Of a stretch of 50,469 bases of DNA, positions 1 to 50,469 are shown in pieces (position 1 is the first letter of the stretch; each line of letters starts with the position of its first letter). The position numbers were made by a program, and so were the translations under genes. Source of the DNA: a virus; IMG/VR virus record IMGVR_UViG_3300035670_006770, positions 1-50,469 of that record; one strand, written 5' to 3'. The notes beneath the pieces were generated by a model, which did not search any database, was not told where the DNA came from, and was given only the letters and a program-made list of their open reading frames with translations.

Positions 1-3000
1 TTAGCGCAGGTACTGATACCAGCATAGGTATTAGCCAGGGTAATAGTTCATCAAGTTATCCCGGACAAGAATCTACTTCATATGCTTATGTTCTTGAAAA
101 AGGACAAAAATTTAATAATAATTCAGCGGCTGCATATTCAAGTTCTTTAACAACTGGCGATGTATTTATGTGTGCCGTTGATTTAGATAATAATAAGCTT
201 TTCTTCGGTAAAAATGGAACTTGGTTAGCTAGTAGTAATCCTATAACAGGAGCAAATCCAGCGTTCACGCTTACTGCCGGAACATATAGAGCTGTTGCTA
301 GACCCTATAGTACTAACTCAGCAACTTTTAATTTTGGTGCCAGTACTTTTGCATATACTCCACCAACTGGATTTACTGGGCTACGAAGTGTTCCAACCTC
401 CCTCCTCACCCTCCAAGAGCGCGGTGCCTACAACACCATAGGCTTCCAAGACGAAAGCGAATATCAACATGTGATCACCCGGCCCTCCGGGGCCAACGTC
501 GCTCAGGGTACGTTCTCGCCTTTCAGCCCGAATGGGTGGTCGGTTTATTGGGCAACTGGCGGGATCATCAACTACGACACGACGACAGTTGGCACGGACT
601 TCAATCCAGGCTCGTCCAACTTCACCATGGAGATGTGGCTAATCCCACTTTCGACAGCAGCGACGCTAGTCAATTGGGGGCACAGCGACGGCAGCGGTTC
701 CGCCGGGATCATGCTCAACTTGAGCGGCAATTCATTGTCATTCACCGTCAACGCTTCAGACGGAGCGCACCCTGGAAATACCAGCGTCTCGATTAGCTAC
801 ACCAACTGGACCCATATTGCGCTTGTGCGTAACGGCGTTGCGCTGACGCTCTACGTCAACGGCGTCCCATCTGCTACATCATCCATTGGTGCTGCTGCCA
901 CGGTCAACACTGGATCGTGGTACGAGATTGGGCAACTTCGATTCGGAGTCTCACCGACGTTCAAAGGCTACTTGTCGAATTTCCGCATGAACTTCAATGC
1001 GGTCTATACAGTCGACTTCAGTAACGCACTTCCCACAGGACCGCTGACTTCTTCAGCATCTACGCGCCTGTTGATACTTCAAAGCAACCAGCCAACCAAA
1101 GACGCCTCTTCGTATAACAAGAGCCCGTATCAATACAGCAATGGTTGGCAGCTTATGCCGACCTCTCCATTCAAACCCGTAGCGTATGACCCTGCTGTGC
1201 ATGGCGGGTCGGGGTTCTTTGATGGGACGACGGATTGGTTAAGCGTTGCTAGTAGCGTGGCGTTTTCCCCAGGGGCGGGCAGCTTTACCGTCGAGTTCTG
1301 GTGTTACCCCACAAATACATCGGCTGGTTCCAGAGGTGTTGTGTCCAACGGGTACAGCGCGAATAGTTGGCATGTCAGCCAGCAGGGTACCAACCTCGTC
1401 TTTTATATTGGCACAAGCGCCGTAACGGCAACAGGAGCTCTTGATGCCAACACTTGGCAGCATTTTGCCTGTGTTAGAAACGGCTCGGCGGTAACCATTT
1501 TTAAGAACGGGGTCTCGGTTGCGACAGGGACGATTTCAACCAGTTCATCGACCGTCAACGTCATCACGATTGGTACGAGCGCCCACGCAACGACAGAAAC
1601 TTTCTTTGGCTATATTGGGCCGGTAAGGGTCGTAAATGGAATGGCGGTCTACACAGCCAACTTCACCCCACCCTCCGGCCCACTTCCCCTCATCAACAAC
1701 ACCTCCCTCCTGCTGAACTTCACCAACGGCGGGGTCATCGACAGCACTGGCAAAAACGTCATCGAGACCGTTGGCAACGCTGGTGTGGTTACAACAACCA
1801 TTAAGAAGTATGGATCTGGATCCATGTACTTTGATGGGACCGGGGACTACTTGGCAGGGCCAAGCAGTAATGCACTCAGCTTTGGCACTGATGCGTTCAC
1901 TATTGAAGGATGGGTTTACGCCTTATCAACTCCATCCGATGCGGGATTATTTACCAATGGTGGAGCGGCTACAGGCTCGTTAGGCTTCTACTTTCTTACA
2001 GGCTACCTGAGGTTTGATATTTATAACGGCAGCGGTTTTGCCTCGGGTACGCTTCTGCCTTTGAACCAGTGGGTTCATGTGGCTTGTGTTAGATCTGGGA
2101 ATACCGTAACCCTGTATCAAAATGGGGTGAGCGTAGGAAGCGCTACTGTCACTAACAGCAATACGAGTTCGCTTTGTTATGTTGGCACAAAGGGATGGGA
2201 CTTAACAAAAGTCTTTAACGGTTACATCGATGACCTTCGTATCACCAAGGGCTACGCCAGATACGTAACCGGCACTGGGGCCAACGCGAACCAAATGGTC
2301 TTTGCAGGCACCAACACCCTTGCCCTTCCAACCAAAGCCCACCCAGATCGAGGAACCGCAAGCACCTTAACCACTGACATGGCTGCGCCAAGTAGCGTTG
2401 AAGCACTAGTGGTTGCTGGTGGTGCAAGCGGCGGCAGGGATAATGGATCCTCGGGCCTTGGCGGGGGCGGCGGCGCTGGTGGCCTTCGGGAGTTAGTGGG
2501 TGCCAACGCCATCTCGGTCTCTGCCGGGACAAACTATGCAATCACGATTGGTGCAGGAGGCGCATCGGTTAGCGCCTCAATTGGAAGCGCCGGGAACTCC
2601 GGTTCAGGTTCTACGTTTGCATCGATAACGACTGTTACCGGCGGTGGCGGCGCGTCCTTTAATACCGCTAATGCCGGAAATGGCGGTTCTGGCGGCGGTG
2701 GCGATGGTACGCGTGCAGCAGGAAAAGGCATTTACCCAGGCTCCACATATGTTGATGCCGTTAGACAAGGGTATGACGGTGGGTCCGCTAATTGGACCGG
2801 CGGTGCGACCTCTTCAGCTGGCGGTGGTGGTGGAGCAGGTGGCGCTGGAGTCAATGGTTCCACGAACACTGGTGGTAATGGCGGCATCGGCGCTCAGTCC
2901 TCGATCACAGGCGTTCCTACCTACTACGGAGGCGGCGGCGGTGGAAGTTCCTATTCAACTCGAGGCCAAGGCGGGTCTGGAGGCGGAGGCGCAGGTGGTG

Positions 3001-3242
3001 TAAATAGCACGACCACCGCAGTAAGTGGCGATCCAAACACCGGAGGTGGTGGCGGTGGCGGTGGTAACTATGCAAGCGGTGCATCCGGAGCAGGTGGCTC
3101 AGGTATCGTCATCCTCGCTTACCCAACCACGTTCAAGCCACTTAAAGCCAGCCTAGGCTTGGTATACACCATAGACACAGTAACACGCCCTGGGTACCGC
3201 GTTTACAGATTCACCAGTGGTACTGGTAGTATAAGTTGGTAA
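1..3242 (+). CDS. Tail fibre/adhesin with SPRY, LamG repeats and glycine-rich tip (5' truncated)
   Basis: The reading frame is open from base 3, so the gene starts before the window; the first ATG at 168 is internal. In order it shows a SPRY-like domain (bases 3-370: GQKFNN, DVFMCAVDLDNNKLFFGKNG, ATFNFG), three concanavalin/LamG-like domains (about 520-1030, 1195-1680, 1800-2270; each has a FDGT-D/FTxEgWvY start and a GYIxxxRvxxG end), a glycine-rich domain (2400-3110) and a C-terminal cap ending GSISW. Such glycine-rich proteins are known as receptor-binding tail tips in tailed phages; a host-recognition role here is inferred. From about 385 to 3140 the DNA is clearly GC-richer than its surroundings, as if recently exchanged. 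The C-terminus and two internal blocks match the larger adhesin at 4243. Confidence 0.85.
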   Translation, partial: SAGTDTSIGISQGNSSSSYPGQESTSYAYVLEKGQKFNNNSAAAYSSSLTTGDVFMCAVDLDNNKLFFGKNGTWLASSNPITGANPAFTLTAGTYRAVARPYSTNSATFNFGASTFAYTPPTGFTGLRSVPTSLLTLQERGAYNTIGFQDESEYQHVITRPSGANVAQGTFSPFSPNGWSVYWATGGIINYDTTTVGTDFNPGSSNFTMEMWLIPLSTAATLVNWGHSDGSGSAGIMLNLSGNSLSFTVNASDGAHPGNTSVSISYTNWTHIALVRNGVALTLYVNGVPSATSSIGAAATVNTGSWYEIGQLRFGVSPTFKGYLSNFRMNFNAVYTVDFSNALPTGPLTSSASTRLLILQSNQPTKDASSYNKSPYQYSNGWQLMPTSPFKPVAYDPAVHGGSGFFDGTTDWLSVASSVAFSPGAGSFTVEFWCYPTNTSAGSRGVVSNGYSANSWHVSQQGTNLVFYIGTSAVTATGALDANTWQHFACVRNGSAVTIFKNGVSVATGTISTSSSTVNVITIGTSAHATTETFFGYIGPVRVVNGMAVYTANFTPPSGPLPLINNTSLLLNFTNGGVIDSTGKNVIETVGNAGVVTTTIKKYGSGSMYFDGTGDYLAGPSSNALSFGTDAFTIEGWVYALSTPSDAGLFTNGGAATGSLGFYFLTGYLRFDIYNGSGFASGTLLPLNQWVHVACVRSGNTVTLYQNGVSVGSATVTNSNTSSLCYVGTKGWDLTKVFNGYIDDLRITKGYARYVTGTGANANQMVFAGTNTLALPTKAHPDRGTASTLTTDMAAPSSVEALVVAGGASGGRDNGSSGLGGGGGAGGLRELVGANAISVSAGTNYAITIGAGGASVSASIGSAGNSGSGSTFASITTVTGGGGASFNTANAGNGGSGGGGDGTRAAGKGIYPGSTYVDAVRQGYDGGSANWTGGATSSAGGGGGAGGAGVNGSTNTGGNGGIGAQSSITGVPTYYGGGGGGSSYSTRGQGGSGGGGAGGVNSTTTAVSGDPNTGGGGGGGGNYASGASGAGGSGIVILAYPTTFKPLKASLGLVYTIDTVTRPGYRVYRFTSGTGSISW
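3146..3187 (+). repeat. 42-bp direct repeat, copy 1 (tail-fibre C-terminal cap)
   Basis: The 42 bases here are identical to 8421-8462. They encode the start of the C-terminal cap (ASLGLVYTIDTVTR) of both large adhesins. Identity at wobble positions in two otherwise diverged genes suggests recent gene conversion or use as a recombination point for swapping tips. Confidence 0.9.
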
Positions 3243-3263
3243 TTAATTTAAAAAGGAACACAA

Positions 3264-3713
3264 ATGATTTATGCACGAGTAATTAATGGCCAAATATACG
3301 ACCAGGCCACCATACAAGATCTATTTCCCAACACTAGTTTTCCACATACGGGACCCTCACCGGAATTTTTAGCCGGTGAAAATTTAGTGCCTATTAGTGA
3401 GCGCAAGCAGTATGATCCACAAACACAGGTCTTAGAACGTGTGCCTGCTTATATTGAAGATGGAGTTGTATATGTAGTGCGGCCGCGTGCTAAGACTAGT
3501 GAGGAGTTAGCTAGCGAACAAGCTGCACTAATGGCACAAAATGAACAGCAAGCTAAACAACTGCTAACTAACACAGATTGGACACAGTTAGCTGATGTAA
3601 CACTAGCTAATAAGCAGGAGTTTGCCAACTATCGTGCACAACTTCGCCAAATAGCTAGAAACCCACAAGCGGTGGTAACCTGGCCACAAGAACCAAATAA
3701 CGTTTGGCAATAA
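3264..3713 (+). CDS. Putative tail fibre assembly/chaperone protein
   Basis: 149 residues. The C-terminal half (LLTNTDWTQLADVTLANKQ, FANYRAQLRQIARNPQ, VTWPQEP) has the layout of phage tail assembly chaperone domains, in which a TDWTQL-PDVPL-N motif precedes an R-x-LR helix. It lies 21 bases after the first adhesin behind an AAAGGA ribosome-binding site, the usual place for a fibre chaperone. The N-terminal half (MIYARVINGQIYDQ) is not recognised. An assembly role is inferred from family resemblance and position. Confidence 0.6.
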   Translation: MIYARVINGQIYDQATIQDLFPNTSFPHTGPSPEFLAGENLVPISERKQYDPQTQVLERVPAYIEDGVVYVVRPRAKTSEELASEQAALMAQNEQQAKQLLTNTDWTQLADVTLANKQEFANYRAQLRQIARNPQAVVTWPQEPNNVWQ

Positions 3714-3730
3714 TTTAGGGATTAATAGCC

Positions 3731-4246
3731 ATGGCTAATGTAATCAATGCACAAAATGGTATCGCTACTACTGCTGACAGTAGTAGCGATCTTAATATTC
3801 AAGCAGGTGGTACTACCTTTGTAGAAATTGCTAGCGGTGGCTTAAACCTAAAAACAGCTGGTACTAATGCTCTACAAGTAGACACTAGTCAGCAGGTAAC
3901 ACTACCAAAACGTCTTACACTGCCTGCACAAAAGGTTAAGGTTAATCAATTAGGCTCTATAAGTGGTGCTCAGGCTATTGACCTAAGCACACATACTATA
4001 TACACAGCTACTATTACAGCTGCTACTACTTTTAGCTTTACCAATGCACCTAGCAGTGGTGAGTCGCAGGTAGTTTATCTTAGACTAACTAATGCTGGTA
4101 CGGGTATAACCTGGCCAGCTAATACTAAGTACGCTGGTGGCACTCCACCAACACTAACTGCTAGCGGCATAGATGTACTAGGTGTAATGTATGATTTAAT
4201 AACCACTACCTATATGGTATTTGTAATAGGTCTAGATGTAAAATGA
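3731..4246 (+). CDS. Hypothetical tail-associated structural protein
   Basis: 171 residues, rich in Thr, Ala, Gly and Ser, with no signal peptide or membrane segment. The N-terminus (MANVINAQNGIATTADSSSDLNIQ) resembles short beta-rich repeats at the start of phage tail-spike and structural proteins (label-like TTFVEIASGGLNL, NALQVDTSQQVTLP). It overlaps the next adhesin gene by the ATGA tetranucleotide, which implies translational coupling and a shared role in tail assembly. CTAG occurs six times in these 516 bases, as in the native phage DNA and unlike the GC-rich part of the first adhesin. Confidence 0.55.
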   Translation: MANVINAQNGIATTADSSSDLNIQAGGTTFVEIASGGLNLKTAGTNALQVDTSQQVTLPKRLTLPAQKVKVNQLGSISGAQAIDLSTHTIYTATITAATTFSFTNAPSSGESQVVYLRLTNAGTGITWPANTKYAGGTPPTLTASGIDVLGVMYDLITTTYMVFVIGLDVK

Positions 4247-7200
4247 ATGAGCTACTAATAGCAACTCAAAAAGCTAGTGGTATAACAGAAGAACTTGACC
4301 CAAACTACAATCTTGTAAGCCTACACCTACGCGGCGATGTAAATACTGGGCGTGACTATAACGCCTTTTCCGATGCTAGTAGTAATAATTTTAGACTAAC
4401 TAACAATGGTGAGGTGCGGGGAAGTAGCTTTAGTCCATACGGTACTAGTTGGAGTGCTTATTTTGACGGCAGCGGAGATTATTTAGCAAACACTACAACT
4501 GCATCTACAGGATTTAATCTTTCTACAGGTGCGTTTACTATTGAAGCATGGGTTTATTTGTCATCTGTAGCATCTTATCAATATGTTTTAAATTTTGCAA
4601 ATGCTGCTGGTGCTGCTTCAGGGCTTGTGTTTGGTATTAATACTTCTGGTCAACCGTATATTGGTAATGGTTCAGTTGTTGGTAAATCTGGCTCTACTGC
4701 TTTAACTGTTAATACTTGGACACATATTGCTGTTGTTAGTGACGGTACAAATATTCAATTTTATACTAATGGTCAGGCAAATGGATCTGCTCAAGCATTT
4801 AATCCAAATACAGCTCAATATGTATACGTTGGACGAGATGGTACTGGCGGAAATCAGTTAACAGGGTATATATCAAATATACGCATTGTTAAAGGACAAG
4901 CCTTATTTACAGGTGCATTTAATCCTTCAACACTACCAGTAACTGCTTCTACTGTAGGACATACTGGCACAGGAGCAGTATCTACTATTACCGGTACAGT
5001 TGCCTTTTTAGCTTGTCATGCAAATAGGTTTATTGACGGTGGTAGCAGCTCCTTGATGTTGTCTGCTTTTGACGGAGCTCGCATTTCCAGCTTTAGTCCA
5101 TTTCTTGATAGTGACACTACTACAGGATCAGCGTATTTTGATGGAACTTCAGACTATCTTGACGTAACAAGTGCCCTATTTAACCCTGCTGGTGCTTTTA
5201 CACTTGAGTTTTGGTTTTATCCAACGTTAAGTACGTCTCCTGAACAAGGTATAATTAGCTCCTGGCCGAGTGGACTTAGTCCCGCACAAGGAATCTTACT
5301 TTTCAAAAATAGCGCTGGCGTGTTAGAAGTTGCATTAGGAAATGCATCTACAGGTTATACCGCTATTGGTACGGGTACATGGACAAATTACATGAATCAG
5401 TGGAACCACCTTGCATTGGTTAGAAATGCAAGCAATAGTTGTGCTGTATTTGTTAATGGAAATCGACTAGCCTCTCCGGTTACAAAGTCAGGAGCGCCTG
5501 GTCAAACTACGTTAACTATTGGTCGTTATTTTCCTAATAATACCGGCTATAATTTTCAAGGTAATATTTCAAACTTACACTTTGTCAGCGGCTCTTCGCT
5601 TTACGATCCTAGCCTAACAAATATAACAGTACCTACGATACCAATTACTAAAAATGCAAGCACAGCCCTACTTACCCTACAAGAACGCGGTGCCTATAAT
5701 ACTGTGGGGTTCCAGGACGAAAGCGAGTACCAGCACATAATTACTCGTACTAATAATGTTGCACAGGGTACATTTAGTCCATTTAGTCAGGCTGGATGGG
5801 CGGTAAATTTTGGCGGTGGTTCATCAAATATCAATCTTGCAAGCAGCGCAGACTTTGCACTAGGCGGTGCATTTTCATTTGAATGTTGGGTATATCAAAC
5901 TAGCATACCTAACTTTGTTGACTTGCTAGATGTACGAACCAGCAACGAAGTTGGTTCGCTTGGTATATCCGCAACCGGATTTCCGCGTTGGCAAAACGGT
6001 CCGAGCACAGGATCGCTAGTTACTGGGTCCACAGCACTAACGCTCAATCAGTGGAATTATCTTTTATTTGTTGCAGATGCCAGCGGCTGCTCAATCTACT
6101 TGAACGGTCAGCGGATCGCTAACACAGCTCAAGTGGCCACTTGGCCTACCTCGGCAAGACCGTGTTTTATTGGCGGCAGTTTTGGCAATGCATCTGGTGG
6201 CTCTCTTAGTGGGTTCATTGCGGATGCAAGATTAATAAAGGGATCGACTCCGTACAGCAGCACAGCCACTAGCGTAACCGTACCAACAGCTTTGCTTCCG
6301 TTCGTCACAAATACCGTATTGCAGTGCTGCAGAACAAATCGTTTTGCAAATACGGTAAACAGTGCGTCTATGACAGCCAACGGTACAACCTCCATAACAG
6401 CCTTTAGTCCATTCAAACCCCCAGTTTATGAAGCACAAACACATGGAGGTAGCGCATATTTTGATGGAGCAGGAGACTATCTTAGCAGTGCATATAGTAT
6501 AGCTAACACAGCATTTACTGGAGATTTTTGCCTAGAATGTTTTGTTTATTTTAATGCGTTGCCAAGCACAAAATCTTTTGGCATGAAAATTGCCAGTGCT
6601 GGCAACGGGTCTAATAGTGGTTGGTATTTTCAAGCTACTACAGCCAATGTATTTAATATATCTACTTATGGAAGTGGACCAAGTTTAACTGGTACTACAG
6701 TTTTAACCGCAAATCAGTGGTATCACGTTGCACTAGTTCGCAGCGGTGCAAATTTCTCGATCTTTGTAAACGGAACCAGAGATGCTACTACTAGCAGCGG
6801 GTCAGCAGCATTTGCAAATACTGCTGCAACTGCGCTTTTTCTTGGTACTTATAGCGGAGATGCAGGAAATAGTAATCACCAATTTAGTGGTTATATTGCC
6901 AGTTGCAGAATTGTAAATGGCTTTTCTGTCTACGACGCAACACAACCCTCAATACTTATTCCTAGTAGCCCACTTCCACTCATCAACAATACCAGCCTAC
7001 TGCTTAATTTTACGAATGGTGGAGTTATTGACAGCACAGGTAAGAATGTTATTGAAAGTATGGGTAACAGTGGAGTTGTAACAACTGCGCTCAAGAAGTA
7101 CGGAACTGGTAGTATGTTCTTTGATGCAACAGCAGATCAGCAACGTGTTACGCCACAAGCTCAACCAGTGCTTGGCAACGGCGACTGGACAGTAGAGTTT

Positions 7201-8517
7201 TGGGCCTATGCCAACGCAACACCTGCTGGTGGTTACTGCGGTCGTTTTGTGTTTTCCAATGCTGGATTCTTTATTAGAAATGCTAGCGGCACTGTTATCG
7301 ATTGTGGTTGGAGTGGGTCGGGTGCAGCTATTACTACTGCATCAGGAGTCGCTGCTGCCAACACGTGGCAACACATTGCTCTAGCCAAATCTGGCAATAC
7401 TGTTAACCTTTATGTAAACGGTGTGTGTCGCGGTACAACTGCCTCCTGGACTTGGAACGAGTACACTTCTGAATATTTTATTGTTGGATCAACCTATACA
7501 GGCAGCGAATATTTCAATGGCTATATAGACGATTTTCGTGTTACTAGAGGCTTAGCTCGTTATACTGGTTCAACTGTTGGCACAACCTACTTTACAGCTC
7601 CAACCAAAGCCCTACCAAATCGTGCAGTAGCCAGTACAGCAACTACTAGCTTAACTGCACCAACTAGTGTTGAAGCACTAATAGTTGGTGGTGGCGGAGG
7701 TGCAGGTGGACAACAAGGTGGTGGTGGCGGTGCAGGTGGTTTCCGTGAATTTATGGGTGGTAATGCAATTGCAGTATCAGCTAACAATAGTTATAGAATT
7801 ACTGTTGGTAGTAGCGGTAGTGGGGGTGCTTCTGGAGCAGGTGCAACAAGTGGGACTTCTGGAGGAAGCTCTATTTTTTCTAACGTTACCTCAGAAGGTG
7901 GCGGAGGTGGCGGAACTGTTAGTACAAGCGGATTAAATGGTGGATCTGGAGGCGGAGGTGGTCATAATTCTCCCGGTACATCTTTAGGAGGACTTGGAAA
8001 TAGAGTTGCTGGAACTACTACTGTAGTACCTACGCAAGGAAATAATGGTGGAGACAGTAATCCTAATGCAACAAATTATTACGCTGGTGGAGGTGGTGGT
8101 GCTGGTGGTGTTGGACAAAATGGAAGTCCTAATAACGGCAACGGTGGACTTGCTCAAACGTCATCAATAACAGGCACTAGTATATACTATGCTGGTGGAG
8201 GAGGTGCTGGTAGTCGTGGCGGTACTGCAGGTCTTGGGGGCGGAACAGCAACAACTGCTAATAAAGGTGGTGGTGGAGATGGTTCAGCTTCTGGTATTGG
8301 TCTATCTGCACTTACAAATACCGGAGGTGGTGGAGGTGGCGGTGCTTATGCCTATAACGGAGGTAACGGAGGTAGCGGCGTAGTTATTTTAGCCTATCCA
8401 ACTACAAACAAACCACTAACAGCCAGCCTAGGCTTGGTATACACCATAGACACAGTAACACGTCCAGGCTATCGCGTTTATAAATTCGTTGCCGGCACAG
8501 GCACAATATCTTGGTAA
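4243..8517 (+). CDS. Giant tail adhesin with five LamG-like domains and glycine-rich tip
   Basis: 1424 residues. Five LamG/concanavalin-like units are visible at about 4440-4930, 5115-5620, 5790-6280, 6450-6960 and 7100-7570, each with a YFDGxxDYL-like strand, an FTxExWvY strand, a QWxHxALVRxG strand and a GYIxxxRvxxG closing strand. A glycine-rich region (7670-8390) and the cap ending GTISW follow. The block LLTLQERGAYNT near 5664 and PLPLINNTSLLLNFTNGGVI near 6970 recur in the first adhesin. It starts within the stop codon of the previous gene. The family suggests a distal tail fibre that binds surface glycans. Its DNA stays AT-rich apart from a modestly richer part at 5900-6400. Confidence 0.85.
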   Translation: MNELLIATQKASGITEELDPNYNLVSLHLRGDVNTGRDYNAFSDASSNNFRLTNNGEVRGSSFSPYGTSWSAYFDGSGDYLANTTTASTGFNLSTGAFTIEAWVYLSSVASYQYVLNFANAAGAASGLVFGINTSGQPYIGNGSVVGKSGSTALTVNTWTHIAVVSDGTNIQFYTNGQANGSAQAFNPNTAQYVYVGRDGTGGNQLTGYISNIRIVKGQALFTGAFNPSTLPVTASTVGHTGTGAVSTITGTVAFLACHANRFIDGGSSSLMLSAFDGARISSFSPFLDSDTTTGSAYFDGTSDYLDVTSALFNPAGAFTLEFWFYPTLSTSPEQGIISSWPSGLSPAQGILLFKNSAGVLEVALGNASTGYTAIGTGTWTNYMNQWNHLALVRNASNSCAVFVNGNRLASPVTKSGAPGQTTLTIGRYFPNNTGYNFQGNISNLHFVSGSSLYDPSLTNITVPTIPITKNASTALLTLQERGAYNTVGFQDESEYQHIITRTNNVAQGTFSPFSQAGWAVNFGGGSSNINLASSADFALGGAFSFECWVYQTSIPNFVDLLDVRTSNEVGSLGISATGFPRWQNGPSTGSLVTGSTALTLNQWNYLLFVADASGCSIYLNGQRIANTAQVATWPTSARPCFIGGSFGNASGGSLSGFIADARLIKGSTPYSSTATSVTVPTALLPFVTNTVLQCCRTNRFANTVNSASMTANGTTSITAFSPFKPPVYEAQTHGGSAYFDGAGDYLSSAYSIANTAFTGDFCLECFVYFNALPSTKSFGMKIASAGNGSNSGWYFQATTANVFNISTYGSGPSLTGTTVLTANQWYHVALVRSGANFSIFVNGTRDATTSSGSAAFANTAATALFLGTYSGDAGNSNHQFSGYIASCRIVNGFSVYDATQPSILIPSSPLPLINNTSLLLNFTNGGVIDSTGKNVIESMGNSGVVTTALKKYGTGSMFFDATADQQRVTPQAQPVLGNGDWTVEFWAYANATPAGGYCGRFVFSNAGFFIRNASGTVIDCGWSGSGAAITTASGVAAANTWQHIALAKSGNTVNLYVNGVCRGTTASWTWNEYTSEYFIVGSTYTGSEYFNGYIDDFRVTRGLARYTGSTVGTTYFTAPTKALPNRAVASTATTSLTAPTSVEALIVGGGGGAGGQQGGGGGAGGFREFMGGNAIAVSANNSYRITVGSSGSGGASGAGATSGTSGGSSIFSNVTSEGGGGGGTVSTSGLNGGSGGGGGHNSPGTSLGGLGNRVAGTTTVVPTQGNNGGDSNPNATNYYAGGGGGAGGVGQNGSPNNGNGGLAQTSSITGTSIYYAGGGGAGSRGGTAGLGGGTATTANKGGGGDGSASGIGLSALTNTGGGGGGGAYAYNGGNGGSGVVILAYPTTNKPLTASLGLVYTIDTVTRPGYRVYKFVAGTGTISW
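8421..8462 (+). repeat. 42-bp direct repeat, copy 2 (tail-fibre C-terminal cap)
   Basis: Identical to 3146-3187. It sits at the same codon positions in the C-terminal cap of the second adhesin. Confidence 0.9.
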
Positions 8518-8524
8518 TAATCTT

Positions 8525-8863
8525 ATGGCACATTATGCATTTTTAGATGAAAATAACGTGGTAACTGAGGTTATCACTGGTAGAGATGAAGGCACACTAG
8601 GCATAGACTGGGAACAGTTCTATGCTCAGGAGCGTGGTCAACCCTGCGTACGTACTAGTTATAGTGCCAGCATACGTAAAAATTATGCTGGCATTGGTTA
8701 TACCTATAACGCAACATTAGACGCATTTATACCGCCACAACCCTATCCAAGCTGGCAGCTAGACACCAACACCTGCCAGTGGGTGCCGCCTGTAGCACAG
8801 CCACAAGACGGCAATCAATATTTTTGGAATGAACCACAGCAAAACTGGACTATGGTAACATGA
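8525..8863 (+). CDS. Small tail accessory protein (MAHYAFLD-type)
   Basis: 112 residues from the ATG at 8525. An in-frame extension to 8489 would overlap the adhesin and is not needed. The start MAHYAFLDENNVVTEVI and the later SIRKNYAGIGYTYN and PYPSW...CQWVPP motifs form a small protein I recognise as recurrent next to tail fibres in T4-like marine phages, where it is only known as a hypothetical structural or fibre-attached protein. It ends in an ATGA overlap with the next gene. Function beyond tail association is unknown. Confidence 0.65.
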   Translation: MAHYAFLDENNVVTEVITGRDEGTLGIDWEQFYAQERGQPCVRTSYSASIRKNYAGIGYTYNATLDAFIPPQPYPSWQLDTNTCQWVPPVAQPQDGNQYFWNEPQQNWTMVT

Positions 8864-9768
8864 GTTTATTAACAGACTACTTACGTACTGCACCTAGTCC
8901 AATTCCTACAGTTAGCTTTAACTATGTAGTTGTAGCTGGCGGTGGAGGTGGCGGTGCTCGTTATGGCGGTGGTGGAGGTGGTGGTGGCGTGCTATTTGGC
9001 TATAATCAACTTATACCTGTAGGCCAGGTGTTAAGTATAACTGTAGGTGTAGGAGGTGCTGCCGGTACTGCTAGCAGCACCAGTGTAGGTACTCGCGGCG
9101 TCAATGGCGGAAACAGTAGTATTAGCTATCCTGGCGGCATTAGTGTTACCGCACTAGGCGGTGGAGGTGGCGGTACTGGTATTGGCGGCATAGGAGTTGG
9201 AGCCAATGGTGGTAATGGCGGCGGCGGCAGTGGTAGTACCGTTGGTACTAGTAACAGGCTGGGTGGCCAAGGTACTGCAGGTCAAGGTAATGCAGGCGGA
9301 AATGGTGGTTATAATAGTAGCATAGGCTCGGGTTTTGGCGGTGGTGGTGGTGGATGGACTTGGCCAGGAACAAATGCTACTAATGATATATACGCTGGTG
9401 GTGGTCAAGGCGATGGCTGGTTATATACCGATTTTAATCAGTACTATGGCGGTGGCGGTGGCGGTGCTGGAGCTGCAAACTATAACAATTATGGCTTAGG
9501 TGGCTTAGGTGGTGGTGGTAGGGCTGGTAGTACTGGTACTGCTAGTATACCACTGCCAGAAAATGGCACAGATGGGCTAGGTGGCGGCGGCGGCGGCCAA
9601 TCCTCAACTAGTGCTAGTTATCCGGGCGGACGTGGTGGTAGTGGCACAGTAATTATTCGCACTACTGCAATACCTAGTCAAATTACCGGTAATCCGCAAC
9701 TGTTATTACAAAATGGCTTCAGGTACTATACATTTACTAGTACTAGTGGCGGTTCAATTGTGTGGTAA
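8860..9768 (+). CDS. Short glycine-rich tail tip protein
   Basis: 302 residues. After a short N-terminal stretch (MSLLTDYLRTAPSPIP) it is almost entirely glycine-rich: VVVAGGGGGGARYGG, then repeated GGGGGG blocks separated by Asn/Ser/Tyr loops. It ends in YYTFTSTSGGSIVW, the same kind of aromatic GSI-W cap as the two large adhesins, but it has no LamG domains. It may be a stand-alone receptor-binding tip or an adhesin that attaches to one of the larger fibres; this is inference. It is coupled to the upstream gene by an ATGA overlap. Confidence 0.7.
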   Translation: MSLLTDYLRTAPSPIPTVSFNYVVVAGGGGGGARYGGGGGGGGVLFGYNQLIPVGQVLSITVGVGGAAGTASSTSVGTRGVNGGNSSISYPGGISVTALGGGGGGTGIGGIGVGANGGNGGGGSGSTVGTSNRLGGQGTAGQGNAGGNGGYNSSIGSGFGGGGGGWTWPGTNATNDIYAGGGQGDGWLYTDFNQYYGGGGGGAGAANYNNYGLGGLGGGGRAGSTGTASIPLPENGTDGLGGGGGGQSSTSASYPGGRGGSGTVIIRTTAIPSQITGNPQLLLQNGFRYYTFTSTSGGSIVW

Positions 9769-9801
9769 TCAATAAATTATATAAGTAAAATAGGAATAAT
9801 A

Positions 9802-11352
9802 ATGCCGTATTCAAGTTCTAATGGCAAAGAATATATATCACAATTAATTAATCAAATCAATCCTAAAACAGTACTAGATATTGGTAGTGGTAGCGGAACT
9901 TATGCTAGTTTTAAGCAACCACTACAACACTGGACTGCTGTGGAAATTTGGCAGCCGAATATAGAAAAGTTTAATTTACACAGTTTATATGATAAAGTTA
10001 TTTGTGCAGATGCGCGTAACATAGACATAGAAGTGTATGATTTAGTTATATTAGGCGACGTACTAGAACATATGACTAAAGAACAAGCACTAACACTGCT
10101 TGAAAAGTGTAAACATTCCCGCTATGTTATTGTTAGTATACCCCTAGGTTATTATCCCCAAGATGAGTTTGACGGCAATCCACATGAAAAGCATGTAACA
10201 GATAACTGGTCACTAGAAGAATTTGTTAGTTACTTTGGTAGTCCATGGCAATATTATATACAAGGTGAAATAGGTGTATTTGTTTATCGCAAACCGCTTA
10301 AGATTTGCGTTTATGCTATTAGTAAAAATGAGCAAGAATTTGTACACAGATTTTGCAATTCTAGCAGTGAAGCGGATCTTGTACTAATAGCTGATACTGG
10401 TAGCACTGATAACACTGTAGCTTATGCTAAAGATTGCGGTGCTCAAGTATATAACATTAGTGTAAAACCATGGAGATTTGACAAAGCACGTGATACTGCG
10501 CTTAATCTTATACCAGGTGACTATGACGTATGTATTAGTTTAGACTTAGACGAAGTACTAGAACCAGGCTGGCGAGAAGAAATTGAGCGCGTATGGATGC
10601 CTGAAACTACTAGACTGCGCTATAAGTTTGACTGGGGCCATAATATCTTATTTTACTATGAAAAAATACATCATCGACACGGCTACCACTGGCACCACCC
10701 AGTTCATGAATATCCTAGGCCAGATGGTAGACTACAAGAAAGATATGCACAAACTGATAAATTATTAGTGTCACATCACCCTGATCCTACTAAAAGTCGT
10801 GGACAATATTTAGATTTACTACGACTAGCAGTAAAAGAAGATCCACACTGTCCGCGCAATGCTTTTTATTTTGCACGCGAGTTAACCTTTTATAGCCTAT
10901 GGCAAGAAGCTATATTAGCACTAAACAGCTATTTAAAAATGCCAGGCAGTGATTGGAGTAATGAACGGTGTTATGCTATGAGATTGTTAGGCAAAAGTTA
11001 TGACAGTTTAGGTGAAGGCGATCAAGCACTACGTTGGTATAGGCAAGCATGTGCAGAAGCACCAAACACACGCGAACCTTGGGTAGATCTCGCTATGAGC
11101 TGCTATATGAAAGAAAAGTGGAGAGAGTGTTACTATGCTAGTACTATGGCACTAACTATTACAGACAAACAACTTGTATATACTTGCGACCCAGAAGTAT
11201 GGACAAGTAAGCCACATGATTTAGCTGCTATTAGTAGTTATAATTTAGGTTTATATAGTGAAGCAGTTAAGTATGGAATTAGTGCAGTAGAATTAAGTCC
11301 CGACGACATTAGGTTAAAAACAAATCTTGAACATTTTTTATTAAAGGTTTAG
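9802..11352 (+). CDS. SAM methyltransferase - family 2 glycosyltransferase fusion
   Basis: 516 residues. Residues 1-150 are a class I methyltransferase: VLDIGSGSGTYASF is the SAM-binding loop, WTAVEIW follows, and LGDVLEHM is the acidic motif. From about residue 170 a GT-A glycosyltransferase follows: ISKNEQEFV, then ADTGSTDNT, then SLDLDEVLEPGW with the metal-binding DxD region. The last third has TPR-like helices (SLGEGDQALRWYRQACAEAP). Placed directly after the tail tips, it may modify a virion protein or the host surface glycan the fibres bind; this is inference from position. The methyltransferase-glycosyltransferase-TPR order is a multidomain fusion. Confidence 0.8.
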   Translation: MPYSSSNGKEYISQLINQINPKTVLDIGSGSGTYASFKQPLQHWTAVEIWQPNIEKFNLHSLYDKVICADARNIDIEVYDLVILGDVLEHMTKEQALTLLEKCKHSRYVIVSIPLGYYPQDEFDGNPHEKHVTDNWSLEEFVSYFGSPWQYYIQGEIGVFVYRKPLKICVYAISKNEQEFVHRFCNSSSEADLVLIADTGSTDNTVAYAKDCGAQVYNISVKPWRFDKARDTALNLIPGDYDVCISLDLDEVLEPGWREEIERVWMPETTRLRYKFDWGHNILFYYEKIHHRHGYHWHHPVHEYPRPDGRLQERYAQTDKLLVSHHPDPTKSRGQYLDLLRLAVKEDPHCPRNAFYFARELTFYSLWQEAILALNSYLKMPGSDWSNERCYAMRLLGKSYDSLGEGDQALRWYRQACAEAPNTREPWVDLAMSCYMKEKWRECYYASTMALTITDKQLVYTCDPEVWTSKPHDLAAISSYNLGLYSEAVKYGISAVELSPDDIRLKTNLEHFLLKV

Positions 11353-11353
11353 T

Positions 11354-11764
11354 ATGTTTTTATTAAGTTTTCTGCCGGATTGGTTTTTTCCTCTTGTAGC
11401 AACACTATCGCTTGCAGTATTTTTTGTTACAAAATATTTAACTATAGTACCTTATAGACAACTAGTACACTACGTATCTATACCTGTATTTTCAGTTAGT
11501 TTGTTTTTAATAGGTGCAAACTGGAATAATAATTACTGGTTAGCTAAGGTTAAAGAAGTAGAAGCTAAAATTGCTGTAGCTGAAGCAGCCAGTGCTAAAG
11601 AAAATACAAAGATTGTTGAACGTGTGGTTACTAAACGTGAGCTTGTACGTGTACAAGGTAATGAAATAGTTAAATATGTAGATCGTGAAGTTGTTAAATA
11701 TGACGACACTTGTAAAGTACCAGAACCTGTTATAGAGGCACATAACAAGGCAGCAAAACAATGA
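11354..11764 (+). CDS. Membrane protein, inner spanin-like or holin candidate
   Basis: 136 residues. Two hydrophobic segments (about 9-30 and 36-55) are followed by a charged coiled coil (KVKEVEAKIAVAEAASAKENTKIVERV, shown here as a motif run from residues 66-92). The layout of membrane anchor plus periplasmic coiled coil, with a lipoprotein gene starting inside its last codons and an endolysin after that, fits the inner subunit of a two-gene spanin, although two membrane segments are unusual for an Rz protein. A holin role is the alternative. It starts two bases after the previous stop. Confidence 0.55.
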   Translation: MFLLSFLPDWFFPLVATLSLAVFFVTKYLTIVPYRQLVHYVSIPVFSVSLFLIGANWNNNYWLAKVKEVEAKIAVAEAASAKENTKIVERVVTKRELVRVQGNEIVKYVDREVVKYDDTCKVPEPVIEAHNKAAKQ

Positions 11765-12021
11765 AATATATTTTATTATTAACGCTATTACTAGCTGGAT
11801 GCGCAACTGCAGTACCAGTTAAGCAACGTTTTCCTGAAGCACCAAAACCTTTATTAGAGCAATGTCAATCACTTAAAACAGTACCTGAAGGGGCTCAACT
11901 AAGTGAATTAACAAAAATAGTTGTAGATAACTATATGCAGTATCATATATGTAGTGGTAATAATAGTAGTTGGATAGAGTGGTATACAACACAGCAGAAA
12001 ATATTTAATAAGGAGCAGTAG
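11761..12021 (+). CDS. Lipoprotein, outer spanin-like (Rz1 position)
   Basis: 86 residues. The N-terminus MKYILLLTLLLAGCATAV is a lipoprotein signal with lipobox LAGC, so the mature protein should begin at Cys14 and sit in the outer membrane. The mature part holds KQRFPEAPKPLLEQCQ and ends WIEWYTTQQKIF. It overlaps the coiled-coil membrane gene by 4 bases and the endolysin by 1 base, as expected of a lysis cassette. It is longer than most Rz1 proteins, so the outer-spanin role rests on lipobox and context. Confidence 0.6.
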   Translation: MKYILLLTLLLAGCATAVPVKQRFPEAPKPLLEQCQSLKTVPEGAQLSELTKIVVDNYMQYHICSGNNSSWIEWYTTQQKIFNKEQ

Positions 12022-12635
12022 TGGAACTTACACTAGATCAACTAAAGCAAGTTATACCAAAAAATCAATATGTTAGTTACTGGCATACTGCACTAGAACA
12101 ATTATTACCACAATATGAAATAAATACACCAGATCGTATAGCTGCCTTTTTAGCACAGTGTGCACATGAGTCGGGTGGTTTTGTGTTTATCAAGGAAAAC
12201 TTAAACTATCGCTGGCAAAGCCTACGCAAGGTATTTCCCAAGTATTTTCCCACAGATGCATTGGCACAGCAATACGAAAAGCAACCACAAAAGATTGCTA
12301 ATCGTGTGTATGCTAACCGCATGGGCAATGGTCCTGAGGAATCTGGCGATGGCTATAAGTTTTGTGGGCGTGGCCTGATACAGGTAACTGGTCGAGATAA
12401 CTACAGCTGGTTTGCAGCTAGTCTACAGATTAGTCCCGAAGAGGCTAGCGAATATATGGAAACCTTTGAAGGTGCTGCACAAAGTGCCTGCTGGTTTTGG
12501 GAAAGTAACAATTTGAATCAATGGGCGGACAAGCGTGATATATTCACACTTACAAAACGTATTAATGGCGGAACAATTGGCCTAGAGGATAGACAAAAGC
12601 ATTACGAGCATTGTTTACATATACTAAGCCACTAA
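12021..12635 (+). CDS. Endolysin, glycoside hydrolase family 19 (chitinase/lysozyme fold)
   Basis: 204 residues with a GTG start that overlaps the previous TAG. The catalytic glutamate pair of GH19 is visible: HESGGF (Glu50) and, nine residues on, KEN (Glu59). Also present are the family blocks ANRMGNG-E-GDGYKFCGRGLIQ, VTGRDNY and CWFWE. Phage GH19 proteins cleave the glycan backbone of peptidoglycan and release progeny. No signal peptide is present, so it would depend on a holin. The two neighbours upstream are spanin-like. Confidence 0.88.
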   Translation: MELTLDQLKQVIPKNQYVSYWHTALEQLLPQYEINTPDRIAAFLAQCAHESGGFVFIKENLNYRWQSLRKVFPKYFPTDALAQQYEKQPQKIANRVYANRMGNGPEESGDGYKFCGRGLIQVTGRDNYSWFAASLQISPEEASEYMETFEGAAQSACWFWESNNLNQWADKRDIFTLTKRINGGTIGLEDRQKHYEHCLHILSH

Positions 12636-12655
12636 TTTAGTCTAAGGAGACTAAT

Positions 12656-14143
12656 ATGAGAAAAGTATTAGCCTTTATAACAGCTTTATTATTTGGCTTA
12701 ACAAACAATAGCCTAGCGCAGCAAACATTAATTAATCAGGGTGGATATACTAGTACTAGTTTAGTTGATACTAATAGTACTAGTAATAGTACTAGCAATG
12801 TGACTACCAATAACACTACAACCACTAATAGTACCAGTACCAATACAAATAACAATATTCAAAGTGGTACAGTTACTAATAATAATGTTATGAGTGGTAG
12901 TGTAACTTATACTAATAACAATGTACAGAGCGGTACACTAACCAACATTAATCAAAACACTAATACTAATACAAGTACTAATACCAACATTAATACTAAC
13001 AACAATATACAAAGTGGTACAGTTACTAATAATAATGTTATGAGTGGTAGTGTAACCTACACCAACAACAATGTGCAAAGTGGTACAGTAACCAATATCA
13101 ATCAAAACACTAATACCACTACATCGAACAATACAAATACAACGATTATGAGTGGTGGAACTACTAATACTAACATAAACACTAACAACAATATTGGCGA
13201 TCAAACTATTCGTAATGTTCAAAGTGGCACAGTAACTTATAACAACAATAATGTAAACACTACAACATCAACTAATGATAATACCAATCGTAATATCATG
13301 TCAGGCACTGTGACATATAACAACAACAATGTCACTACCAGTAACAATGTAAATCAGAATATCAATACTGGTACAATGACTTATAATAACAACAATGTAA
13401 ATACTAGTACTAGTAATAGCACAAATGTTAATACTAATAATAATATTAACACTGGTGATATGACCAATCGTAATATCAACACTTCAACAAGCACAGCTAC
13501 CACTAATAATACTAACACCAACAACAATGTGAATACCAGTACTAGTGATAGTACAAGTACTAATGTTAATACTAACAATAACGTAAATACTGGTGATCAA
13601 ACTGTGCGTACAGTACAGAGTGGTGGAACTGATAACAAAAATACTAACGTAAATACTAACAGCAGTACGTCAACCAGCCAAAATGTAAATAATAATATAC
13701 AGACTGGCGATATGACTAATCGCAATATTAACGATACTAGAATTACGCAAACTATCAAACAACCACCTCCTACAGCAGTTGCACCTGCTATGATGAGCAT
13801 GGGACAAGATTTATGTGTAACTGGCGTAAGTGGAGCAGCACAAACGCAAGTATTAGGAGTTAGCTTTGGCGCAACCCAACGAGATTTGAATTGCGAAAGA
13901 CTACGTCTAAGTAAGACACTTTACGATATGGGTATGAAAGTAGCAGCAGTTGCTACTATGTGTCAAGATCGTAGAGTATGGGACGCTATGATGGCAGCAG
14001 GCACGCCATGCCCTATAGAAGGCAAAATTGGTGATCAGGCCAAAGAATTATGGGAAAAAAGCCCACATTTAATACCTGATCCAATTGAAAAATTGGCACT
14101 AGTAGAAGATTCTTATGAAGATCGTATAAGGTATAGACGCTAA
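12656..14143 (+). CDS. Secreted Asn/Thr-rich repeat protein
   Basis: 495 residues behind a strong AAGGAG site. A Sec signal peptide (about 1-21, cleavage after NSLA-Q) is followed by some 350 residues made almost only of Asn, Thr, Ser, Val and Gly, in imperfect units such as NNVQSGTVTNNN and NVMSGSVTYTNN. The last 110 residues are an ordinary domain (SMGQDLCVTGVSG, DLNCERLRLSKTLYDMG, VAAVATMCQD, GTPCPIEGKIG) with four or more cysteines. The repeat could form a beta-solenoid or an extended stalk. It follows the endolysin and overlaps the next secreted protein by the final base. I do not recognise a function; envelope remodelling, exclusion or surface display are possible. Confidence 0.75.
   Translation: MRKVLAFITALLFGLTNNSLAQQTLINQGGYTSTSLVDTNSTSNSTSNVTTNNTTTTNSTSTNTNNNIQSGTVTNNNVMSGSVTYTNNNVQSGTLTNINQNTNTNTSTNTNINTNNNIQSGTVTNNNVMSGSVTYTNNNVQSGTVTNINQNTNTTTSNNTNTTIMSGGTTNTNINTNNNIGDQTIRNVQSGTVTYNNNNVNTTTSTNDNTNRNIMSGTVTYNNNNVTTSNNVNQNINTGTMTYNNNNVNTSTSNSTNVNTNNNINTGDMTNRNINTSTSTATTNNTNTNNNVNTSTSDSTSTNVNTNNNVNTGDQTVRTVQSGGTDNKNTNVNTNSSTSTSQNVNNNIQTGDMTNRNINDTRITQTIKQPPPTAVAPAMMSMGQDLCVTGVSGAAQTQVLGVSFGATQRDLNCERLRLSKTLYDMGMKVAAVATMCQDRRVWDAMMAAGTPCPIEGKIGDQAKELWEKSPHLIPDPIEKLALVEDSYEDRIRYRR
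12860..12906 (+). repeat. 47-bp direct repeat, copy 1
   Basis: This stretch is identical to 13010-13056, a 150-base offset, inside the Asn/Thr-rich gene. Similarity continues imperfectly for about 60 more bases, showing that the protein repeat grew by duplication of an approximately 150-base unit. Confidence 0.85.
13010..13056 (+). repeat. 47-bp direct repeat, copy 2
   Basis: Identical to 12860-12906; the second copy of the duplicated unit in the Asn/Thr-rich secreted protein gene. Confidence 0.85.
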
Positions 14144-15927
14144 TGGAGCCCAATTACGGTTATAAGCATACTCGCGGATTTATTGTATTTTTAATAATTA
14201 TACTTTGTGGATGGGTTGTTATAGCTCACAGTCAAGTTAGTAATACCGGAAATCTTGTGGGCAGCACTTGGACCAACGGCTATTCAGTCCCTGAGCTTAC
14301 TTGCTGGAAAAGTGGTGATCCTAACTGTAGTCCAGGGGGTATTCCATATGTAAGACCGGATGGTTCTATAAATTTTAGTTATAGTTTTACTGAGCTGCAT
14401 CAAGCTAGAGCCATGGCAGATGTGCTGCCTTATTCTGGTATTGGTTTAATGGTAACAGGATTCCAATTTAATTGGATGAGTAAAAATGGTAACTACTGGG
14501 ATGATGCTAGACAAGACCAACTGTCAGCCTATGTGCAAATGTACAGCAAAGGTGGTCAATGGATAGAGGCACAAAGTTATAACTTAAACTACATACACGA
14601 TTGGACAAACTTTGCCTGGACAGGTACATTTAGCAAAGAGCGTAGGGGAGAAGATCTAGGAACCATACTGTATGGGTTTATGGGTAAAGACAATAATTAT
14701 TGGCTAGGACCATATGGTCCAGAAATAACGAATGTAAGTTTTAGTCTCCGTTATCAACCAGATCCTTGTGTGGTAAATCCACTACACAGCACAGACTGTC
14801 CCGGATTTTTAAAAGCCATAGCCAGTCCTGCTTATCAAGCACAAGACTCTAGTGCCGCTATTACACCTATCATAGCAGCAACTACAAGTTTTGCACCATC
14901 TATATCATTACCTGCAATGACCAGTGCTGTGGTAAAGTTAACAGCGAGACAAGAACAATTCGCACAGGAAACAGAAACCGCAGCAGCATCTAGTACTACG
15001 AGCAGTAGCAGTTCTACTATATCTATGATAAATCAGCCAACACCTACACTTCCTCGTGTGCGTACCAGTTTGGCAGATTCTACAGACAGTGCTGTTGCTA
15101 GAGAGGGTACTCTAGAACAAACTGTAGTAACTCAAACAGCTACAATAAGTACACTAGCTCAAAGCATAACTAATCAAACAAGATCAAATCAAGTAAGGGA
15201 TACTTCAACAAAATCCGATACTGCATCTGAAATAAGTACACTAGATCAATTGTTAGTAGCTCCCACACAGACTACTAGTATTATAGTTTCGCTTCTACCA
15301 GGTCAACCACGCTTAGCCACACAAATCCTTACCACAGATAATGATACCTTAACACAAACTCAAATGCCACTATTTCGTGCTCCTGAGCCGATAGTTGTTA
15401 ATCAGCCAAATACTCAAACAAATTACAATCTAATTGAACCTGCAAAAATCAACACAGATCCACAACTTGTGAGCATACCCGTGCAAACACTGGCAGTCCC
15501 AAGTCAACCTGTACCTGTGGTAGAAACTATCACAGTGGCAGAACCAGTTAGAGCTCCTACAGTGGAAATACCTGCTGTAGATATGCAGTCTAGTACAGTA
15601 GCAGCAGCCCTGATTGATAGAACTAATCCACTTAATGATGCAGTAAACGCACAGCAACTACCTACTCAAACTGCGGTATTTGCTGGCCCTAGTGTAAAAC
15701 CTAACACACAGGACAATGATATTGCAGGTGGAATTAGTATCAGTCAAATTGCTCGTGTGCCAGCAGGCTTTGACGCATATCAAAACTTAGCTATACGAGA
15801 AATAGCTTTTTATCAACCACGAGAAATCTATCGTGGTCAACGCACAGTGGATAATGTGCGTGCCTTGCGTAGCCTAGGCCAAGACGCAAAACACCAAGAA
15901 ATGATAGATCAACAATACAGGAGATAG
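14143..15927 (+). CDS. Membrane-anchored or secreted protein of unknown function
   Basis: 594 residues. A hydrophobic segment at about 12-30 (GFIVFLIIILCGWVVIAHSQ) acts as signal anchor or signal peptide. Residues 30-215 form a compact aromatic domain with paired cysteines (ELTCWKSGDPNCSPGG; PDPCVVNPLHSTDCPG). A long Ser/Thr/Gln-rich linker with many TQT runs follows, and the end is charged (AIREIAFYQPREIYRGQRTVDNVRAL). It starts on the last base of the Asn/Thr-rich secreted gene, so the two are probably made together and exported together. I do not recognise the family. Confidence 0.7.
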   Translation: MEPNYGYKHTRGFIVFLIIILCGWVVIAHSQVSNTGNLVGSTWTNGYSVPELTCWKSGDPNCSPGGIPYVRPDGSINFSYSFTELHQARAMADVLPYSGIGLMVTGFQFNWMSKNGNYWDDARQDQLSAYVQMYSKGGQWIEAQSYNLNYIHDWTNFAWTGTFSKERRGEDLGTILYGFMGKDNNYWLGPYGPEITNVSFSLRYQPDPCVVNPLHSTDCPGFLKAIASPAYQAQDSSAAITPIIAATTSFAPSISLPAMTSAVVKLTARQEQFAQETETAAASSTTSSSSSTISMINQPTPTLPRVRTSLADSTDSAVAREGTLEQTVVTQTATISTLAQSITNQTRSNQVRDTSTKSDTASEISTLDQLLVAPTQTTSIIVSLLPGQPRLATQILTTDNDTLTQTQMPLFRAPEPIVVNQPNTQTNYNLIEPAKINTDPQLVSIPVQTLAVPSQPVPVVETITVAEPVRAPTVEIPAVDMQSSTVAAALIDRTNPLNDAVNAQQLPTQTAVFAGPSVKPNTQDNDIAGGISISQIARVPAGFDAYQNLAIREIAFYQPREIYRGQRTVDNVRALRSLGQDAKHQEMIDQQYRR

Positions 15928-15929
15928 TC

Positions 15930-16028
15930 ATGGAAGTTGGTAATGATAATTATTTAGCACTATTTCATGTGCTATGTTTTATTATGTTTTTGTGGATTCT
16001 AGCTACGTATAGGAAAAAAGATGAGTGA
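15930..16028 (+). CDS. Small single-span membrane protein
   Basis: 32 residues, read directly from an ATG at 15930 behind AGGAGA. Residues 8-26 are hydrophobic (YLALFHVLCFIMFLWILA) and the tail is basic (YRKKDE). It overlaps the next gene by 8 bases. Size and single span are compatible with a pinholin, a lysis regulator or an envelope micropeptide, and the lysis-block setting favours such roles, but nothing specific is visible. Confidence 0.6.
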   Translation: MEVGNDNYLALFHVLCFIMFLWILATYRKKDE

Positions 16029-16674
16029 AGAAAAAGTCAACTTAGATAAAAAAGTCGACGAACTTGAAGCTGCCGCTAAAAAATATGCTAGTAAAGATAC
16101 CGTTATTAGCGTAGGTGGATATGATTTTACTCCAGCTAAACTAATGGTTGCGGCCACAATTTTAAGCAGTGTACTAGGCGCATTATACGGTGCTTTTGAA
16201 GTCTATAAAGACTACATAGGCATGAAAAAGAAAATTGCTGAATATGTAAGTCCAGATTTTAGTGAGTTTGACAAACGACTTGCAGTTATTGAAGAGAATT
16301 CTACAAAAACTGCTAAGGCTGTGCAAGAAGGCAGCGATAAAACGGCAGAATATACTCGTGATATTAAAAATGATCTTAAGACTGATATACGTAGACTAGA
16401 AAAAGTTGTAGAAAGTGTGGAAACTAGTAATAAGACTCAACAACGTGAAATAGATAAAACTGTGCAGGAGATTAAGGTAGAAGTTAGATCTATACAAAAG
16501 GCGGCTGATCAAGCACTTAATAGTGCTACTAAAGAAATGAACAAGATGAGTGCAGATAATGCTAAAGCTATTGCTGCTAATAATCGTGAAGTAGATGCTA
16601 AGCTCAAAGCTCTTGATCGTAAGATTAACGAGGACTTAAAGAAAGCACTAGATAATCCACTAGCTAATAAGTAG
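16021..16674 (+). CDS. Membrane-anchored coiled-coil protein
   Basis: 217 residues. A short charged N-terminus precedes one hydrophobic segment (about 41-62, MVAATILSSVLGALYGAF). A long heptad-rich region with charged residues follows (FDKRLAVIEENSTKTAKAV, DLKTDIRRLEKVVESVETS, and onward to residue 210). The shape is that of a spanin, a membrane tether or a lysis regulator. With the lipoprotein gene just downstream (16682) it could be a second inner/outer spanin-like pair. I do not recognise the family. Confidence 0.6.
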   Translation: MSEEKVNLDKKVDELEAAAKKYASKDTVISVGGYDFTPAKLMVAATILSSVLGALYGAFEVYKDYIGMKKKIAEYVSPDFSEFDKRLAVIEENSTKTAKAVQEGSDKTAEYTRDIKNDLKTDIRRLEKVVESVETSNKTQQREIDKTVQEIKVEVRSIQKAADQALNSATKEMNKMSADNAKAIAANNREVDAKLKALDRKINEDLKKALDNPLANK

Positions 16675-16681
16675 GTGACCA

Positions 16682-16897
16682 ATGCGAATATTATTACTAA
16701 CAGTACTGTTAGCTGGTTGTAGTGACGTCTACAGATACCCGTGTCAAAATCCAGATAACTGGGAACATAAAGTTTGTAAAAAACCTTATTGCAGTGCAAA
16801 CGGAACTTGTCCTGAAGATCTGACGCCTTATGAAAAAGATAAACTAATTGCTGGCAATAAGCAACCAGCTCAAGCACCAGTAAAGGATTGTAAATGA
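16682..16897 (+). CDS. Small lipoprotein
   Basis: 71 residues. The signal MRILLLTVLLAGCSD carries the lipobox LAGC with Cys13 as the predicted lipidated residue. The mature part has five more cysteines (YPCQNPDNW, KVCKKPYCSANGTCPEDL, KDC at the end), which suggests disulfides in the periplasm. It overlaps the next gene by ATGA. It may pair with the coiled-coil membrane protein upstream as outer spanin or may be an outer-membrane exclusion factor; the sequence does not decide. Confidence 0.65.
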   Translation: MRILLLTVLLAGCSDVYRYPCQNPDNWEHKVCKKPYCSANGTCPEDLTPYEKDKLIAGNKQPAQAPVKDCK

Positions 16898-17340
16898 TTA
16901 AAGACCTATGGGAAGGCCCGCGTTATACTGAAGACGAGTTAATGGCCAGGCTCAAGTTTTTTATAGGTATGGTATTAGCGCTAACACTATTTGGTATTGT
17001 ATTCGTAGTACTCTACAGTTTAATATTTGTAACTCAGCCTATGAATGGAATGAGTCCTGTAGATAATAAGTTTTTTGAATTGATTATTCCTATTGCTACT
17101 TTTTTAACAGGTACACTTAGTGGTATTATGTTAGCCAGTGGCGATAAGGATGCTCAAAAAGCAGCCCTACAAGCTGCAAACAAAGGTTGGGATAAGCCAC
17201 CAAGCCCAACACCTATGCCAACTGTTACCCTAGGTAATAACGGTAGTATAAGCATAGCCCCATCAATTGGTGGCAACCAAGTAACTGTTGGGTTTGGCGG
17301 CAAAGCCGCACCACCGCAACAACCATTTCCAGAACTATAA
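16894..17340 (+). CDS. Two-span membrane protein, holin candidate
   Basis: 148 residues. Hydrophobic segments lie at about 22-48 (FFIGMVLALTLFGIVFVVLY) and 64-84 (ELIIPIATFLTGTLSGIML), separated by a short polar loop, followed by a Pro/Gly-rich tail (PPSPTPMPTVTLGNNGS). The two-span hairpin with a soluble C-terminus is typical of class II holins, and the endolysin lies about 4 kb upstream in the same direction. It could equally be another envelope protein. No family motif was recognised. Confidence 0.55.
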   Translation: MIKDLWEGPRYTEDELMARLKFFIGMVLALTLFGIVFVVLYSLIFVTQPMNGMSPVDNKFFELIIPIATFLTGTLSGIMLASGDKDAQKAALQAANKGWDKPPSPTPMPTVTLGNNGSISIAPSIGGNQVTVGFGGKAAPPQQPFPEL

Positions 17341-17351
17341 TAGGAAACTAT

Positions 17352-17654
17352 ATGACTAAAATTTTATTAGCATTTGTAGCTTCAGCATTATTACTGCAAC
17401 CAGCACTAGCTGCTGATCCAGTTAAAAAAGAAGAAAAAGCACCAGCTAAAGCCGAAGCTAAAAAAGACGAGCCAGCTAAGAAAGAAGAAAAGGCTCCTGC
17501 TAAAAAAGAAGAAGCTAAAAAGGAAAAAGCTTGTATTGATAAAGTAAAGAATGGTAAGCCTGTTATTGGCAAAGATGGTAAGCCAGAGCAGGTATGTAAA
17601 GAAGTTAAGGTTCATGAAAAATTAGACGGGCATAAAGTACCAGATAAAAAGTAA
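17352..17654 (+). CDS. Secreted Lys/Ala/Glu/Pro-rich protein
   Basis: 100 residues. A clear Sec signal peptide (MTKILLAFVASALLLQPALA, cleaved before ADP) is followed by about 40 residues of alternating EEKAPAK and KKDEPAKK repeats. A small C-terminal part has two cysteines (KACIDKVKNGKPVIG, PEQVCKEVK). It would be a very hydrophilic periplasmic or surface protein. Function is unknown. It is one of five or six exported proteins in a row, so the phage invests heavily in the envelope. Confidence 0.65.
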   Translation: MTKILLAFVASALLLQPALAADPVKKEEKAPAKAEAKKDEPAKKEEKAPAKKEEAKKEKACIDKVKNGKPVIGKDGKPEQVCKEVKVHEKLDGHKVPDKK

Positions 17655-17676
17655 CTTTAACTATTAGGACTATAAT

Positions 17677-18360
17677 ATGGCCAAAAGCAGTGCTAAAAAA
17701 TTACGCAGCGTACAACGTGATAACGTTGTTCCCCTGGAAATAGGCTTTGAAAATGTAAAACCACTTAATTATATTCAAGGCGAATATTTACGGGCCATTC
17801 ATGAAAATAGTATAATCTTTGGTATAGGCAGCGCAGGCACTGGCAAGACCTATATTGCAGCAACATATGCAGCCGGTGAATTATTTCACCGACGTGTTAA
17901 AAAGATTATACTAACAAGACCTAATATAGAAACTGGGCGAGGACTAGGTTTCTTACCAGGCACACTAGAAGAAAAATATGCACCATACCTAGAACCATTT
18001 GATCAAATCTTTACTAACAGTTTAGGACGCGGATTTTACGAGTATGCACTAAATAAAAATCAAATAGTACCTAAACCGCTAGGATTTATGCGTGGAACTA
18101 CTTTTGAAGATTGTATGGTCCTACTCGACGAAGCACAAAATGCTACTAGAGATGAGATGAAAATGATCTTGTCACGCATTGGAAAAAACTGTAAAATAAT
18201 AATTAGCGGCGATCAAGAGCAAAGTGACATTAGCAATAGTGGATTACTAGACGCTACTAATAGGCTTGAAGGTATTGAAGGTATTGAAATTGTTAGATTT
18301 CGTGATGAAGATATTGTTCGCAGTAAATTATGTAAACAAATAATTTTAGCATATAAATAG
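17677..18360 (+). CDS. phoH: PhoH-like P-loop ATPase
   Basis: 227 residues. The Walker A motif GSAGTGKT lies near residue 52. The PhoH blocks ILTRPNIETGRGLGFLPGT and EEKYAPYLEPF follow, then Walker B VLLDEAQNAT and the sensor region IISGDQEQSD. The length equals that of bacterial PhoH and of the PhoH proteins common in marine phages. Biochemistry in phages is unsettled; an RNA or phosphate-stress related ATPase is the family idea. It sits between the envelope block and the nucleotide cyclase on the same strand. Confidence 0.9.
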   Translation: MAKSSAKKLRSVQRDNVVPLEIGFENVKPLNYIQGEYLRAIHENSIIFGIGSAGTGKTYIAATYAAGELFHRRVKKIILTRPNIETGRGLGFLPGTLEEKYAPYLEPFDQIFTNSLGRGFYEYALNKNQIVPKPLGFMRGTTFEDCMVLLDEAQNATRDEMKMILSRIGKNCKIIISGDQEQSDISNSGLLDATNRLEGIEGIEIVRFRDEDIVRSKLCKQIILAYK

Positions 18361-18370
18361 GGAGATAGCT

Positions 18371-18559
18371 ATGGAAACTGTTACAGATGCCGTAGGTAAA
18401 TTATGGTTTTTAGGTGCTGGAATAGTTGCCATAGCTGCCTATGCTGTTACAATTAAAGTTAGGTTAGATTACTTAGAAAAAAATTATGACAGACAAATTA
18501 CTGCACTTTGGGATCAGGTTAATAAACTAATAAAAGACGTAAAACAACATGCAAACTAA
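18371..18559 (+). CDS. Small membrane protein with short coiled coil
   Basis: 62 residues. One hydrophobic segment (about 11-30, LWFLGAGIVAIAAYAVTI) is followed by a charged helix (LDYLEKNYDRQITALWDQVNK). It overlaps the start of the cyclase gene by 11 bases, so the two are likely co-translated. A membrane tether for the cyclase is a possible role, but nothing in the sequence proves this. Confidence 0.6.
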   Translation: METVTDAVGKLWFLGAGIVAIAAYAVTIKVRLDYLEKNYDRQITALWDQVNKLIKDVKQHAN

Positions 18560-19775
18560 ATTAGCCACAATAATTTGCAGTGATGTTATTGGCTACAGCA
18601 CAGAAATGCAACGTGATGAAATAGGAACATTAGCTAAACTAGATGTTTGTCGTGCAGTCATTGATCCGCTAATAGGTGCTTATAAAGGCAGGCTATTTAA
18701 CACAGGTGGAGATAGTGTGCTCGTAGAGTTTGCCAGTGCTGTTGATGCTGTGCGCTTTGCCACTGAAATGCAGCATAGATTATATAAACTAAACAATGGA
18801 CTTCGTTGGCGTATAGGCATACATGTAGGTGAAGTATGGATTTATGGTACTAATTTAATGGGAGATGCTGTTAATTTAGCTGCTCGTACTGAAAGCTTAG
18901 CTGATTATGGTGGCGTAACAATGACTGACGCCGTATATAGACTAGTTAATTCAAAAATAAAAGACCTTAAATTTATTAGTCGTGGTGTTCAAGAGTTTAA
19001 AAATGTAGAGCCTATGGAGATTTGGAGTGTTGATATAGTAGGTTGTGAGCCTAATCCACACTTAAATAAAGCAACGAAAAAACCAATAACAAATACTAAA
19101 AGTCATAATGAACTAATTGGTGCAGTAACTAATGACCAAGCGGCAAGAAATCGTACTCTTAATGATGCTATAACTTTTAAGCATGATGGTAGATATGATG
19201 CGGCCACACGAATATTAATGTGGAGAACCCACAAGGGCGATCAAAAGGCGTTAGATGAACTAGTAAACTTATTACAAAAAGACGCTGTTCCTGAACAGCT
19301 TAAACCGTATGTTTACGCTGTTTTTAGAGAAATACATCAAAAGGTAACTAGTGATGTTGCACTAAAAATAGTAGAGTTGGTTAAGTCGGACAGTCATAGT
19401 TTAGCTATGCAATTTTTGCGGCATGCTGCTAAAGTTAATGAGCTGGCAAGTCAAAAATTAGCAGCTATGGTTTTTGACGATCCACTAAGCAGTCAAGGTG
19501 AGATAGAGAGTGTTATAGGTGATCTTCGAGAAAGTGCTATGCAGCGTAATGTGCCGGCTATGTTAAGCTTGGCAAAATACTATACGCAAACAGGTGATAA
19601 GAAAAATGCATTTCGTTGGTTATACGCAGCCCGTGCTCAACATAATAGTGAGGCACAGCGTTTATTAGAAGAACTTAACAAGACTATAAGTAAGAGTGAT
19701 TTTAATAATTATAAAACTGATGCAGATGCACTAGTTGATGAAATAAAGTTTATTGATGATAATCGTATGAGATAA
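18549..19775 (+). CDS. Class III nucleotide (adenylate/guanylate-type) cyclase with helical-repeat C-terminus
   Basis: 408 residues. Residues 1-165 are a class III cyclase domain: metal-binding Asp12 (CSDVIGYS) and Asp55 (NTGGDSVLVEF), and the transition-state Asn109 and Arg113 (GDAVNLAAR) are all present. The two positions that usually select adenine (Lys and Asp) are Asn51 and Asn102 by my alignment, so the base used is uncertain. From about residue 210 to the end are alpha-helical Sel1/TPR-like repeats (SLAKYYTQTGDKKNAFRWLY). There is no membrane or sensor domain of its own, but the preceding 62-residue membrane protein overlaps it. It should make a cyclic nucleotide in the infected cell; the target is unknown. 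Confidence 0.82.
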   Translation: MQTKLATIICSDVIGYSTEMQRDEIGTLAKLDVCRAVIDPLIGAYKGRLFNTGGDSVLVEFASAVDAVRFATEMQHRLYKLNNGLRWRIGIHVGEVWIYGTNLMGDAVNLAARTESLADYGGVTMTDAVYRLVNSKIKDLKFISRGVQEFKNVEPMEIWSVDIVGCEPNPHLNKATKKPITNTKSHNELIGAVTNDQAARNRTLNDAITFKHDGRYDAATRILMWRTHKGDQKALDELVNLLQKDAVPEQLKPYVYAVFREIHQKVTSDVALKIVELVKSDSHSLAMQFLRHAAKVNELASQKLAAMVFDDPLSSQGEIESVIGDLRESAMQRNVPAMLSLAKYYTQTGDKKNAFRWLYAARAQHNSEAQRLLEELNKTISKSDFNNYKTDADALVDEIKFIDDNRMR

Positions 19776-19786
19776 TAGGAACTGGA

Positions 19787-20422
19787 ATGGCTAAAACATA
19801 TAAACCAACAAGTGGTATGGCTAGTGCTGCCAGGCGAGCACTAAAGTGGAAAAGTGAAGGAAAAGCTGGTGGAACACTAGTTGGCTTAGCCAGAGCCAAT
19901 CAATTAAAAGATCGTGAACCACTAAGTGCTAGTACAGTATTACGTATGTACAGCTTTTTCAGTCGTCACGAACCAGATAAACAAGCTACTGGTTTCCGCA
20001 GTGGAGAAGAAGGTTTTCCTAGTAAAGGTCGCGTAGCCTGGGATCTTTGGGGCGGAGATGGTGGTTATAGTTGGAGTACAGCCAAGCGCAATCAAATTAT
20101 GCGTGAGCGTGAAGGTAAAGCACTGCAACTAGTAAAATTAACTGAAAAGGGTTTAATACCTAAGCCTATTCGGATGATAGCTGCACAAGTACTAGAAAAT
20201 TACGCCAATGAAAATATCAGCGAAGAATTGGAAGCGTTTGGCCAATTTATGTATCATGCTGAATTATTACGAAACGATCACTTAGACGTATACTTAGTAG
20301 ACTTACATCAAGTAGAGCAACCATATCGTGATATACTAATAAATGTATTTAGCGAATTGGACAGCATGGATGATGATAACACTGTTGATGTTGAGGACAG
20401 CAACGAAGATACTCCACTATAA
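19787..20422 (+). CDS. Conserved phage hypothetical protein
   Basis: 211 residues. The N-terminal 100 residues (SAARRALKWKSEGKAGGTL, GLARANQL, LSASTVLRMYSFFSRHE, GFPSKGRVAWDLWGGDGGYSW) form a motif set I recognise from other phage and prophage proteins without a known function. The C-terminal part is helical and ends in an acidic tail (DSMDDDNTVDVEDSNED). It is the last plus-strand gene and is followed directly by the bidirectional terminator. Confidence 0.65.
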   Translation: MAKTYKPTSGMASAARRALKWKSEGKAGGTLVGLARANQLKDREPLSASTVLRMYSFFSRHEPDKQATGFRSGEEGFPSKGRVAWDLWGGDGGYSWSTAKRNQIMREREGKALQLVKLTEKGLIPKPIRMIAAQVLENYANENISEELEAFGQFMYHAELLRNDHLDVYLVDLHQVEQPYRDILINVFSELDSMDDDNTVDVEDSNEDTPL

Positions 20423-20460
20423 AACAAAAAGCCCAGTAGAGCAATCTACTGGGCTTTTTT
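20423..20460. terminator. Strong bidirectional terminator between converging arms
   Basis: A perfect 13-bp stem (20428-20440 with 20445-20457, loop GCAA) is flanked by A-runs on the left and T-runs on the right. It can stop plus-strand transcripts from the structural/lysis arm and minus-strand transcripts from the replication arm. It marks the boundary between the two arms. Confidence 0.95.
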
Positions 20461-20461
20461 A

Positions 20462-20641
20462 TTAACTAACAGTTTCTAAGTTAGGCACTTCGTTTTCTGC
20501 TTTTGGCAATTGCGGTTTAGCTTGCTGCTGAAGTTTGGCTGTAAGTGGATTAGCTACTTTAGCTGGCATTTCTTGTAATGCTATAAGTATAGTATTTGCT
20601 TCTTCTACTGTTAAATTAAATGTAAGTTCTTTATTTTCCAT
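20462..20641 (-). CDS. Small conserved phage protein
   Basis: 59 residues, read directly on the minus strand from the ATG at 20641 to a TAA at 20462. It begins MENKELTFNLTVEEANTIL, has the phrase ALQEMPAKVANPL and then a Gln/Lys-rich stretch (KLQQQAKPQLPKAE). A start of this form recurs in small proteins of T4-like phages and cyanophages, to my knowledge without a function. It is the last gene of the right arm, ending at the terminator. Confidence 0.7.
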   Translation of the reverse strand: MENKELTFNLTVEEANTILIALQEMPAKVANPLTAKLQQQAKPQLPKAENEVPNLETVS

Positions 20642-20685
20642 GTTATTTTCTTGTACCCCATATTTATAAGATTTTATTTACCGCT

Positions 20686-22650
20686 TTATTTTACTGGACA
20701 AACTCCAGTTGCACATTCGTCATCTAATAACTCGTCAAAACTATTAGCACTTTCCAAACTAACAGGCTTTAGATCTTGTACATATTGTTTAAATGTGTAC
20801 TCGTCTACAACTTCCTGCGGTAAGTAGAGATAACCTAAGTCTTTAGCAGTTTTAGTAGGATCGGTTCTATAGATAAAACTTACACCCACATAACAGTCCC
20901 AGTTATTTAACAGCCAGTCAATAATCTCCGATACTTCACTAGGGTCATAGCTAATTGTTACCGATGTATTTTGCTGCGTCCAACTAGTTTGTAATAATTT
21001 ATATCGTTCTAGTTGATAAACTGCACTTTCAAGATTTACTTCTTTGCCGTTTTCTTTATGAAACGGCACATCTTTCCATTCAACAGGAAACGTTACTAGT
21101 ACACCAGTTGGGTCTGTAGGATGATTAATTACTTTGTAGTTGGCTTCGCGTAATAATGGAATCATTGGATCATATGTACTAAATTGCACATTATTGAAAA
21201 TGTACTTGCCTAGTGGCTTGTGTACACCTTCAGTACAATCCATGATCTTTGACAGCGTTCCCGACGGCTTAACACAGGTAACGTTCTTAGGACGTGGTAG
21301 CCCTAGTTCGTCAGCCATGCTAATAGCAGCACTAGTCGCTGTGCGCTTAAGGTATTCATAGTCGTAGCTATTCATATCAGGACGCATTGCAATGCCTGTT
21401 AAACCAACCCCGCAGAGACGTAGGAAATAGTTGTTAAGGTGCCATGCTTCTTGTAAGATCCCGTCTTTAAGGTTAACACAGGTTTGACGATAATTAGCCC
21501 TGGCAGCCAGTCTGATCGCATCGTGTAGTCCGGCAGTGTCACCTTTAAACTTGGAGATGTCCGTTTCTGTAAGGTTACAGAAGCTTTTGTTCCCCAATAA
21601 GATTTCGACACAAGGATTTGCTCCTTTAAACCACGGAGCACGTCTAAGAGCTTCTTGTTCATTAATAAATCCTGGTTCACTGCCACCAGCCTCTTGCATA
21701 AGATTAAATATATGCTTTAGCTCTTGGCGTGTTGGTTTTTCCTTGAATACTAAGCTATTATTAGACTGTTGGCGATGTTCACGACCATACAGCCAAAAGT
21801 CCTTTTTAGCTACGGCAAATTCTTCCCACTCCGGTTGACCATAGTCGAAAAGAGCGATTTCAGCACTTCTACGACTGGACAGGATCGTTCCGAGATGATT
21901 AACAATATCAAGAATATCCATCCTAGTGAGAAGGCTATCAGCCCTACCATTAAGTATGTTGGCAATTGCAACATAAGCTTTTGAGATAGCGCTGTCACCA
22001 CTGCTAATCCATCCATATCCTTTTAACCTTTCCCCAGCAGGTCTGAGCTGACTAAAATCAAGCACAAGAGTATCAGCAGGGTACTTGCCAGCAAGGAGCT
22101 TGCCGATAGATTTAGCCCAAGCCTCTGCACTGTCTCCAACTTGTATTGTCCAAGTTTTTGTGGTTGCATCCCAGGTTTCAACATTGTGTTCAAGTCCACC
22201 CTTAGCTGTTCGTTGACTTTTAACAACTTGAATATTTTTGATTGGTTTTGAGAATCCATTTAGTGTACCTACAATGGGTTTGAAGCCCACACCACATCCT
22301 TGAAGTAGTAACCATAATACGTCAACTACATCATATACTGTTTCTACTTGTGTAAAACTACAGTTAAATTGACTTGCTTCACGTGTTTGTGCGACTTGAG
22401 TACCACCTAGCCATAGTGTACGCCCACTCATCAATACTTTTCTAGCTAGCATTAACTGTTCTAGCTGTTCTAATTCTGCTACTTCATTAAAATATAGTTG
22501 ACGACCTACCATACGCTCCCACAACCAGTGTTGGTGATCACGCACTCGTCTAACTGTTTGTGCCCATGTTTCAAATTGTTTACCGTCATCACTGGTGGGT
22601 CTATTATATGTTCTTCGTGTAATGACTTGTGCTCGTGTACTTACTTGCAT
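20686..22650 (-). CDS. nrdJ: Adenosylcobalamin-dependent (class II) ribonucleoside-triphosphate reductase
   Basis: 654 residues. The family landmarks are visible: FNCSF and FCNLTE (the redox cysteine pair), NPCVE between them (thiyl-radical Cys with Asn and Glu), the substrate-loop region VKPSGTLSKI, and a C-terminal CATGVC pair that re-reduces the active site. It is a little shorter than the monomeric Lactobacillus-type enzyme (about 740). It converts NTPs to dNTPs using vitamin B12, needs no oxygen, and depends on host cobalamin. The start ATG at 22650 has a good AGGAG site. dUTPase lies just upstream in the same operon, forming a dNTP-supply unit. Confidence 0.92.
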   Translation of the reverse strand: MQVSTRAQVITRRTYNRPTSDDGKQFETWAQTVRRVRDHQHWLWERMVGRQLYFNEVAELEQLEQLMLARKVLMSGRTLWLGGTQVAQTREASQFNCSFTQVETVYDVVDVLWLLLQGCGVGFKPIVGTLNGFSKPIKNIQVVKSQRTAKGGLEHNVETWDATTKTWTIQVGDSAEAWAKSIGKLLAGKYPADTLVLDFSQLRPAGERLKGYGWISSGDSAISKAYVAIANILNGRADSLLTRMDILDIVNHLGTILSSRRSAEIALFDYGQPEWEEFAVAKKDFWLYGREHRQQSNNSLVFKEKPTRQELKHIFNLMQEAGGSEPGFINEQEALRRAPWFKGANPCVEILLGNKSFCNLTETDISKFKGDTAGLHDAIRLAARANYRQTCVNLKDGILQEAWHLNNYFLRLCGVGLTGIAMRPDMNSYDYEYLKRTATSAAISMADELGLPRPKNVTCVKPSGTLSKIMDCTEGVHKPLGKYIFNNVQFSTYDPMIPLLREANYKVINHPTDPTGVLVTFPVEWKDVPFHKENGKEVNLESAVYQLERYKLLQTSWTQQNTSVTISYDPSEVSEIIDWLLNNWDCYVGVSFIYRTDPTKTAKDLGYLYLPQEVVDEYTFKQYVQDLKPVSLESANSFDELLDDECATGVCPVK

Positions 22651-22658
22651 AGTTACTC

Positions 22659-23144
22659 CTATTTTCCTGTGCTACCGAATCCTCCAGTACCACGTTCTGT
22701 ATCATTCCAGCTGTCAACAAAATCGCATAAGATAACTGGTAAGATAACCAGTTGTGCAATTCTATCACCAACCTCTATTTGGTATCTATTTTCACTAATA
22801 TTTTTTAGTGCGATTTTTATATTTCCACGATAATCACTGTCAATAACGCCTACGCCATTAAGCACAATAATTCCGTTTTTACCTTGTCCCGATCTGTTAA
22901 ATACAAACCCGCCGAAGCCCTGTGGAATTTTGACCGCTACACCAGTATCAATCAATTTTGTTTCGCCAGGATAGATTTCACATTTTTCAGTGCTGCGTAA
23001 ATCTGCACCTGCATCTGTAGTATTAGCACGTTTTGGTAGATATGCTGCATTGTCTACACGACACTCTACTACTTGCTTAACCACAGCATCACGAACGTGG
23101 TCATAGGTTTTGTTAATATTGAAAAATTCTGTGTTTTGTTTCAT
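22659..23144 (-). CDS. dut: dUTP diphosphatase
   Basis: 161 residues. All five trimeric dUTPase motifs are seen in order: DAGADLRS, RSGQG, GVIDSDYRGNIK (with the catalytic Asp), GDRIAQLVI and RGTGGFGSTG. The last motif is complete at the C-terminus, so the enzyme should be active. It hydrolyses dUTP to dUMP, keeping uracil out of phage DNA and feeding dTMP synthesis. It lies 8 bases upstream of the reductase in the transcription direction. Confidence 0.95.
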   Translation of the reverse strand: MKQNTEFFNINKTYDHVRDAVVKQVVECRVDNAAYLPKRANTTDAGADLRSTEKCEIYPGETKLIDTGVAVKIPQGFGGFVFNRSGQGKNGIIVLNGVGVIDSDYRGNIKIALKNISENRYQIEVGDRIAQLVILPVILCDFVDSWNDTERGTGGFGSTGK

Positions 23145-23154
23145 TTTGTTTAGG

Positions 23155-24360
23155 TTACCATGTTTGTGTGCTTAAATCTATGTTATAGTATCCAACAAAG
23201 TCTACTATAAGTTGCTTGAAATTTTCACCAGTTGCACTGTAGTGATCTATTGCCACGACAGTTTCTTCTAGTGTCGGCTCTCTGTCTAGTCCTAGATGAT
23301 AAAGACCTTGCACTCTTTCAATTAATGGTACTTTAGAGTCTACATCTTTAGGCATAGCATCTAGGCTACCAAATAATGCTGATTTAACATATGCATTAAC
23401 AGCTTCTGCTACGGTTAATTTATTTTTATCAACAATATCCATCCAAGTATTAAATATTTCCTGACTAGGATTTCTGGCACTAAATACTTCAAACAGTGCT
23501 TCAACTTTGGTTTTTTGATCTATTATATGTTTTGGGTCAAATGTCCAGGTATAATCGCTTTCTGTAATACCATCAGTAAACATATTAATACTTTTACCGG
23601 CTCTACCGTCTCTGATCATATTAGTTTGCATATTCCAAGGATCTAATACTTGAGCTACCCATGTATTACCGTCTCGTTCAAATGTTAAATATTTACTATT
23701 ACGTTCTAAAATAGTTCTAATTTCATTAAGATTATAGTTGGGATTATACTGCTTTATATGTGCAATCATTCCAGCAACTCTAGGGGCTGCATAACTAGTT
23801 CCACCATCACCTTGCGTATAAAAATCTACAAATTTAGGTGTAACTTCGCTGAAAGTAGCTAATTCAAATTTTGCTACTTTTTTATAGTTATCAGGATCAT
23901 CACTAGTACTCTCTGGATATTTCCAATCAAAAGTATCTATAGCTCCTATGGTAAAATCATAGGGAGTACTTTGATACTTGGCAATACGCCCCCAGCCAGG
24001 ATATGTTGAAATACCGGTTTCTGGGTTATATCCATAAACAAAACCTTCTCCTTGATTACCAGCACTAGTAGTAAATGCTGTATTTTTTAAGTAACCTTGT
24101 TTTATTACTGTGTTAGAGTAGTCATAATGACTAGTCCACTCCATTTTACTAAAACTCCAGTTAATTACATCGGCAAAACCTATTAGTTTAGCAGCGCTTT
24201 CTTCTACTGTTAATGTTTTATTATCTTTTGGATCGTAGCGTCTATCCACAGTTGCGTATAGAACACCAACTGGAGCTAAATTTTGAAATGCTAGGGCTAC
24301 TGCATCGTCGTGATAGTCAGTAATTTCGTCTACATTTACTACTATTGGTGTGTAAGACAT
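23155..24360 (-). CDS. Subtilisin-like (S8 family) serine protease
   Basis: 401 residues. The nucleophile motif GTSYAAPRVAG (Ser189) and the oxyanion motif TSAGN (Asn102) are clear. The usual Asp and His motifs are compressed at the N-terminus (VDEI, Asp11; HDDAVA, His17), so the triad needs a structural check. No signal peptide is present, so it acts in the cytoplasm. The C-terminal 100 residues end in a DUF4214-like helical unit (LYHLGLDREPTLEET). It sits between exonuclease and dUTPase genes with an overlap, in the replication operon. Cleavage of host or phage proteins is possible; no substrate can be named. Confidence 0.8.
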   Translation of the reverse strand: MSYTPIVVNVDEITDYHDDAVALAFQNLAPVGVLYATVDRRYDPKDNKTLTVEESAAKLIGFADVINWSFSKMEWTSHYDYSNTVIKQGYLKNTAFTTSAGNQGEGFVYGYNPETGISTYPGWGRIAKYQSTPYDFTIGAIDTFDWKYPESTSDDPDNYKKVAKFELATFSEVTPKFVDFYTQGDGGTSYAAPRVAGMIAHIKQYNPNYNLNEIRTILERNSKYLTFERDGNTWVAQVLDPWNMQTNMIRDGRAGKSINMFTDGITESDYTWTFDPKHIIDQKTKVEALFEVFSARNPSQEIFNTWMDIVDKNKLTVAEAVNAYVKSALFGSLDAMPKDVDSKVPLIERVQGLYHLGLDREPTLEETVVAIDHYSATGENFKQLIVDFVGYYNIDLSTQTW

Positions 24361-25184
24361 AGTTGTAAAATATCGTCAATTTGTTTACAATTCTCAGTAC
24401 CTATTGCATCCTTACAATAGGTAACAAGGTCCATAAGTTGATAGTTAAGCTCTAATTGTTTTTTGTTTTCGTTAATTTCGGCAATATATTTGTAACGACC
24501 ATGTAGAGGAATACTATTAATAATATCCCAGGTAGTGCCATACTCTTCAACAAGTTGCTGAGCACGTTTAGGTCCAACGCCAGCGATACCAGGGACATTA
24601 TCACCACTATCACCCATAAGACACTTAACCGATATATATTGTTCAGGTTCAAATGCGTAGTGATCATTCCAGTTATCCCACGTAACTTCTTTTCTAGTAA
24701 CATAGCTAAATCTTCCTACGCCAGGTTTAATTAATAGGTCCCAATCTTTATCACTACTCATCAACCAAATTTCGTCAACTCCCAACCTACGCTTTTTACC
24801 AACAATATACGCAGCAATATCATCTGCCTCAACACCTTGAAAACGTAATACTGGATAGTGCTCACCTAACAGTTCTAGTGTAGCTGTAAAATCTTCAAAG
24901 AATAATTCAAACTCTAAGCGTTCAGCTTCAGTTTGCTGTTCATACTTATCTTTACGATTTTGTTTGTATAGTGGATAAATAGCTTTGCGATAGCTGCTAG
25001 ACCCTTGATCTGCTGCTATGATAACCCACTTGGCTTTATAACTCTTTTTTAGGCTTTCAACAGTGCGTAAGTAATCCTCTGCAAAATCTCTAGCCCCGCT
25101 ATGTTTATAGCGAAAAGCAAGATTAAGTGCATCGACTATCATCAAGGTGTTTTCGGTTGTTTCAAATTGTTTGAAAGGTTTCAT
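24342..25184 (-). CDS. 5'-3' exonuclease (FEN/PolA N-terminal type)
   Basis: 280 residues from the ATG at 25184; a TTG at 25238 would add 18 residues and overlap the resolvase gene, and neither start has a clear ribosome-binding site. Metal-binding acidic motifs are present: IVDALNLAFR, VEADDIAAY and SSDKDWDLL, followed by the helix-3-turn-helix GDSGDNVPGIAGVGPKRA. This is the flap/5' exonuclease fold that removes primers. The phage polymerase (31502) lacks a 5' nuclease domain, so this gene supplies it. Its end overlaps the protease gene. Confidence 0.92.
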   Translation of the reverse strand: MKPFKQFETTENTLMIVDALNLAFRYKHSGARDFAEDYLRTVESLKKSYKAKWVIIAADQGSSSYRKAIYPLYKQNRKDKYEQQTEAERLEFELFFEDFTATLELLGEHYPVLRFQGVEADDIAAYIVGKKRRLGVDEIWLMSSDKDWDLLIKPGVGRFSYVTRKEVTWDNWNDHYAFEPEQYISVKCLMGDSGDNVPGIAGVGPKRAQQLVEEYGTTWDIINSIPLHGRYKYIAEINENKKQLELNYQLMDLVTYCKDAIGTENCKQIDDILQLCLTHQ

Positions 25185-25234
25185 ATCATTTTTTAGAGTG
25201 TAATCTATTATTATATCACTGTTGATAAGCCGTG

Positions 25235-25708
25235 TCAAGATACAAATTTGATCGTGCTTATGTTAAGCCAATCTTCTAAGAGGAAAATATAAAACTCATA
25301 ATCGTCGGCATTATACATTAGCCAGCGTTTTTCAAGTAGTGCATCATCGTCAAATACTACAGTAGCCACAAACAATTTACTGCGATCATGTTTGAATATA
25401 AGTAGTGGTAATTTATCTACTTGTGTGGCTTGACGCTGTGTTTGTTGCCACCACTCAATTAGCTGTGGAGTTTTATGCGTTAGCAATCCACTATTAATAT
25501 GGTCTTCCGCATAACCTTTCACTTCCACACAAAATCTATTAGTTTGCCCAGGTACATAAAGGTCGCCCTTAAGCTGATGTTTAGGGTCAAGAGCACCTGA
25601 TCCAGGTACTCGTTCCCAATTTAATCCAGTATGCTTACGCAACATATCACGTGCTAGTGTTTCAGTGCGTGCACCTTTTTGCCGACTATCTACCACTAGT
25701 AGCCTCAC
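25235..25708 (-). CDS. PD-(D/E)XK nuclease, Holliday-junction-resolvase-like
   Basis: 157 residues, GTG start at 25708. The archaeal-Hjc/RecB-like core is visible: KGARTE (Glu16), VPGSG, GDLY (Asp49) and VEVK (Glu62, Lys64), the metal-binding set of this superfamily. Size and motif spacing fit a junction resolvase more than a restriction enzyme. Its position between recombination nuclease (SbcC/D-like) and exonuclease genes supports a role in resolving branched DNA before packaging. Confidence 0.75.
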   Translation of the reverse strand: MRLLVVDSRQKGARTETLARDMLRKHTGLNWERVPGSGALDPKHQLKGDLYVPGQTNRFCVEVKGYAEDHINSGLLTHKTPQLIEWWQQTQRQATQVDKLPLLIFKHDRSKLFVATVVFDDDALLEKRWLMYNADDYEFYIFLLEDWLNISTIKFVS

Positions 25709-25871
25709 GTATGTGTTTAGCTAACCTATCCCAGTCAATTTTACCAAGCTCATCTGTATACAACAACTTAGGTTTTTGATCGTCAAGGTCTAGCTGCTCT
25801 AGCATATCAGCTACTTTTTGTGAACGTTTTTGACGTTTACTCATAATCTTCTCATAATGCTTTTTGCTCAT
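25686..25871 (-). CDS. Small basic protein of unknown function
   Basis: 61 residues from the ATG at 25871, which has a GAGGG site 5 bases upstream; an earlier in-frame start would run into the SbcC-like gene. It is highly charged (MSKKHYEKIMSKRQKRSQK) with a conserved-looking WDRLAKHIREATSG end. It overlaps the resolvase start by about 23 bases, so translation may be coupled. No family was recognised. Confidence 0.6.
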   Translation of the reverse strand: MSKKHYEKIMSKRQKRSQKVADMLEQLDLDDQKPKLLYTDELGKIDWDRLAKHIREATSGR

Positions 25872-25872
25872 A

Positions 25873-27672
25873 TTATCCCTCAACACGAGATATGTTACTA
25901 CGCTTGATAACATTTACTTTTTCCAATAGTGGGTGGCTAAAACCGTGGCTAACTAGAAATGTATTTAGGTGCTCTTCGCGTAGCAGCACTTCTACTAATT
26001 TCTCTTTTCCGTCTACGTCTAATGCTTCTACAGTTTCATCTAAGATTAATAAATTAATTCTACTAGCACTAAGAGTTTGCATTAACTTGCGTATAGCTAA
26101 TAGTGTAGCCACATTTACACGAGCCTTTTCGCCACCACTAAGCGCATTAATATCAATATCGCGGCCGTTATCAGTAATTACAACATTGAGCTTATCGCTA
26201 GTATTTACCTTAAAGGCAATTTGAAATCTGCCGTCGCTTAGATCTACTAAATAGCGATTAGTAATATCTTCCAAATCCTTTACTAAACACTCTATCTTAT
26301 AGGCAACTAACCCAGTTGTTGAAAACGTTTTAGTGAGTACTTGTAGTATACTCATGCGCTCGTTCATAATCTTAAGCTGAAAGCTGTGCTCCTCCAGCTC
26401 CTCGCTCATTTCCTGTAATTGCTGCTTGATAGTCTCTACACGACTATTATGTTGTTGAGCCTTGGTATTATGTTCTTCGGCAATTTTAATTCGCTGTTGA
26501 GTTTCTTGTAAAGTTCTAGCCAGTAGATTGTATTGATCTTGTAATTCATTTTTATCTAGTACCTTGTTAGGTAGTTCGCGATCTATTAATAGGTGCAGCT
26601 TTTCCCACTGCTCTTGACGCTTAACCGCCTCTAGGTGTTCTTTATGCTTTTCACTGAGTACACCAAAGTTTAGGCTACACGCAACACTTTCACCAGTAGC
26701 ACGATCTATAATGGCCCTGTGCTCATTAACTAGTTGTTGTACTTTGGTTTCATCAATAGCACTAAAACAAGTAGGGCAAACGCCATGCAATTTATTTAAC
26801 TTGGCTATAAATTGTTCGCTGTCTTTAATAGTTTTAGCTAGTGTGGTTGCTTCTTGTTCACATTCTTTGATACGTTTAGTGTCTACTGGCTCAGGTATAT
26901 TAGTTATATTTATAGCGGCTAGCTGTTCAATATAGGTATTGTTTTGATTAATCTTGCGATTAGTTTTGTCTACATTGGCTATTTCTAGCTCAAGTTCTGC
27001 TACACGCTTGCCTAAACTGTCGTCTAGGGTTTCTACTGGCCTTAGGGTTTTAGTGGTTAGATCACTTTTTTCATATTTATCTAACCAGTTATTGACAGTA
27101 GTAATTTTAGCCTGACAAGCACTAATCTCTTTGCCTAATTCAACACTATGTTCTTTAAACACTTCGCCTGCCCTAGTATATTTGGTCAGGTTTAGGATTT
27201 CAATAAGAAACTTTTTTCGTGCGGTATCAGCACTTGTTAAGAACTCTAGGCTGCTAGCATTGCTTTGATAAACAATTTGTGCAAAGCTCTTGTGATCTAT
27301 GCCTACTATATCTTCTATGATTTTATAGGTTTGTGTAGCTGTATGTGCGCTAATATCTATACCATTTTTTAGTAATTTAACTGTTTGCTGTGCACCACGA
27401 ACGCACTTTATAGTATAGTCATTGCCATCACGTTCTAGATCTAATTCAATGGTATAACTTTTATCTTTTATATAACGGTTAAGAATATCAGCTTTTTTAA
27501 TACCCTTACTATTTTTATTATACAGCACTTCTTCTAAGATAAGTGCTACGCTGCTTTTACCGTGTCCGTTTTTACCAACCAATTGTGTAAGCGGAGCTTT
27601 TACAAAGTTAATAGTATTGTCTGCACCATAACTAAAGCAATTGCTCCAACGTAATTCTTTAATTGTTATCAT
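25873..27672 (-). CDS. SbcC/Rad50/T4 gp46-like recombination ATPase
   Basis: 599 residues. An N-terminal Walker A motif (GKNGHGKSS) and QSNAS Q-loop are followed by coiled coils broken by a zinc hook CPTC (GVCPTCFSAI). After the second coil come the ABC signature LSGGEKARV and Walker B LLILDET. This is the SMC-like partner of the nuclease encoded just upstream (27669); together they process DNA ends for recombination-dependent replication and host-DNA breakdown. The two genes overlap by 4 bases. Confidence 0.93.
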   Translation of the reverse strand: MITIKELRWSNCFSYGADNTINFVKAPLTQLVGKNGHGKSSVALILEEVLYNKNSKGIKKADILNRYIKDKSYTIELDLERDGNDYTIKCVRGAQQTVKLLKNGIDISAHTATQTYKIIEDIVGIDHKSFAQIVYQSNASSLEFLTSADTARKKFLIEILNLTKYTRAGEVFKEHSVELGKEISACQAKITTVNNWLDKYEKSDLTTKTLRPVETLDDSLGKRVAELELEIANVDKTNRKINQNNTYIEQLAAINITNIPEPVDTKRIKECEQEATTLAKTIKDSEQFIAKLNKLHGVCPTCFSAIDETKVQQLVNEHRAIIDRATGESVACSLNFGVLSEKHKEHLEAVKRQEQWEKLHLLIDRELPNKVLDKNELQDQYNLLARTLQETQQRIKIAEEHNTKAQQHNSRVETIKQQLQEMSEELEEHSFQLKIMNERMSILQVLTKTFSTTGLVAYKIECLVKDLEDITNRYLVDLSDGRFQIAFKVNTSDKLNVVITDNGRDIDINALSGGEKARVNVATLLAIRKLMQTLSASRINLLILDETVEALDVDGKEKLVEVLLREEHLNTFLVSHGFSHPLLEKVNVIKRSNISRVEG

Positions 27673-28628
27673 TCACTTTCAATCTTATCTAGGTTATTTT
27701 GCACCTCAACCGCAGCACGCTCTATAGTTTCCTCAGGTAGTGCTAGTATATAGCGTAAGTATTCACGCACTTCTTCAATTAAGCTCATCTCACTATCGAG
27801 CATAAGCTGTACATCACTAGTACGTTTAATTACTTTGCGGTCAATTAACTCATTATCTTCTAGCTCGCCCAACTCTTGCAGGTCACCCTCAACTTGATAA
27901 ATTGTATGATGATAATCGGTTGGCGGTTTAGGGTCGCTAGCACCAACAGTTTTGCGTATAAGTTGTGGTAGTTCTAGCTTAATCCAACTATGTTTTAGTG
28001 TATCTGTATCTAGTAAGATTACACCTGTGTCAACCGGATGGCGATGAAAACTGGTAGTAACAGGGCTACCTGGATAAAGAATATTGAGTTGACAATTTTC
28101 ATAGCTATGTAGATCTCCGGCTAAGACAACGTCCCAGCCACTAAAAATTTTTAAATCTACTTCAGGTGTTACATGTGGCGGAATAGCTCCTCGAACATGT
28201 GTGCACAATATTTCGCCGCCTTCAGGCCAAGGATTGTTTTGTTCAAACTCTCGTAGTTTATTATATGGTACAAATTCAATACCATAGTCGCTGTAAAAAT
28301 CGTCTACTATAATCACCCGACGATTCATACGATTAGTAGCCTTAGCTAAATTAGTCATAAAGGTTGTAGACTTTTTTACTGCTTCGTGATTGCCACTATA
28401 GATTATTGTGTTAATATTACAATGATTGATTAAGTCAAAGTAAATTTCCAACTCTTCCATGCTAGGCAATTTATCAAATACATCGCCGCCTATAACAAGT
28501 AAGTCAGCTTTAGTTTGGTGTTCGGCCAGTTGTTGCCACAATAAATTGTATCTATTTCTAGCCCAATCTTGTGGTACATTTTTCTGACCTAGCTTTATGT
28601 GTATATCTGCTGTAAATAGTACTTTCAT
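27669..28628 (-). CDS. SbcD/Mre11/T4 gp47-like nuclease
   Basis: 319 residues. Metallophosphoesterase motifs occur in order: ADIHIKLG, GGDVFDKLPS, SGNHE, CTHVRG and GDLHSYE. The family cleaves DNA ends and hairpins with manganese. It overlaps the SbcC-like gene by ATGA, so the complex subunits are made in tandem. A hairpin terminator separates it from the ssDNA-binding protein gene upstream, which probably lowers its expression relative to that protein. Confidence 0.93.
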   Translation of the reverse strand: MKVLFTADIHIKLGQKNVPQDWARNRYNLLWQQLAEHQTKADLLVIGGDVFDKLPSMEELEIYFDLINHCNINTIIYSGNHEAVKKSTTFMTNLAKATNRMNRRVIIVDDFYSDYGIEFVPYNKLREFEQNNPWPEGGEILCTHVRGAIPPHVTPEVDLKIFSGWDVVLAGDLHSYENCQLNILYPGSPVTTSFHRHPVDTGVILLDTDTLKHSWIKLELPQLIRKTVGASDPKPPTDYHHTIYQVEGDLQELGELEDNELIDRKVIKRTSDVQLMLDSEMSLIEEVREYLRYILALPEETIERAAVEVQNNLDKIESE

Positions 28629-28644
28629 TGTAGTCTCAAAAATA

Positions 28645-28678
28645 GAATGGCCCAGTAACCGAAATTACTGGGCCACAT
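28645..28678 (-). terminator. Intra-operon terminator/attenuator after ssDNA-binding protein
   Basis: An 11-bp perfect stem (28648-28658 with 28665-28675, loop CCGAAA) lies in the gap between the gp32-like gene and the gp47-like gene. On the minus strand it is followed by TTCTATTTTTG, a moderate U-tract. It probably lets most transcripts stop after the ssDNA-binding protein. Confidence 0.75.
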
Positions 28679-28679
28679 G

Positions 28680-29318
28680 TTAACCTAATTCTTTGATAGC
28701 TTCTTGCTCTGACTCATCACCGCCATCTTCATCTTGCTGGCTAGTAACCTTTTCTAGTAGAGCTTTGACTTCATCTGCTGTAGGTCTTGGAAACTTGTCG
28801 TCAATGTTTTGTGCACTATCTGCAGCTGCTCGTTCCGCTGGTGTTAGAGCACGAGGCTTGCAACGTAATACTTGTAGTGTATATTCGACATTAAATGCAA
28901 GTGGGCCAGTTTTTTGACGCTTAAATACTACATCCCAGCCTGTATCATAGTCAGTAGGATCACCTAAATCTTCTGCTGCTGTAAGAATTTGTTCAAACAA
29001 CTTCTTTTTAAGATTAAGCGCCTTAACTTTACCATCTTTAGGATCAATACAGTTAATAGAATAGCTCCAGCTGCATTTTAGATCTGGAAAATAATCAGGC
29101 ATATGATCTTTTTCTAGATTGTCAAATTTCTCTTTTTCACGACTAAAGGCCAAGCACTCAACAGGAATATCTTTATTGTTTGTGCCTTTAATCCAGTAAA
29201 TATAACGTGGCAAAACTCCGCCAACTAATCTAACAGTGTTTTCACCATCTTTGTATTCATAAGTTTCTACTTTGTTTGTAGCTGCTTTACCTTTAGTTTG
29301 TTTAAAGCTAAGTGCCAT
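28680..29318 (-). CDS. Single-stranded DNA-binding protein, gp32-like
   Basis: 212 residues. It shows the core of T4-like phage ssDNA-binding proteins: ENTVRLVGGVLPRYIYWI, IPVECLAFSR, DYFPDLKCSWSYSINC, LNLKKKLFEQI, and the acidic C-terminal tail DEDGGDESEQEAIKE that recruits replication proteins. The basic N-terminus (FKQTKGKAATNK) is like the cooperativity segment. The zinc site of T4 gp32 is not evident. A terminator directly downstream fits high-level expression. Confidence 0.75.
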   Translation of the reverse strand: MALSFKQTKGKAATNKVETYEYKDGENTVRLVGGVLPRYIYWIKGTNNKDIPVECLAFSREKEKFDNLEKDHMPDYFPDLKCSWSYSINCIDPKDGKVKALNLKKKLFEQILTAAEDLGDPTDYDTGWDVVFKRQKTGPLAFNVEYTLQVLRCKPRALTPAERAAADSAQNIDDKFPRPTADEVKALLEKVTSQQDEDGGDESEQEAIKELG

Positions 29319-29681
29319 TTATTCCTCGTATTTGAAATATAATTTGTTGTTGTTAATTGTTAATAGCGGATTGTATTTTATTGCGTCGATTTTTAGGTCT
29401 GGATAGTAACTTAAGTCTAAATAGGTGTAACCTAAATCTCTGTACTGCTGATAACTTCTACGTGCCGCTAGTTGTATATACTGCGATTTAAATAGTATAT
29501 CTGTGTTACGATCAAAGAAAAGTTGTCCAGGACTGGTTAAAAAACTACTGCCTCCGCCTAATCCTAGATTAAATCCTTTATAGTAATCTTCTAGTAATTC
29601 AACTAATTTTATTGCATTGCCCTTAGCCTGTTGCTCTAGTTTACTAAGGTCGAAGCGGAAACTTTTTCTTTGATTCATCAT
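29319..29681 (-). CDS. Hypothetical protein, possibly from a leaderless mRNA
   Basis: 120 residues, Tyr-rich in the C-terminal half (SYQQYRDLGYTYLDLSYYPDL, shown for residues 75-95). No family was recognised. Its stop codon abuts the start of the ssDNA-binding protein gene. The upstream promoter has its TATAAT only two bases before an ATG-ATG pair (29681/29678), with no Shine-Dalgarno, so the mRNA would start at or next to the initiation codon. Confidence 0.6.
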   Translation of the reverse strand: MMNQRKSFRFDLSKLEQQAKGNAIKLVELLEDYYKGFNLGLGGGSSFLTSPGQLFFDRNTDILFKSQYIQLAARRSYQQYRDLGYTYLDLSYYPDLKIDAIKYNPLLTINNNKLYFKYEE

Positions 29682-29683
29682 AT

Positions 29684-29712
29684 ATTATAACACAATACAT
29701 ACACTACTGCAA
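29684..29712 (-). promoter_or_regulatory. Sigma70-type promoter
   Basis: On the minus strand: TTGCAG (29712-29707), 17-base spacer, TATAAT (29689-29684). The -10 box ends two bases before the start codon at 29681. This is one of eight promoters with the same 17-base spacing on this arm. Confidence 0.7.
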
Positions 29713-29722
29713 GTTAAAAATT

Positions 29723-31015
29723 CTATACCGATATAGTTTCCCAGCCTTTTTTCATATACAGGCCTAAACGATCAGTATTTTGTTTTTTATCGGCCCAGCC
29801 GCTAAATTGAATATCTACTACTATAGGATTTAGTTTGCCAGGATGCGGTCGCATAATGCGCCCTACAATTTGTTCTAGTAAACTGTCATTGCTCATTGGT
29901 ACTGCTAGTATAACACAGCTGAGTATGTTGATTGAGATTCCTTCGCTGAAGATTTGACGGCTACCAGCAATGCACATTTTTTGTTTGCTGAGGATTTGTT
30001 CTTTGGCATATTGCCGTTCTTCAAAGCTGGTGTCGCCAGTAACCAACAAACACGTTTCTCCGACATATTCTTTTACTTTCTCCAAAAATTCTACACGATC
30101 TGCTACAACAAGTACGCTATGTCCATGTTGTATGTGGTAAGTAGCTAGTGCACTAATAAATTTTCTATAGTAGTCGCTCTGCGTTAGTTCATTAATTTTT
30201 TCTACCCAAGATACATTTGGTTTTAGAGTAATATTACTTTTTACTAGATGTACTACAGGATTAATAGTATTAGCTTGTTCTGGCTTAAATACTGTTGTAC
30301 CAAAATAATCTTGAAATAGCACATGCTTACCATCTTTACGCTGCATTGTACCGCTAAGTGCCAATCTATATCTAGCGTGAAAACTGTCAATAGTTTGACT
30401 AAATGTTGTGGCAGGACAGTGGTGCGCTTCGTCTAAGATTATTGCACCGAATTCTTTGTTAATCTTAACTAGATTTTTTACTATACTTTGTACATTGCCT
30501 ACTACAATAAAATGATCTTCTACGTCAAAATTACCACTGCCTATAACGCCAGGACTGATACCAAATAATGCCTCAATTTCTTCATACCACTGGTCGCGTA
30601 GTGCCGTAGTATGAGTTATTACTAGTGTTTTTTGTCCCCATTTGCGTGCGATGTGCAAAGCAGTAAATGTCTTTCCCCAGCCAACTAACGCGTTAATAAA
30701 GCAAGTATCTGTAACTTGATCGTAGATTTCTTGCTGATCTGGTCTAAGCGCATATCTAGCTGTGGGAAATGGCACAGGATTGTTAGTGCGCTTATCTACT
30801 ATATTATAGCCTTCTGGTATTAAGTCTAATCTACCTTGCGGCACACTAATCATGCCACCTGTATAAGTTTTATAGTTTTTAATAGTTTCTACACTAACAA
30901 ATTTCTTTGATCCAGTATTTTTATGAATTTTATAAGTAAGTGTATTCATAATAAATTTACTAGCAGCACTACCTGGATTATCCATGTAGATTCTGTTGCT
31001 AATAATAGCTTTCAC
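29723..31015 (-). CDS. SF2 helicase, UvsW-like
   Basis: 430 residues from GTG at 31015, chosen because a GGAG site lies about 7 bases upstream; a TTG at 31027 is the alternative. Helicase motifs: I GWGKTFTAL, Ia ITHTTALRDQW, II LDEAHHC, III LSGTMQRKDG, and VI QIVGRIMRPHPGK. T4 UvsW remodels branched intermediates and drives the switch to recombination-dependent replication; with the gp46/47-like genes nearby the same role is likely here. The start overlaps the end of the previous gene. Confidence 0.88.
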   Translation of the reverse strand: MKAIISNRIYMDNPGSAASKFIMNTLTYKIHKNTGSKKFVSVETIKNYKTYTGGMISVPQGRLDLIPEGYNIVDKRTNNPVPFPTARYALRPDQQEIYDQVTDTCFINALVGWGKTFTALHIARKWGQKTLVITHTTALRDQWYEEIEALFGISPGVIGSGNFDVEDHFIVVGNVQSIVKNLVKINKEFGAIILDEAHHCPATTFSQTIDSFHARYRLALSGTMQRKDGKHVLFQDYFGTTVFKPEQANTINPVVHLVKSNITLKPNVSWVEKINELTQSDYYRKFISALATYHIQHGHSVLVVADRVEFLEKVKEYVGETCLLVTGDTSFEERQYAKEQILSKQKMCIAGSRQIFSEGISINILSCVILAVPMSNDSLLEQIVGRIMRPHPGKLNPIVVDIQFSGWADKKQNTDRLGLYMKKGWETISV

Positions 31016-31569
31016 ACTTTTCTCCAAGTAGGTTTAATTGGCTCACTGTAAAATCCATATAATAAGTTTCTGCCGCTATAACTAAGTATACCAGCATATA
31101 TTTCATCGTCTTGTGGTACTTGTAGGCTTTTAAAACGTTCTGCCAGACCCTCAACCTCTAAAACACACCCAATGCCTTGCACAGGGAAAACTTGTTTTAA
31201 CCTGTATGTTTGCAGCTTGGCGCGCCTGGTTTTTTTATGTTGAAATAGTTGTCCATGGCTGTCTATAAACCACGTAGTACTTTTTGCTAATTTTATTACG
31301 TCTTGTAGGAAGTAGATAGCTGTGCCTATAGGATATAAGCTGTCGCCAATCTGCAGTCTGCGCAACCCTAGTGTAGGCTTAGCTATATTCTTATCATCTA
31401 CTACGCGATAGTTATCACTGTATACAACTGTATCTTGATCTACATATTCTTTGCGAAAGAATATTAAGCCGCCTAACTGTTGCGGCTCACGCTCTCCTAG
31501 TCTAAATACGGGCCAGACTATTGCCGTCAGTTCTATAGGTTTCCTCAAAGTGTCCAAAGCTATAGTCAT
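31012..31569 (-). CDS. Hypothetical protein in replication operon
   Basis: 185 residues from the ATG at 31569, overlapping the 3' end of the DNA polymerase gene by 68 bases in another frame. It is a soluble protein with mixed strands (GLRRLQIGDSLYPIGTAIYF, TTWFIDSHGQLFQHKKTRR). No known domain was recognised. Tight overlap with polymerase and helicase genes suggests a replication-linked role, but that is position only. Confidence 0.65.
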   Translation of the reverse strand: MTIALDTLRKPIELTAIVWPVFRLGEREPQQLGGLIFFRKEYVDQDTVVYSDNYRVVDDKNIAKPTLGLRRLQIGDSLYPIGTAIYFLQDVIKLAKSTTWFIDSHGQLFQHKKTRRAKLQTYRLKQVFPVQGIGCVLEVEGLAERFKSLQVPQDDEIYAGILSYSGRNLLYGFYSEPIKPTWRKV

Positions 31570-33781
31570 CTCCAATATCTTGATCTACGCCAATAGGAAA
31601 GCCACTAATATTGCAGCCCCAGTTATATTGAGTATTACTACGCAATATTTCACAATACTGTTCTACGTGCTCGGTCTTAACAAGTGCCACGATTGAGTCA
31701 TGGACAAGCATGAAGATTCTTGCGTCAAGTCCGCGCTCAACAATTTCTCTTGCAGTTCCAATAGCTCCGAGTAGGTTAACGTCACTTGCCAGCGATTGGA
31801 TTTCTGAATTAATACCACTTCGTACTTCGTGGGCTGCGATTCCTTTGTCACTGCTGAATACATTAGGAAGCCGTCTTTTTCGGCCAAAAAACGAGTAAGT
31901 ATATCCATTTTGTTGAATAAAGTCTTTGCGGGTATCTAACCACTGTTTAAGTTTTTTGAAAGTTGTAAAGTACTGCTTAATATCATCACGGGCACGATCT
32001 ACTGGGTAATGCTGACCTGTTGCTTTAGTAACTGTAACACTAACCTTATCTGCTCCCGATCCATATAGAATACCAAAGCTAATAGCCTTAGCACTTTGAC
32101 GCATATCTGGATATAGTTTCTTTACCTGCTCAACGTCGCATGGTAAGTCAAACACCATTTTAGCAATACTACTGTGAAAGTCCCCGCCATCAGTAAACAC
32201 TTTTTGCAGATTCTTGTCACCACTGAGTACAGCAGCATAATACATTTCAGCAGTTCTTAAGTCTTGCGAAACAATCTTATAGCCAGTCGGAGCTTTGATA
32301 CAACCTTTGATAATAGGGTCATCACGCGGTATTTGTTGCGCGTTAAACTTTCCACTACTACTAAGACGGCCACTAGTGGTAAAGATAAGATTAAAATTAG
32401 TGCGAATCCGATCATCCCTATCAAGCTCAGGAAGTATTTTGTGTATATATGTGTTTTGGATTTTGGATAGTTTACGTACTTGTAAGATCGCTTTAGGAAG
32501 CTCATGTTCTTCACTTAATTGTTCTAGGACTTCTGCATCTGTACTTATAGCACCTGTGCTAGTTTTCTTGCCTGTGGGCGTTAAGCCAACATAGTCAAAT
32601 AGTATACTACGCAGTTGCATAACACTGTTAGGGTTAAACAACTTGCAGTTAACTATCTCAAATTTCTTTACTTCGTCAAAAGTATAAATATGCTGTTTAG
32701 CTTCTTCTATCTTGGTAGTTAGATAAGTATCTGCTAACTGCATACGCTCACGACTAATAGGTATTCCTACTTCTTCCATGTCCATTAAGAACAGCGTACC
32801 TGGGATTAGTATTTCTGTGTATACTTTATGTAGGTTAGCGTTCTTTTGAACAATAGGCCAAAACTTGTTGAACAGCTCTAGTGTAACTGCTGTGTCTATA
32901 CTAGCATATTCGCTGATAATATCAAATGGGATTAAGTCGTAGGTAAAGTTCTCGTTGAGCATACCATGTTGACGACAATACTCTTTCTTAAATTCATCCA
33001 GTTTAGCGTCATAGTCACCATAATCGGTATATTTTAGTGCTAAGTCTTTTAGGCCGTGCCCATCAGTTTCATCTAGGACGTAGTGCATAACCATTGTGTC
33101 ATGTACTCGTGTACGGTCAAAGTCTAAGTCTAGATGATATTTTAGCATTTTATAGTCAAATTTCATATTATGAAAGACTATAGTAAAACGGCTGCAAATT
33201 TCTTTTAATAATTCAAATGTACTTTCACCAATACAATCACAGCTAATATATCTGCCGTGATTTGGTTTGTAGCTCATGCTAATGCCTAATACATATCCAT
33301 CGCGTGGATATAGGCCTGTAGTTTCTGTGTCTATAGCTACTACACCTTGTGCATTTTCTAAGACTTCTTGGAAGAAGGCACGTGCCTGTTCTTCATCATC
33401 AATACCAGCAAAATCGCCTTGCTTAACGCCCTTAACCTCACCATTAATATGTTTATGTATTTTGTCTAGAGCACGCTCAAAATCTGGTTTTCCTTCTGGC
33501 TTAAATGCGAGCATTGCAGGATTACTAATAGGTATAAACTTTTCATTTACTAGTTGACCGGCATAATTAGTAACACTAGTAATTTTGGCATATTCTTTAG
33601 CCGCTTCTGCGCCTACCAAGATCACTAGGTCATAGAGATCGGTATCTATATCAAGATCAACGTCTTTTTTCAGCAATTTAGTAATTGGCTTTGAACTCAT
33701 GTGAAAATGTTCAAAATCAAACTGAAAGTAATCTTTATATCTGGTTCTGTTAGGGGCTTTATCAATTACAGCAATTTTCAT
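31502..33781 (-). CDS. polA: Family A DNA polymerase with 3'-5' exonuclease
   Basis: 759 residues. Exonuclease motifs: AIDTETTGLYP (Exo I), FHNMKFDYKML (Exo II), YASIDTAVTLEL (Exo III). Polymerase motifs: SGRLSSSGKFNAQQIP, motif A VSQDLRTAEMYYAA, motif B RQSAKAISFGILYGSG, motif C LVHDSIVAL. At the position equal to E. coli Pol I residue 762 there is Phe. Motif C has HDS where most family members have HDE. There is no N-terminal 5' nuclease; a separate gene (24342) supplies it. This is the replicative polymerase. It starts in the stop of the primase gene. Confidence 0.95.
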   Translation of the reverse strand: MKIAVIDKAPNRTRYKDYFQFDFEHFHMSSKPITKLLKKDVDLDIDTDLYDLVILVGAEAAKEYAKITSVTNYAGQLVNEKFIPISNPAMLAFKPEGKPDFERALDKIHKHINGEVKGVKQGDFAGIDDEEQARAFFQEVLENAQGVVAIDTETTGLYPRDGYVLGISMSYKPNHGRYISCDCIGESTFELLKEICSRFTIVFHNMKFDYKMLKYHLDLDFDRTRVHDTMVMHYVLDETDGHGLKDLALKYTDYGDYDAKLDEFKKEYCRQHGMLNENFTYDLIPFDIISEYASIDTAVTLELFNKFWPIVQKNANLHKVYTEILIPGTLFLMDMEEVGIPISRERMQLADTYLTTKIEEAKQHIYTFDEVKKFEIVNCKLFNPNSVMQLRSILFDYVGLTPTGKKTSTGAISTDAEVLEQLSEEHELPKAILQVRKLSKIQNTYIHKILPELDRDDRIRTNFNLIFTTSGRLSSSGKFNAQQIPRDDPIIKGCIKAPTGYKIVSQDLRTAEMYYAAVLSGDKNLQKVFTDGGDFHSSIAKMVFDLPCDVEQVKKLYPDMRQSAKAISFGILYGSGADKVSVTVTKATGQHYPVDRARDDIKQYFTTFKKLKQWLDTRKDFIQQNGYTYSFFGRKRRLPNVFSSDKGIAAHEVRSGINSEIQSLASDVNLLGAIGTAREIVERGLDARIFMLVHDSIVALVKTEHVEQYCEILRSNTQYNWGCNISGFPIGVDQDIGDDYSFGHFEETYRTDGNSLARI

Positions 33782-34626
33782 TGAATATACTCTTTTATGC
33801 TTGTTACGTCGCTTTGATCTAATTCACCAGGATCAACACCATCTGGCAGCTTCATTATTTCTACTATAAAATCATCTTCTTCTAAGGTTGGCTTGAGTTG
33901 ACGTGCTGCTTTTTCGCCTGCTTCATCGCCGTCAAATAAGATGTATATATTTGTAACACCTTGTGCCTTAAATGGCAGTAGTTTTTGTTTTGCAGTATTT
34001 TGCAGTGTATTTGTGCCAAAACAGCAGACCGCATTTTTAATTCCTTTATCGTAAAGATTAAGCATATCAAACACGCCTTCTACTAAAACTATACTGCGAC
34101 TAGGTGCTTCTAGATAACTAGGAAATAGTGGTAATTGCACACCACTAGGATAATTGATATATCTAGGGTTTACATTACTAAGTGTATGTCTACCAACAAA
34201 TACTTTAATTCTATTAGTAACATCTTGTATAGGAAATACAATACGATCTTGTAGTTTTTCTACTTGATTTGTATAAAAAGCATTAAAATGTTTTAGTGTA
34301 CTAGCACTAATGCCACGAAATGGTTTTGTCCAGGGAGTATGCCCTAGTGGGATGGCGATCTCTTGGCTTGCGCTGAGTTCTTGTAATTTCTTCTTGAGAT
34401 TAGCAATCCTAAATGGCACAGGATTAGTAAAGACCCCAAAATATTTAAAGATGTTAGTTTTAAACCCACAACTAAAACAATGGGCAGCACCACTAACACG
34501 ATCGATTCGAAAACTAGGATTATTATCTTCATGTTCTGGATTCAAGCATTTGATTAAGTAGTCTCGCCCGCTTACAGTATAAGCTAAGCCGTTCTTTTGT
34601 AGTAGTTCTAGGATTGGATCGCTCAC
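33778..34626 (-). CDS. DnaG-like DNA primase (zinc ribbon and TOPRIM)
   Basis: 282 residues, GTG start at 34626 immediately after the helicase stop. An N-terminal zinc-binding set (CLNPEHEDNNPSFRID, then HCFSCGF) is followed by a linker and a TOPRIM domain with VLVEGVFDML and LFDGDEAGEKAA. It is about half the size of bacterial DnaG and lacks the helicase-binding C-terminal domain, as in T7-type split arrangements. It lays RNA primers, working with the adjacent DnaB-like helicase. Confidence 0.9.
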   Translation of the reverse strand: MSDPILELLQKNGLAYTVSGRDYLIKCLNPEHEDNNPSFRIDRVSGAAHCFSCGFKTNIFKYFGVFTNPVPFRIANLKKKLQELSASQEIAIPLGHTPWTKPFRGISASTLKHFNAFYTNQVEKLQDRIVFPIQDVTNRIKVFVGRHTLSNVNPRYINYPSGVQLPLFPSYLEAPSRSIVLVEGVFDMLNLYDKGIKNAVCCFGTNTLQNTAKQKLLPFKAQGVTNIYILFDGDEAGEKAARQLKPTLEEDDFIVEIMKLPDGVDPGELDQSDVTSIKEYIQ

Positions 34627-36009
34627 TTATGTATCCCAAGGTAAATCTGCTGCTGTATCGTCTTGTTTAAGATCTTTCTTTTTTCCAGCTTTTTTAATTG
34701 TTTCTTTTTCTTGTGGTTTGTCTATACTTTGCGGACTAATTCTAAGAGTTTCCCAGTCTATTGGGCTAGTAAATTTCATCTCTTTTCCGCCACGAATTTT
34801 AGTAGTTTCAAAACTAATAGCATTACTACTCTTATCATGTGCCTCCATTACTAGTGCAATATCTGCGGCATCTAGGATACCTTTGGCAAAACGTGCTTCA
34901 CCAGTTGCATCAATTTGATAAGGACTTACTAACACAATCTCATATTTTCTAGCTAGATTCTTTAGTTTTTTCGACACTTCGATTTGAGGCTTCCAGTCAT
35001 ACATATCTGCGCCTTCAATTACAATTTGATTTAAGTAGTCTACTACTACAACCTGCAACTTATCACCAAACTTAGCTTTAGCTTTACCAATATGTAGGTC
35101 AATACTACTAATAGTTAAATCTCTGTCATCAACTATAATCATTTGATTATCTGGTTTTAATTGATGGTTACGCACTAGTTGTTCTTCAAACTTAAATCTA
35201 TCACGATGACGTAAAAAGTCTAATACAGTTTGATCAGATTCCTGAAACATACCTGCTCTAGCTTTTACAACATTTAATACTTCATTATCAGTTAGTTTAT
35301 TCTGTTTTAGCCGCTGTAAATCTACGTTTGCTAATATACTGAGATTACGTTCCATAACCTCATAGGCAGTCATTTCTATAGAGAAGTATATAGAACTATT
35401 CCCATTCTCATACTGATTAACAAAAATATTACTGCTAGTAATACTTTTGCCGCTGCCTCGTTTACCGCCGATGAGTATGAGTTCTTGTCTAGCCACACCG
35501 CCAAGTACAGCATCAAAAGTATTATTAAGTCCCAAGTAAACACGCTCTTTCTCCAAATCATCTGGGTGACGAAATAACATCATATCAGCCATAGTAAATA
35601 CTTTTTCACTGGTATGTGTCTTTTCTTCTATAGTCATAGCTATAGTAGACAAGTTCTCCTTTATTTCATTAGTGTCGTATAGTGGTAGTTTATCTACAAA
35701 TTTGTCTAATAATTTTACAGTTTCGTTTTGTGTATATTGATCTATTAAAGCATCTAATGCTATTTCTGCACTAACGTCAGGAACTTCCGTTAAGCGGAGA
35801 GTAGCTAACGTCTTAGACGCTGGTCCCTCCCTTAATGTTAATGCTAAATCATCAAAACTTGGTACTTGATGGTACTTTTCGTAATGTTTATTGATTGCAC
35901 TGTAAAGAGAGCTGTACGCAGGGTCTAAAAATACTAGTTTGAGCCGTGCCCATAATTCTAGGTTTTGCTCTGCTAGTAGTTTGTTTAAGACTACTGCACT
36001 TGTATCCAA
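34627..36009 (-). CDS. DnaB-like replicative helicase
   Basis: 460 residues. A helical N-terminal region (about 1-150) precedes a RecA-like motor: Walker A GGKRGSGKS, YFSIEMTAYEVMER (H1a-like), Walker B VVVVDYLNQI and the H3-like VLVSPYQIDATGEAR. The C-terminus is Lys-rich. The start is a TTG at 36009 preceded by an AGG-containing site; there is no ATG nearby that keeps the N-terminal domain. It unwinds DNA ahead of the phage polymerase. Confidence 0.9.
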   Translation of the reverse strand: MDTSAVVLNKLLAEQNLELWARLKLVFLDPAYSSLYSAINKHYEKYHQVPSFDDLALTLREGPASKTLATLRLTEVPDVSAEIALDALIDQYTQNETVKLLDKFVDKLPLYDTNEIKENLSTIAMTIEEKTHTSEKVFTMADMMLFRHPDDLEKERVYLGLNNTFDAVLGGVARQELILIGGKRGSGKSITSSNIFVNQYENGNSSIYFSIEMTAYEVMERNLSILANVDLQRLKQNKLTDNEVLNVVKARAGMFQESDQTVLDFLRHRDRFKFEEQLVRNHQLKPDNQMIIVDDRDLTISSIDLHIGKAKAKFGDKLQVVVVDYLNQIVIEGADMYDWKPQIEVSKKLKNLARKYEIVLVSPYQIDATGEARFAKGILDAADIALVMEAHDKSSNAISFETTKIRGGKEMKFTSPIDWETLRISPQSIDKPQEKETIKKAGKKKDLKQDDTAADLPWDT

Positions 36010-36010
36010 A

Positions 36011-36310
36011 TTAACCTACTTTCGATTCATTGTCTATGATAACTTGGTCTATAATTTCCGTTACTTTGTATAGTACTTCTTCTCGTAATTTTTTAATATC
36101 TTGCTGATAGCTTGCGTCTCGTTCAAATAACAAGCTAAGCTGTTCGTGTGTTACTAATTGCTGCAGACCGAAATATATGTGATCGTAAGCCATAGTAGAT
36201 TCAGGCATTACCTCAACTTGTGCTGTTCGGCCGTAGTTGTCGGTAGCTAATTTTACTACTTCTTCTACCGTAAAACTCTGATTATCGTGATAGGTAATAG
36301 TTACTTTCAT
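36011..36310 (-). CDS. Hypothetical protein
   Basis: 99 residues, directly upstream of the helicase gene. It begins MKVTITYHDNQSFTVEEVV and ends in a charged helix (EVLYKVTEIIDQVIIDNES). A terminator hairpin lies just before it in the transcription direction, so it may start a separately controlled unit. No family was recognised; helicase loading is only a positional guess. Confidence 0.6.
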   Translation of the reverse strand: MKVTITYHDNQSFTVEEVVKLATDNYGRTAQVEVMPESTMAYDHIYFGLQQLVTHEQLSLLFERDASYQQDIKKLREEVLYKVTEIIDQVIIDNESKVG

Positions 36311-36324
36311 CTTCGGCTTAAAGT

Positions 36325-36370
36325 AAAAAAGGCTGGGAGCTTTTTACGACTCCCAGCCTGGGTTTTTATT
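36325..36370 (-). terminator. Rho-independent terminator after the repeated-HTH gene
   Basis: A 9-bp GC-rich stem (36331-36339 with 36350-36358) is followed on the minus strand by TTTTTT. It lies 7 bases beyond the stop codon of the 36377-37126 gene and would isolate that gene from the helicase-primase-polymerase unit. Confidence 0.9.
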
Positions 36371-36376
36371 GCTTGT

Positions 36377-37126
36377 TTAAGCAGCTTTGGCTTCTGCTTT
36401 AGCACGCTTGGCAGCACCGTCATAGTCTGCAACTTTGATACCACGACGGGTTAAAAGTGTCTTAAGACCACGCTCTGTTTTGTCAACAGCAGCTGCAATC
36501 TCTGCAACAGTCATACTATGAATCTTGCTACCTAGTGAAGTAACTGGATCTACATTCTCTTTAGCATAGCTGTTCTTTTGTGCAGGAATCTTAGCGATTT
36601 GACCTTTACGAGTAAGGCTAAGAGCTTTACCACGTACGCTAGCAACAGTTTTATTAAGTGCGCTAGCAATATCCTCAATAAACGCACCCTTCTCAGCCAT
36701 TGCAATAAACTTAGCTTCTTCAGCGTCAGTATATGTACGAGCAACTTCAACTTTTTCAGCAGGTTTAACACTGCCAGTAAGTTCAAGTGCTAAAAGTTTA
36801 CCTTGGATTTGCTTGGCAGTAAACTTGCCATCCATGAATTCTTCAGCGATTTGTTTATAGGTAAGTTCGCCTGTGTGGTTAACTACAAACTCAGCAAGCT
36901 CAGCACCTTCATCTTCAGTAAATGCACTAGTCTTTTCTTTGGCCATGCTAGCAACTTCTACTTCAAGTTGACGCAATTTGCTAGCTACGCTACGTGCGGT
37001 AAATTCAGCACCAAGTGCTTCTGCGGCATGCTCAACAGTAGCTGCACTAACAGGACGCTGGCTACCAACAAGTTTCATAAGTTGGTCAACAGTAGCGTCA
37101 GACCATTTTTTGGCTTTTTCAGTCAT
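36377..37126 (-). CDS. Protein with four SANT/Myb- or HTH-like repeats
   Basis: 249 residues. Four tandem helical units can be aligned by eye, each starting with a W/F/Y-S/T-x-D/E-E motif and ending near a K/R-x-L segment: WSDATVDQLMKLV, FTEDEGAELAEFV, YTDAEEAKFIAMA, and SMTVAEIAAAVDKTERGL. Each has an A-x-x-L turn as in Myb/SANT or recombinase HTH domains. The end is Lys/Ala-rich. It is probably an abundant DNA-binding protein (own terminator, GC-richer codons). The family is not recognised; the start overlaps the ligase subunit gene by 8 bases. Confidence 0.65.
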   Translation of the reverse strand: MTEKAKKWSDATVDQLMKLVGSQRPVSAATVEHAAEALGAEFTARSVASKLRQLEVEVASMAKEKTSAFTEDEGAELAEFVVNHTGELTYKQIAEEFMDGKFTAKQIQGKLLALELTGSVKPAEKVEVARTYTDAEEAKFIAMAEKGAFIEDIASALNKTVASVRGKALSLTRKGQIAKIPAQKNSYAKENVDPVTSLGSKIHSMTVAEIAAAVDKTERGLKTLLTRRGIKVADYDGAAKRAKAEAKAA

Positions 37127-37877
37127 TGATATGTTCTCTTAAAAAAGTATTTAAGTTTGTGATAATTTTTATGCCGAGTGTATCGGCTTTTTTACGTTTT
37201 GTACTACTTTTATCTTCTTCGTCAACTAAATAATCCGTAGTTTTTGTTACAGTTTCGCTGATACGAAATCCGTGTTCTGTTAGTTGCTTGTAGGCTTCGG
37301 CTTTGGTTTTATAAGAAGATAGTTTACCTGTAACGCATACTATAGGTCCGGCAGTATTTGCCACAGGTGTTTCACTGCGAAAAGAGAATGGTAAAAACTC
37401 TCTAATTTCTTTGAAATCCAGTTCTAGCCAGCCCAAGAGATTTTGAGTTACTTTATCTCCTAGTCCAGCCTGTTTACAAGTCTCTAGGTTAATTTCGTCT
37501 ATATGACTAACTACACTGCTAATCTTAGTACTAGCAGTATTACCTACTAGTGGGATACTAAAACTTGCTAGTACTTGATTTAGAGGAGCACTACGACTTT
37601 TTTCAATTTCTGCTAAGAGCTTTTCTGCTACTTTTATACTGCCTAGTAGGTCGCTGATTTCATCAAGCTCTAAGTAGTATAATTCAGTAATATCTGCTAG
37701 CCCTAGTTTTTCAATAGTCTTTGCGCCCATACCCTTGATGTTCATAGTTTTGCAAAAGTGTTCTACACGTTTGCTTAATTGAGCATCACAAGCCTGGTTG
37801 CGACAAAACAACTGATCGTTAACCAGTTCTAGTTTATAGTTGCAACATGGACAATGTGTGGGTATTTCAATCTTCAT
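37119..37877 (-). CDS. ligB: NAD+-dependent DNA ligase, C-terminal subunit (Zn finger, HhH, BRCT)
   Basis: 252 residues. It begins exactly where bacterial LigA continues after its OB fold: zinc finger CPCCNYKL...FCRNQACDAQ, then the helix-hairpin-helix region (NIKGMGAKTIEKLG, FSIPLVGNTAS), then a BRCT domain (CVTGKLSSYKTKAEAYKQL and DYLVDEEDKSSTKRKKA). It lacks the adenylation domain, which is encoded separately at 38720-39676. A split NAD+ ligase is known from phage T5. It has its own sigma70 promoter at 37902-37930. Confidence 0.9.
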   Translation of the reverse strand: MKIEIPTHCPCCNYKLELVNDQLFCRNQACDAQLSKRVEHFCKTMNIKGMGAKTIEKLGLADITELYYLELDEISDLLGSIKVAEKLLAEIEKSRSAPLNQVLASFSIPLVGNTASTKISSVVSHIDEINLETCKQAGLGDKVTQNLLGWLELDFKEIREFLPFSFRSETPVANTAGPIVCVTGKLSSYKTKAEAYKQLTEHGFRISETVTKTTDYLVDEEDKSSTKRKKADTLGIKIITNLNTFLREHIND

Positions 37878-37901
37878 GTGTATTAATTAACCTAAGATAT
37901 T

Positions 37902-37930
37902 ATTATACAGTATTAACCAGTGTATTACAA
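37902..37930 (-). promoter_or_regulatory. Sigma70-type promoter for the C-terminal ligase gene
   Basis: Minus strand: TTGTAA (37930-37925), 17 bases, TATAAT (37907-37902), 25 bases before the start codon at 37877. It lets the second ligase gene be expressed without read-through from the first. Confidence 0.75.
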
Positions 37931-37962
37931 GCTAAAATTTTTGTTGCCTTGGCAGCAGAAAT

Positions 37963-38646
37963 TTAGGCATTATAGCGTTTCCACCCTTTGTGCATATTCT
38001 TTCTTCCTTTTAAAAGCTCTGTTACTTTAGGCTGTAGTAAACCATGTTCTTTAGAAAAATTTGATATATGAACTACCTCATGAATCTCACCTGTAGGTGA
38101 AATTAATTTTGGATATTGAGTTCCTCTATAATACCGAATGGATTTAATATGTTTTAATTTGTCATATAACAACGGTTCTACTTCTTTTAACCAACCATGA
38201 CTTTCTAACGCTGCTATATGTCGGATAGTATAAATAGATACTCCAGTTATATTTTCAATATCTCTCTTATTAAGCGTGGGATTTTCTTGTACTAATAATC
38301 TAAGAACAGAAATATATTGCTCATTTGAGTATTTTGATGTACCTACTTTTTCCCCAAAAAGAACTGGATTGCCTGCTTCACTTAAAGTATTGAAACCATT
38401 GTTAACAGAATCAAAGATTTCAATAGCTTCTTTTTCAGCATCGTTAAGCTCTTTGTAAGAACATTCTAAAATAATCATTAGCGTTGGCATGCCAAAATTA
38501 TTATATCCGTTCTGGAGCTTAGGGGCTGCTGCTTGTCTACTAAAAGCACTTTTATGTTTTATAAATCTATCTTCTATATTAAGTGATTGACCTATATAAA
38601 CCTTATCTGTATTTTCGAACTTTAATAAATAAATCCCGCAAGTCAT
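37963..38646 (-). CDS. GIY-YIG homing endonuclease inserted between the ligase genes
   Basis: 227 residues. The catalytic start is MTCGIYLLKF with GIY at 4-6 and YIG at 17-19, followed by Arg27 and the EAIEIFDSVNNGFNTL block. The C-terminal third holds a NUMOD-like DNA-binding unit (LISPTGEIHEV and LLKGRKNMHKGWK). It is paralogous to 43707-44396. It is free-standing: no group I intron features were seen. It has its own promoter and lies between the two halves of the ligase. Few CTAG sites and high AT content suggest an origin outside this phage. Confidence 0.88.
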   Translation of the reverse strand: MTCGIYLLKFENTDKVYIGQSLNIEDRFIKHKSAFSRQAAAPKLQNGYNNFGMPTLMIILECSYKELNDAEKEAIEIFDSVNNGFNTLSEAGNPVLFGEKVGTSKYSNEQYISVLRLLVQENPTLNKRDIENITGVSIYTIRHIAALESHGWLKEVEPLLYDKLKHIKSIRYYRGTQYPKLISPTGEIHEVVHISNFSKEHGLLQPKVTELLKGRKNMHKGWKRYNA

Positions 38647-38679
38647 AAAATTATACCTTAAAATTTATACTATATATTT

Positions 38680-38708
38680 ATTATAGCATAATAGGTATAA
38701 TTTGTCCA
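38680..38708 (-). promoter_or_regulatory. Sigma70-type promoter for the GIY-YIG gene
   Basis: Minus strand: TGGACA (38708-38703), 17-base spacer, TATAAT (38685-38680), 34 bases upstream of the endonuclease ATG. Confidence 0.65.
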
Positions 38709-38719
38709 ACTAAAATTTT

Positions 38720-39676
38720 TTATGCATCTACTTTATGTAGTATACAGGGTATTACTTCCCCGCTTCTTACAACTGCCACTGTATCGCCAATCTGTAAGTC
38801 TAGTGCTTCTATAAACCCAGGATTGTTGAGTGTGGCTCGGCTTACTAGTGCATCGCCAATTTTAACAGGCTCTAGAATAGCTGTTGGTGTTACTTTGCCA
38901 GTTTTGCCTACATTCCATTCTACGCCTAGTAATTTAGTTTCTACATGCTGAGCACGTTCTTTGCGAGCATATGCACCGCGTGGATGTTTGCTAGTATAGC
39001 CCATTTGTTCAAACTGATGATTATTATTCAGCCTAACAACAATACCATCACTGGGATAAATCTTAGCAAGGTCTGGTTCTAGTACAGTGTTAAAGCCCAA
39101 TTGCTTAAGCACACGCATATCACCAGACCAAGTTGGATCTAGGTTTGGTGTTATCTGATAGGCAAAAAATTCGATTGCTCTGGTTTTGAACTCGTCTAGG
39201 TCTTTAAGATTTAAGCTGCCTGCTGCATAATTACGGCTATTTTCTACATGCAGTGGAGCCACAATCTCACCAGTAATTTGCACAGTTACATTACCAAGAT
39301 TAATTCTTAGTGGCACTAGACCACCATGCTCGTACATTTTATCTGTAATAACTTGACCCTCAACGCCATCACCGCGAGTAAGTGCCTGCACTAGTACACC
39401 ATCTACATATAACAAGCTAATAGCTGCACCGTCTAGTTTGATGCTGGTGGTAACGTCTAGACCTGCTAGCGGATCTTGTTTACCTTCATCTTCATAAAAC
39501 TTTTGTAGGCTATACATGCGGTGTACATGCTTGTCTTTTTTGCCGTGAGCAATAGCACCAACTTTATTATAACCGCAACCCTCTGCTAGTGTGTCGAACA
39601 CGTAATCTGGAATAGTGGGCGTACCGGCATAGTAGGCCTCACTTGCTTTGTCTAATAGTTTATGTAATTTATTCAT
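38720..39676 (-). CDS. ligA: NAD+-dependent DNA ligase, N-terminal subunit (adenylation and OB fold)
   Basis: 318 residues. A short NAD-binding Ia-like start (YYAGTPTIPDYVFDTL) is followed by the adenylated lysine motif SIKLDG (Lys80), ALTRGDG, TGEIVAPLHVENS, PSDGIVVRLN, and an OB fold (GKVTPTAILEPVKIG, SRATLNNP, GDTVAVVRSGEVIP). It stops after the OB fold; zinc finger, HhH and BRCT are in the gene at 37119. The two proteins must associate to seal nicks. The promoter -10 box is only 7 bases before the ATG, so the mRNA is probably leaderless. Confidence 0.92.
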   Translation of the reverse strand: MNKLHKLLDKASEAYYAGTPTIPDYVFDTLAEGCGYNKVGAIAHGKKDKHVHRMYSLQKFYEDEGKQDPLAGLDVTTSIKLDGAAISLLYVDGVLVQALTRGDGVEGQVITDKMYEHGGLVPLRINLGNVTVQITGEIVAPLHVENSRNYAAGSLNLKDLDEFKTRAIEFFAYQITPNLDPTWSGDMRVLKQLGFNTVLEPDLAKIYPSDGIVVRLNNNHQFEQMGYTSKHPRGAYARKERAQHVETKLLGVEWNVGKTGKVTPTAILEPVKIGDALVSRATLNNPGFIEALDLQIGDTVAVVRSGEVIPCILHKVDA

Positions 39677-39683
39677 AAATAAT

Positions 39684-39712
39684 ATTATAGCAGTTTAGGG
39701 TCTGTATTTCAA
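39684..39712 (-). promoter_or_regulatory. Sigma70-type promoter producing a leaderless ligase mRNA
   Basis: Minus strand: TTGAAA (39712-39707), 17 bases, TATAAT (39689-39684). Seven bases separate it from the ATG at 39676, the usual distance to the transcription start itself. It is a near-consensus promoter. Confidence 0.8.
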
Positions 39713-39713
39713 G

Positions 39714-39995
39714 TTACTTTTTTGTAATCTGATCGTGAAAGAACTTAATTACTTCTTCACCTTCAGCCTTAGCACAAATGTCTAATAATCCGTAGAGCAG
39801 GCTATGTATATTCTCTATACTAGCAGGTATACTAATACCTTCTCTAGATGCTTGCCAGTCGCCTTCATAGGTAAGAAAATACTTACGTAGTTGTATGTAG
39901 GTAACTTCTCTAAAGTCATTAACCACCAGTCTAACCTGAAAACCTTTTTCGATATTTTCTTCGATTAGGCGTTCGTAGAGTATATTGCTGTCCAC
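39714..39995 (-). CDS. PC4-like ssDNA-binding/transcription cofactor (putative)
   Basis: 93 residues, GTG start overlapping the previous TAG. The order VRLVVNDFREVTYIQLRKYF then EGDWQASREGISIP then a helix (IHSLLYGLLDICA) matches the beta-sheet plus helix plan of PC4/YdbC proteins, in which an R-x-Y/F strand and a K/R-x-G-I-S-L/I strand bind single-stranded nucleic acid. The assignment is by eye. It would join the ssDNA-handling proteins of this arm. Confidence 0.55.
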   Translation of the reverse strand: MDSNILYERLIEENIEKGFQVRLVVNDFREVTYIQLRKYFLTYEGDWQASREGISIPASIENIHSLLYGLLDICAKAEGEEVIKFFHDQITKK

Positions 39996-40618
39996 TATAC
40001 CTGCACTCCAAGTTCACGAATCTGTTGTAGGCTGGCTAGTTCATAGTGTGGCTGCCAGCAGTATTGACGCCATTTATCATCCATTAACCACATGTGGTAA
40101 ATATACCCATGTTTAGGGTCGAGCTTTTCACTATATATTTTAGCCAGTGAACAATATCTAGCACTCCATACTACCTCACCAACTTCAAACTTGTCACGAG
40201 TAGCACCATCAGGAATTAGCTGTGGATTAAAGTAGTTTTGGCCTGGTATGCGTAGTGGAACACTATATTCGTCTAGTACTTGTTTAATAATGGTTACACC
40301 ACGATAGGTACTTTTAGTAATAGCATCAATAGTGTTACCAGTAAGATATTCTTGAATAATAAATATCTTCTCATCTTTAGTAACAGCTTTGCCACGCAAC
40401 TTAGCCCGTTGCTCAGCAGTTCTACGTTGACGTTCCTTAAACTGCTCAATTATTGTACCAAGTCTAGCAGTATTGTATGCCATGCCAAGCATTTGACAAG
40501 CATCTTTTTTAGTAATAGGCTTCTTACCTTCTTCTGGCTCTAGCAATCTAATGACGCGACTAAGATTGCTGTCTGTCATACGCTCTTCTTCAAGCTCAGT
40601 CTTACGTTTTCTAGCCAT
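39995..40618 (-). CDS. Putative DNA-binding (HTH) protein
   Basis: 207 residues behind a GGAG site. It has a basic N-terminus (MARKRKTELEEER) and two likely helix-turn-helix regions (KPITKKDACQMLGMAYNTARL; EKIFIIQEYLTGNTIDAITK). A C-terminal aromatic domain (WSARYCSLAKIYSEKL, HGYIYHMWLMDDKWRQYCW) follows. It looks like a phage regulator or site-specific DNA-binding protein. No named family was recognised. Confidence 0.6.
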   Translation of the reverse strand: MARKRKTELEEERMTDSNLSRVIRLLEPEEGKKPITKKDACQMLGMAYNTARLGTIIEQFKERQRRTAEQRAKLRGKAVTKDEKIFIIQEYLTGNTIDAITKSTYRGVTIIKQVLDEYSVPLRIPGQNYFNPQLIPDGATRDKFEVGEVVWSARYCSLAKIYSEKLDPKHGYIYHMWLMDDKWRQYCWQPHYELASLQQIRELGVQV

Positions 40619-40634
40619 TAAATTCTCCAGAAGT

Positions 40635-40655
40635 AAAAGGCGGCACTAGGCCGCC
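40635..40655 (-). terminator. Rho-independent terminator
   Basis: GGCGGC stem (40639-40644 with 40650-40655) followed on the minus strand by TTTTAC, five bases past the stop of the 40660 gene. Confidence 0.75.
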
Positions 40656-40659
40656 ACAA

Positions 40660-41034
40660 TTATGCTGCTTTTAAGACGCTGGCGAAGTAAACTGCTGCTT
40701 TGCCAGTAAGTTTGCCGAGAATGTCCTCGTCGATTGGGCCACCCTTAGCTTCAATAGCTGCTTTGAGTGCAGCGATCGAATCTTCTTTTGACACGCGTTT
40801 ACTGCCTTCACCTGACGCAGTTTTAGTTGTCTTAGCTGAACCGGCACTGGAGTCTTTCTTAACATAAACTCCAGCTTGTACAAGCACCATGCGTACGCCG
40901 TTCGGTGACATTTCAATTTCTTCTGCAATGTCTTTGATGATTTCAGTTGAACTTTCAGGTGTTGGGCCTGCTTGTTCATACATTTCAATAACTTTAGCTT
41001 TGAGTTCGTCTGTCCACTGTGATTGAGTTGCCAT
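40660..41034 (-). CDS. Small HTH-domain DNA-binding protein
   Basis: 124 residues behind AGGA. The N-terminal part (QWTDELKAKVIEMYEQAG, EIIKDIAEEIEMSPNGVRMVL) is a helix-turn-helix like those of transposase/SANT type; the middle is Ser/Lys/Thr-rich and flexible; the end is helical (KGGPIDEDILGKLTGKAAVYF). A dedicated terminator suggests strong separate expression, as for the larger repeat-HTH protein at 36377, which it resembles in composition. Regulation or DNA compaction is plausible. Confidence 0.65.
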   Translation of the reverse strand: MATQSQWTDELKAKVIEMYEQAGPTPESSTEIIKDIAEEIEMSPNGVRMVLVQAGVYVKKDSSAGSAKTTKTASGEGSKRVSKEDSIAALKAAIEAKGGPIDEDILGKLTGKAAVYFASVLKAA

Positions 41035-41048
41035 AATAAGTTTTTCCT

Positions 41049-41297
41049 TTAGTGTAAGTTTGGATTTTGTTTGGGGTTAAGTGTTTCTATTAAATCGCGT
41101 TCTAGTAGTTTGTGATACATTGCTTCGTTACTAGCAACTAACATATAAAGTATGCTGCTAGGCACTAAACTATCAGGCAACTCATCGAGTGTTTTGTCGT
41201 TTTCTACGCATAGTTGTTCTAGTTTCGTGCGAAGTTGTATACCTTGATTTACAGTTTCGTGTATATGGATACTATCCCATATTCTAAATTTAGACAT
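41049..41297 (-). CDS. Hypothetical protein
   Basis: 82 residues (MSKFRIWDSIHIHETVNQ), all-helical by appearance, overlapping the upstream gene by 8 bases. No domain was recognised. It is part of a short operon driven by the promoter at 41593-41621. Confidence 0.55.
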   Translation of the reverse strand: MSKFRIWDSIHIHETVNQGIQLRTKLEQLCVENDKTLDELPDSLVPSSILYMLVASNEAMYHKLLERDLIETLNPKQNPNLH

Positions 41298-41562
41298 ATT
41301 CTACTTGAACATTAGTCATACCTTCAGGCTTGAAGCGCCGGTAGTTATGCTTAAGATCAAACTCCTGTAATAGTTGCATAGTTTCCTCATGTTGACGACG
41401 ACGCAGCGCACCCATAGTTTCAGCAAATTTAGCAAATTCACCGGCTTCAAGATTGGTAACGTCCCAGCCCTCAATAAAGTTGCTTGGAGTTACTAGCTCG
41501 ATAACTGCGCGTTTACTAACATCACCAGCTTGTTTAGTGTAAGTAAATTCAAGTAGTTTCAT
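41290..41562 (-). CDS. Hypothetical protein
   Basis: 90 residues with an AAAGG site. The start MKLLEFTYTKQAGDVSKRAV is a beta hairpin-like segment and the middle is helical (FAKFAETMGALRRRQHEET). The pattern recalls small WYL-adjacent or phage-regulatory proteins, but no family can be named with confidence. It is first in the short operon from the promoter at 41593. Confidence 0.55.
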   Translation of the reverse strand: MKLLEFTYTKQAGDVSKRAVIELVTPSNFIEGWDVTNLEAGEFAKFAETMGALRRRQHEETMQLLQEFDLKHNYRRFKPEGMTNVQVEYV

Positions 41563-41592
41563 GGTTGGCCTTTTGTTATCAACAGAAATAAT

Positions 41593-41621
41593 ATTATACA
41601 GTGTTGTAGAAACATTTTCAA
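41593..41621 (-). promoter_or_regulatory. Sigma70-type promoter
   Basis: Minus strand: TTGAAA (41621-41616), 17 bases, TATAAT (41598-41593), followed by ATTATTT as at the ligase promoter. It lies 31 bases upstream of the 41562 start codon. Confidence 0.8.
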
Positions 41622-41631
41622 CAAAGAAATT

Positions 41632-41892
41632 TTAATCTTCTTTAAAGATTTCCTTTTGTAGTGCTTGACGAAATAATTGTGCTTTAGTTTCGCTAAAAAG
41701 CGGCATAAACAGCATAGGAGCAATAATTGTGGAAATAACAAGATAAACTATGCTGCTGATTATAGGGCTATCAGTAAACGTATTACTAATGCCAATGGCT
41801 CTAGCTGCTCTAACAATTGGTAGATAGTAGAACAACCATACACAGATAGCAGTTGATAGTGCAAATATTGTATATCCCACTAACCAATCCAT
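41632..41892 (-). CDS. Small two-span membrane protein
   Basis: 86 residues. Hydrophobic segments lie at about 4-27 (LVGYTIFALSTAICVWLFYY) and 46-66 (ISSIVYLVISTIIAPMLFMP), followed by a charged helix. It overlaps the gene upstream by 13 bases. Early-region location suggests a host-takeover or exclusion membrane protein; no family was recognised. Confidence 0.55.
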   Translation of the reverse strand: MDWLVGYTIFALSTAICVWLFYYLPIVRAARAIGISNTFTDSPIISSIVYLVISTIIAPMLFMPLFSETKAQLFRQALQKEIFKED

Positions 41893-42290
41893 ACAGATCT
41901 GCCTTGATTGTCGTGTGCTCGTGCACCAATGCTAAAGTCTACTCGACTTGTTTGGTTTACACGGCTAGGGCCACGACCACCACGGCTATAACTCATCAAT
42001 GCTTCTTGTTGAATCTTTTGATTGCTATTGAACATATCACGATTAACATACCCTGCAAACTCTTTGAAAAGCATGGCAACCTTAATCTTGCCTGGCGTCC
42101 ACTGCGGGTCTTTAGGTGTTGCGCGACGATACTTAATAGCACCTAGTGCACGCTGAGCACTAGTATCACCAGGATGTTTCTTTAGGTGACGATTAAGTTT
42201 TCGTTTACGATTAGTTTCCCAAGTTTTATTACTTTTATATCTAGTGTAATAGTTTTGGTCACTTTTACTACTAGTTTTGCCTTTGGCCAT
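41880..42290 (-). CDS. Basic protein of unknown function
   Basis: 136 residues with many Lys, Arg and Asn (MAKGKTSSKSDQNYYTRYK, TNRKRKLNRHLKKHPGD). It has an ordered-looking middle (PQWTPGKIKVAMLFKEFAGY) and a Gly/Arg-rich end. Likely a nucleic-acid binder by charge. Its start abuts the previous stop codon. Confidence 0.55.
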   Translation of the reverse strand: MAKGKTSSKSDQNYYTRYKSNKTWETNRKRKLNRHLKKHPGDTSAQRALGAIKYRRATPKDPQWTPGKIKVAMLFKEFAGYVNRDMFNSNQKIQQEALMSYSRGGRGPSRVNQTSRVDFSIGARAHDNQGRSVWIG

Positions 42291-42500
42291 TTATACCTCA
42301 ATACAATTAATTAGTGATTCCTCAGTATCCCACAGCCAGTCTTGTAAGTCAGCAGCACTGTCAATGCCGTCTGGAACGTGATCGTAGTCTAAAAAGTTTA
42401 GCATTGCGTCTAGTGGATCTGTACCAAACACTATTTCTAGATCAATGCCAGCATCCTGAGGATGTTGAAAAGCTACAACATATTGTTTATCTTGTTTCAT
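42291..42500 (-). CDS. Small acidic hypothetical protein
   Basis: 69 residues from the ATG at 42500, which has an AAAGGAAAGG site; an upstream in-frame extension to 42551 would cross the promoter and is rejected. It is acidic (DAGIDLEIVFGTDPLDAML, DLQDWLWDTEES). No family was recognised. First gene after the promoter at 42528. Confidence 0.6.
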   Translation of the reverse strand: MKQDKQYVVAFQHPQDAGIDLEIVFGTDPLDAMLNFLDYDHVPDGIDSAADLQDWLWDTEESLINCIEV

Positions 42501-42527
42501 AATCCTTTCCTTTAATACAGAATAAAT

Positions 42528-42556
42528 ATTATAGCAAAACACGGCACACAAGTCAA
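42528..42556 (-). promoter_or_regulatory. Sigma70-type promoter
   Basis: Minus strand: TTGACT (42556-42551), 17 bases, TATAAT (42533-42528), 28 bases upstream of the 42500 start codon. It lies just downstream of the terminator that ends the tRNA/rubrerythrin unit. Confidence 0.8.
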
Positions 42557-42572
42557 TATAATTTTTTTATGA

Positions 42573-42597
42573 CAAAAAACCCAGCCTAAGCTGGGTT
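42573..42597 (-). terminator. Rho-independent terminator after the CAU tRNA
   Basis: 7-bp stem (42579-42585 with 42590-42596) with a 4-base loop, followed on the minus strand by TTTTTT. It ends transcripts carrying rubrerythrin, rubredoxin and the tRNA. Confidence 0.9.
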
Positions 42598-42605
42598 GTG
42601 GTGTT

Positions 42606-42684
<79 letters not shown>

Positions 42685-42834
42685 TTATGTGTACTGTGTT
42701 TCAAACCAACTTTTTTCTACACTACAAGCTGGACACAGGTAATCTTCTGGTAATTCTGCAAACGGTACAGTACGATCTGGATCGTTTTCATAAACATAAT
42801 CACAAACAGGGCATACGTGAATCTCATTACTCAT
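42685..42834 (-). CDS. Rubredoxin
   Basis: 49 residues, read directly on the minus strand. The two iron-binding pairs are CPVC (Cys8, Cys11) and CPAC (Cys34, Cys37), with the rubredoxin core CDYVYENDPD, PFAELPEDYLCP and a final KSWFE. It is the size of a free rubredoxin or of the C-terminal domain of rubrerythrin. It starts inside the stop codon of the rubrerythrin gene (TAATG), so translation is coupled. It most likely passes electrons to rubrerythrin for peroxide reduction. Its TAA directly touches the tRNA 5' end. Confidence 0.88.
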   Translation of the reverse strand: MSNEIHVCPVCDYVYENDPDRTVPFAELPEDYLCPACSVEKSWFETQYT

Positions 42835-43286
42835 TATGCCACCTTTGCTAATACTTGTTTATATTGATTGGCGTGCTTTTCTTCTACTTGTTTAAGTGCA
42901 GCAAACACTTTTTCAGCTTTAGCCAATCGTTGCTTAAATTCTTCAGCATGTTGGCTGCTTTCTAGGATTTGATTTCTAAACTCATTAAGCGCAATAGTAT
43001 CTTGTTCAGCTTTGGCAATAGCTGCAAACTGCGGATACATTTCTGTGTACTCGTAAGTTTCACCAGCAATAGCCATTTCCAGGCAAGTTACCGGATCTAG
43101 ATCGCCGTATATTAGTTTAAGATGGCCCCAAGCATGTAGTATTTCTTGATCTGCTGTATGTTCAAAATGTTTGGCGACATCTTCCATGCCTGCGTCACGA
43201 CATACTTTAGCAAAGTACCGGTACTTGATATGTGCCATGCTTTCACCTGCTAGTGCACTTTCCAAGTTTTTAAGTGTTACACTCAT
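42834..43286 (-). CDS. Rubrerythrin (diiron peroxidase) without rubredoxin domain
   Basis: 150 residues from the ATG at 43286 with an AAGGAT site; an extension to 43337 is only translated tRNA. Four-helix-bundle iron ligands are visible: Glu15 (LAGES), Glu48 and His51 (DQEILHAW), Glu76 and Glu79 (GETYEYTEMYPQF), and His113 with Glu109 nearby, one residue off the usual spacing. The family reduces hydrogen peroxide in the cytoplasm of anaerobic and microaerobic bacteria. The rubredoxin electron carrier is the next gene, with a one-base overlap. Confidence 0.88.
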   Translation of the reverse strand: MSVTLKNLESALAGESMAHIKYRYFAKVCRDAGMEDVAKHFEHTADQEILHAWGHLKLIYGDLDPVTCLEMAIAGETYEYTEMYPQFAAIAKAEQDTIALNEFRNQILESSQHAEEFKQRLAKAEKVFAALKQVEEKHANQYKQVLAKVA

Positions 43287-43307
43287 TATTATTATCCTTG
43301 TGTGATG

Positions 43308-43382
43308 TGGAGCGGGCGACAGGATTTGAACCTGCAACGAACAGCTTGGAAGGCTGACACTCTACCGTTGAGTTACGCCCGC
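43308..43382 (-). tRNA. tRNA-Gly (UCC)
   Basis: 75 bases including CCA. GCGGGCG acceptor stem, D arm with AACTCAACGGTAGAGTG, anticodon stem-loop CAGCC-TTCCAAG-CTG with UCC, and T arm GGTTCAAATCC. It reads GGA and GGG, useful for the glycine-rich tail proteins and the phage's A-ending codons. Confidence 0.93.
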
Positions 43383-43522
43383 ACTCGAATATATTCTACC
43401 TTAACAAAATTGTACTTGTCTATTGACCAACGTAGCAACAGTTTAGGGTCGGTTAACTTGATGTACTCTAGCTTATCAGTCTGCCCAGTTTTCGTCTTCG
43501 GTGCTTTTGCTGTCATCGTCAT
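43373..43522 (-). CDS. Possible small protein overlapping its neighbours
   Basis: 49 codons from ATG 43522 to TAA 43373. The translation (TDKLEYIKLTDPKLLLRWS, KYNFVKVEYIRVRA) looks like real protein, but the start lies inside the 43476 gene, the end enters the tRNA-Gly by 10 bases, and no good ribosome-binding site is seen. It fills an otherwise empty 93-base gap. Confidence 0.35.
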   Translation of the reverse strand: MTMTAKAPKTKTGQTDKLEYIKLTDPKLLLRWSIDKYNFVKVEYIRVRA

Positions 43523-43685
43523 CTTCTACAAAATCACTCATTACTACAAGACTAACGCCTGTATGACTGGCAAGCTCTTCAACTAGAGCTGCAATTTTAT
43601 GTAAGAGATCAACGTGATCGTAGTGATCGTCTCCATCACACTCAAAACTAACACTTAATCCTGCATGTTTAAACTCTAGTTCCAT
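43476..43685 (-). CDS. Small acidic hypothetical protein
   Basis: 69 residues with an AAAGGAC site. It begins MELEFKHAGLSVSFECDGDD, has a helix (LLHKIAALVEELASHTGVS) and ends in a strongly acidic tail (DFVEDDDDSKSTEDENW). No family was recognised; the acidic character suggests binding to a basic protein or DNA mimicry. Confidence 0.55.
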   Translation of the reverse strand: MELEFKHAGLSVSFECDGDDHYDHVDLLHKIAALVEELASHTGVSLVVMSDFVEDDDDSKSTEDENWAD

Positions 43686-43706
43686 ATTCGTCCTTTGGTT
43701 GTGTTG

Positions 43707-44396
43707 TTATGCTAATTTCCATTTATTAGCAGATTTTCGTTTTCCAGTTAATAGCTGATGCAAAGAGCTATTATTAACGTTGTGGTCTCTACAAAATTTT
43801 TGTAAATTTTCTATCGTATATACTTCTCCCTGTGGAGATATAACTCTAGGATATTTAATGCCCTGTCTTTTGGCATCCCATAAACCTAACCTAGATATAT
43901 TTAGCATTTTATCGTATTCTTCTGGATATATCTCTCTTATCCAGGTGTGATTACGTCCTTTATTAAATGATTTTATAATTGCTATAGGAATATTTAATTC
44001 CTTAGATATATCTGTTAAGAGTTTATTGGGATTATTAACTAAGTAATGTAGTAGCTTTATAATATCTTCATTTGAAACTAACGATCTAAAATGGTCTTGG
44101 CCGCGCCCATTATTTACTACTTTGTCCGTTATATTTAATCCATTTTTATATGAATTATATTTTTTAATATAGAATATTTCTTTTTCTGTTAGTTCTGATA
44201 CTGTACATATCTCTATAATATCTAATAATGGATATGAATTTGTAATACTATAAGCTTCTAATAGCATATAATTGCTTTTGCCATGTTTTAATTCAGACTT
44301 ATGACAAACGTATCTTTGTTCAATATTAGAAGATTGGCCAATATAAGGCCAATCTTCTAGAGTATTAAAACGTAAACGATAAATTCCTATAGTCAT
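43707..44396 (-). CDS. GIY-YIG homing endonuclease next to the tmRNA gene
   Basis: 229 residues. GIY at 4-6 and YIG at 18-20 with Arg28, then the family block (EIFYIKKYNSYKNGLNIT) and a NUMOD-like C-terminal DNA-binding unit (VISPQGEVYTIENLQKF, LLTGKRKSANKWK). It is clearly paralogous to the endonuclease at 37963. It has its own promoter (44430-44458), is very AT-rich and almost lacks CTAG. It follows the tmRNA coding piece by about 100 bases, so its homing site may be in or near that gene. Confidence 0.88.
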   Translation of the reverse strand: MTIGIYRLRFNTLEDWPYIGQSSNIEQRYVCHKSELKHGKSNYMLLEAYSITNSYPLLDIIEICTVSELTEKEIFYIKKYNSYKNGLNITDKVVNNGRGQDHFRSLVSNEDIIKLLHYLVNNPNKLLTDISKELNIPIAIIKSFNKGRNHTWIREIYPEEYDKMLNISRLGLWDAKRQGIKYPRVISPQGEVYTIENLQKFCRDHNVNNSSLHQLLTGKRKSANKWKLA

Positions 44397-44429
44397 AATA
44401 AATATCTTTAAAAAATTTAAATATAATTA

Positions 44430-44458
44430 ATTATACTATATATGTTCGACCAATTCAA
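44430..44458 (-). promoter_or_regulatory. Sigma70-type promoter for the second GIY-YIG gene
   Basis: Minus strand: TTGAAT (44458-44453), 17 bases, TATAAT (44435-44430), 34 bases upstream of the ATG at 44396, the same distance as at the paralogous endonuclease gene. Confidence 0.75.
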
Positions 44459-44498
44459 CATCAATTTTATTTATCGTTTGCATTTTTTAAATTAATAT

Positions 44499-44837
44499 GG
44501 GAATTTTTAATAACAAGGAAATTCCCGTAACCCCGATCAGTTTTTAAGCTACTAGCTTAAACTCCTGATAAAAATGCTCATCGTTGGCATTTATTTTGTT
44601 TGCGTCTACGGCCAGCTAGTGCTAACCCTGCGGCTTCTGCATTGCCGAGTTGTCCACGTCTATACTCTTTACCCCGTCGAAACCATGTCTGGCCCATCAG
44701 AAGTATACTGCACTAGCCAGTTGAATACAGCCGACCAGTCTTCCTTATCAGTGAAGTGCAATATACTTCTGGTGGACCAGGCGGGAGTCGAACCCGCGTC
44801 CGCAGTACTTTTCTATTAGCTTCATACAACTATAACT
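44499..44837 (-). ncRNA. ssrA: Permuted (two-piece) tmRNA gene
   Basis: Read on the minus strand, the 3' tRNA-like acceptor piece comes first (about 44837-44770: GGACGCGGGTTCGACTCCCG then CCTGGTCCACCA) and the 5' coding piece second (44695 to about 44499: GGGCCAGACATGGTTTCGACGGGG). The acceptor stem forms between the pieces: GGGCCAG (44695-44689) with CTGGTCC (44780-44774), seven pairs including one G-U. The intervening segment (44696-44769) folds on itself through AGAAGTATA/TATACTTCT ends and would be cut out. This order is known from alphaproteobacteria, some betaproteobacteria and cyanobacteria. The RNA rescues stalled ribosomes with host SmpB. The exact ends of the piece junctions are estimates. 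Confidence 0.92.
44544..44603 (-). other. tmRNA proteolysis-tag reading frame
   Basis: Following TAGAC, the place of the resume codon in other tmRNAs, GCA opens a 20-codon frame: ANKINANDEHFYQEFKLVA, then TAA. The internal ANDEH resembles the start of proteobacterial tags and the final LVA is a good ClpXP-type degron. If translation resumed at the inner GCC, the tag would be the last 14 residues. The stop sits in a small hairpin, as in other tmRNAs. Confidence 0.8.
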
Positions 44838-44912
44838 TGGTGCTGAATATCGGATTTGAACTGATGACCTACCGCTTACAAGGCGGTTGCTCTACCACTG
44901 AGCTAATTCAGC
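44838..44912 (-). tRNA. tRNA-Thr (UGU)
   Basis: 75 bases with CCA. Acceptor GCTGAAT pairs with ATTCAGC, the D arm has TAGCTCAGTGGTAGAGC, the anticodon stem-loop is ACCGC-CTTGTAA-GCGGT with UGU, and the T arm has GTTCAAATC. It reads ACA and suits the Thr/A-rich genes of this phage. The tmRNA acceptor piece follows immediately, so both are probably cut from one precursor. Confidence 0.93.
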
Positions 44913-45032
44913 TAAGATGTAATAACCTATATAGCCTAGTACAAATACTAAGCTAATAGCTTCTAATACAGTAAATGGTTGTTGATTATAAAAATTAACT
45001 ACTGATCTTTTGATGTTGGCAGAGTTCTTCAA
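44892..45032 (-). CDS. Possible tiny membrane protein
   Basis: 46 codons from a TTG at 45032 to TAG at 44892. Residues 21-40 form a convincing membrane helix (VLEAISLVFVLGYIGYYI) after a basic start (KNSANIKRS). It overlaps the previous gene by 38 bases and the tRNA-Thr by 21, and has no clear ribosome-binding site, so the call is weak; the hydrophobic pattern is the only support. Confidence 0.35.
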   Translation of the reverse strand: MKNSANIKRSVVNFYNQQPFTVLEAISLVFVLGYIGYYILAELAQW

Positions 45033-45213
45033 AACAGTCCCACAATTTATTAAATTTTACCTCATAAATAGTTTCCAGGCCAAGTAAATAATTTGCAATC
45101 TGATCTTTGGTTGGGTTACCTTCTAAGACTAATTCTTGCAGATGTTTAATCTCGGTAGTAATTTCCCAGTTTTTAAGTATCAATTGTTCTAAGTCGAATC
45201 TAGTATATTTCAT
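44995..45213 (-). CDS. Hypothetical protein
   Basis: 72 residues, all helical by appearance (FDLEQLILKNWEITTEIKHL, DQIANYLLGLETIYEV), overlapping the RNase H-like gene by ATGA. No family was recognised. Confidence 0.55.
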   Translation of the reverse strand: MKYTRFDLEQLILKNWEITTEIKHLQELVLEGNPTKDQIANYLLGLETIYEVKFNKLWDCFEELCQHQKISS

Positions 45214-45680
45214 CGGTTTAATATAAATTTTAGTCTGTCAGCTGCATAGCTTGCAGCAAAAGCATCTGGTTTAATTAAGGCTTCAACATCACAAGTACCA
45301 CGAATATAGCCTATAGCTTGTTGAACTACTTGATTGCTAGCATAGCACTCCTGTGGGTTAAGGTCTAGGTGTATTTCCACATGCCTGTCTTCAATTACGT
45401 CCTTAAGCTCTAAAAAGATTTCACTAACTTTATAAACCTCAGTCATCAATCTAATACTAGGCCTATTACGTTTTTGATCATAGTCACGTTCACGGATGTG
45501 ATAGCCAAATATTTTGCAGCCGTGCTTGCCGTCAATATGTACTACAATAGCAACAGTATAGTCAGCCCACCAAACTTTATCGTGTCTAGTACGCTCACTG
45601 TCTGCGCCTAAGTAGATTTTACTTTCCTGGCTACTTTGACGTATATACTCTTTTACTTCGTTAATATCAAACTGTTTCAT
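45210..45680 (-). CDS. RNase H-like protein (DUF458/YkuK type)
   Basis: 156 residues from the ATG at 45680 with a GAGAA site. The pattern YLGADSER near the N-terminus, YTVAIVVHIDGKHGCKIFGY, then EIHLDLNPQECYASNQVV and the end IKPDAFAASYAADR is that of the DUF458 family, an RNase H fold with acidic residues in the first strand. A nuclease activity is predicted for the family but not established to my knowledge. It lies among tRNA and tmRNA genes, which hints at RNA or DNA processing. Confidence 0.7.
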   Translation of the reverse strand: MKQFDINEVKEYIRQSSQESKIYLGADSERTRHDKVWWADYTVAIVVHIDGKHGCKIFGYHIRERDYDQKRNRPSIRLMTEVYKVSEIFLELKDVIEDRHVEIHLDLNPQECYASNQVVQQAIGYIRGTCDVEALIKPDAFAASYAADRLKFILNR

Positions 45681-45733
45681 GTTATTCTCGTAGTGTTCTA
45701 GTATAGCCACTTGTTGGTGGCTATAGTGGAAAA

Positions 45734-45955
45734 CTATTCGTCGCCTTCAACCCTTACATACCTATAATTTCTAGCTATTTCTTTAACCATTAGTTTAAAG
45801 TTCTCTCTAGACTCTATAAATTGTGTATATCCCTGAGCACCATTAGTTGCTAATGCCAGTGCTGCTGCTCCCACGTCATCAATTCCACTCATTATAATAT
45901 CAAAATCTTGCGTATGTCGTTTACAATTTTGTGGATATACTTTTATACTACTCAT
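45734..45955 (-). CDS. Hypothetical protein
   Basis: 73 residues (MSSIKVYPQNCKRHTQDFDI; middle DDVGAAALALATNGAQGYTQF). No domain was recognised. It begins one base after the collagen-like gene ends. A short hairpin (about 45703-45723) follows the gene. Confidence 0.55.
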   Translation of the reverse strand: MSSIKVYPQNCKRHTQDFDIIMSGIDDVGAAALALATNGAQGYTQFIESRENFKLMVKEIARNYRYVRVEGDE

Positions 45956-45956
45956 G

Positions 45957-46607
45957 CTATACTTGTGCCTGTCCTGTTATATGCCAACTATCGTTGAAGA
46001 TTAATGTTATCGATTCATATGGTGATTGTAACACAACTTCATCACCATCGTCTATTTTATCACCATTTTGTGTTACAATATAGATCTTTTTATTTCCAAT
46101 CTGCTTTTGCTGAGCTTTTATTATCAACATTTTGCCCTTAGGGGGATTTTTTGGTAAATATATTTCTATACTTTTTTCGTTTAATACTCCTATGTAACAG
46201 TCGTCTGGTTGAACGTAATAACTTTCCTGAATAACTTTAGCTGGTAATATACAGCTCATTGTACCACTAGGGCCAGGCGGTCCAGCTGGACCTGCAACAC
46301 CCTGTGGACCTTGCGGCCCCTCTACTCCTTGTTCACCTTGCGGCCCTGGTGGGCCTTGTATGCCCGTGTCACCTTGTGGGCCCATTGGTCCTTGGGGGCC
46401 AGTATTACCTTGTGGTCCTTGTGCACCCTGCGGGCCTTGCGGACCTGCTACTCCCTGTGGGCCTTGTGATCCTTCAGGTCCTGGTGGGCCTTGACCGCCA
46501 CCAGTATTGATAATAACATCATTGTCACTGACAGCTTGAGGTTGTAGAGCAGGTGGAGGCGTAAAAAACCAAGGTGGCGGTGGAAAAAAGTACTGTGTTT
46601 GATACAT
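45957..46607 (-). CDS. Collagen-like protein
   Basis: 216 residues from the ATG at 46607 with a GGAG site. A Pro-rich start ([17 protein letters not shown]) precedes about 30 uninterrupted Gly-x-y triplets, mostly GPQ and GPP, followed by a beta-rich C-terminal domain of about 80 residues ([17 protein letters not shown]). In phages such collagen stalks form trimeric fibres in virions. Its place in the early-looking arm beside the 46667 gene suggests these two may be virion or exported proteins. Confidence 0.8.
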
Positions 46608-46626
46608 AGTAATCTCCAATAAATGT

Positions 46627-46651
46627 GCCACTAGACTTTTGGTCTAGTGGC
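46627..46651 (-). terminator. Hairpin terminator
   Basis: 10-bp perfect stem (46627-46636 with 46642-46651, five-base loop) between the 46667 gene and the collagen-like gene. The following minus-strand tract (ACATTTATT) is only weakly U-rich, so termination may be partial. Confidence 0.6.
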
Positions 46652-46666
46652 TATCACACAAAGAGA

Positions 46667-47428
46667 TTATCTAATGTTTGTGTTTGTGTTTGTTGGATTA
46701 GCAGCTTGTGTGCCACTACCAACATTAATTGCACTATTAGTGCTTTGAATATTTTGAGCAATGCCCCACAGCATATTGTAGAGCTGACCCCACTGTTGCT
46801 GTTGTTGCTGTTGCTGTTGCATCTGGTTGATGTTATTGGTTGTAGTAACTTCAACACCACGAGTTTGCGCACCTGTGTCAATCTTAGCTTGCAGCGCAAT
46901 AATAGCTGCATTAGCATCTGTAAGTTGACGATTTAATGTGGCTTCGTACTGTTGTACTAGCAGTGCACGGGTTTTATCGCCATCAGCACTAATGTCTTTG
47001 CTGAGTTCATAGCGATTTTCCATGATCTGCTGCTGAACGCCATTAAGTTGCTGTGCAAGTACCATAGTACCAGCATTAACAGCTTCTTTAACACCGTCAG
47101 TGCGAGCTGCTAAGCTACTAGCTACGTTATTTAACTGAGTAGTAATACCCAGTGTTTGTGTAGCTTGACTAGCTTCCATTGCGCTAGTACTAGTAGCAAC
47201 GCTTTTATCAACAGCACCAATAGCTTGCATTAAGCTCATGTTAGCTTGTACTTGCTCTGGTGGGCTACGAAGTGCTGCTCCAGCAGCACCAGCGCCATCA
47301 TTACCAAATAGATTACCATTATTACGTAGCAGCGATCCTAGGATCAGGCCACCAATTAAGCCGCCACCGCCAAATAGGCCGTCGCCGCCACTCATCATCA
47401 TACCAGCTGGTGTAATACTTTCTGCCAT
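46667..47428 (-). CDS. Gly-rich, coiled-coil, poly-Gln protein (structural?)
   Basis: 253 residues with an AGGAG site. The N-terminus is Gly/Leu-rich and hydrophobic (MMMSGGDGLFGGGGLIGGLILGS, residues 10-32 as motif). A long helical region with few charged residues follows (QATQTLGITTQLNNVASSL, LVQQYEATLNRQLTD), then a nine-Gln tract and an Asn/Thr-rich tail. The Gly-rich hydrophobic start recalls membrane-interacting or virion decoration proteins. A -10-like TATAAT lies upstream at 47455-47450 but its -35 is poor. Confidence 0.6.
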   Translation of the reverse strand: MAESITPAGMMMSGGDGLFGGGGLIGGLILGSLLRNNGNLFGNDGAGAAGAALRSPPEQVQANMSLMQAIGAVDKSVATSTSAMEASQATQTLGITTQLNNVASSLAARTDGVKEAVNAGTMVLAQQLNGVQQQIMENRYELSKDISADGDKTRALLVQQYEATLNRQLTDANAAIIALQAKIDTGAQTRGVEVTTTNNINQMQQQQQQQQQWGQLYNMLWGIAQNIQSTNSAINVGSGTQAANPTNTNTNIR

Positions 47429-47476
47429 TTTATGCTCCTTGTTGTTATAATTATAGTGGAGAATTCGGCAAACAAT

Positions 47477-47499
47477 ACTGGCAGGTATTATTTGCCAGT
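47477..47499 (-). terminator. Hairpin, possible terminator
   Basis: 7-bp stem ACTGGCA/TGCCAGT (47477-47483 with 47493-47499) between the 47506 gene and the 47428 start, followed on the minus strand by ATTGTTTG. Confidence 0.45.
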
Positions 47500-47505
47500 T
47501 AAAAG

Positions 47506-47712
47506 CTACTTGTTAGTAGCTTTAGGAATTATACTCTCATAGTGATTCATTGTTAGTCTAACACCGCCCTCACACATTTCGCTGATACGTTCAGCCATAA
47601 AGTGCAGGTCTTCATCACTAGTAGGTTCTTCTCGAACAAATTCAAATAATCTTAATAAGAGCGGTATGCTTAAACCACAGCACTCTTGCTCACTGTAAAA
47701 CTTATCTTTCAT
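47506..47712 (-). CDS. Hypothetical protein
   Basis: 68 residues (MKDKFYSEQECCGLSIPLLL; helical RLFEFVREE and RISEMCEGG). No family was recognised. A hairpin of AAAATACT/AGTATTTT type lies just upstream at about 47751-47773. Confidence 0.5.
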   Translation of the reverse strand: MKDKFYSEQECCGLSIPLLLRLFEFVREEPTSDEDLHFMAERISEMCEGGVRLTMNHYESIIPKATNK

Positions 47713-47771
47713 ATTTAGCCTTTATTATTTTTATTATAAGCCATAGTAAAATACTCTCTAAGAAAAGTATT

Positions 47772-47963
47772 TTAGTGTGGTGCTTCCATTTGATCTAAGA
47801 GGTAGCTGTAAACACGATTTTGACCGCTAGTTGTGTTCCATAGATCGTCTGGTATTTCGCCATCAAATGCACGATTAGGGCTAGCCCACCAACGCTGTAC
47901 TAATTCGTCACTGCCTAGCAGGGCTTTAAGTATCATATTTGCTTTTTCATCAATAGTTTTCAT
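47772..47963 (-). CDS. Orphan ParS/MbcA/Xre-antitoxin toxin-binding domain protein
   Basis: 63 residues from the ATG at 47963; a longer in-frame version would only translate the tRNA-Leu. The pattern KALLGSDELVQRWWASPNRAF-DG-IP-DLWNTTSGQNRVYSYLL follows the C-terminal toxin-binding domain (DUF2384-like) of RES-Xre/MbcTA antitoxins, with the W-x-x-x-PN-A-F/L-x-G-x-x-P core. The usual N-terminal DNA-binding domain is missing and no toxin gene is adjacent. A phage antitoxin mimic that neutralises a host RES-type toxin is an attractive inference. Confidence 0.65.
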   Translation of the reverse strand: MKTIDEKANMILKALLGSDELVQRWWASPNRAFDGEIPDDLWNTTSGQNRVYSYLLDQMEAPH

Positions 47964-47971
47964 AGTATCCT

Positions 47972-48056
47972 TGGTAGGGAAGACCGGAGTCGAACCGGTA
48001 CGCTTTTTAGCGACAGATTTTAAGTCTGTTGTGTCTACCTGTTTCACCACATCCCC
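47972..48056 (-). tRNA. tRNA-Leu (UAA)
   Basis: 85 bases with CCA and a long variable arm (GTCGCTAAAAAGC), as expected for leucine. The anticodon stem-loop is ACAGA-CTTAAAA-TCTGT with UAA, the T arm GGTTCGACTCC. The acceptor stem has one apparent T-T mismatch. It reads TTA, the most used Leu codon in these AT-rich genes. Confidence 0.9.
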
Positions 48057-48059
48057 AAA

Positions 48060-48275
48060 TTAGACTTCAATAGTGCCACGACTGTGTAGAATGTATACGC
48101 GATTATAGCTGCTGCGTAAATATTCAATATCACGAATACTGCAAAAGGGGCCACTCTCAATACGAAAGTCTTTACCCGCCTGCCAATCTTCGATAATTTC
48201 TTCACGGGTTTGCACCCACTTTCTCCAAGGAGCTGGCACTAAGTATAGGTTATCAAGTAGTTGTTCAACAGCCAT
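48060..48275 (-). CDS. Hypothetical protein
   Basis: 71 residues from the ATG at 48275 with an AAAGGAAA site. Trp-rich centre (LVPAPWRKWVQTREEIIEDW) and a beta-type end (YNRVYILHSRGTIEV). No family was recognised. It is the first gene after the promoter at 48303 and is followed by the tRNA-Leu four bases later. Confidence 0.55.
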   Translation of the reverse strand: MAVEQLLDNLYLVPAPWRKWVQTREEIIEDWQAGKDFRIESGPFCSIRDIEYLRSSYNRVYILHSRGTIEV

Positions 48276-48302
48276 TTGCTTTCCTTTACTGAGTAAAATA
48301 AT

Positions 48303-48331
48303 ATTATACACTCTAAAGGAAAATAAATCAA
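48303..48331 (-). promoter_or_regulatory. Sigma70-type promoter
   Basis: Minus strand: TTGATT (48331-48326), 17 bases, TATAAT (48308-48303), then ATTATTTT as at 39684 and 41593. It lies 28 bases upstream of the 48275 start and drives at least that gene and the tRNA-Leu. Confidence 0.8.
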
Positions 48332-48347
48332 CTGTAAATTTTTTATT

Positions 48348-48368
48348 GCGAAGGCATATAGCCTTCGC
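48348..48368 (-). terminator. Hairpin terminator
   Basis: 8-bp stem GCGAAGGC/GCCTTCGC (48348-48355 with 48361-48368) nine bases beyond the stop of the 48378 gene. The minus-strand tail is AATAAAAAATTT, not a true U-tract, so efficiency is uncertain. Confidence 0.6.
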
Positions 48369-48377
48369 ATTATACCG

Positions 48378-48611
48378 CTATTTACTGTTAGCACCTACTA
48401 CATATGCTTCCATAGCTTTAGCTAAGTCAATAGCCTCTTGCGGCGTATAGATTGTTGGCATGTATGTAGTGTAATTTTCTATGGGAACACCTTGTTTAAG
48501 CTTGTGCTCAAAAAATAACTTTGCAAACTTCTTTTGAGTACGAAACTTGCAGTCCAAGTATTCCATAGCTTGTTCTAGTAATTCTTCACGTAATTCGTGT
48601 ATGTCTGCCAT
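48378..48611 (-). CDS. Hypothetical protein, paralogue of 48790-49014
   Basis: 77 residues, helical. It aligns along its length with the 48790 gene: LREELLEQAMEYLDCKF with IRAQLLEMSKQYLDKQF, YTTYMPTIYTPQEAIDLAK with YEEFMPKMYSFEDVIDQAK. The pair arose by tandem duplication. No function was recognised. Confidence 0.6.
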   Translation of the reverse strand: MADIHELREELLEQAMEYLDCKFRTQKKFAKLFFEHKLKQGVPIENYTTYMPTIYTPQEAIDLAKAMEAYVVGANSK

Positions 48612-48647
48612 TATAGCCCCTTTTTATTATTGTTATCGGCATGTTAT

Positions 48648-48812
48648 CTACCAGTTGCGCGGATCAGTATGATTATACCAGATGCGTTCTAGGTATTCTA
48701 CATCAGCCATTGATTGTGGTTTGTTATCTTCTATGAACTTTTGTAAGGAGTACGGCTGGCTGAAATATTCCTGTACTCGCTGCCAAAGTTCACTTACTAT
48801 TGACGAAACCAT
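48648..48812 (-). CDS. Hypothetical protein
   Basis: 54 residues from the ATG at 48812, overlapping the end of the 48790 gene by 23 bases. MVSSIVSELWQRVQEYF then SLQKFIEDNKPQSMADVEYL. No family was recognised. It lies between the two paralogous genes. Confidence 0.5.
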   Translation of the reverse strand: MVSSIVSELWQRVQEYFSQPYSLQKFIEDNKPQSMADVEYLERIWYNHTDPRNW

Positions 48813-49014
48813 AGAGCTTTTTAGCCTGATCAATTACATCTTCAAAGCTATACATTTTAGGCATAAATTCTTCGTACTTTTGTTGTACGGCCATGCCATT
48901 TTTTAATGCTTCATCAAATGCTTTGCGTGCAAACTCTGTGTTGATTTCAAATTGCTTGTCTAAGTACTGTTTGCTCATTTCCAATAATTGAGCGCGAATT
49001 TCAAAAGGATTCAC
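48790..49014 (-). CDS. Hypothetical protein, paralogue of 48378-48611
   Basis: 74 residues with a GTG start at 49014 behind GGAGAA. Helical, similar to the 48378 product over its full length, ending KLYGFVNSK. Function unknown. Confidence 0.6.
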   Translation of the reverse strand: MNPFEIRAQLLEMSKQYLDKQFEINTEFARKAFDEALKNGMAVQQKYEEFMPKMYSFEDVIDQAKKLYGFVNSK

Positions 49015-49015
49015 T

Positions 49016-49123
49016 TTATTCTCCGTGTTGTGTGTTGATTAAGCGACATGCCGCTTGCCATCTGCCCGTGCTGGCTAGCTGTGCTGCTAATAGTGCGGTA
49101 CAAACTGCCGACCACCAGTTCAT
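49016..49123 (-). CDS. Tiny protein
   Basis: 35 residues (MNWWSAVCTALLAAQLASTG, then RWQAACRLINTQ). It starts by an ATGA overlap with the preceding 34-residue gene and ends just before the next ribosome-binding site. The Ala/Leu-rich start may enter a membrane. It is supported by exact coupling on both sides. Confidence 0.5.
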   Translation of the reverse strand: MNWWSAVCTALLAAQLASTGRWQAACRLINTQHGE

Positions 49124-49224
49124 TGCCAACCCCTATGGTTTAGATATCTGCGTGCTCTGGCTTGACCACTTAATTCAAGGGCTTTAAAAATACGATTACA
49201 CCACTGGCATACTCGTTGTTTCAT
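49120..49224 (-). CDS. Tiny CxxC protein
   Basis: 34 residues (MKQRVCQWCNRIFKALELSG, then a basic end RARRYLNHRGW). Strong GGAGGT ribosome-binding site 6 bases before the ATG at 49224. The single CQWC pair plus basic tail suggests half of a zinc knuckle. It is coupled to the next tiny gene. Confidence 0.55.
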   Translation of the reverse strand: MKQRVCQWCNRIFKALELSGQARARRYLNHRGWQ

Positions 49225-49273
49225 ACTTACCTCCGTGTGTGTTGCCAGTTTTGACTAGACTGGCTACTAGCTA

Positions 49274-49480
49274 TTACATCTTTGCTGGTTTTTTAGGCTT
49301 TTTCTTTGGCTCTTCCATTGGTTCTTTATCGTATGGTTTTTTAGCCATGTTTTCTCCTTTTGCATTTTCTCTAGCGTGAATAGCCTGTTCAGCTTCCTGG
49401 CAGGCACCTAGTGTATCAAATTGGCAGTTGCCACGTTGACCATATTTATATTTACCATTACTACATTTATAACAAGGCAT
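49274..49480 (-). CDS. Small Cys-rich, Lys-rich protein
   Basis: 68 residues. The N-terminal half has four cysteines (MPCYKCSNGKYKYGQRGNCQ, then ACQEAEQ), consistent with a small zinc-binding unit; the C-terminal half is Lys/Pro/Glu-rich and disordered. It overlaps the Tudor-like gene by one base. Function unknown. Confidence 0.6.
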   Translation of the reverse strand: MPCYKCSNGKYKYGQRGNCQFDTLGACQEAEQAIHARENAKGENMAKKPYDKEPMEEPKKKPKKPAKM

Positions 49481-49791
49481 TATAGTGGATCTATTTTATT
49501 TAGGGTTTTAACTTTGTGTCCAACAATAGTATCCGTAGGCTTATAGCCATCGCCAGTCTTTTGATAAACACGTATAAGCGCACCGGGATCATCTGGTGTA
49601 CCAGTAATCTTAAAACTACTACCAGGTACTTGTTCTTCTCCGGTATTAATTATCTTCGTAATCTTACCGCGAGCAGTACCGCCCGACGACGACCAACTAA
49701 CGCTATCACCACGTTTAACGCTACCAGGCTTAGCCTTTTGTATAGCCGCAATCATGCTTGTATAAAACTCTAGTTCATAGATTCTATCCAT
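49480..49791 (-). CDS. Tudor-like (DUF2945/hypervirulence-associated) domain protein
   Basis: 103 residues with an AAAGGAG site. After a short helix, VKRGDSVSWSSSGGTARGKIT, then a loop and IRVYQKTGDGYKPTDTIVGHKVKTL match the small SH3/Tudor-like domain seen in DUF2945 proteins: G-D-x-V-x-W, G-x-I/V, and a closing K-x-L. The molecular role of the family is not known. It follows the structured-RNA candidate. Confidence 0.65.
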   Translation of the reverse strand: MDRIYELEFYTSMIAAIQKAKPGSVKRGDSVSWSSSGGTARGKITKIINTGEEQVPGSSFKITGTPDDPGALIRVYQKTGDGYKPTDTIVGHKVKTLNKIDPL

Positions 49792-49815
49792 ACCAACTCC
49801 TTTATATTGGGGTAC

Positions 49816-49980
49816 TCTCTGTTTACTGCCTAGGCCGCTAAGCCCGTGCCCTAAACTTACATAGTTTCATGACGACTTGCTATACTTTAGGGTCAGACAC
49901 GACTACTAGCTACTAATCCGGTCTTTGCTAGTAATGGACTCTGCAATGTTCCGGTTCATCCGGCTACGAGCAAAGAGCAC
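49816..49980 (-). ncRNA. Structured-RNA candidate in a gene-free gap
   Basis: The 200-base gap 49792-49991 has no convincing gene but several strong stems: CGTG+CCCTAAA (49845-49855) with TTTAGGG...CACG (49886-49901), ACTAGC/GCTAGT (49905-49910 with 49927-49932), CCGG hairpin (49951-49963), and an 8-bp TCTTTGCT/AGCAAAGA pair (49922-49929 with 49969-49976) that competes with the second stem. It does not match RNase P, 6S, SRP or tRNA patterns known to me. Minus-strand direction is inferred from its neighbours. Confidence 0.35.
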
Positions 49981-49991
49981 CACAATATAGC

Positions 49992-50147
49992 CTACTTTAA
50001 GTAGGCCTCTGTGACTTGATTATATGCTTCAACAAAGTCACTATAACTGCAATCAGTATCCATATGTACTAAACTAAATAGTTTTTCTTTATTTATGTTC
50101 ATATCATTGGCTAAATGCCAGAAAATACTGTGCAGTATATCGTACAT
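49992..50147 (-). CDS. Small hypothetical protein
   Basis: 51 residues from ATG 50147, starting in the stop codon of the previous gene (TAATG). MYDILHSIFWHLANDMNINK then FSLVHMDTDCSYSDFVEAYN. Its stop lies within a small hairpin (GCCTACTTTAAGTAGGC). No family was recognised. Confidence 0.55.
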   Translation of the reverse strand: MYDILHSIFWHLANDMNINKEKLFSLVHMDTDCSYSDFVEAYNQVTEAYLK

Positions 50148-50469
50148 TATAGGTAGTCCTTTATAAACTTACTACTAGCAAGATTTTTCTGCTTGCTTTC
50201 ACACATAATATCTGCCCAACTACTGTGCGACGCAGCCCACTCATTTACTCGCCTATTCCAGTAGTAATCACTATGTGCTCGCAGTTTAGCTGACGTAAAA
50301 CCCATGCTTGTAAGTAGTTTGTAGTCGGGCAATTCATCTGGGGTGTGTTCGACAAGCACATCTTCTCTGGATACTGAATAGTGTATAACAGGTCTAATAC
50401 CTCGCCACGAATCTTTAACCACTCTAATTCGGTCGTCGTCTGGCTCAATGTATTCTCCCTTGCTGTATA
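50147..50469 (-). CDS. Hypothetical protein, 5' end beyond the window
   Basis: The frame stays open to the right edge (YSKGEYIEPDDDRIRVV upstream of the GTG at 50422), so the gene begins outside and 106 or more residues are visible. It has VIHYSVSREDVLVEHTPDEL, HSDYYWNRRVNEWAASHSSW and a Lys-rich end. No family was recognised. Confidence 0.6.
   Translation of the reverse strand, partial: YSKGEYIEPDDDRIRVVKDSWRGIRPVIHYSVSREDVLVEHTPDELPDYKLLTSMGFTSAKLRAHSDYYWNRRVNEWAASHSSWADIMCESKQKNLASSKFIKDYL

Follow-up and report, generated by a model that had tools for sequence, protein, structure and literature searches.

A GIY-YIG homing endonuclease gene between the two genes of a split NAD+ DNA ligase in a T5-like phage: probable late homing with exchange of the ligN 3′ end

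Introduction

In an environmental T5-like phage fragment (IMG/VR virus record IMGVR_UViG_3300035670_006770), the two halves of an NAD+ DNA ligase are encoded by separate genes, ligN and ligC, with a GIY-YIG homing endonuclease gene (HEG) between them; the order on the minus strand is ligN, HEG, ligC. This arrangement raises the question of which came first: did the endonuclease split the ligase gene, or did it enter a gene that was already in two pieces? A preliminary description had proposed that endonuclease invasion may have caused or stabilised the split. Here "the window" denotes the whole stretch of DNA analysed, 50,469 nucleotides in length.

Results

The ligase is divided at a domain border

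The genes of the locus and the spacer between the ligase genes are as follows, with the basis of each assignment in parentheses.

38720..39676, minus strand: ligN, NAD+ DNA ligase subunit A-like, with domain Ia, adenylation domain and OB fold, 318 aa (ORF, Pfam, PHROG)
37963..38646, minus strand: HEG, GIY-YIG homing endonuclease gene, 227 aa (ORF, Pfam, conserved residues)
37119..37877, minus strand: ligC, NAD+ DNA ligase subunit B-like, with Zn finger, HhH and BRCT, 252 aa (ORF, Pfam, PHROG)
36377..37126, minus strand: D5-like transcription regulator, the gene after ligC, in the same order as in T5-like phages (PHROG/synteny)
37878..37962, minus strand: native ligN-ligC spacer, kept downstream of the HEG (alignment to empty alleles)

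The Pfam matches of ligN are to DNA_ligase_aden (1e-27) and DNA_ligase_OB (2e-26, residues 246-316 of 318), its ligase motifs KLDG, ITGE, and DGIV are all intact, and it terminates right behind the OB fold. ligC, which matches BRCT (4e-6), starts eight residues ahead of the first cysteine of a four-cysteine Zn finger (residues 9-30). Given this domain content, the border of the split lies between OB fold and Zn finger, as the preliminary description had read it. PHROG 3359 and 3498, the families of the T5-like ligase subunits, cover nearly the full length of ligN and ligC. Beyond ligC lie the D5-like regulator, a 99-aa protein, a DnaB-like helicase, a primase, and a DNA polymerase, which together make up a T5-like replication block (helicase, primase, and polymerase were assigned by eye and synteny). 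We rejected a split intein or fractured gene, as the OB fold runs almost to the end of ligN and ligC begins just before the Zn finger.

The endonuclease assignment likewise held: the GIY-YIG match (2e-5) is above the curated Pfam cut-off, and the GIY/YIG residues, R27, and E71 are invariant among 11 relatives, with only the middle I/V of YIG variable. The gene has its own ORF, start, stop, and promoter, and no Rfam match to a group I intron or other structured RNA was found across the gap; it lies in neither an intron nor an intein. Every feature tested identifies it as a free-standing GIY-YIG homing endonuclease gene.

The split is older than the endonuclease

Scans with each ligase half gave about 150 viral loci, from which 109 distinct ligN-ligC alleles were fetched. 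In 93 of these the halves are 69-99 bp apart with no endonuclease; the other 16 comprise 12 occupied alleles, two with long gaps and no nuclease, and two with T5-like spacers of ~200 bp. Since the loci were gathered by similarity to the query, some via the endonuclease itself, the 93:12 ratio of empty to occupied alleles should not be read as a frequency in the population. The nearest empty allele, L003, is 97% and 98% identical to the window in the two ligase proteins. One locus (L056) has a 742-b gap that holds small ORFs and no nuclease.

Among T5-like phages, the ligase genes are ~200 bp apart in Klebsiella IME260 and Escherichia TrudiGerster, and small ORFs without nuclease annotation lie between them in Vibrio D386 and Dax; no endonuclease was found at the ligase gap in any T5-like genome examined. 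The gene order ligA-ligB-D5-helicase is common to these phages and the window. We built a maximum-likelihood tree of 31 ligases: 15 split ones (from the window's clade and T5-like Demerecviridae), four one-piece phage ligases, and 12 bacterial ones. The 15 split ligases form a single clade (support 100/99); the midpoint root serves for drawing only, and a single origin here refers to one side of a branch. All 80 bacterial loci found and the four other phage ligases have a one-piece ligase ORF. Tree and gene order thus assign ligN and ligC to the T5-type split ligase, by common descent with ligA/ligB, which bears out the parallel with T5 drawn in the preliminary description. A two-chain ligase of this T5-like type has been solved (PDB 9hu3/9i5i; chains of 339 and 248 residues), and chain B of 9hu3 matches Providencia phages PSTCR5 and PR1 at all of the 235 residues compared (100% identity). 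The split is therefore old and very likely functional as two subunits, and by analogy the subunits of the present phage would assemble in the same way.

Because empty split alleles abound and the T5-like group is split without an endonuclease, the split does not depend on an endonuclease. The proposal that invasion caused or stabilised it is not supported: close relatives and the whole T5-like group show the split with no endonuclease present, which is the kind of result that the preliminary description had named as refuting its proposal. The suspicion that the two genes are an artefact, in which a frameshift, assembly error, or undetected intron joins the halves, can for practical purposes be set aside, since every reading frame of the endonuclease-free spacers is interrupted by stops and their lengths fall in all three phases, ligC has its own promoter and start, no intron was matched in Rfam, and about a hundred distinct contigs have the arrangement.

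The endonuclease gene lies in an exchanged ligN end

Aligned empty and occupied alleles show presence and absence of the HEG at the same site among close relatives. Two features mark the insertion.

37963..37970, minus strand: probable remnant of the original ligN end (ATGCC-TAA), forming the last codons and stop of the HEG (allele alignment)
38720..38737, minus strand: replacement ligN 3′ end, CATAAAGTAGATGCATAA versus CACAAGGTTGATGCCTAA in the nearest empty allele (allele alignment)

The right junction falls inside the ligN end: GATGCC-TAA-ATTTCTGCTGCC in the empty L003 corresponds to AATGCC-TAA-ATTTCTGCTGCC at the end of the window's HEG. The old ligN stop codon is therefore probably the present HEG stop, and the whole native spacer with the ligC promoter follows. 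At the other side, the replacement end differs from that of L003 by four changes within the five codons that precede the ligN stop, all synonymous, while the ~45 bases preceding it are identical in the two alleles.

Longer matches to ligN occur at the HEG ends of two other occupants. The HEG of L059 ends in GTAGATGCTTAA, that is, Val-Asp-Ala-stop (compare the ligN ending HKVDA), a 12-nt match to ligN, and the distant GIY-YIG nuclease of L017 (20% identity) ends in AGTTGATGCATAA, a 13-nt match. Neither length is reached by any of 58 control GIY-YIG genes located elsewhere, whose longest match is 8 nt. The window's remnant of only 8 nt, a length matched by 2 of the 58 controls, is not significant alone; stop capture in the window is read instead from the homology that runs unbroken through the stop into the spacer. 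L017 and L059 have a common ligN ending, GMIIPEI(I/V)HK(I/V)DA.

The exchange also leaves a drop over the last 20 codons of ligN. The drops in L079/L081, L162, L205, and L017 are equalled by 0-2 of 83 empty alleles; the older occupants L066 and L072 have no clear drop. The window's ligN has none relative to its nearest empty allele, so the exchange is visible in relatives rather than in the window, which looks like the donor side.

A co-conversion footprint around the endonuclease gene

Traces of transfer were found in L002. Compared with the endonuclease-free L004, it is 97-100% identical across most of 2 kb upstream, switches to window sequence within ligN nt 696-711, and continues with it through the HEG and about 600 nt of ligC. 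Of 131 informative sites in this patch of at least 1.69 kb, 130 carry the base of the window; its right end cannot be placed, since window and L004 hardly differ beyond it.

37276..38966, minus strand: co-conversion block common to the window and L002/L001 (informative-site comparison; left switch 38966-38981)

A second pair, L153 and the empty L145, is 93-100% identical until ~40 nt ahead of the ligN stop, falls to 0.71 in the last 40 nt, and returns after the element to 98-100% from the spacer on (next 240 nt), with one dip to 0.87-0.95 in ligC. On these alignments the L002 patch is a homing footprint with co-conversion, as expected of double-strand-break repair, which has been described for T4 elements (PMC2988022), and the HEG is identified as a late, mobile arrival.

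A very unlikely alternative is that the HEG is immobile baggage, and that the 3′-end differences stem from the usual recombination among phages or from relaxed constraint on the ligN end. Empty alleles do recombine, their 3′-end drop reaching 0.23 in 2 of 83, and L001 and L002 differ from each other in an upstream patch. However, the largest departure of L002 from L004 near the ligase is precisely the HEG-bearing patch that matches the window; the mean drop among the 83 empty alleles is -0.03, so the ligN end is not generally fast-evolving; and every lineage compared has an intact nuclease, catalytic residues included.

Nuclease lineages at the site

One clade (98/90) unites six ligase-site nucleases, which have been faithful to the site down to ~43% identity. 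Those of L066, L072, L205, and L206 branch elsewhere in the tree, and that of L017 is distant. The tree of ligase-site nucleases needs five changes (4-5 in 200 bootstrap trees), although strongly supported branches force only one. A single origin of all ligase-site nucleases was rejected on the five changes, with the same reservation; distant L017 apart, the number of invasions is uncertain from the tree. A phage search with the window nuclease gave three weak matches only (best 28% identity) and no close database relative. Same-family nucleases occur at further borders of the replication block, again present or absent among relatives.

The fidelity of the six-nuclease clade could also be taken to mean that the ligase was split by an endonuclease already in the common ancestor of the T5-like phages, and that this endonuclease was later lost in most lineages, today's occupants being its descendants or replacements. 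Genes split by an endonuclease are known (mobE in Aeh1 nrdA, mobA in T4 gene 60; PMC2988022). We nevertheless consider this history unlikely, given that none of the T5-like genomes examined has an endonuclease in the gap. At least one occupant (L017) is distant, and the occupants are found in minority lineages beside clean empty alleles. In addition, they are inserted inside the 3′ end of ligN and leave spacer and ligC promoter complete downstream, which is expected if the spacer came first.

Promoters and leader hairpin

Each of the three genes is preceded by a putative promoter, as stated in the preliminary description, and the HEG leader can fold into a hairpin.

39684..39712, minus strand: ligN sigma70-like promoter, TTGAAA-17-TATAAT, 11/12 (promoter scan)
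38680..38708, minus strand: HEG sigma70-like promoter, TGGACA-17-TATAAT, 11/12 (promoter scan)
37902..37930, minus strand: ligC sigma70-like promoter, TTGTAA-17-TATAAT, 10/12 (promoter scan; conserved in endonuclease-free relatives)
38648..38703, minus strand: HEG leader hairpin, -15.6 kcal/mol, z -3.8, containing the -10 box and pairing the ribosome-binding site AAGG (folding)

These promoters are the top three of 14 sigma70-like sites in the region, a count that by itself is not significant (11.2 expected). The ligC promoter is present in all 93 endonuclease-free relatives and scores at least 10/12 in 86 of them, versus 23 of 465 shuffles. The HEG and ligC promoters have AAAATTTT...TTG in common, which is suggestive of derivation of the former from the latter; a search of the window for this pattern with exact spacing gave a single occurrence, at ligC itself.

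Of seven related leaders, window included, six have hairpin z-scores between -3.8 and -7.3 (-4.5 to -7.3 in L059, L105, L153, L069, and L066; L067, -1.9), and the leader of the distant L017 nuclease reaches -6.3. Folding gave no significant hairpin in the leaders of L205 and L072, and automatic alignment did not place the 3′ arm of the window's hairpin with the other leaders. A transcript from the HEG's own promoter would start without the 5′ arm. I-TevI, segB, and mobE are regulated by such leader hairpins (PMC2988022), and by analogy the hairpin may regulate HEG translation.

Discussion

We consider it highly probable that one old ligase split was followed, much later, by homing of a GIY-YIG HEG into the ligN end with exchange of the 3′ end. 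A single event at the OB/Zn-finger border, in a forebear of the T5-like phages and this freshwater clade, would have divided the ligase and given a two-subunit enzyme. Much later, free-standing GIY-YIG nucleases would have begun to land at the ligN end. When a phage that lacks the endonuclease co-infects, the nuclease would cut that phage's ligN 3′ end and/or the adjacent spacer, and repair would copy the nuclease plus flanking donor sequence. The repaired ligN would thereby get the donor 3′ end, so that the protein stays whole and the cut site is presumably no longer matched; the exchange is likely self-protecting. The old ligN end with its stop codon would be displaced downstream to become the tail of the HEG ORF. 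With ligN kept whole and the ligC promoter left intact, both ligase halves would therefore survive. The leader hairpin would block translation of read-through transcripts, and only own-promoter transcripts would express the nuclease. The sequences themselves show the age of the split, the presence or absence of the HEG, its point of insertion, the 3′-end exchange, the co-conversion footprint, the promoters, and the hairpin; cleavage, immunity, regulation by the hairpin, and assembly of the subunits in this phage are predicted from them.

A more far-reaching reading, possible but on balance doubtful, is that the layout is a phage version of WHO or cleave-and-rescue elements. Site-faithful GIY-YIG nucleases would attack the end of a split-ligase subunit gene and carry a recoded, cut-resistant copy of it, and element-free competitors that escape conversion would forfeit an intact ligase gene. 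Distant nucleases arriving one after another would exploit the same target and one another's resistant ends, as the ligN ending common to L017 and L059 may illustrate.

The order of events is thereby settled for one split replication gene: the nuclease took advantage of a split that already existed. The natural population series of empty, converted, and donor alleles offers a means of following how a phage HEG spreads and avoids damage to its host gene. A partial literature search returned no description of a 3′-end-exchanging nuclease layout in phages; several known systems have parts of it.

The T5-type ligase (Demerecviridae ligA/ligB; PDB 9hu3, 9i5i) is like that of the window in split border, gene order, and PHROG families, but the proteins are only 38-46% identical, and the spacer is ~200 bp in E. 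coli and Klebsiella T5-like phages versus 69-99 bp in the window's clade. The T4 seg genes (PMC2988022) resemble the HEG as free-standing GIY-YIG genes, in intergenic position by a replication gene and with co-conversion tracts. In the hairpin-regulated I-TevI, segB, and mobE, promoter placement gives own transcripts without the hairpin that blocks the ribosome site (PMC2988022), as proposed for the HEG. In contrast to the T4 elements, the HEG has a sigma70-like promoter rather than a T4 late promoter, and is inserted in the last codons of its host gene, whose 3′ end it exchanges.

Among phages, the closest precedent is seg43(25), a nuclease that may have entered a gene already in two pieces: it lies in the split gene 43 of Aeromonas phage 25 and is absent from the relative 44RR (PMC2988022). 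As in the window's clade, a split replication gene has an endonuclease in one phage and lacks it in a relative; the order of events was left open there, whereas more than 90 empty split alleles settle it here.

Exchange of a gene's end is known from eukaryotes. Yeast WHO elements give FBA1 a new 3′ end whenever they integrate (PMC7282813) and, as at the ligase site, several nucleases have used one target. They differ in their nuclease, of the HO/intein-zinc finger type, in their far longer 3′ fragments, and in their eukaryotic host; cleavage and allele resistance are proven for them and inferred for the HEG. Mobile ORFs in fungal mitochondria (atp6, atp9, cox2, nad3) supply a diverged carboxy-terminus, and the native one stays behind downstream (PMC3630166). 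As in the window, the inserted end has diverged largely at synonymous sites, and one case involves a GIY-YIG nuclease; however, these elements are mitochondrial, and their duplicated ends span ~50-300 bp, compared with a downstream remnant of 8-13 nt in the window's clade.

Endonuclease genes at other sites

The arrangement at the ligase site, an endonuclease gene inserted in the last codons of ligN (adenylation and OB domains of the split NAD+ DNA ligase) with a replacement 3′ end for ligN, is repeated at a second site. In two related viral loci, the gene upstream of ligN has a GIY-YIG gene inserted at its last codons, and its own 3′ end is altered:

L005 4264-4956, GIY-YIG gene
L010 662-1354, GIY-YIG gene

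Two further loci carry a GIY-YIG gene between the D5-like regulator and 99-aa protein genes, its stop codon sharing bases with the start of the gene that follows (GCATGA):

L059 3755-4475, GIY-YIG gene
L074 2734-3432, GIY-YIG gene

The border between the 99-aa gene and the DnaB-like helicase holds three endonuclease insertions:

L063 (= L083 contig) ~8603, endonuclease insertion
L076 ~3316, endonuclease insertion
L072 ~7669, endonuclease insertion

After these insertions the usual helicase start codon is replaced by AUA or AUC/AUU; among distinct relatives, 83 of 88 start the helicase with ATG, TTG, or GTG. AUA is also found in L045, one locus that looks endonuclease-free. The unusual start may be a recoded cut site, or it may serve to hold back translation of the helicase.

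In L206 (1470-1530) the ligN frame continues into the endonuclease frame, so that ligN gains a new C-terminal tail. The gap between ligN and ligC (zinc finger, HhH, and BRCT domains) in L056 (4908-5651) holds a 742-b insert with small ORFs and no endonuclease.

Other genes of the window

Judged by eye, the window encodes:

42685-43337 (-), adjacent ORFs in the phage replication region with rubrerythrin-like and rubredoxin-like translations
3-9768 (+), tail-fibre-like proteins of great length and repetitive sequence, which contain LamG-like repeats and have ends rich in glycine

It also carries a second GIY-YIG gene:

43707-44396 (-), GIY-YIG gene

This gene belongs to a different branch from the ligase-site endonuclease, and its site is empty in the close relative L006.
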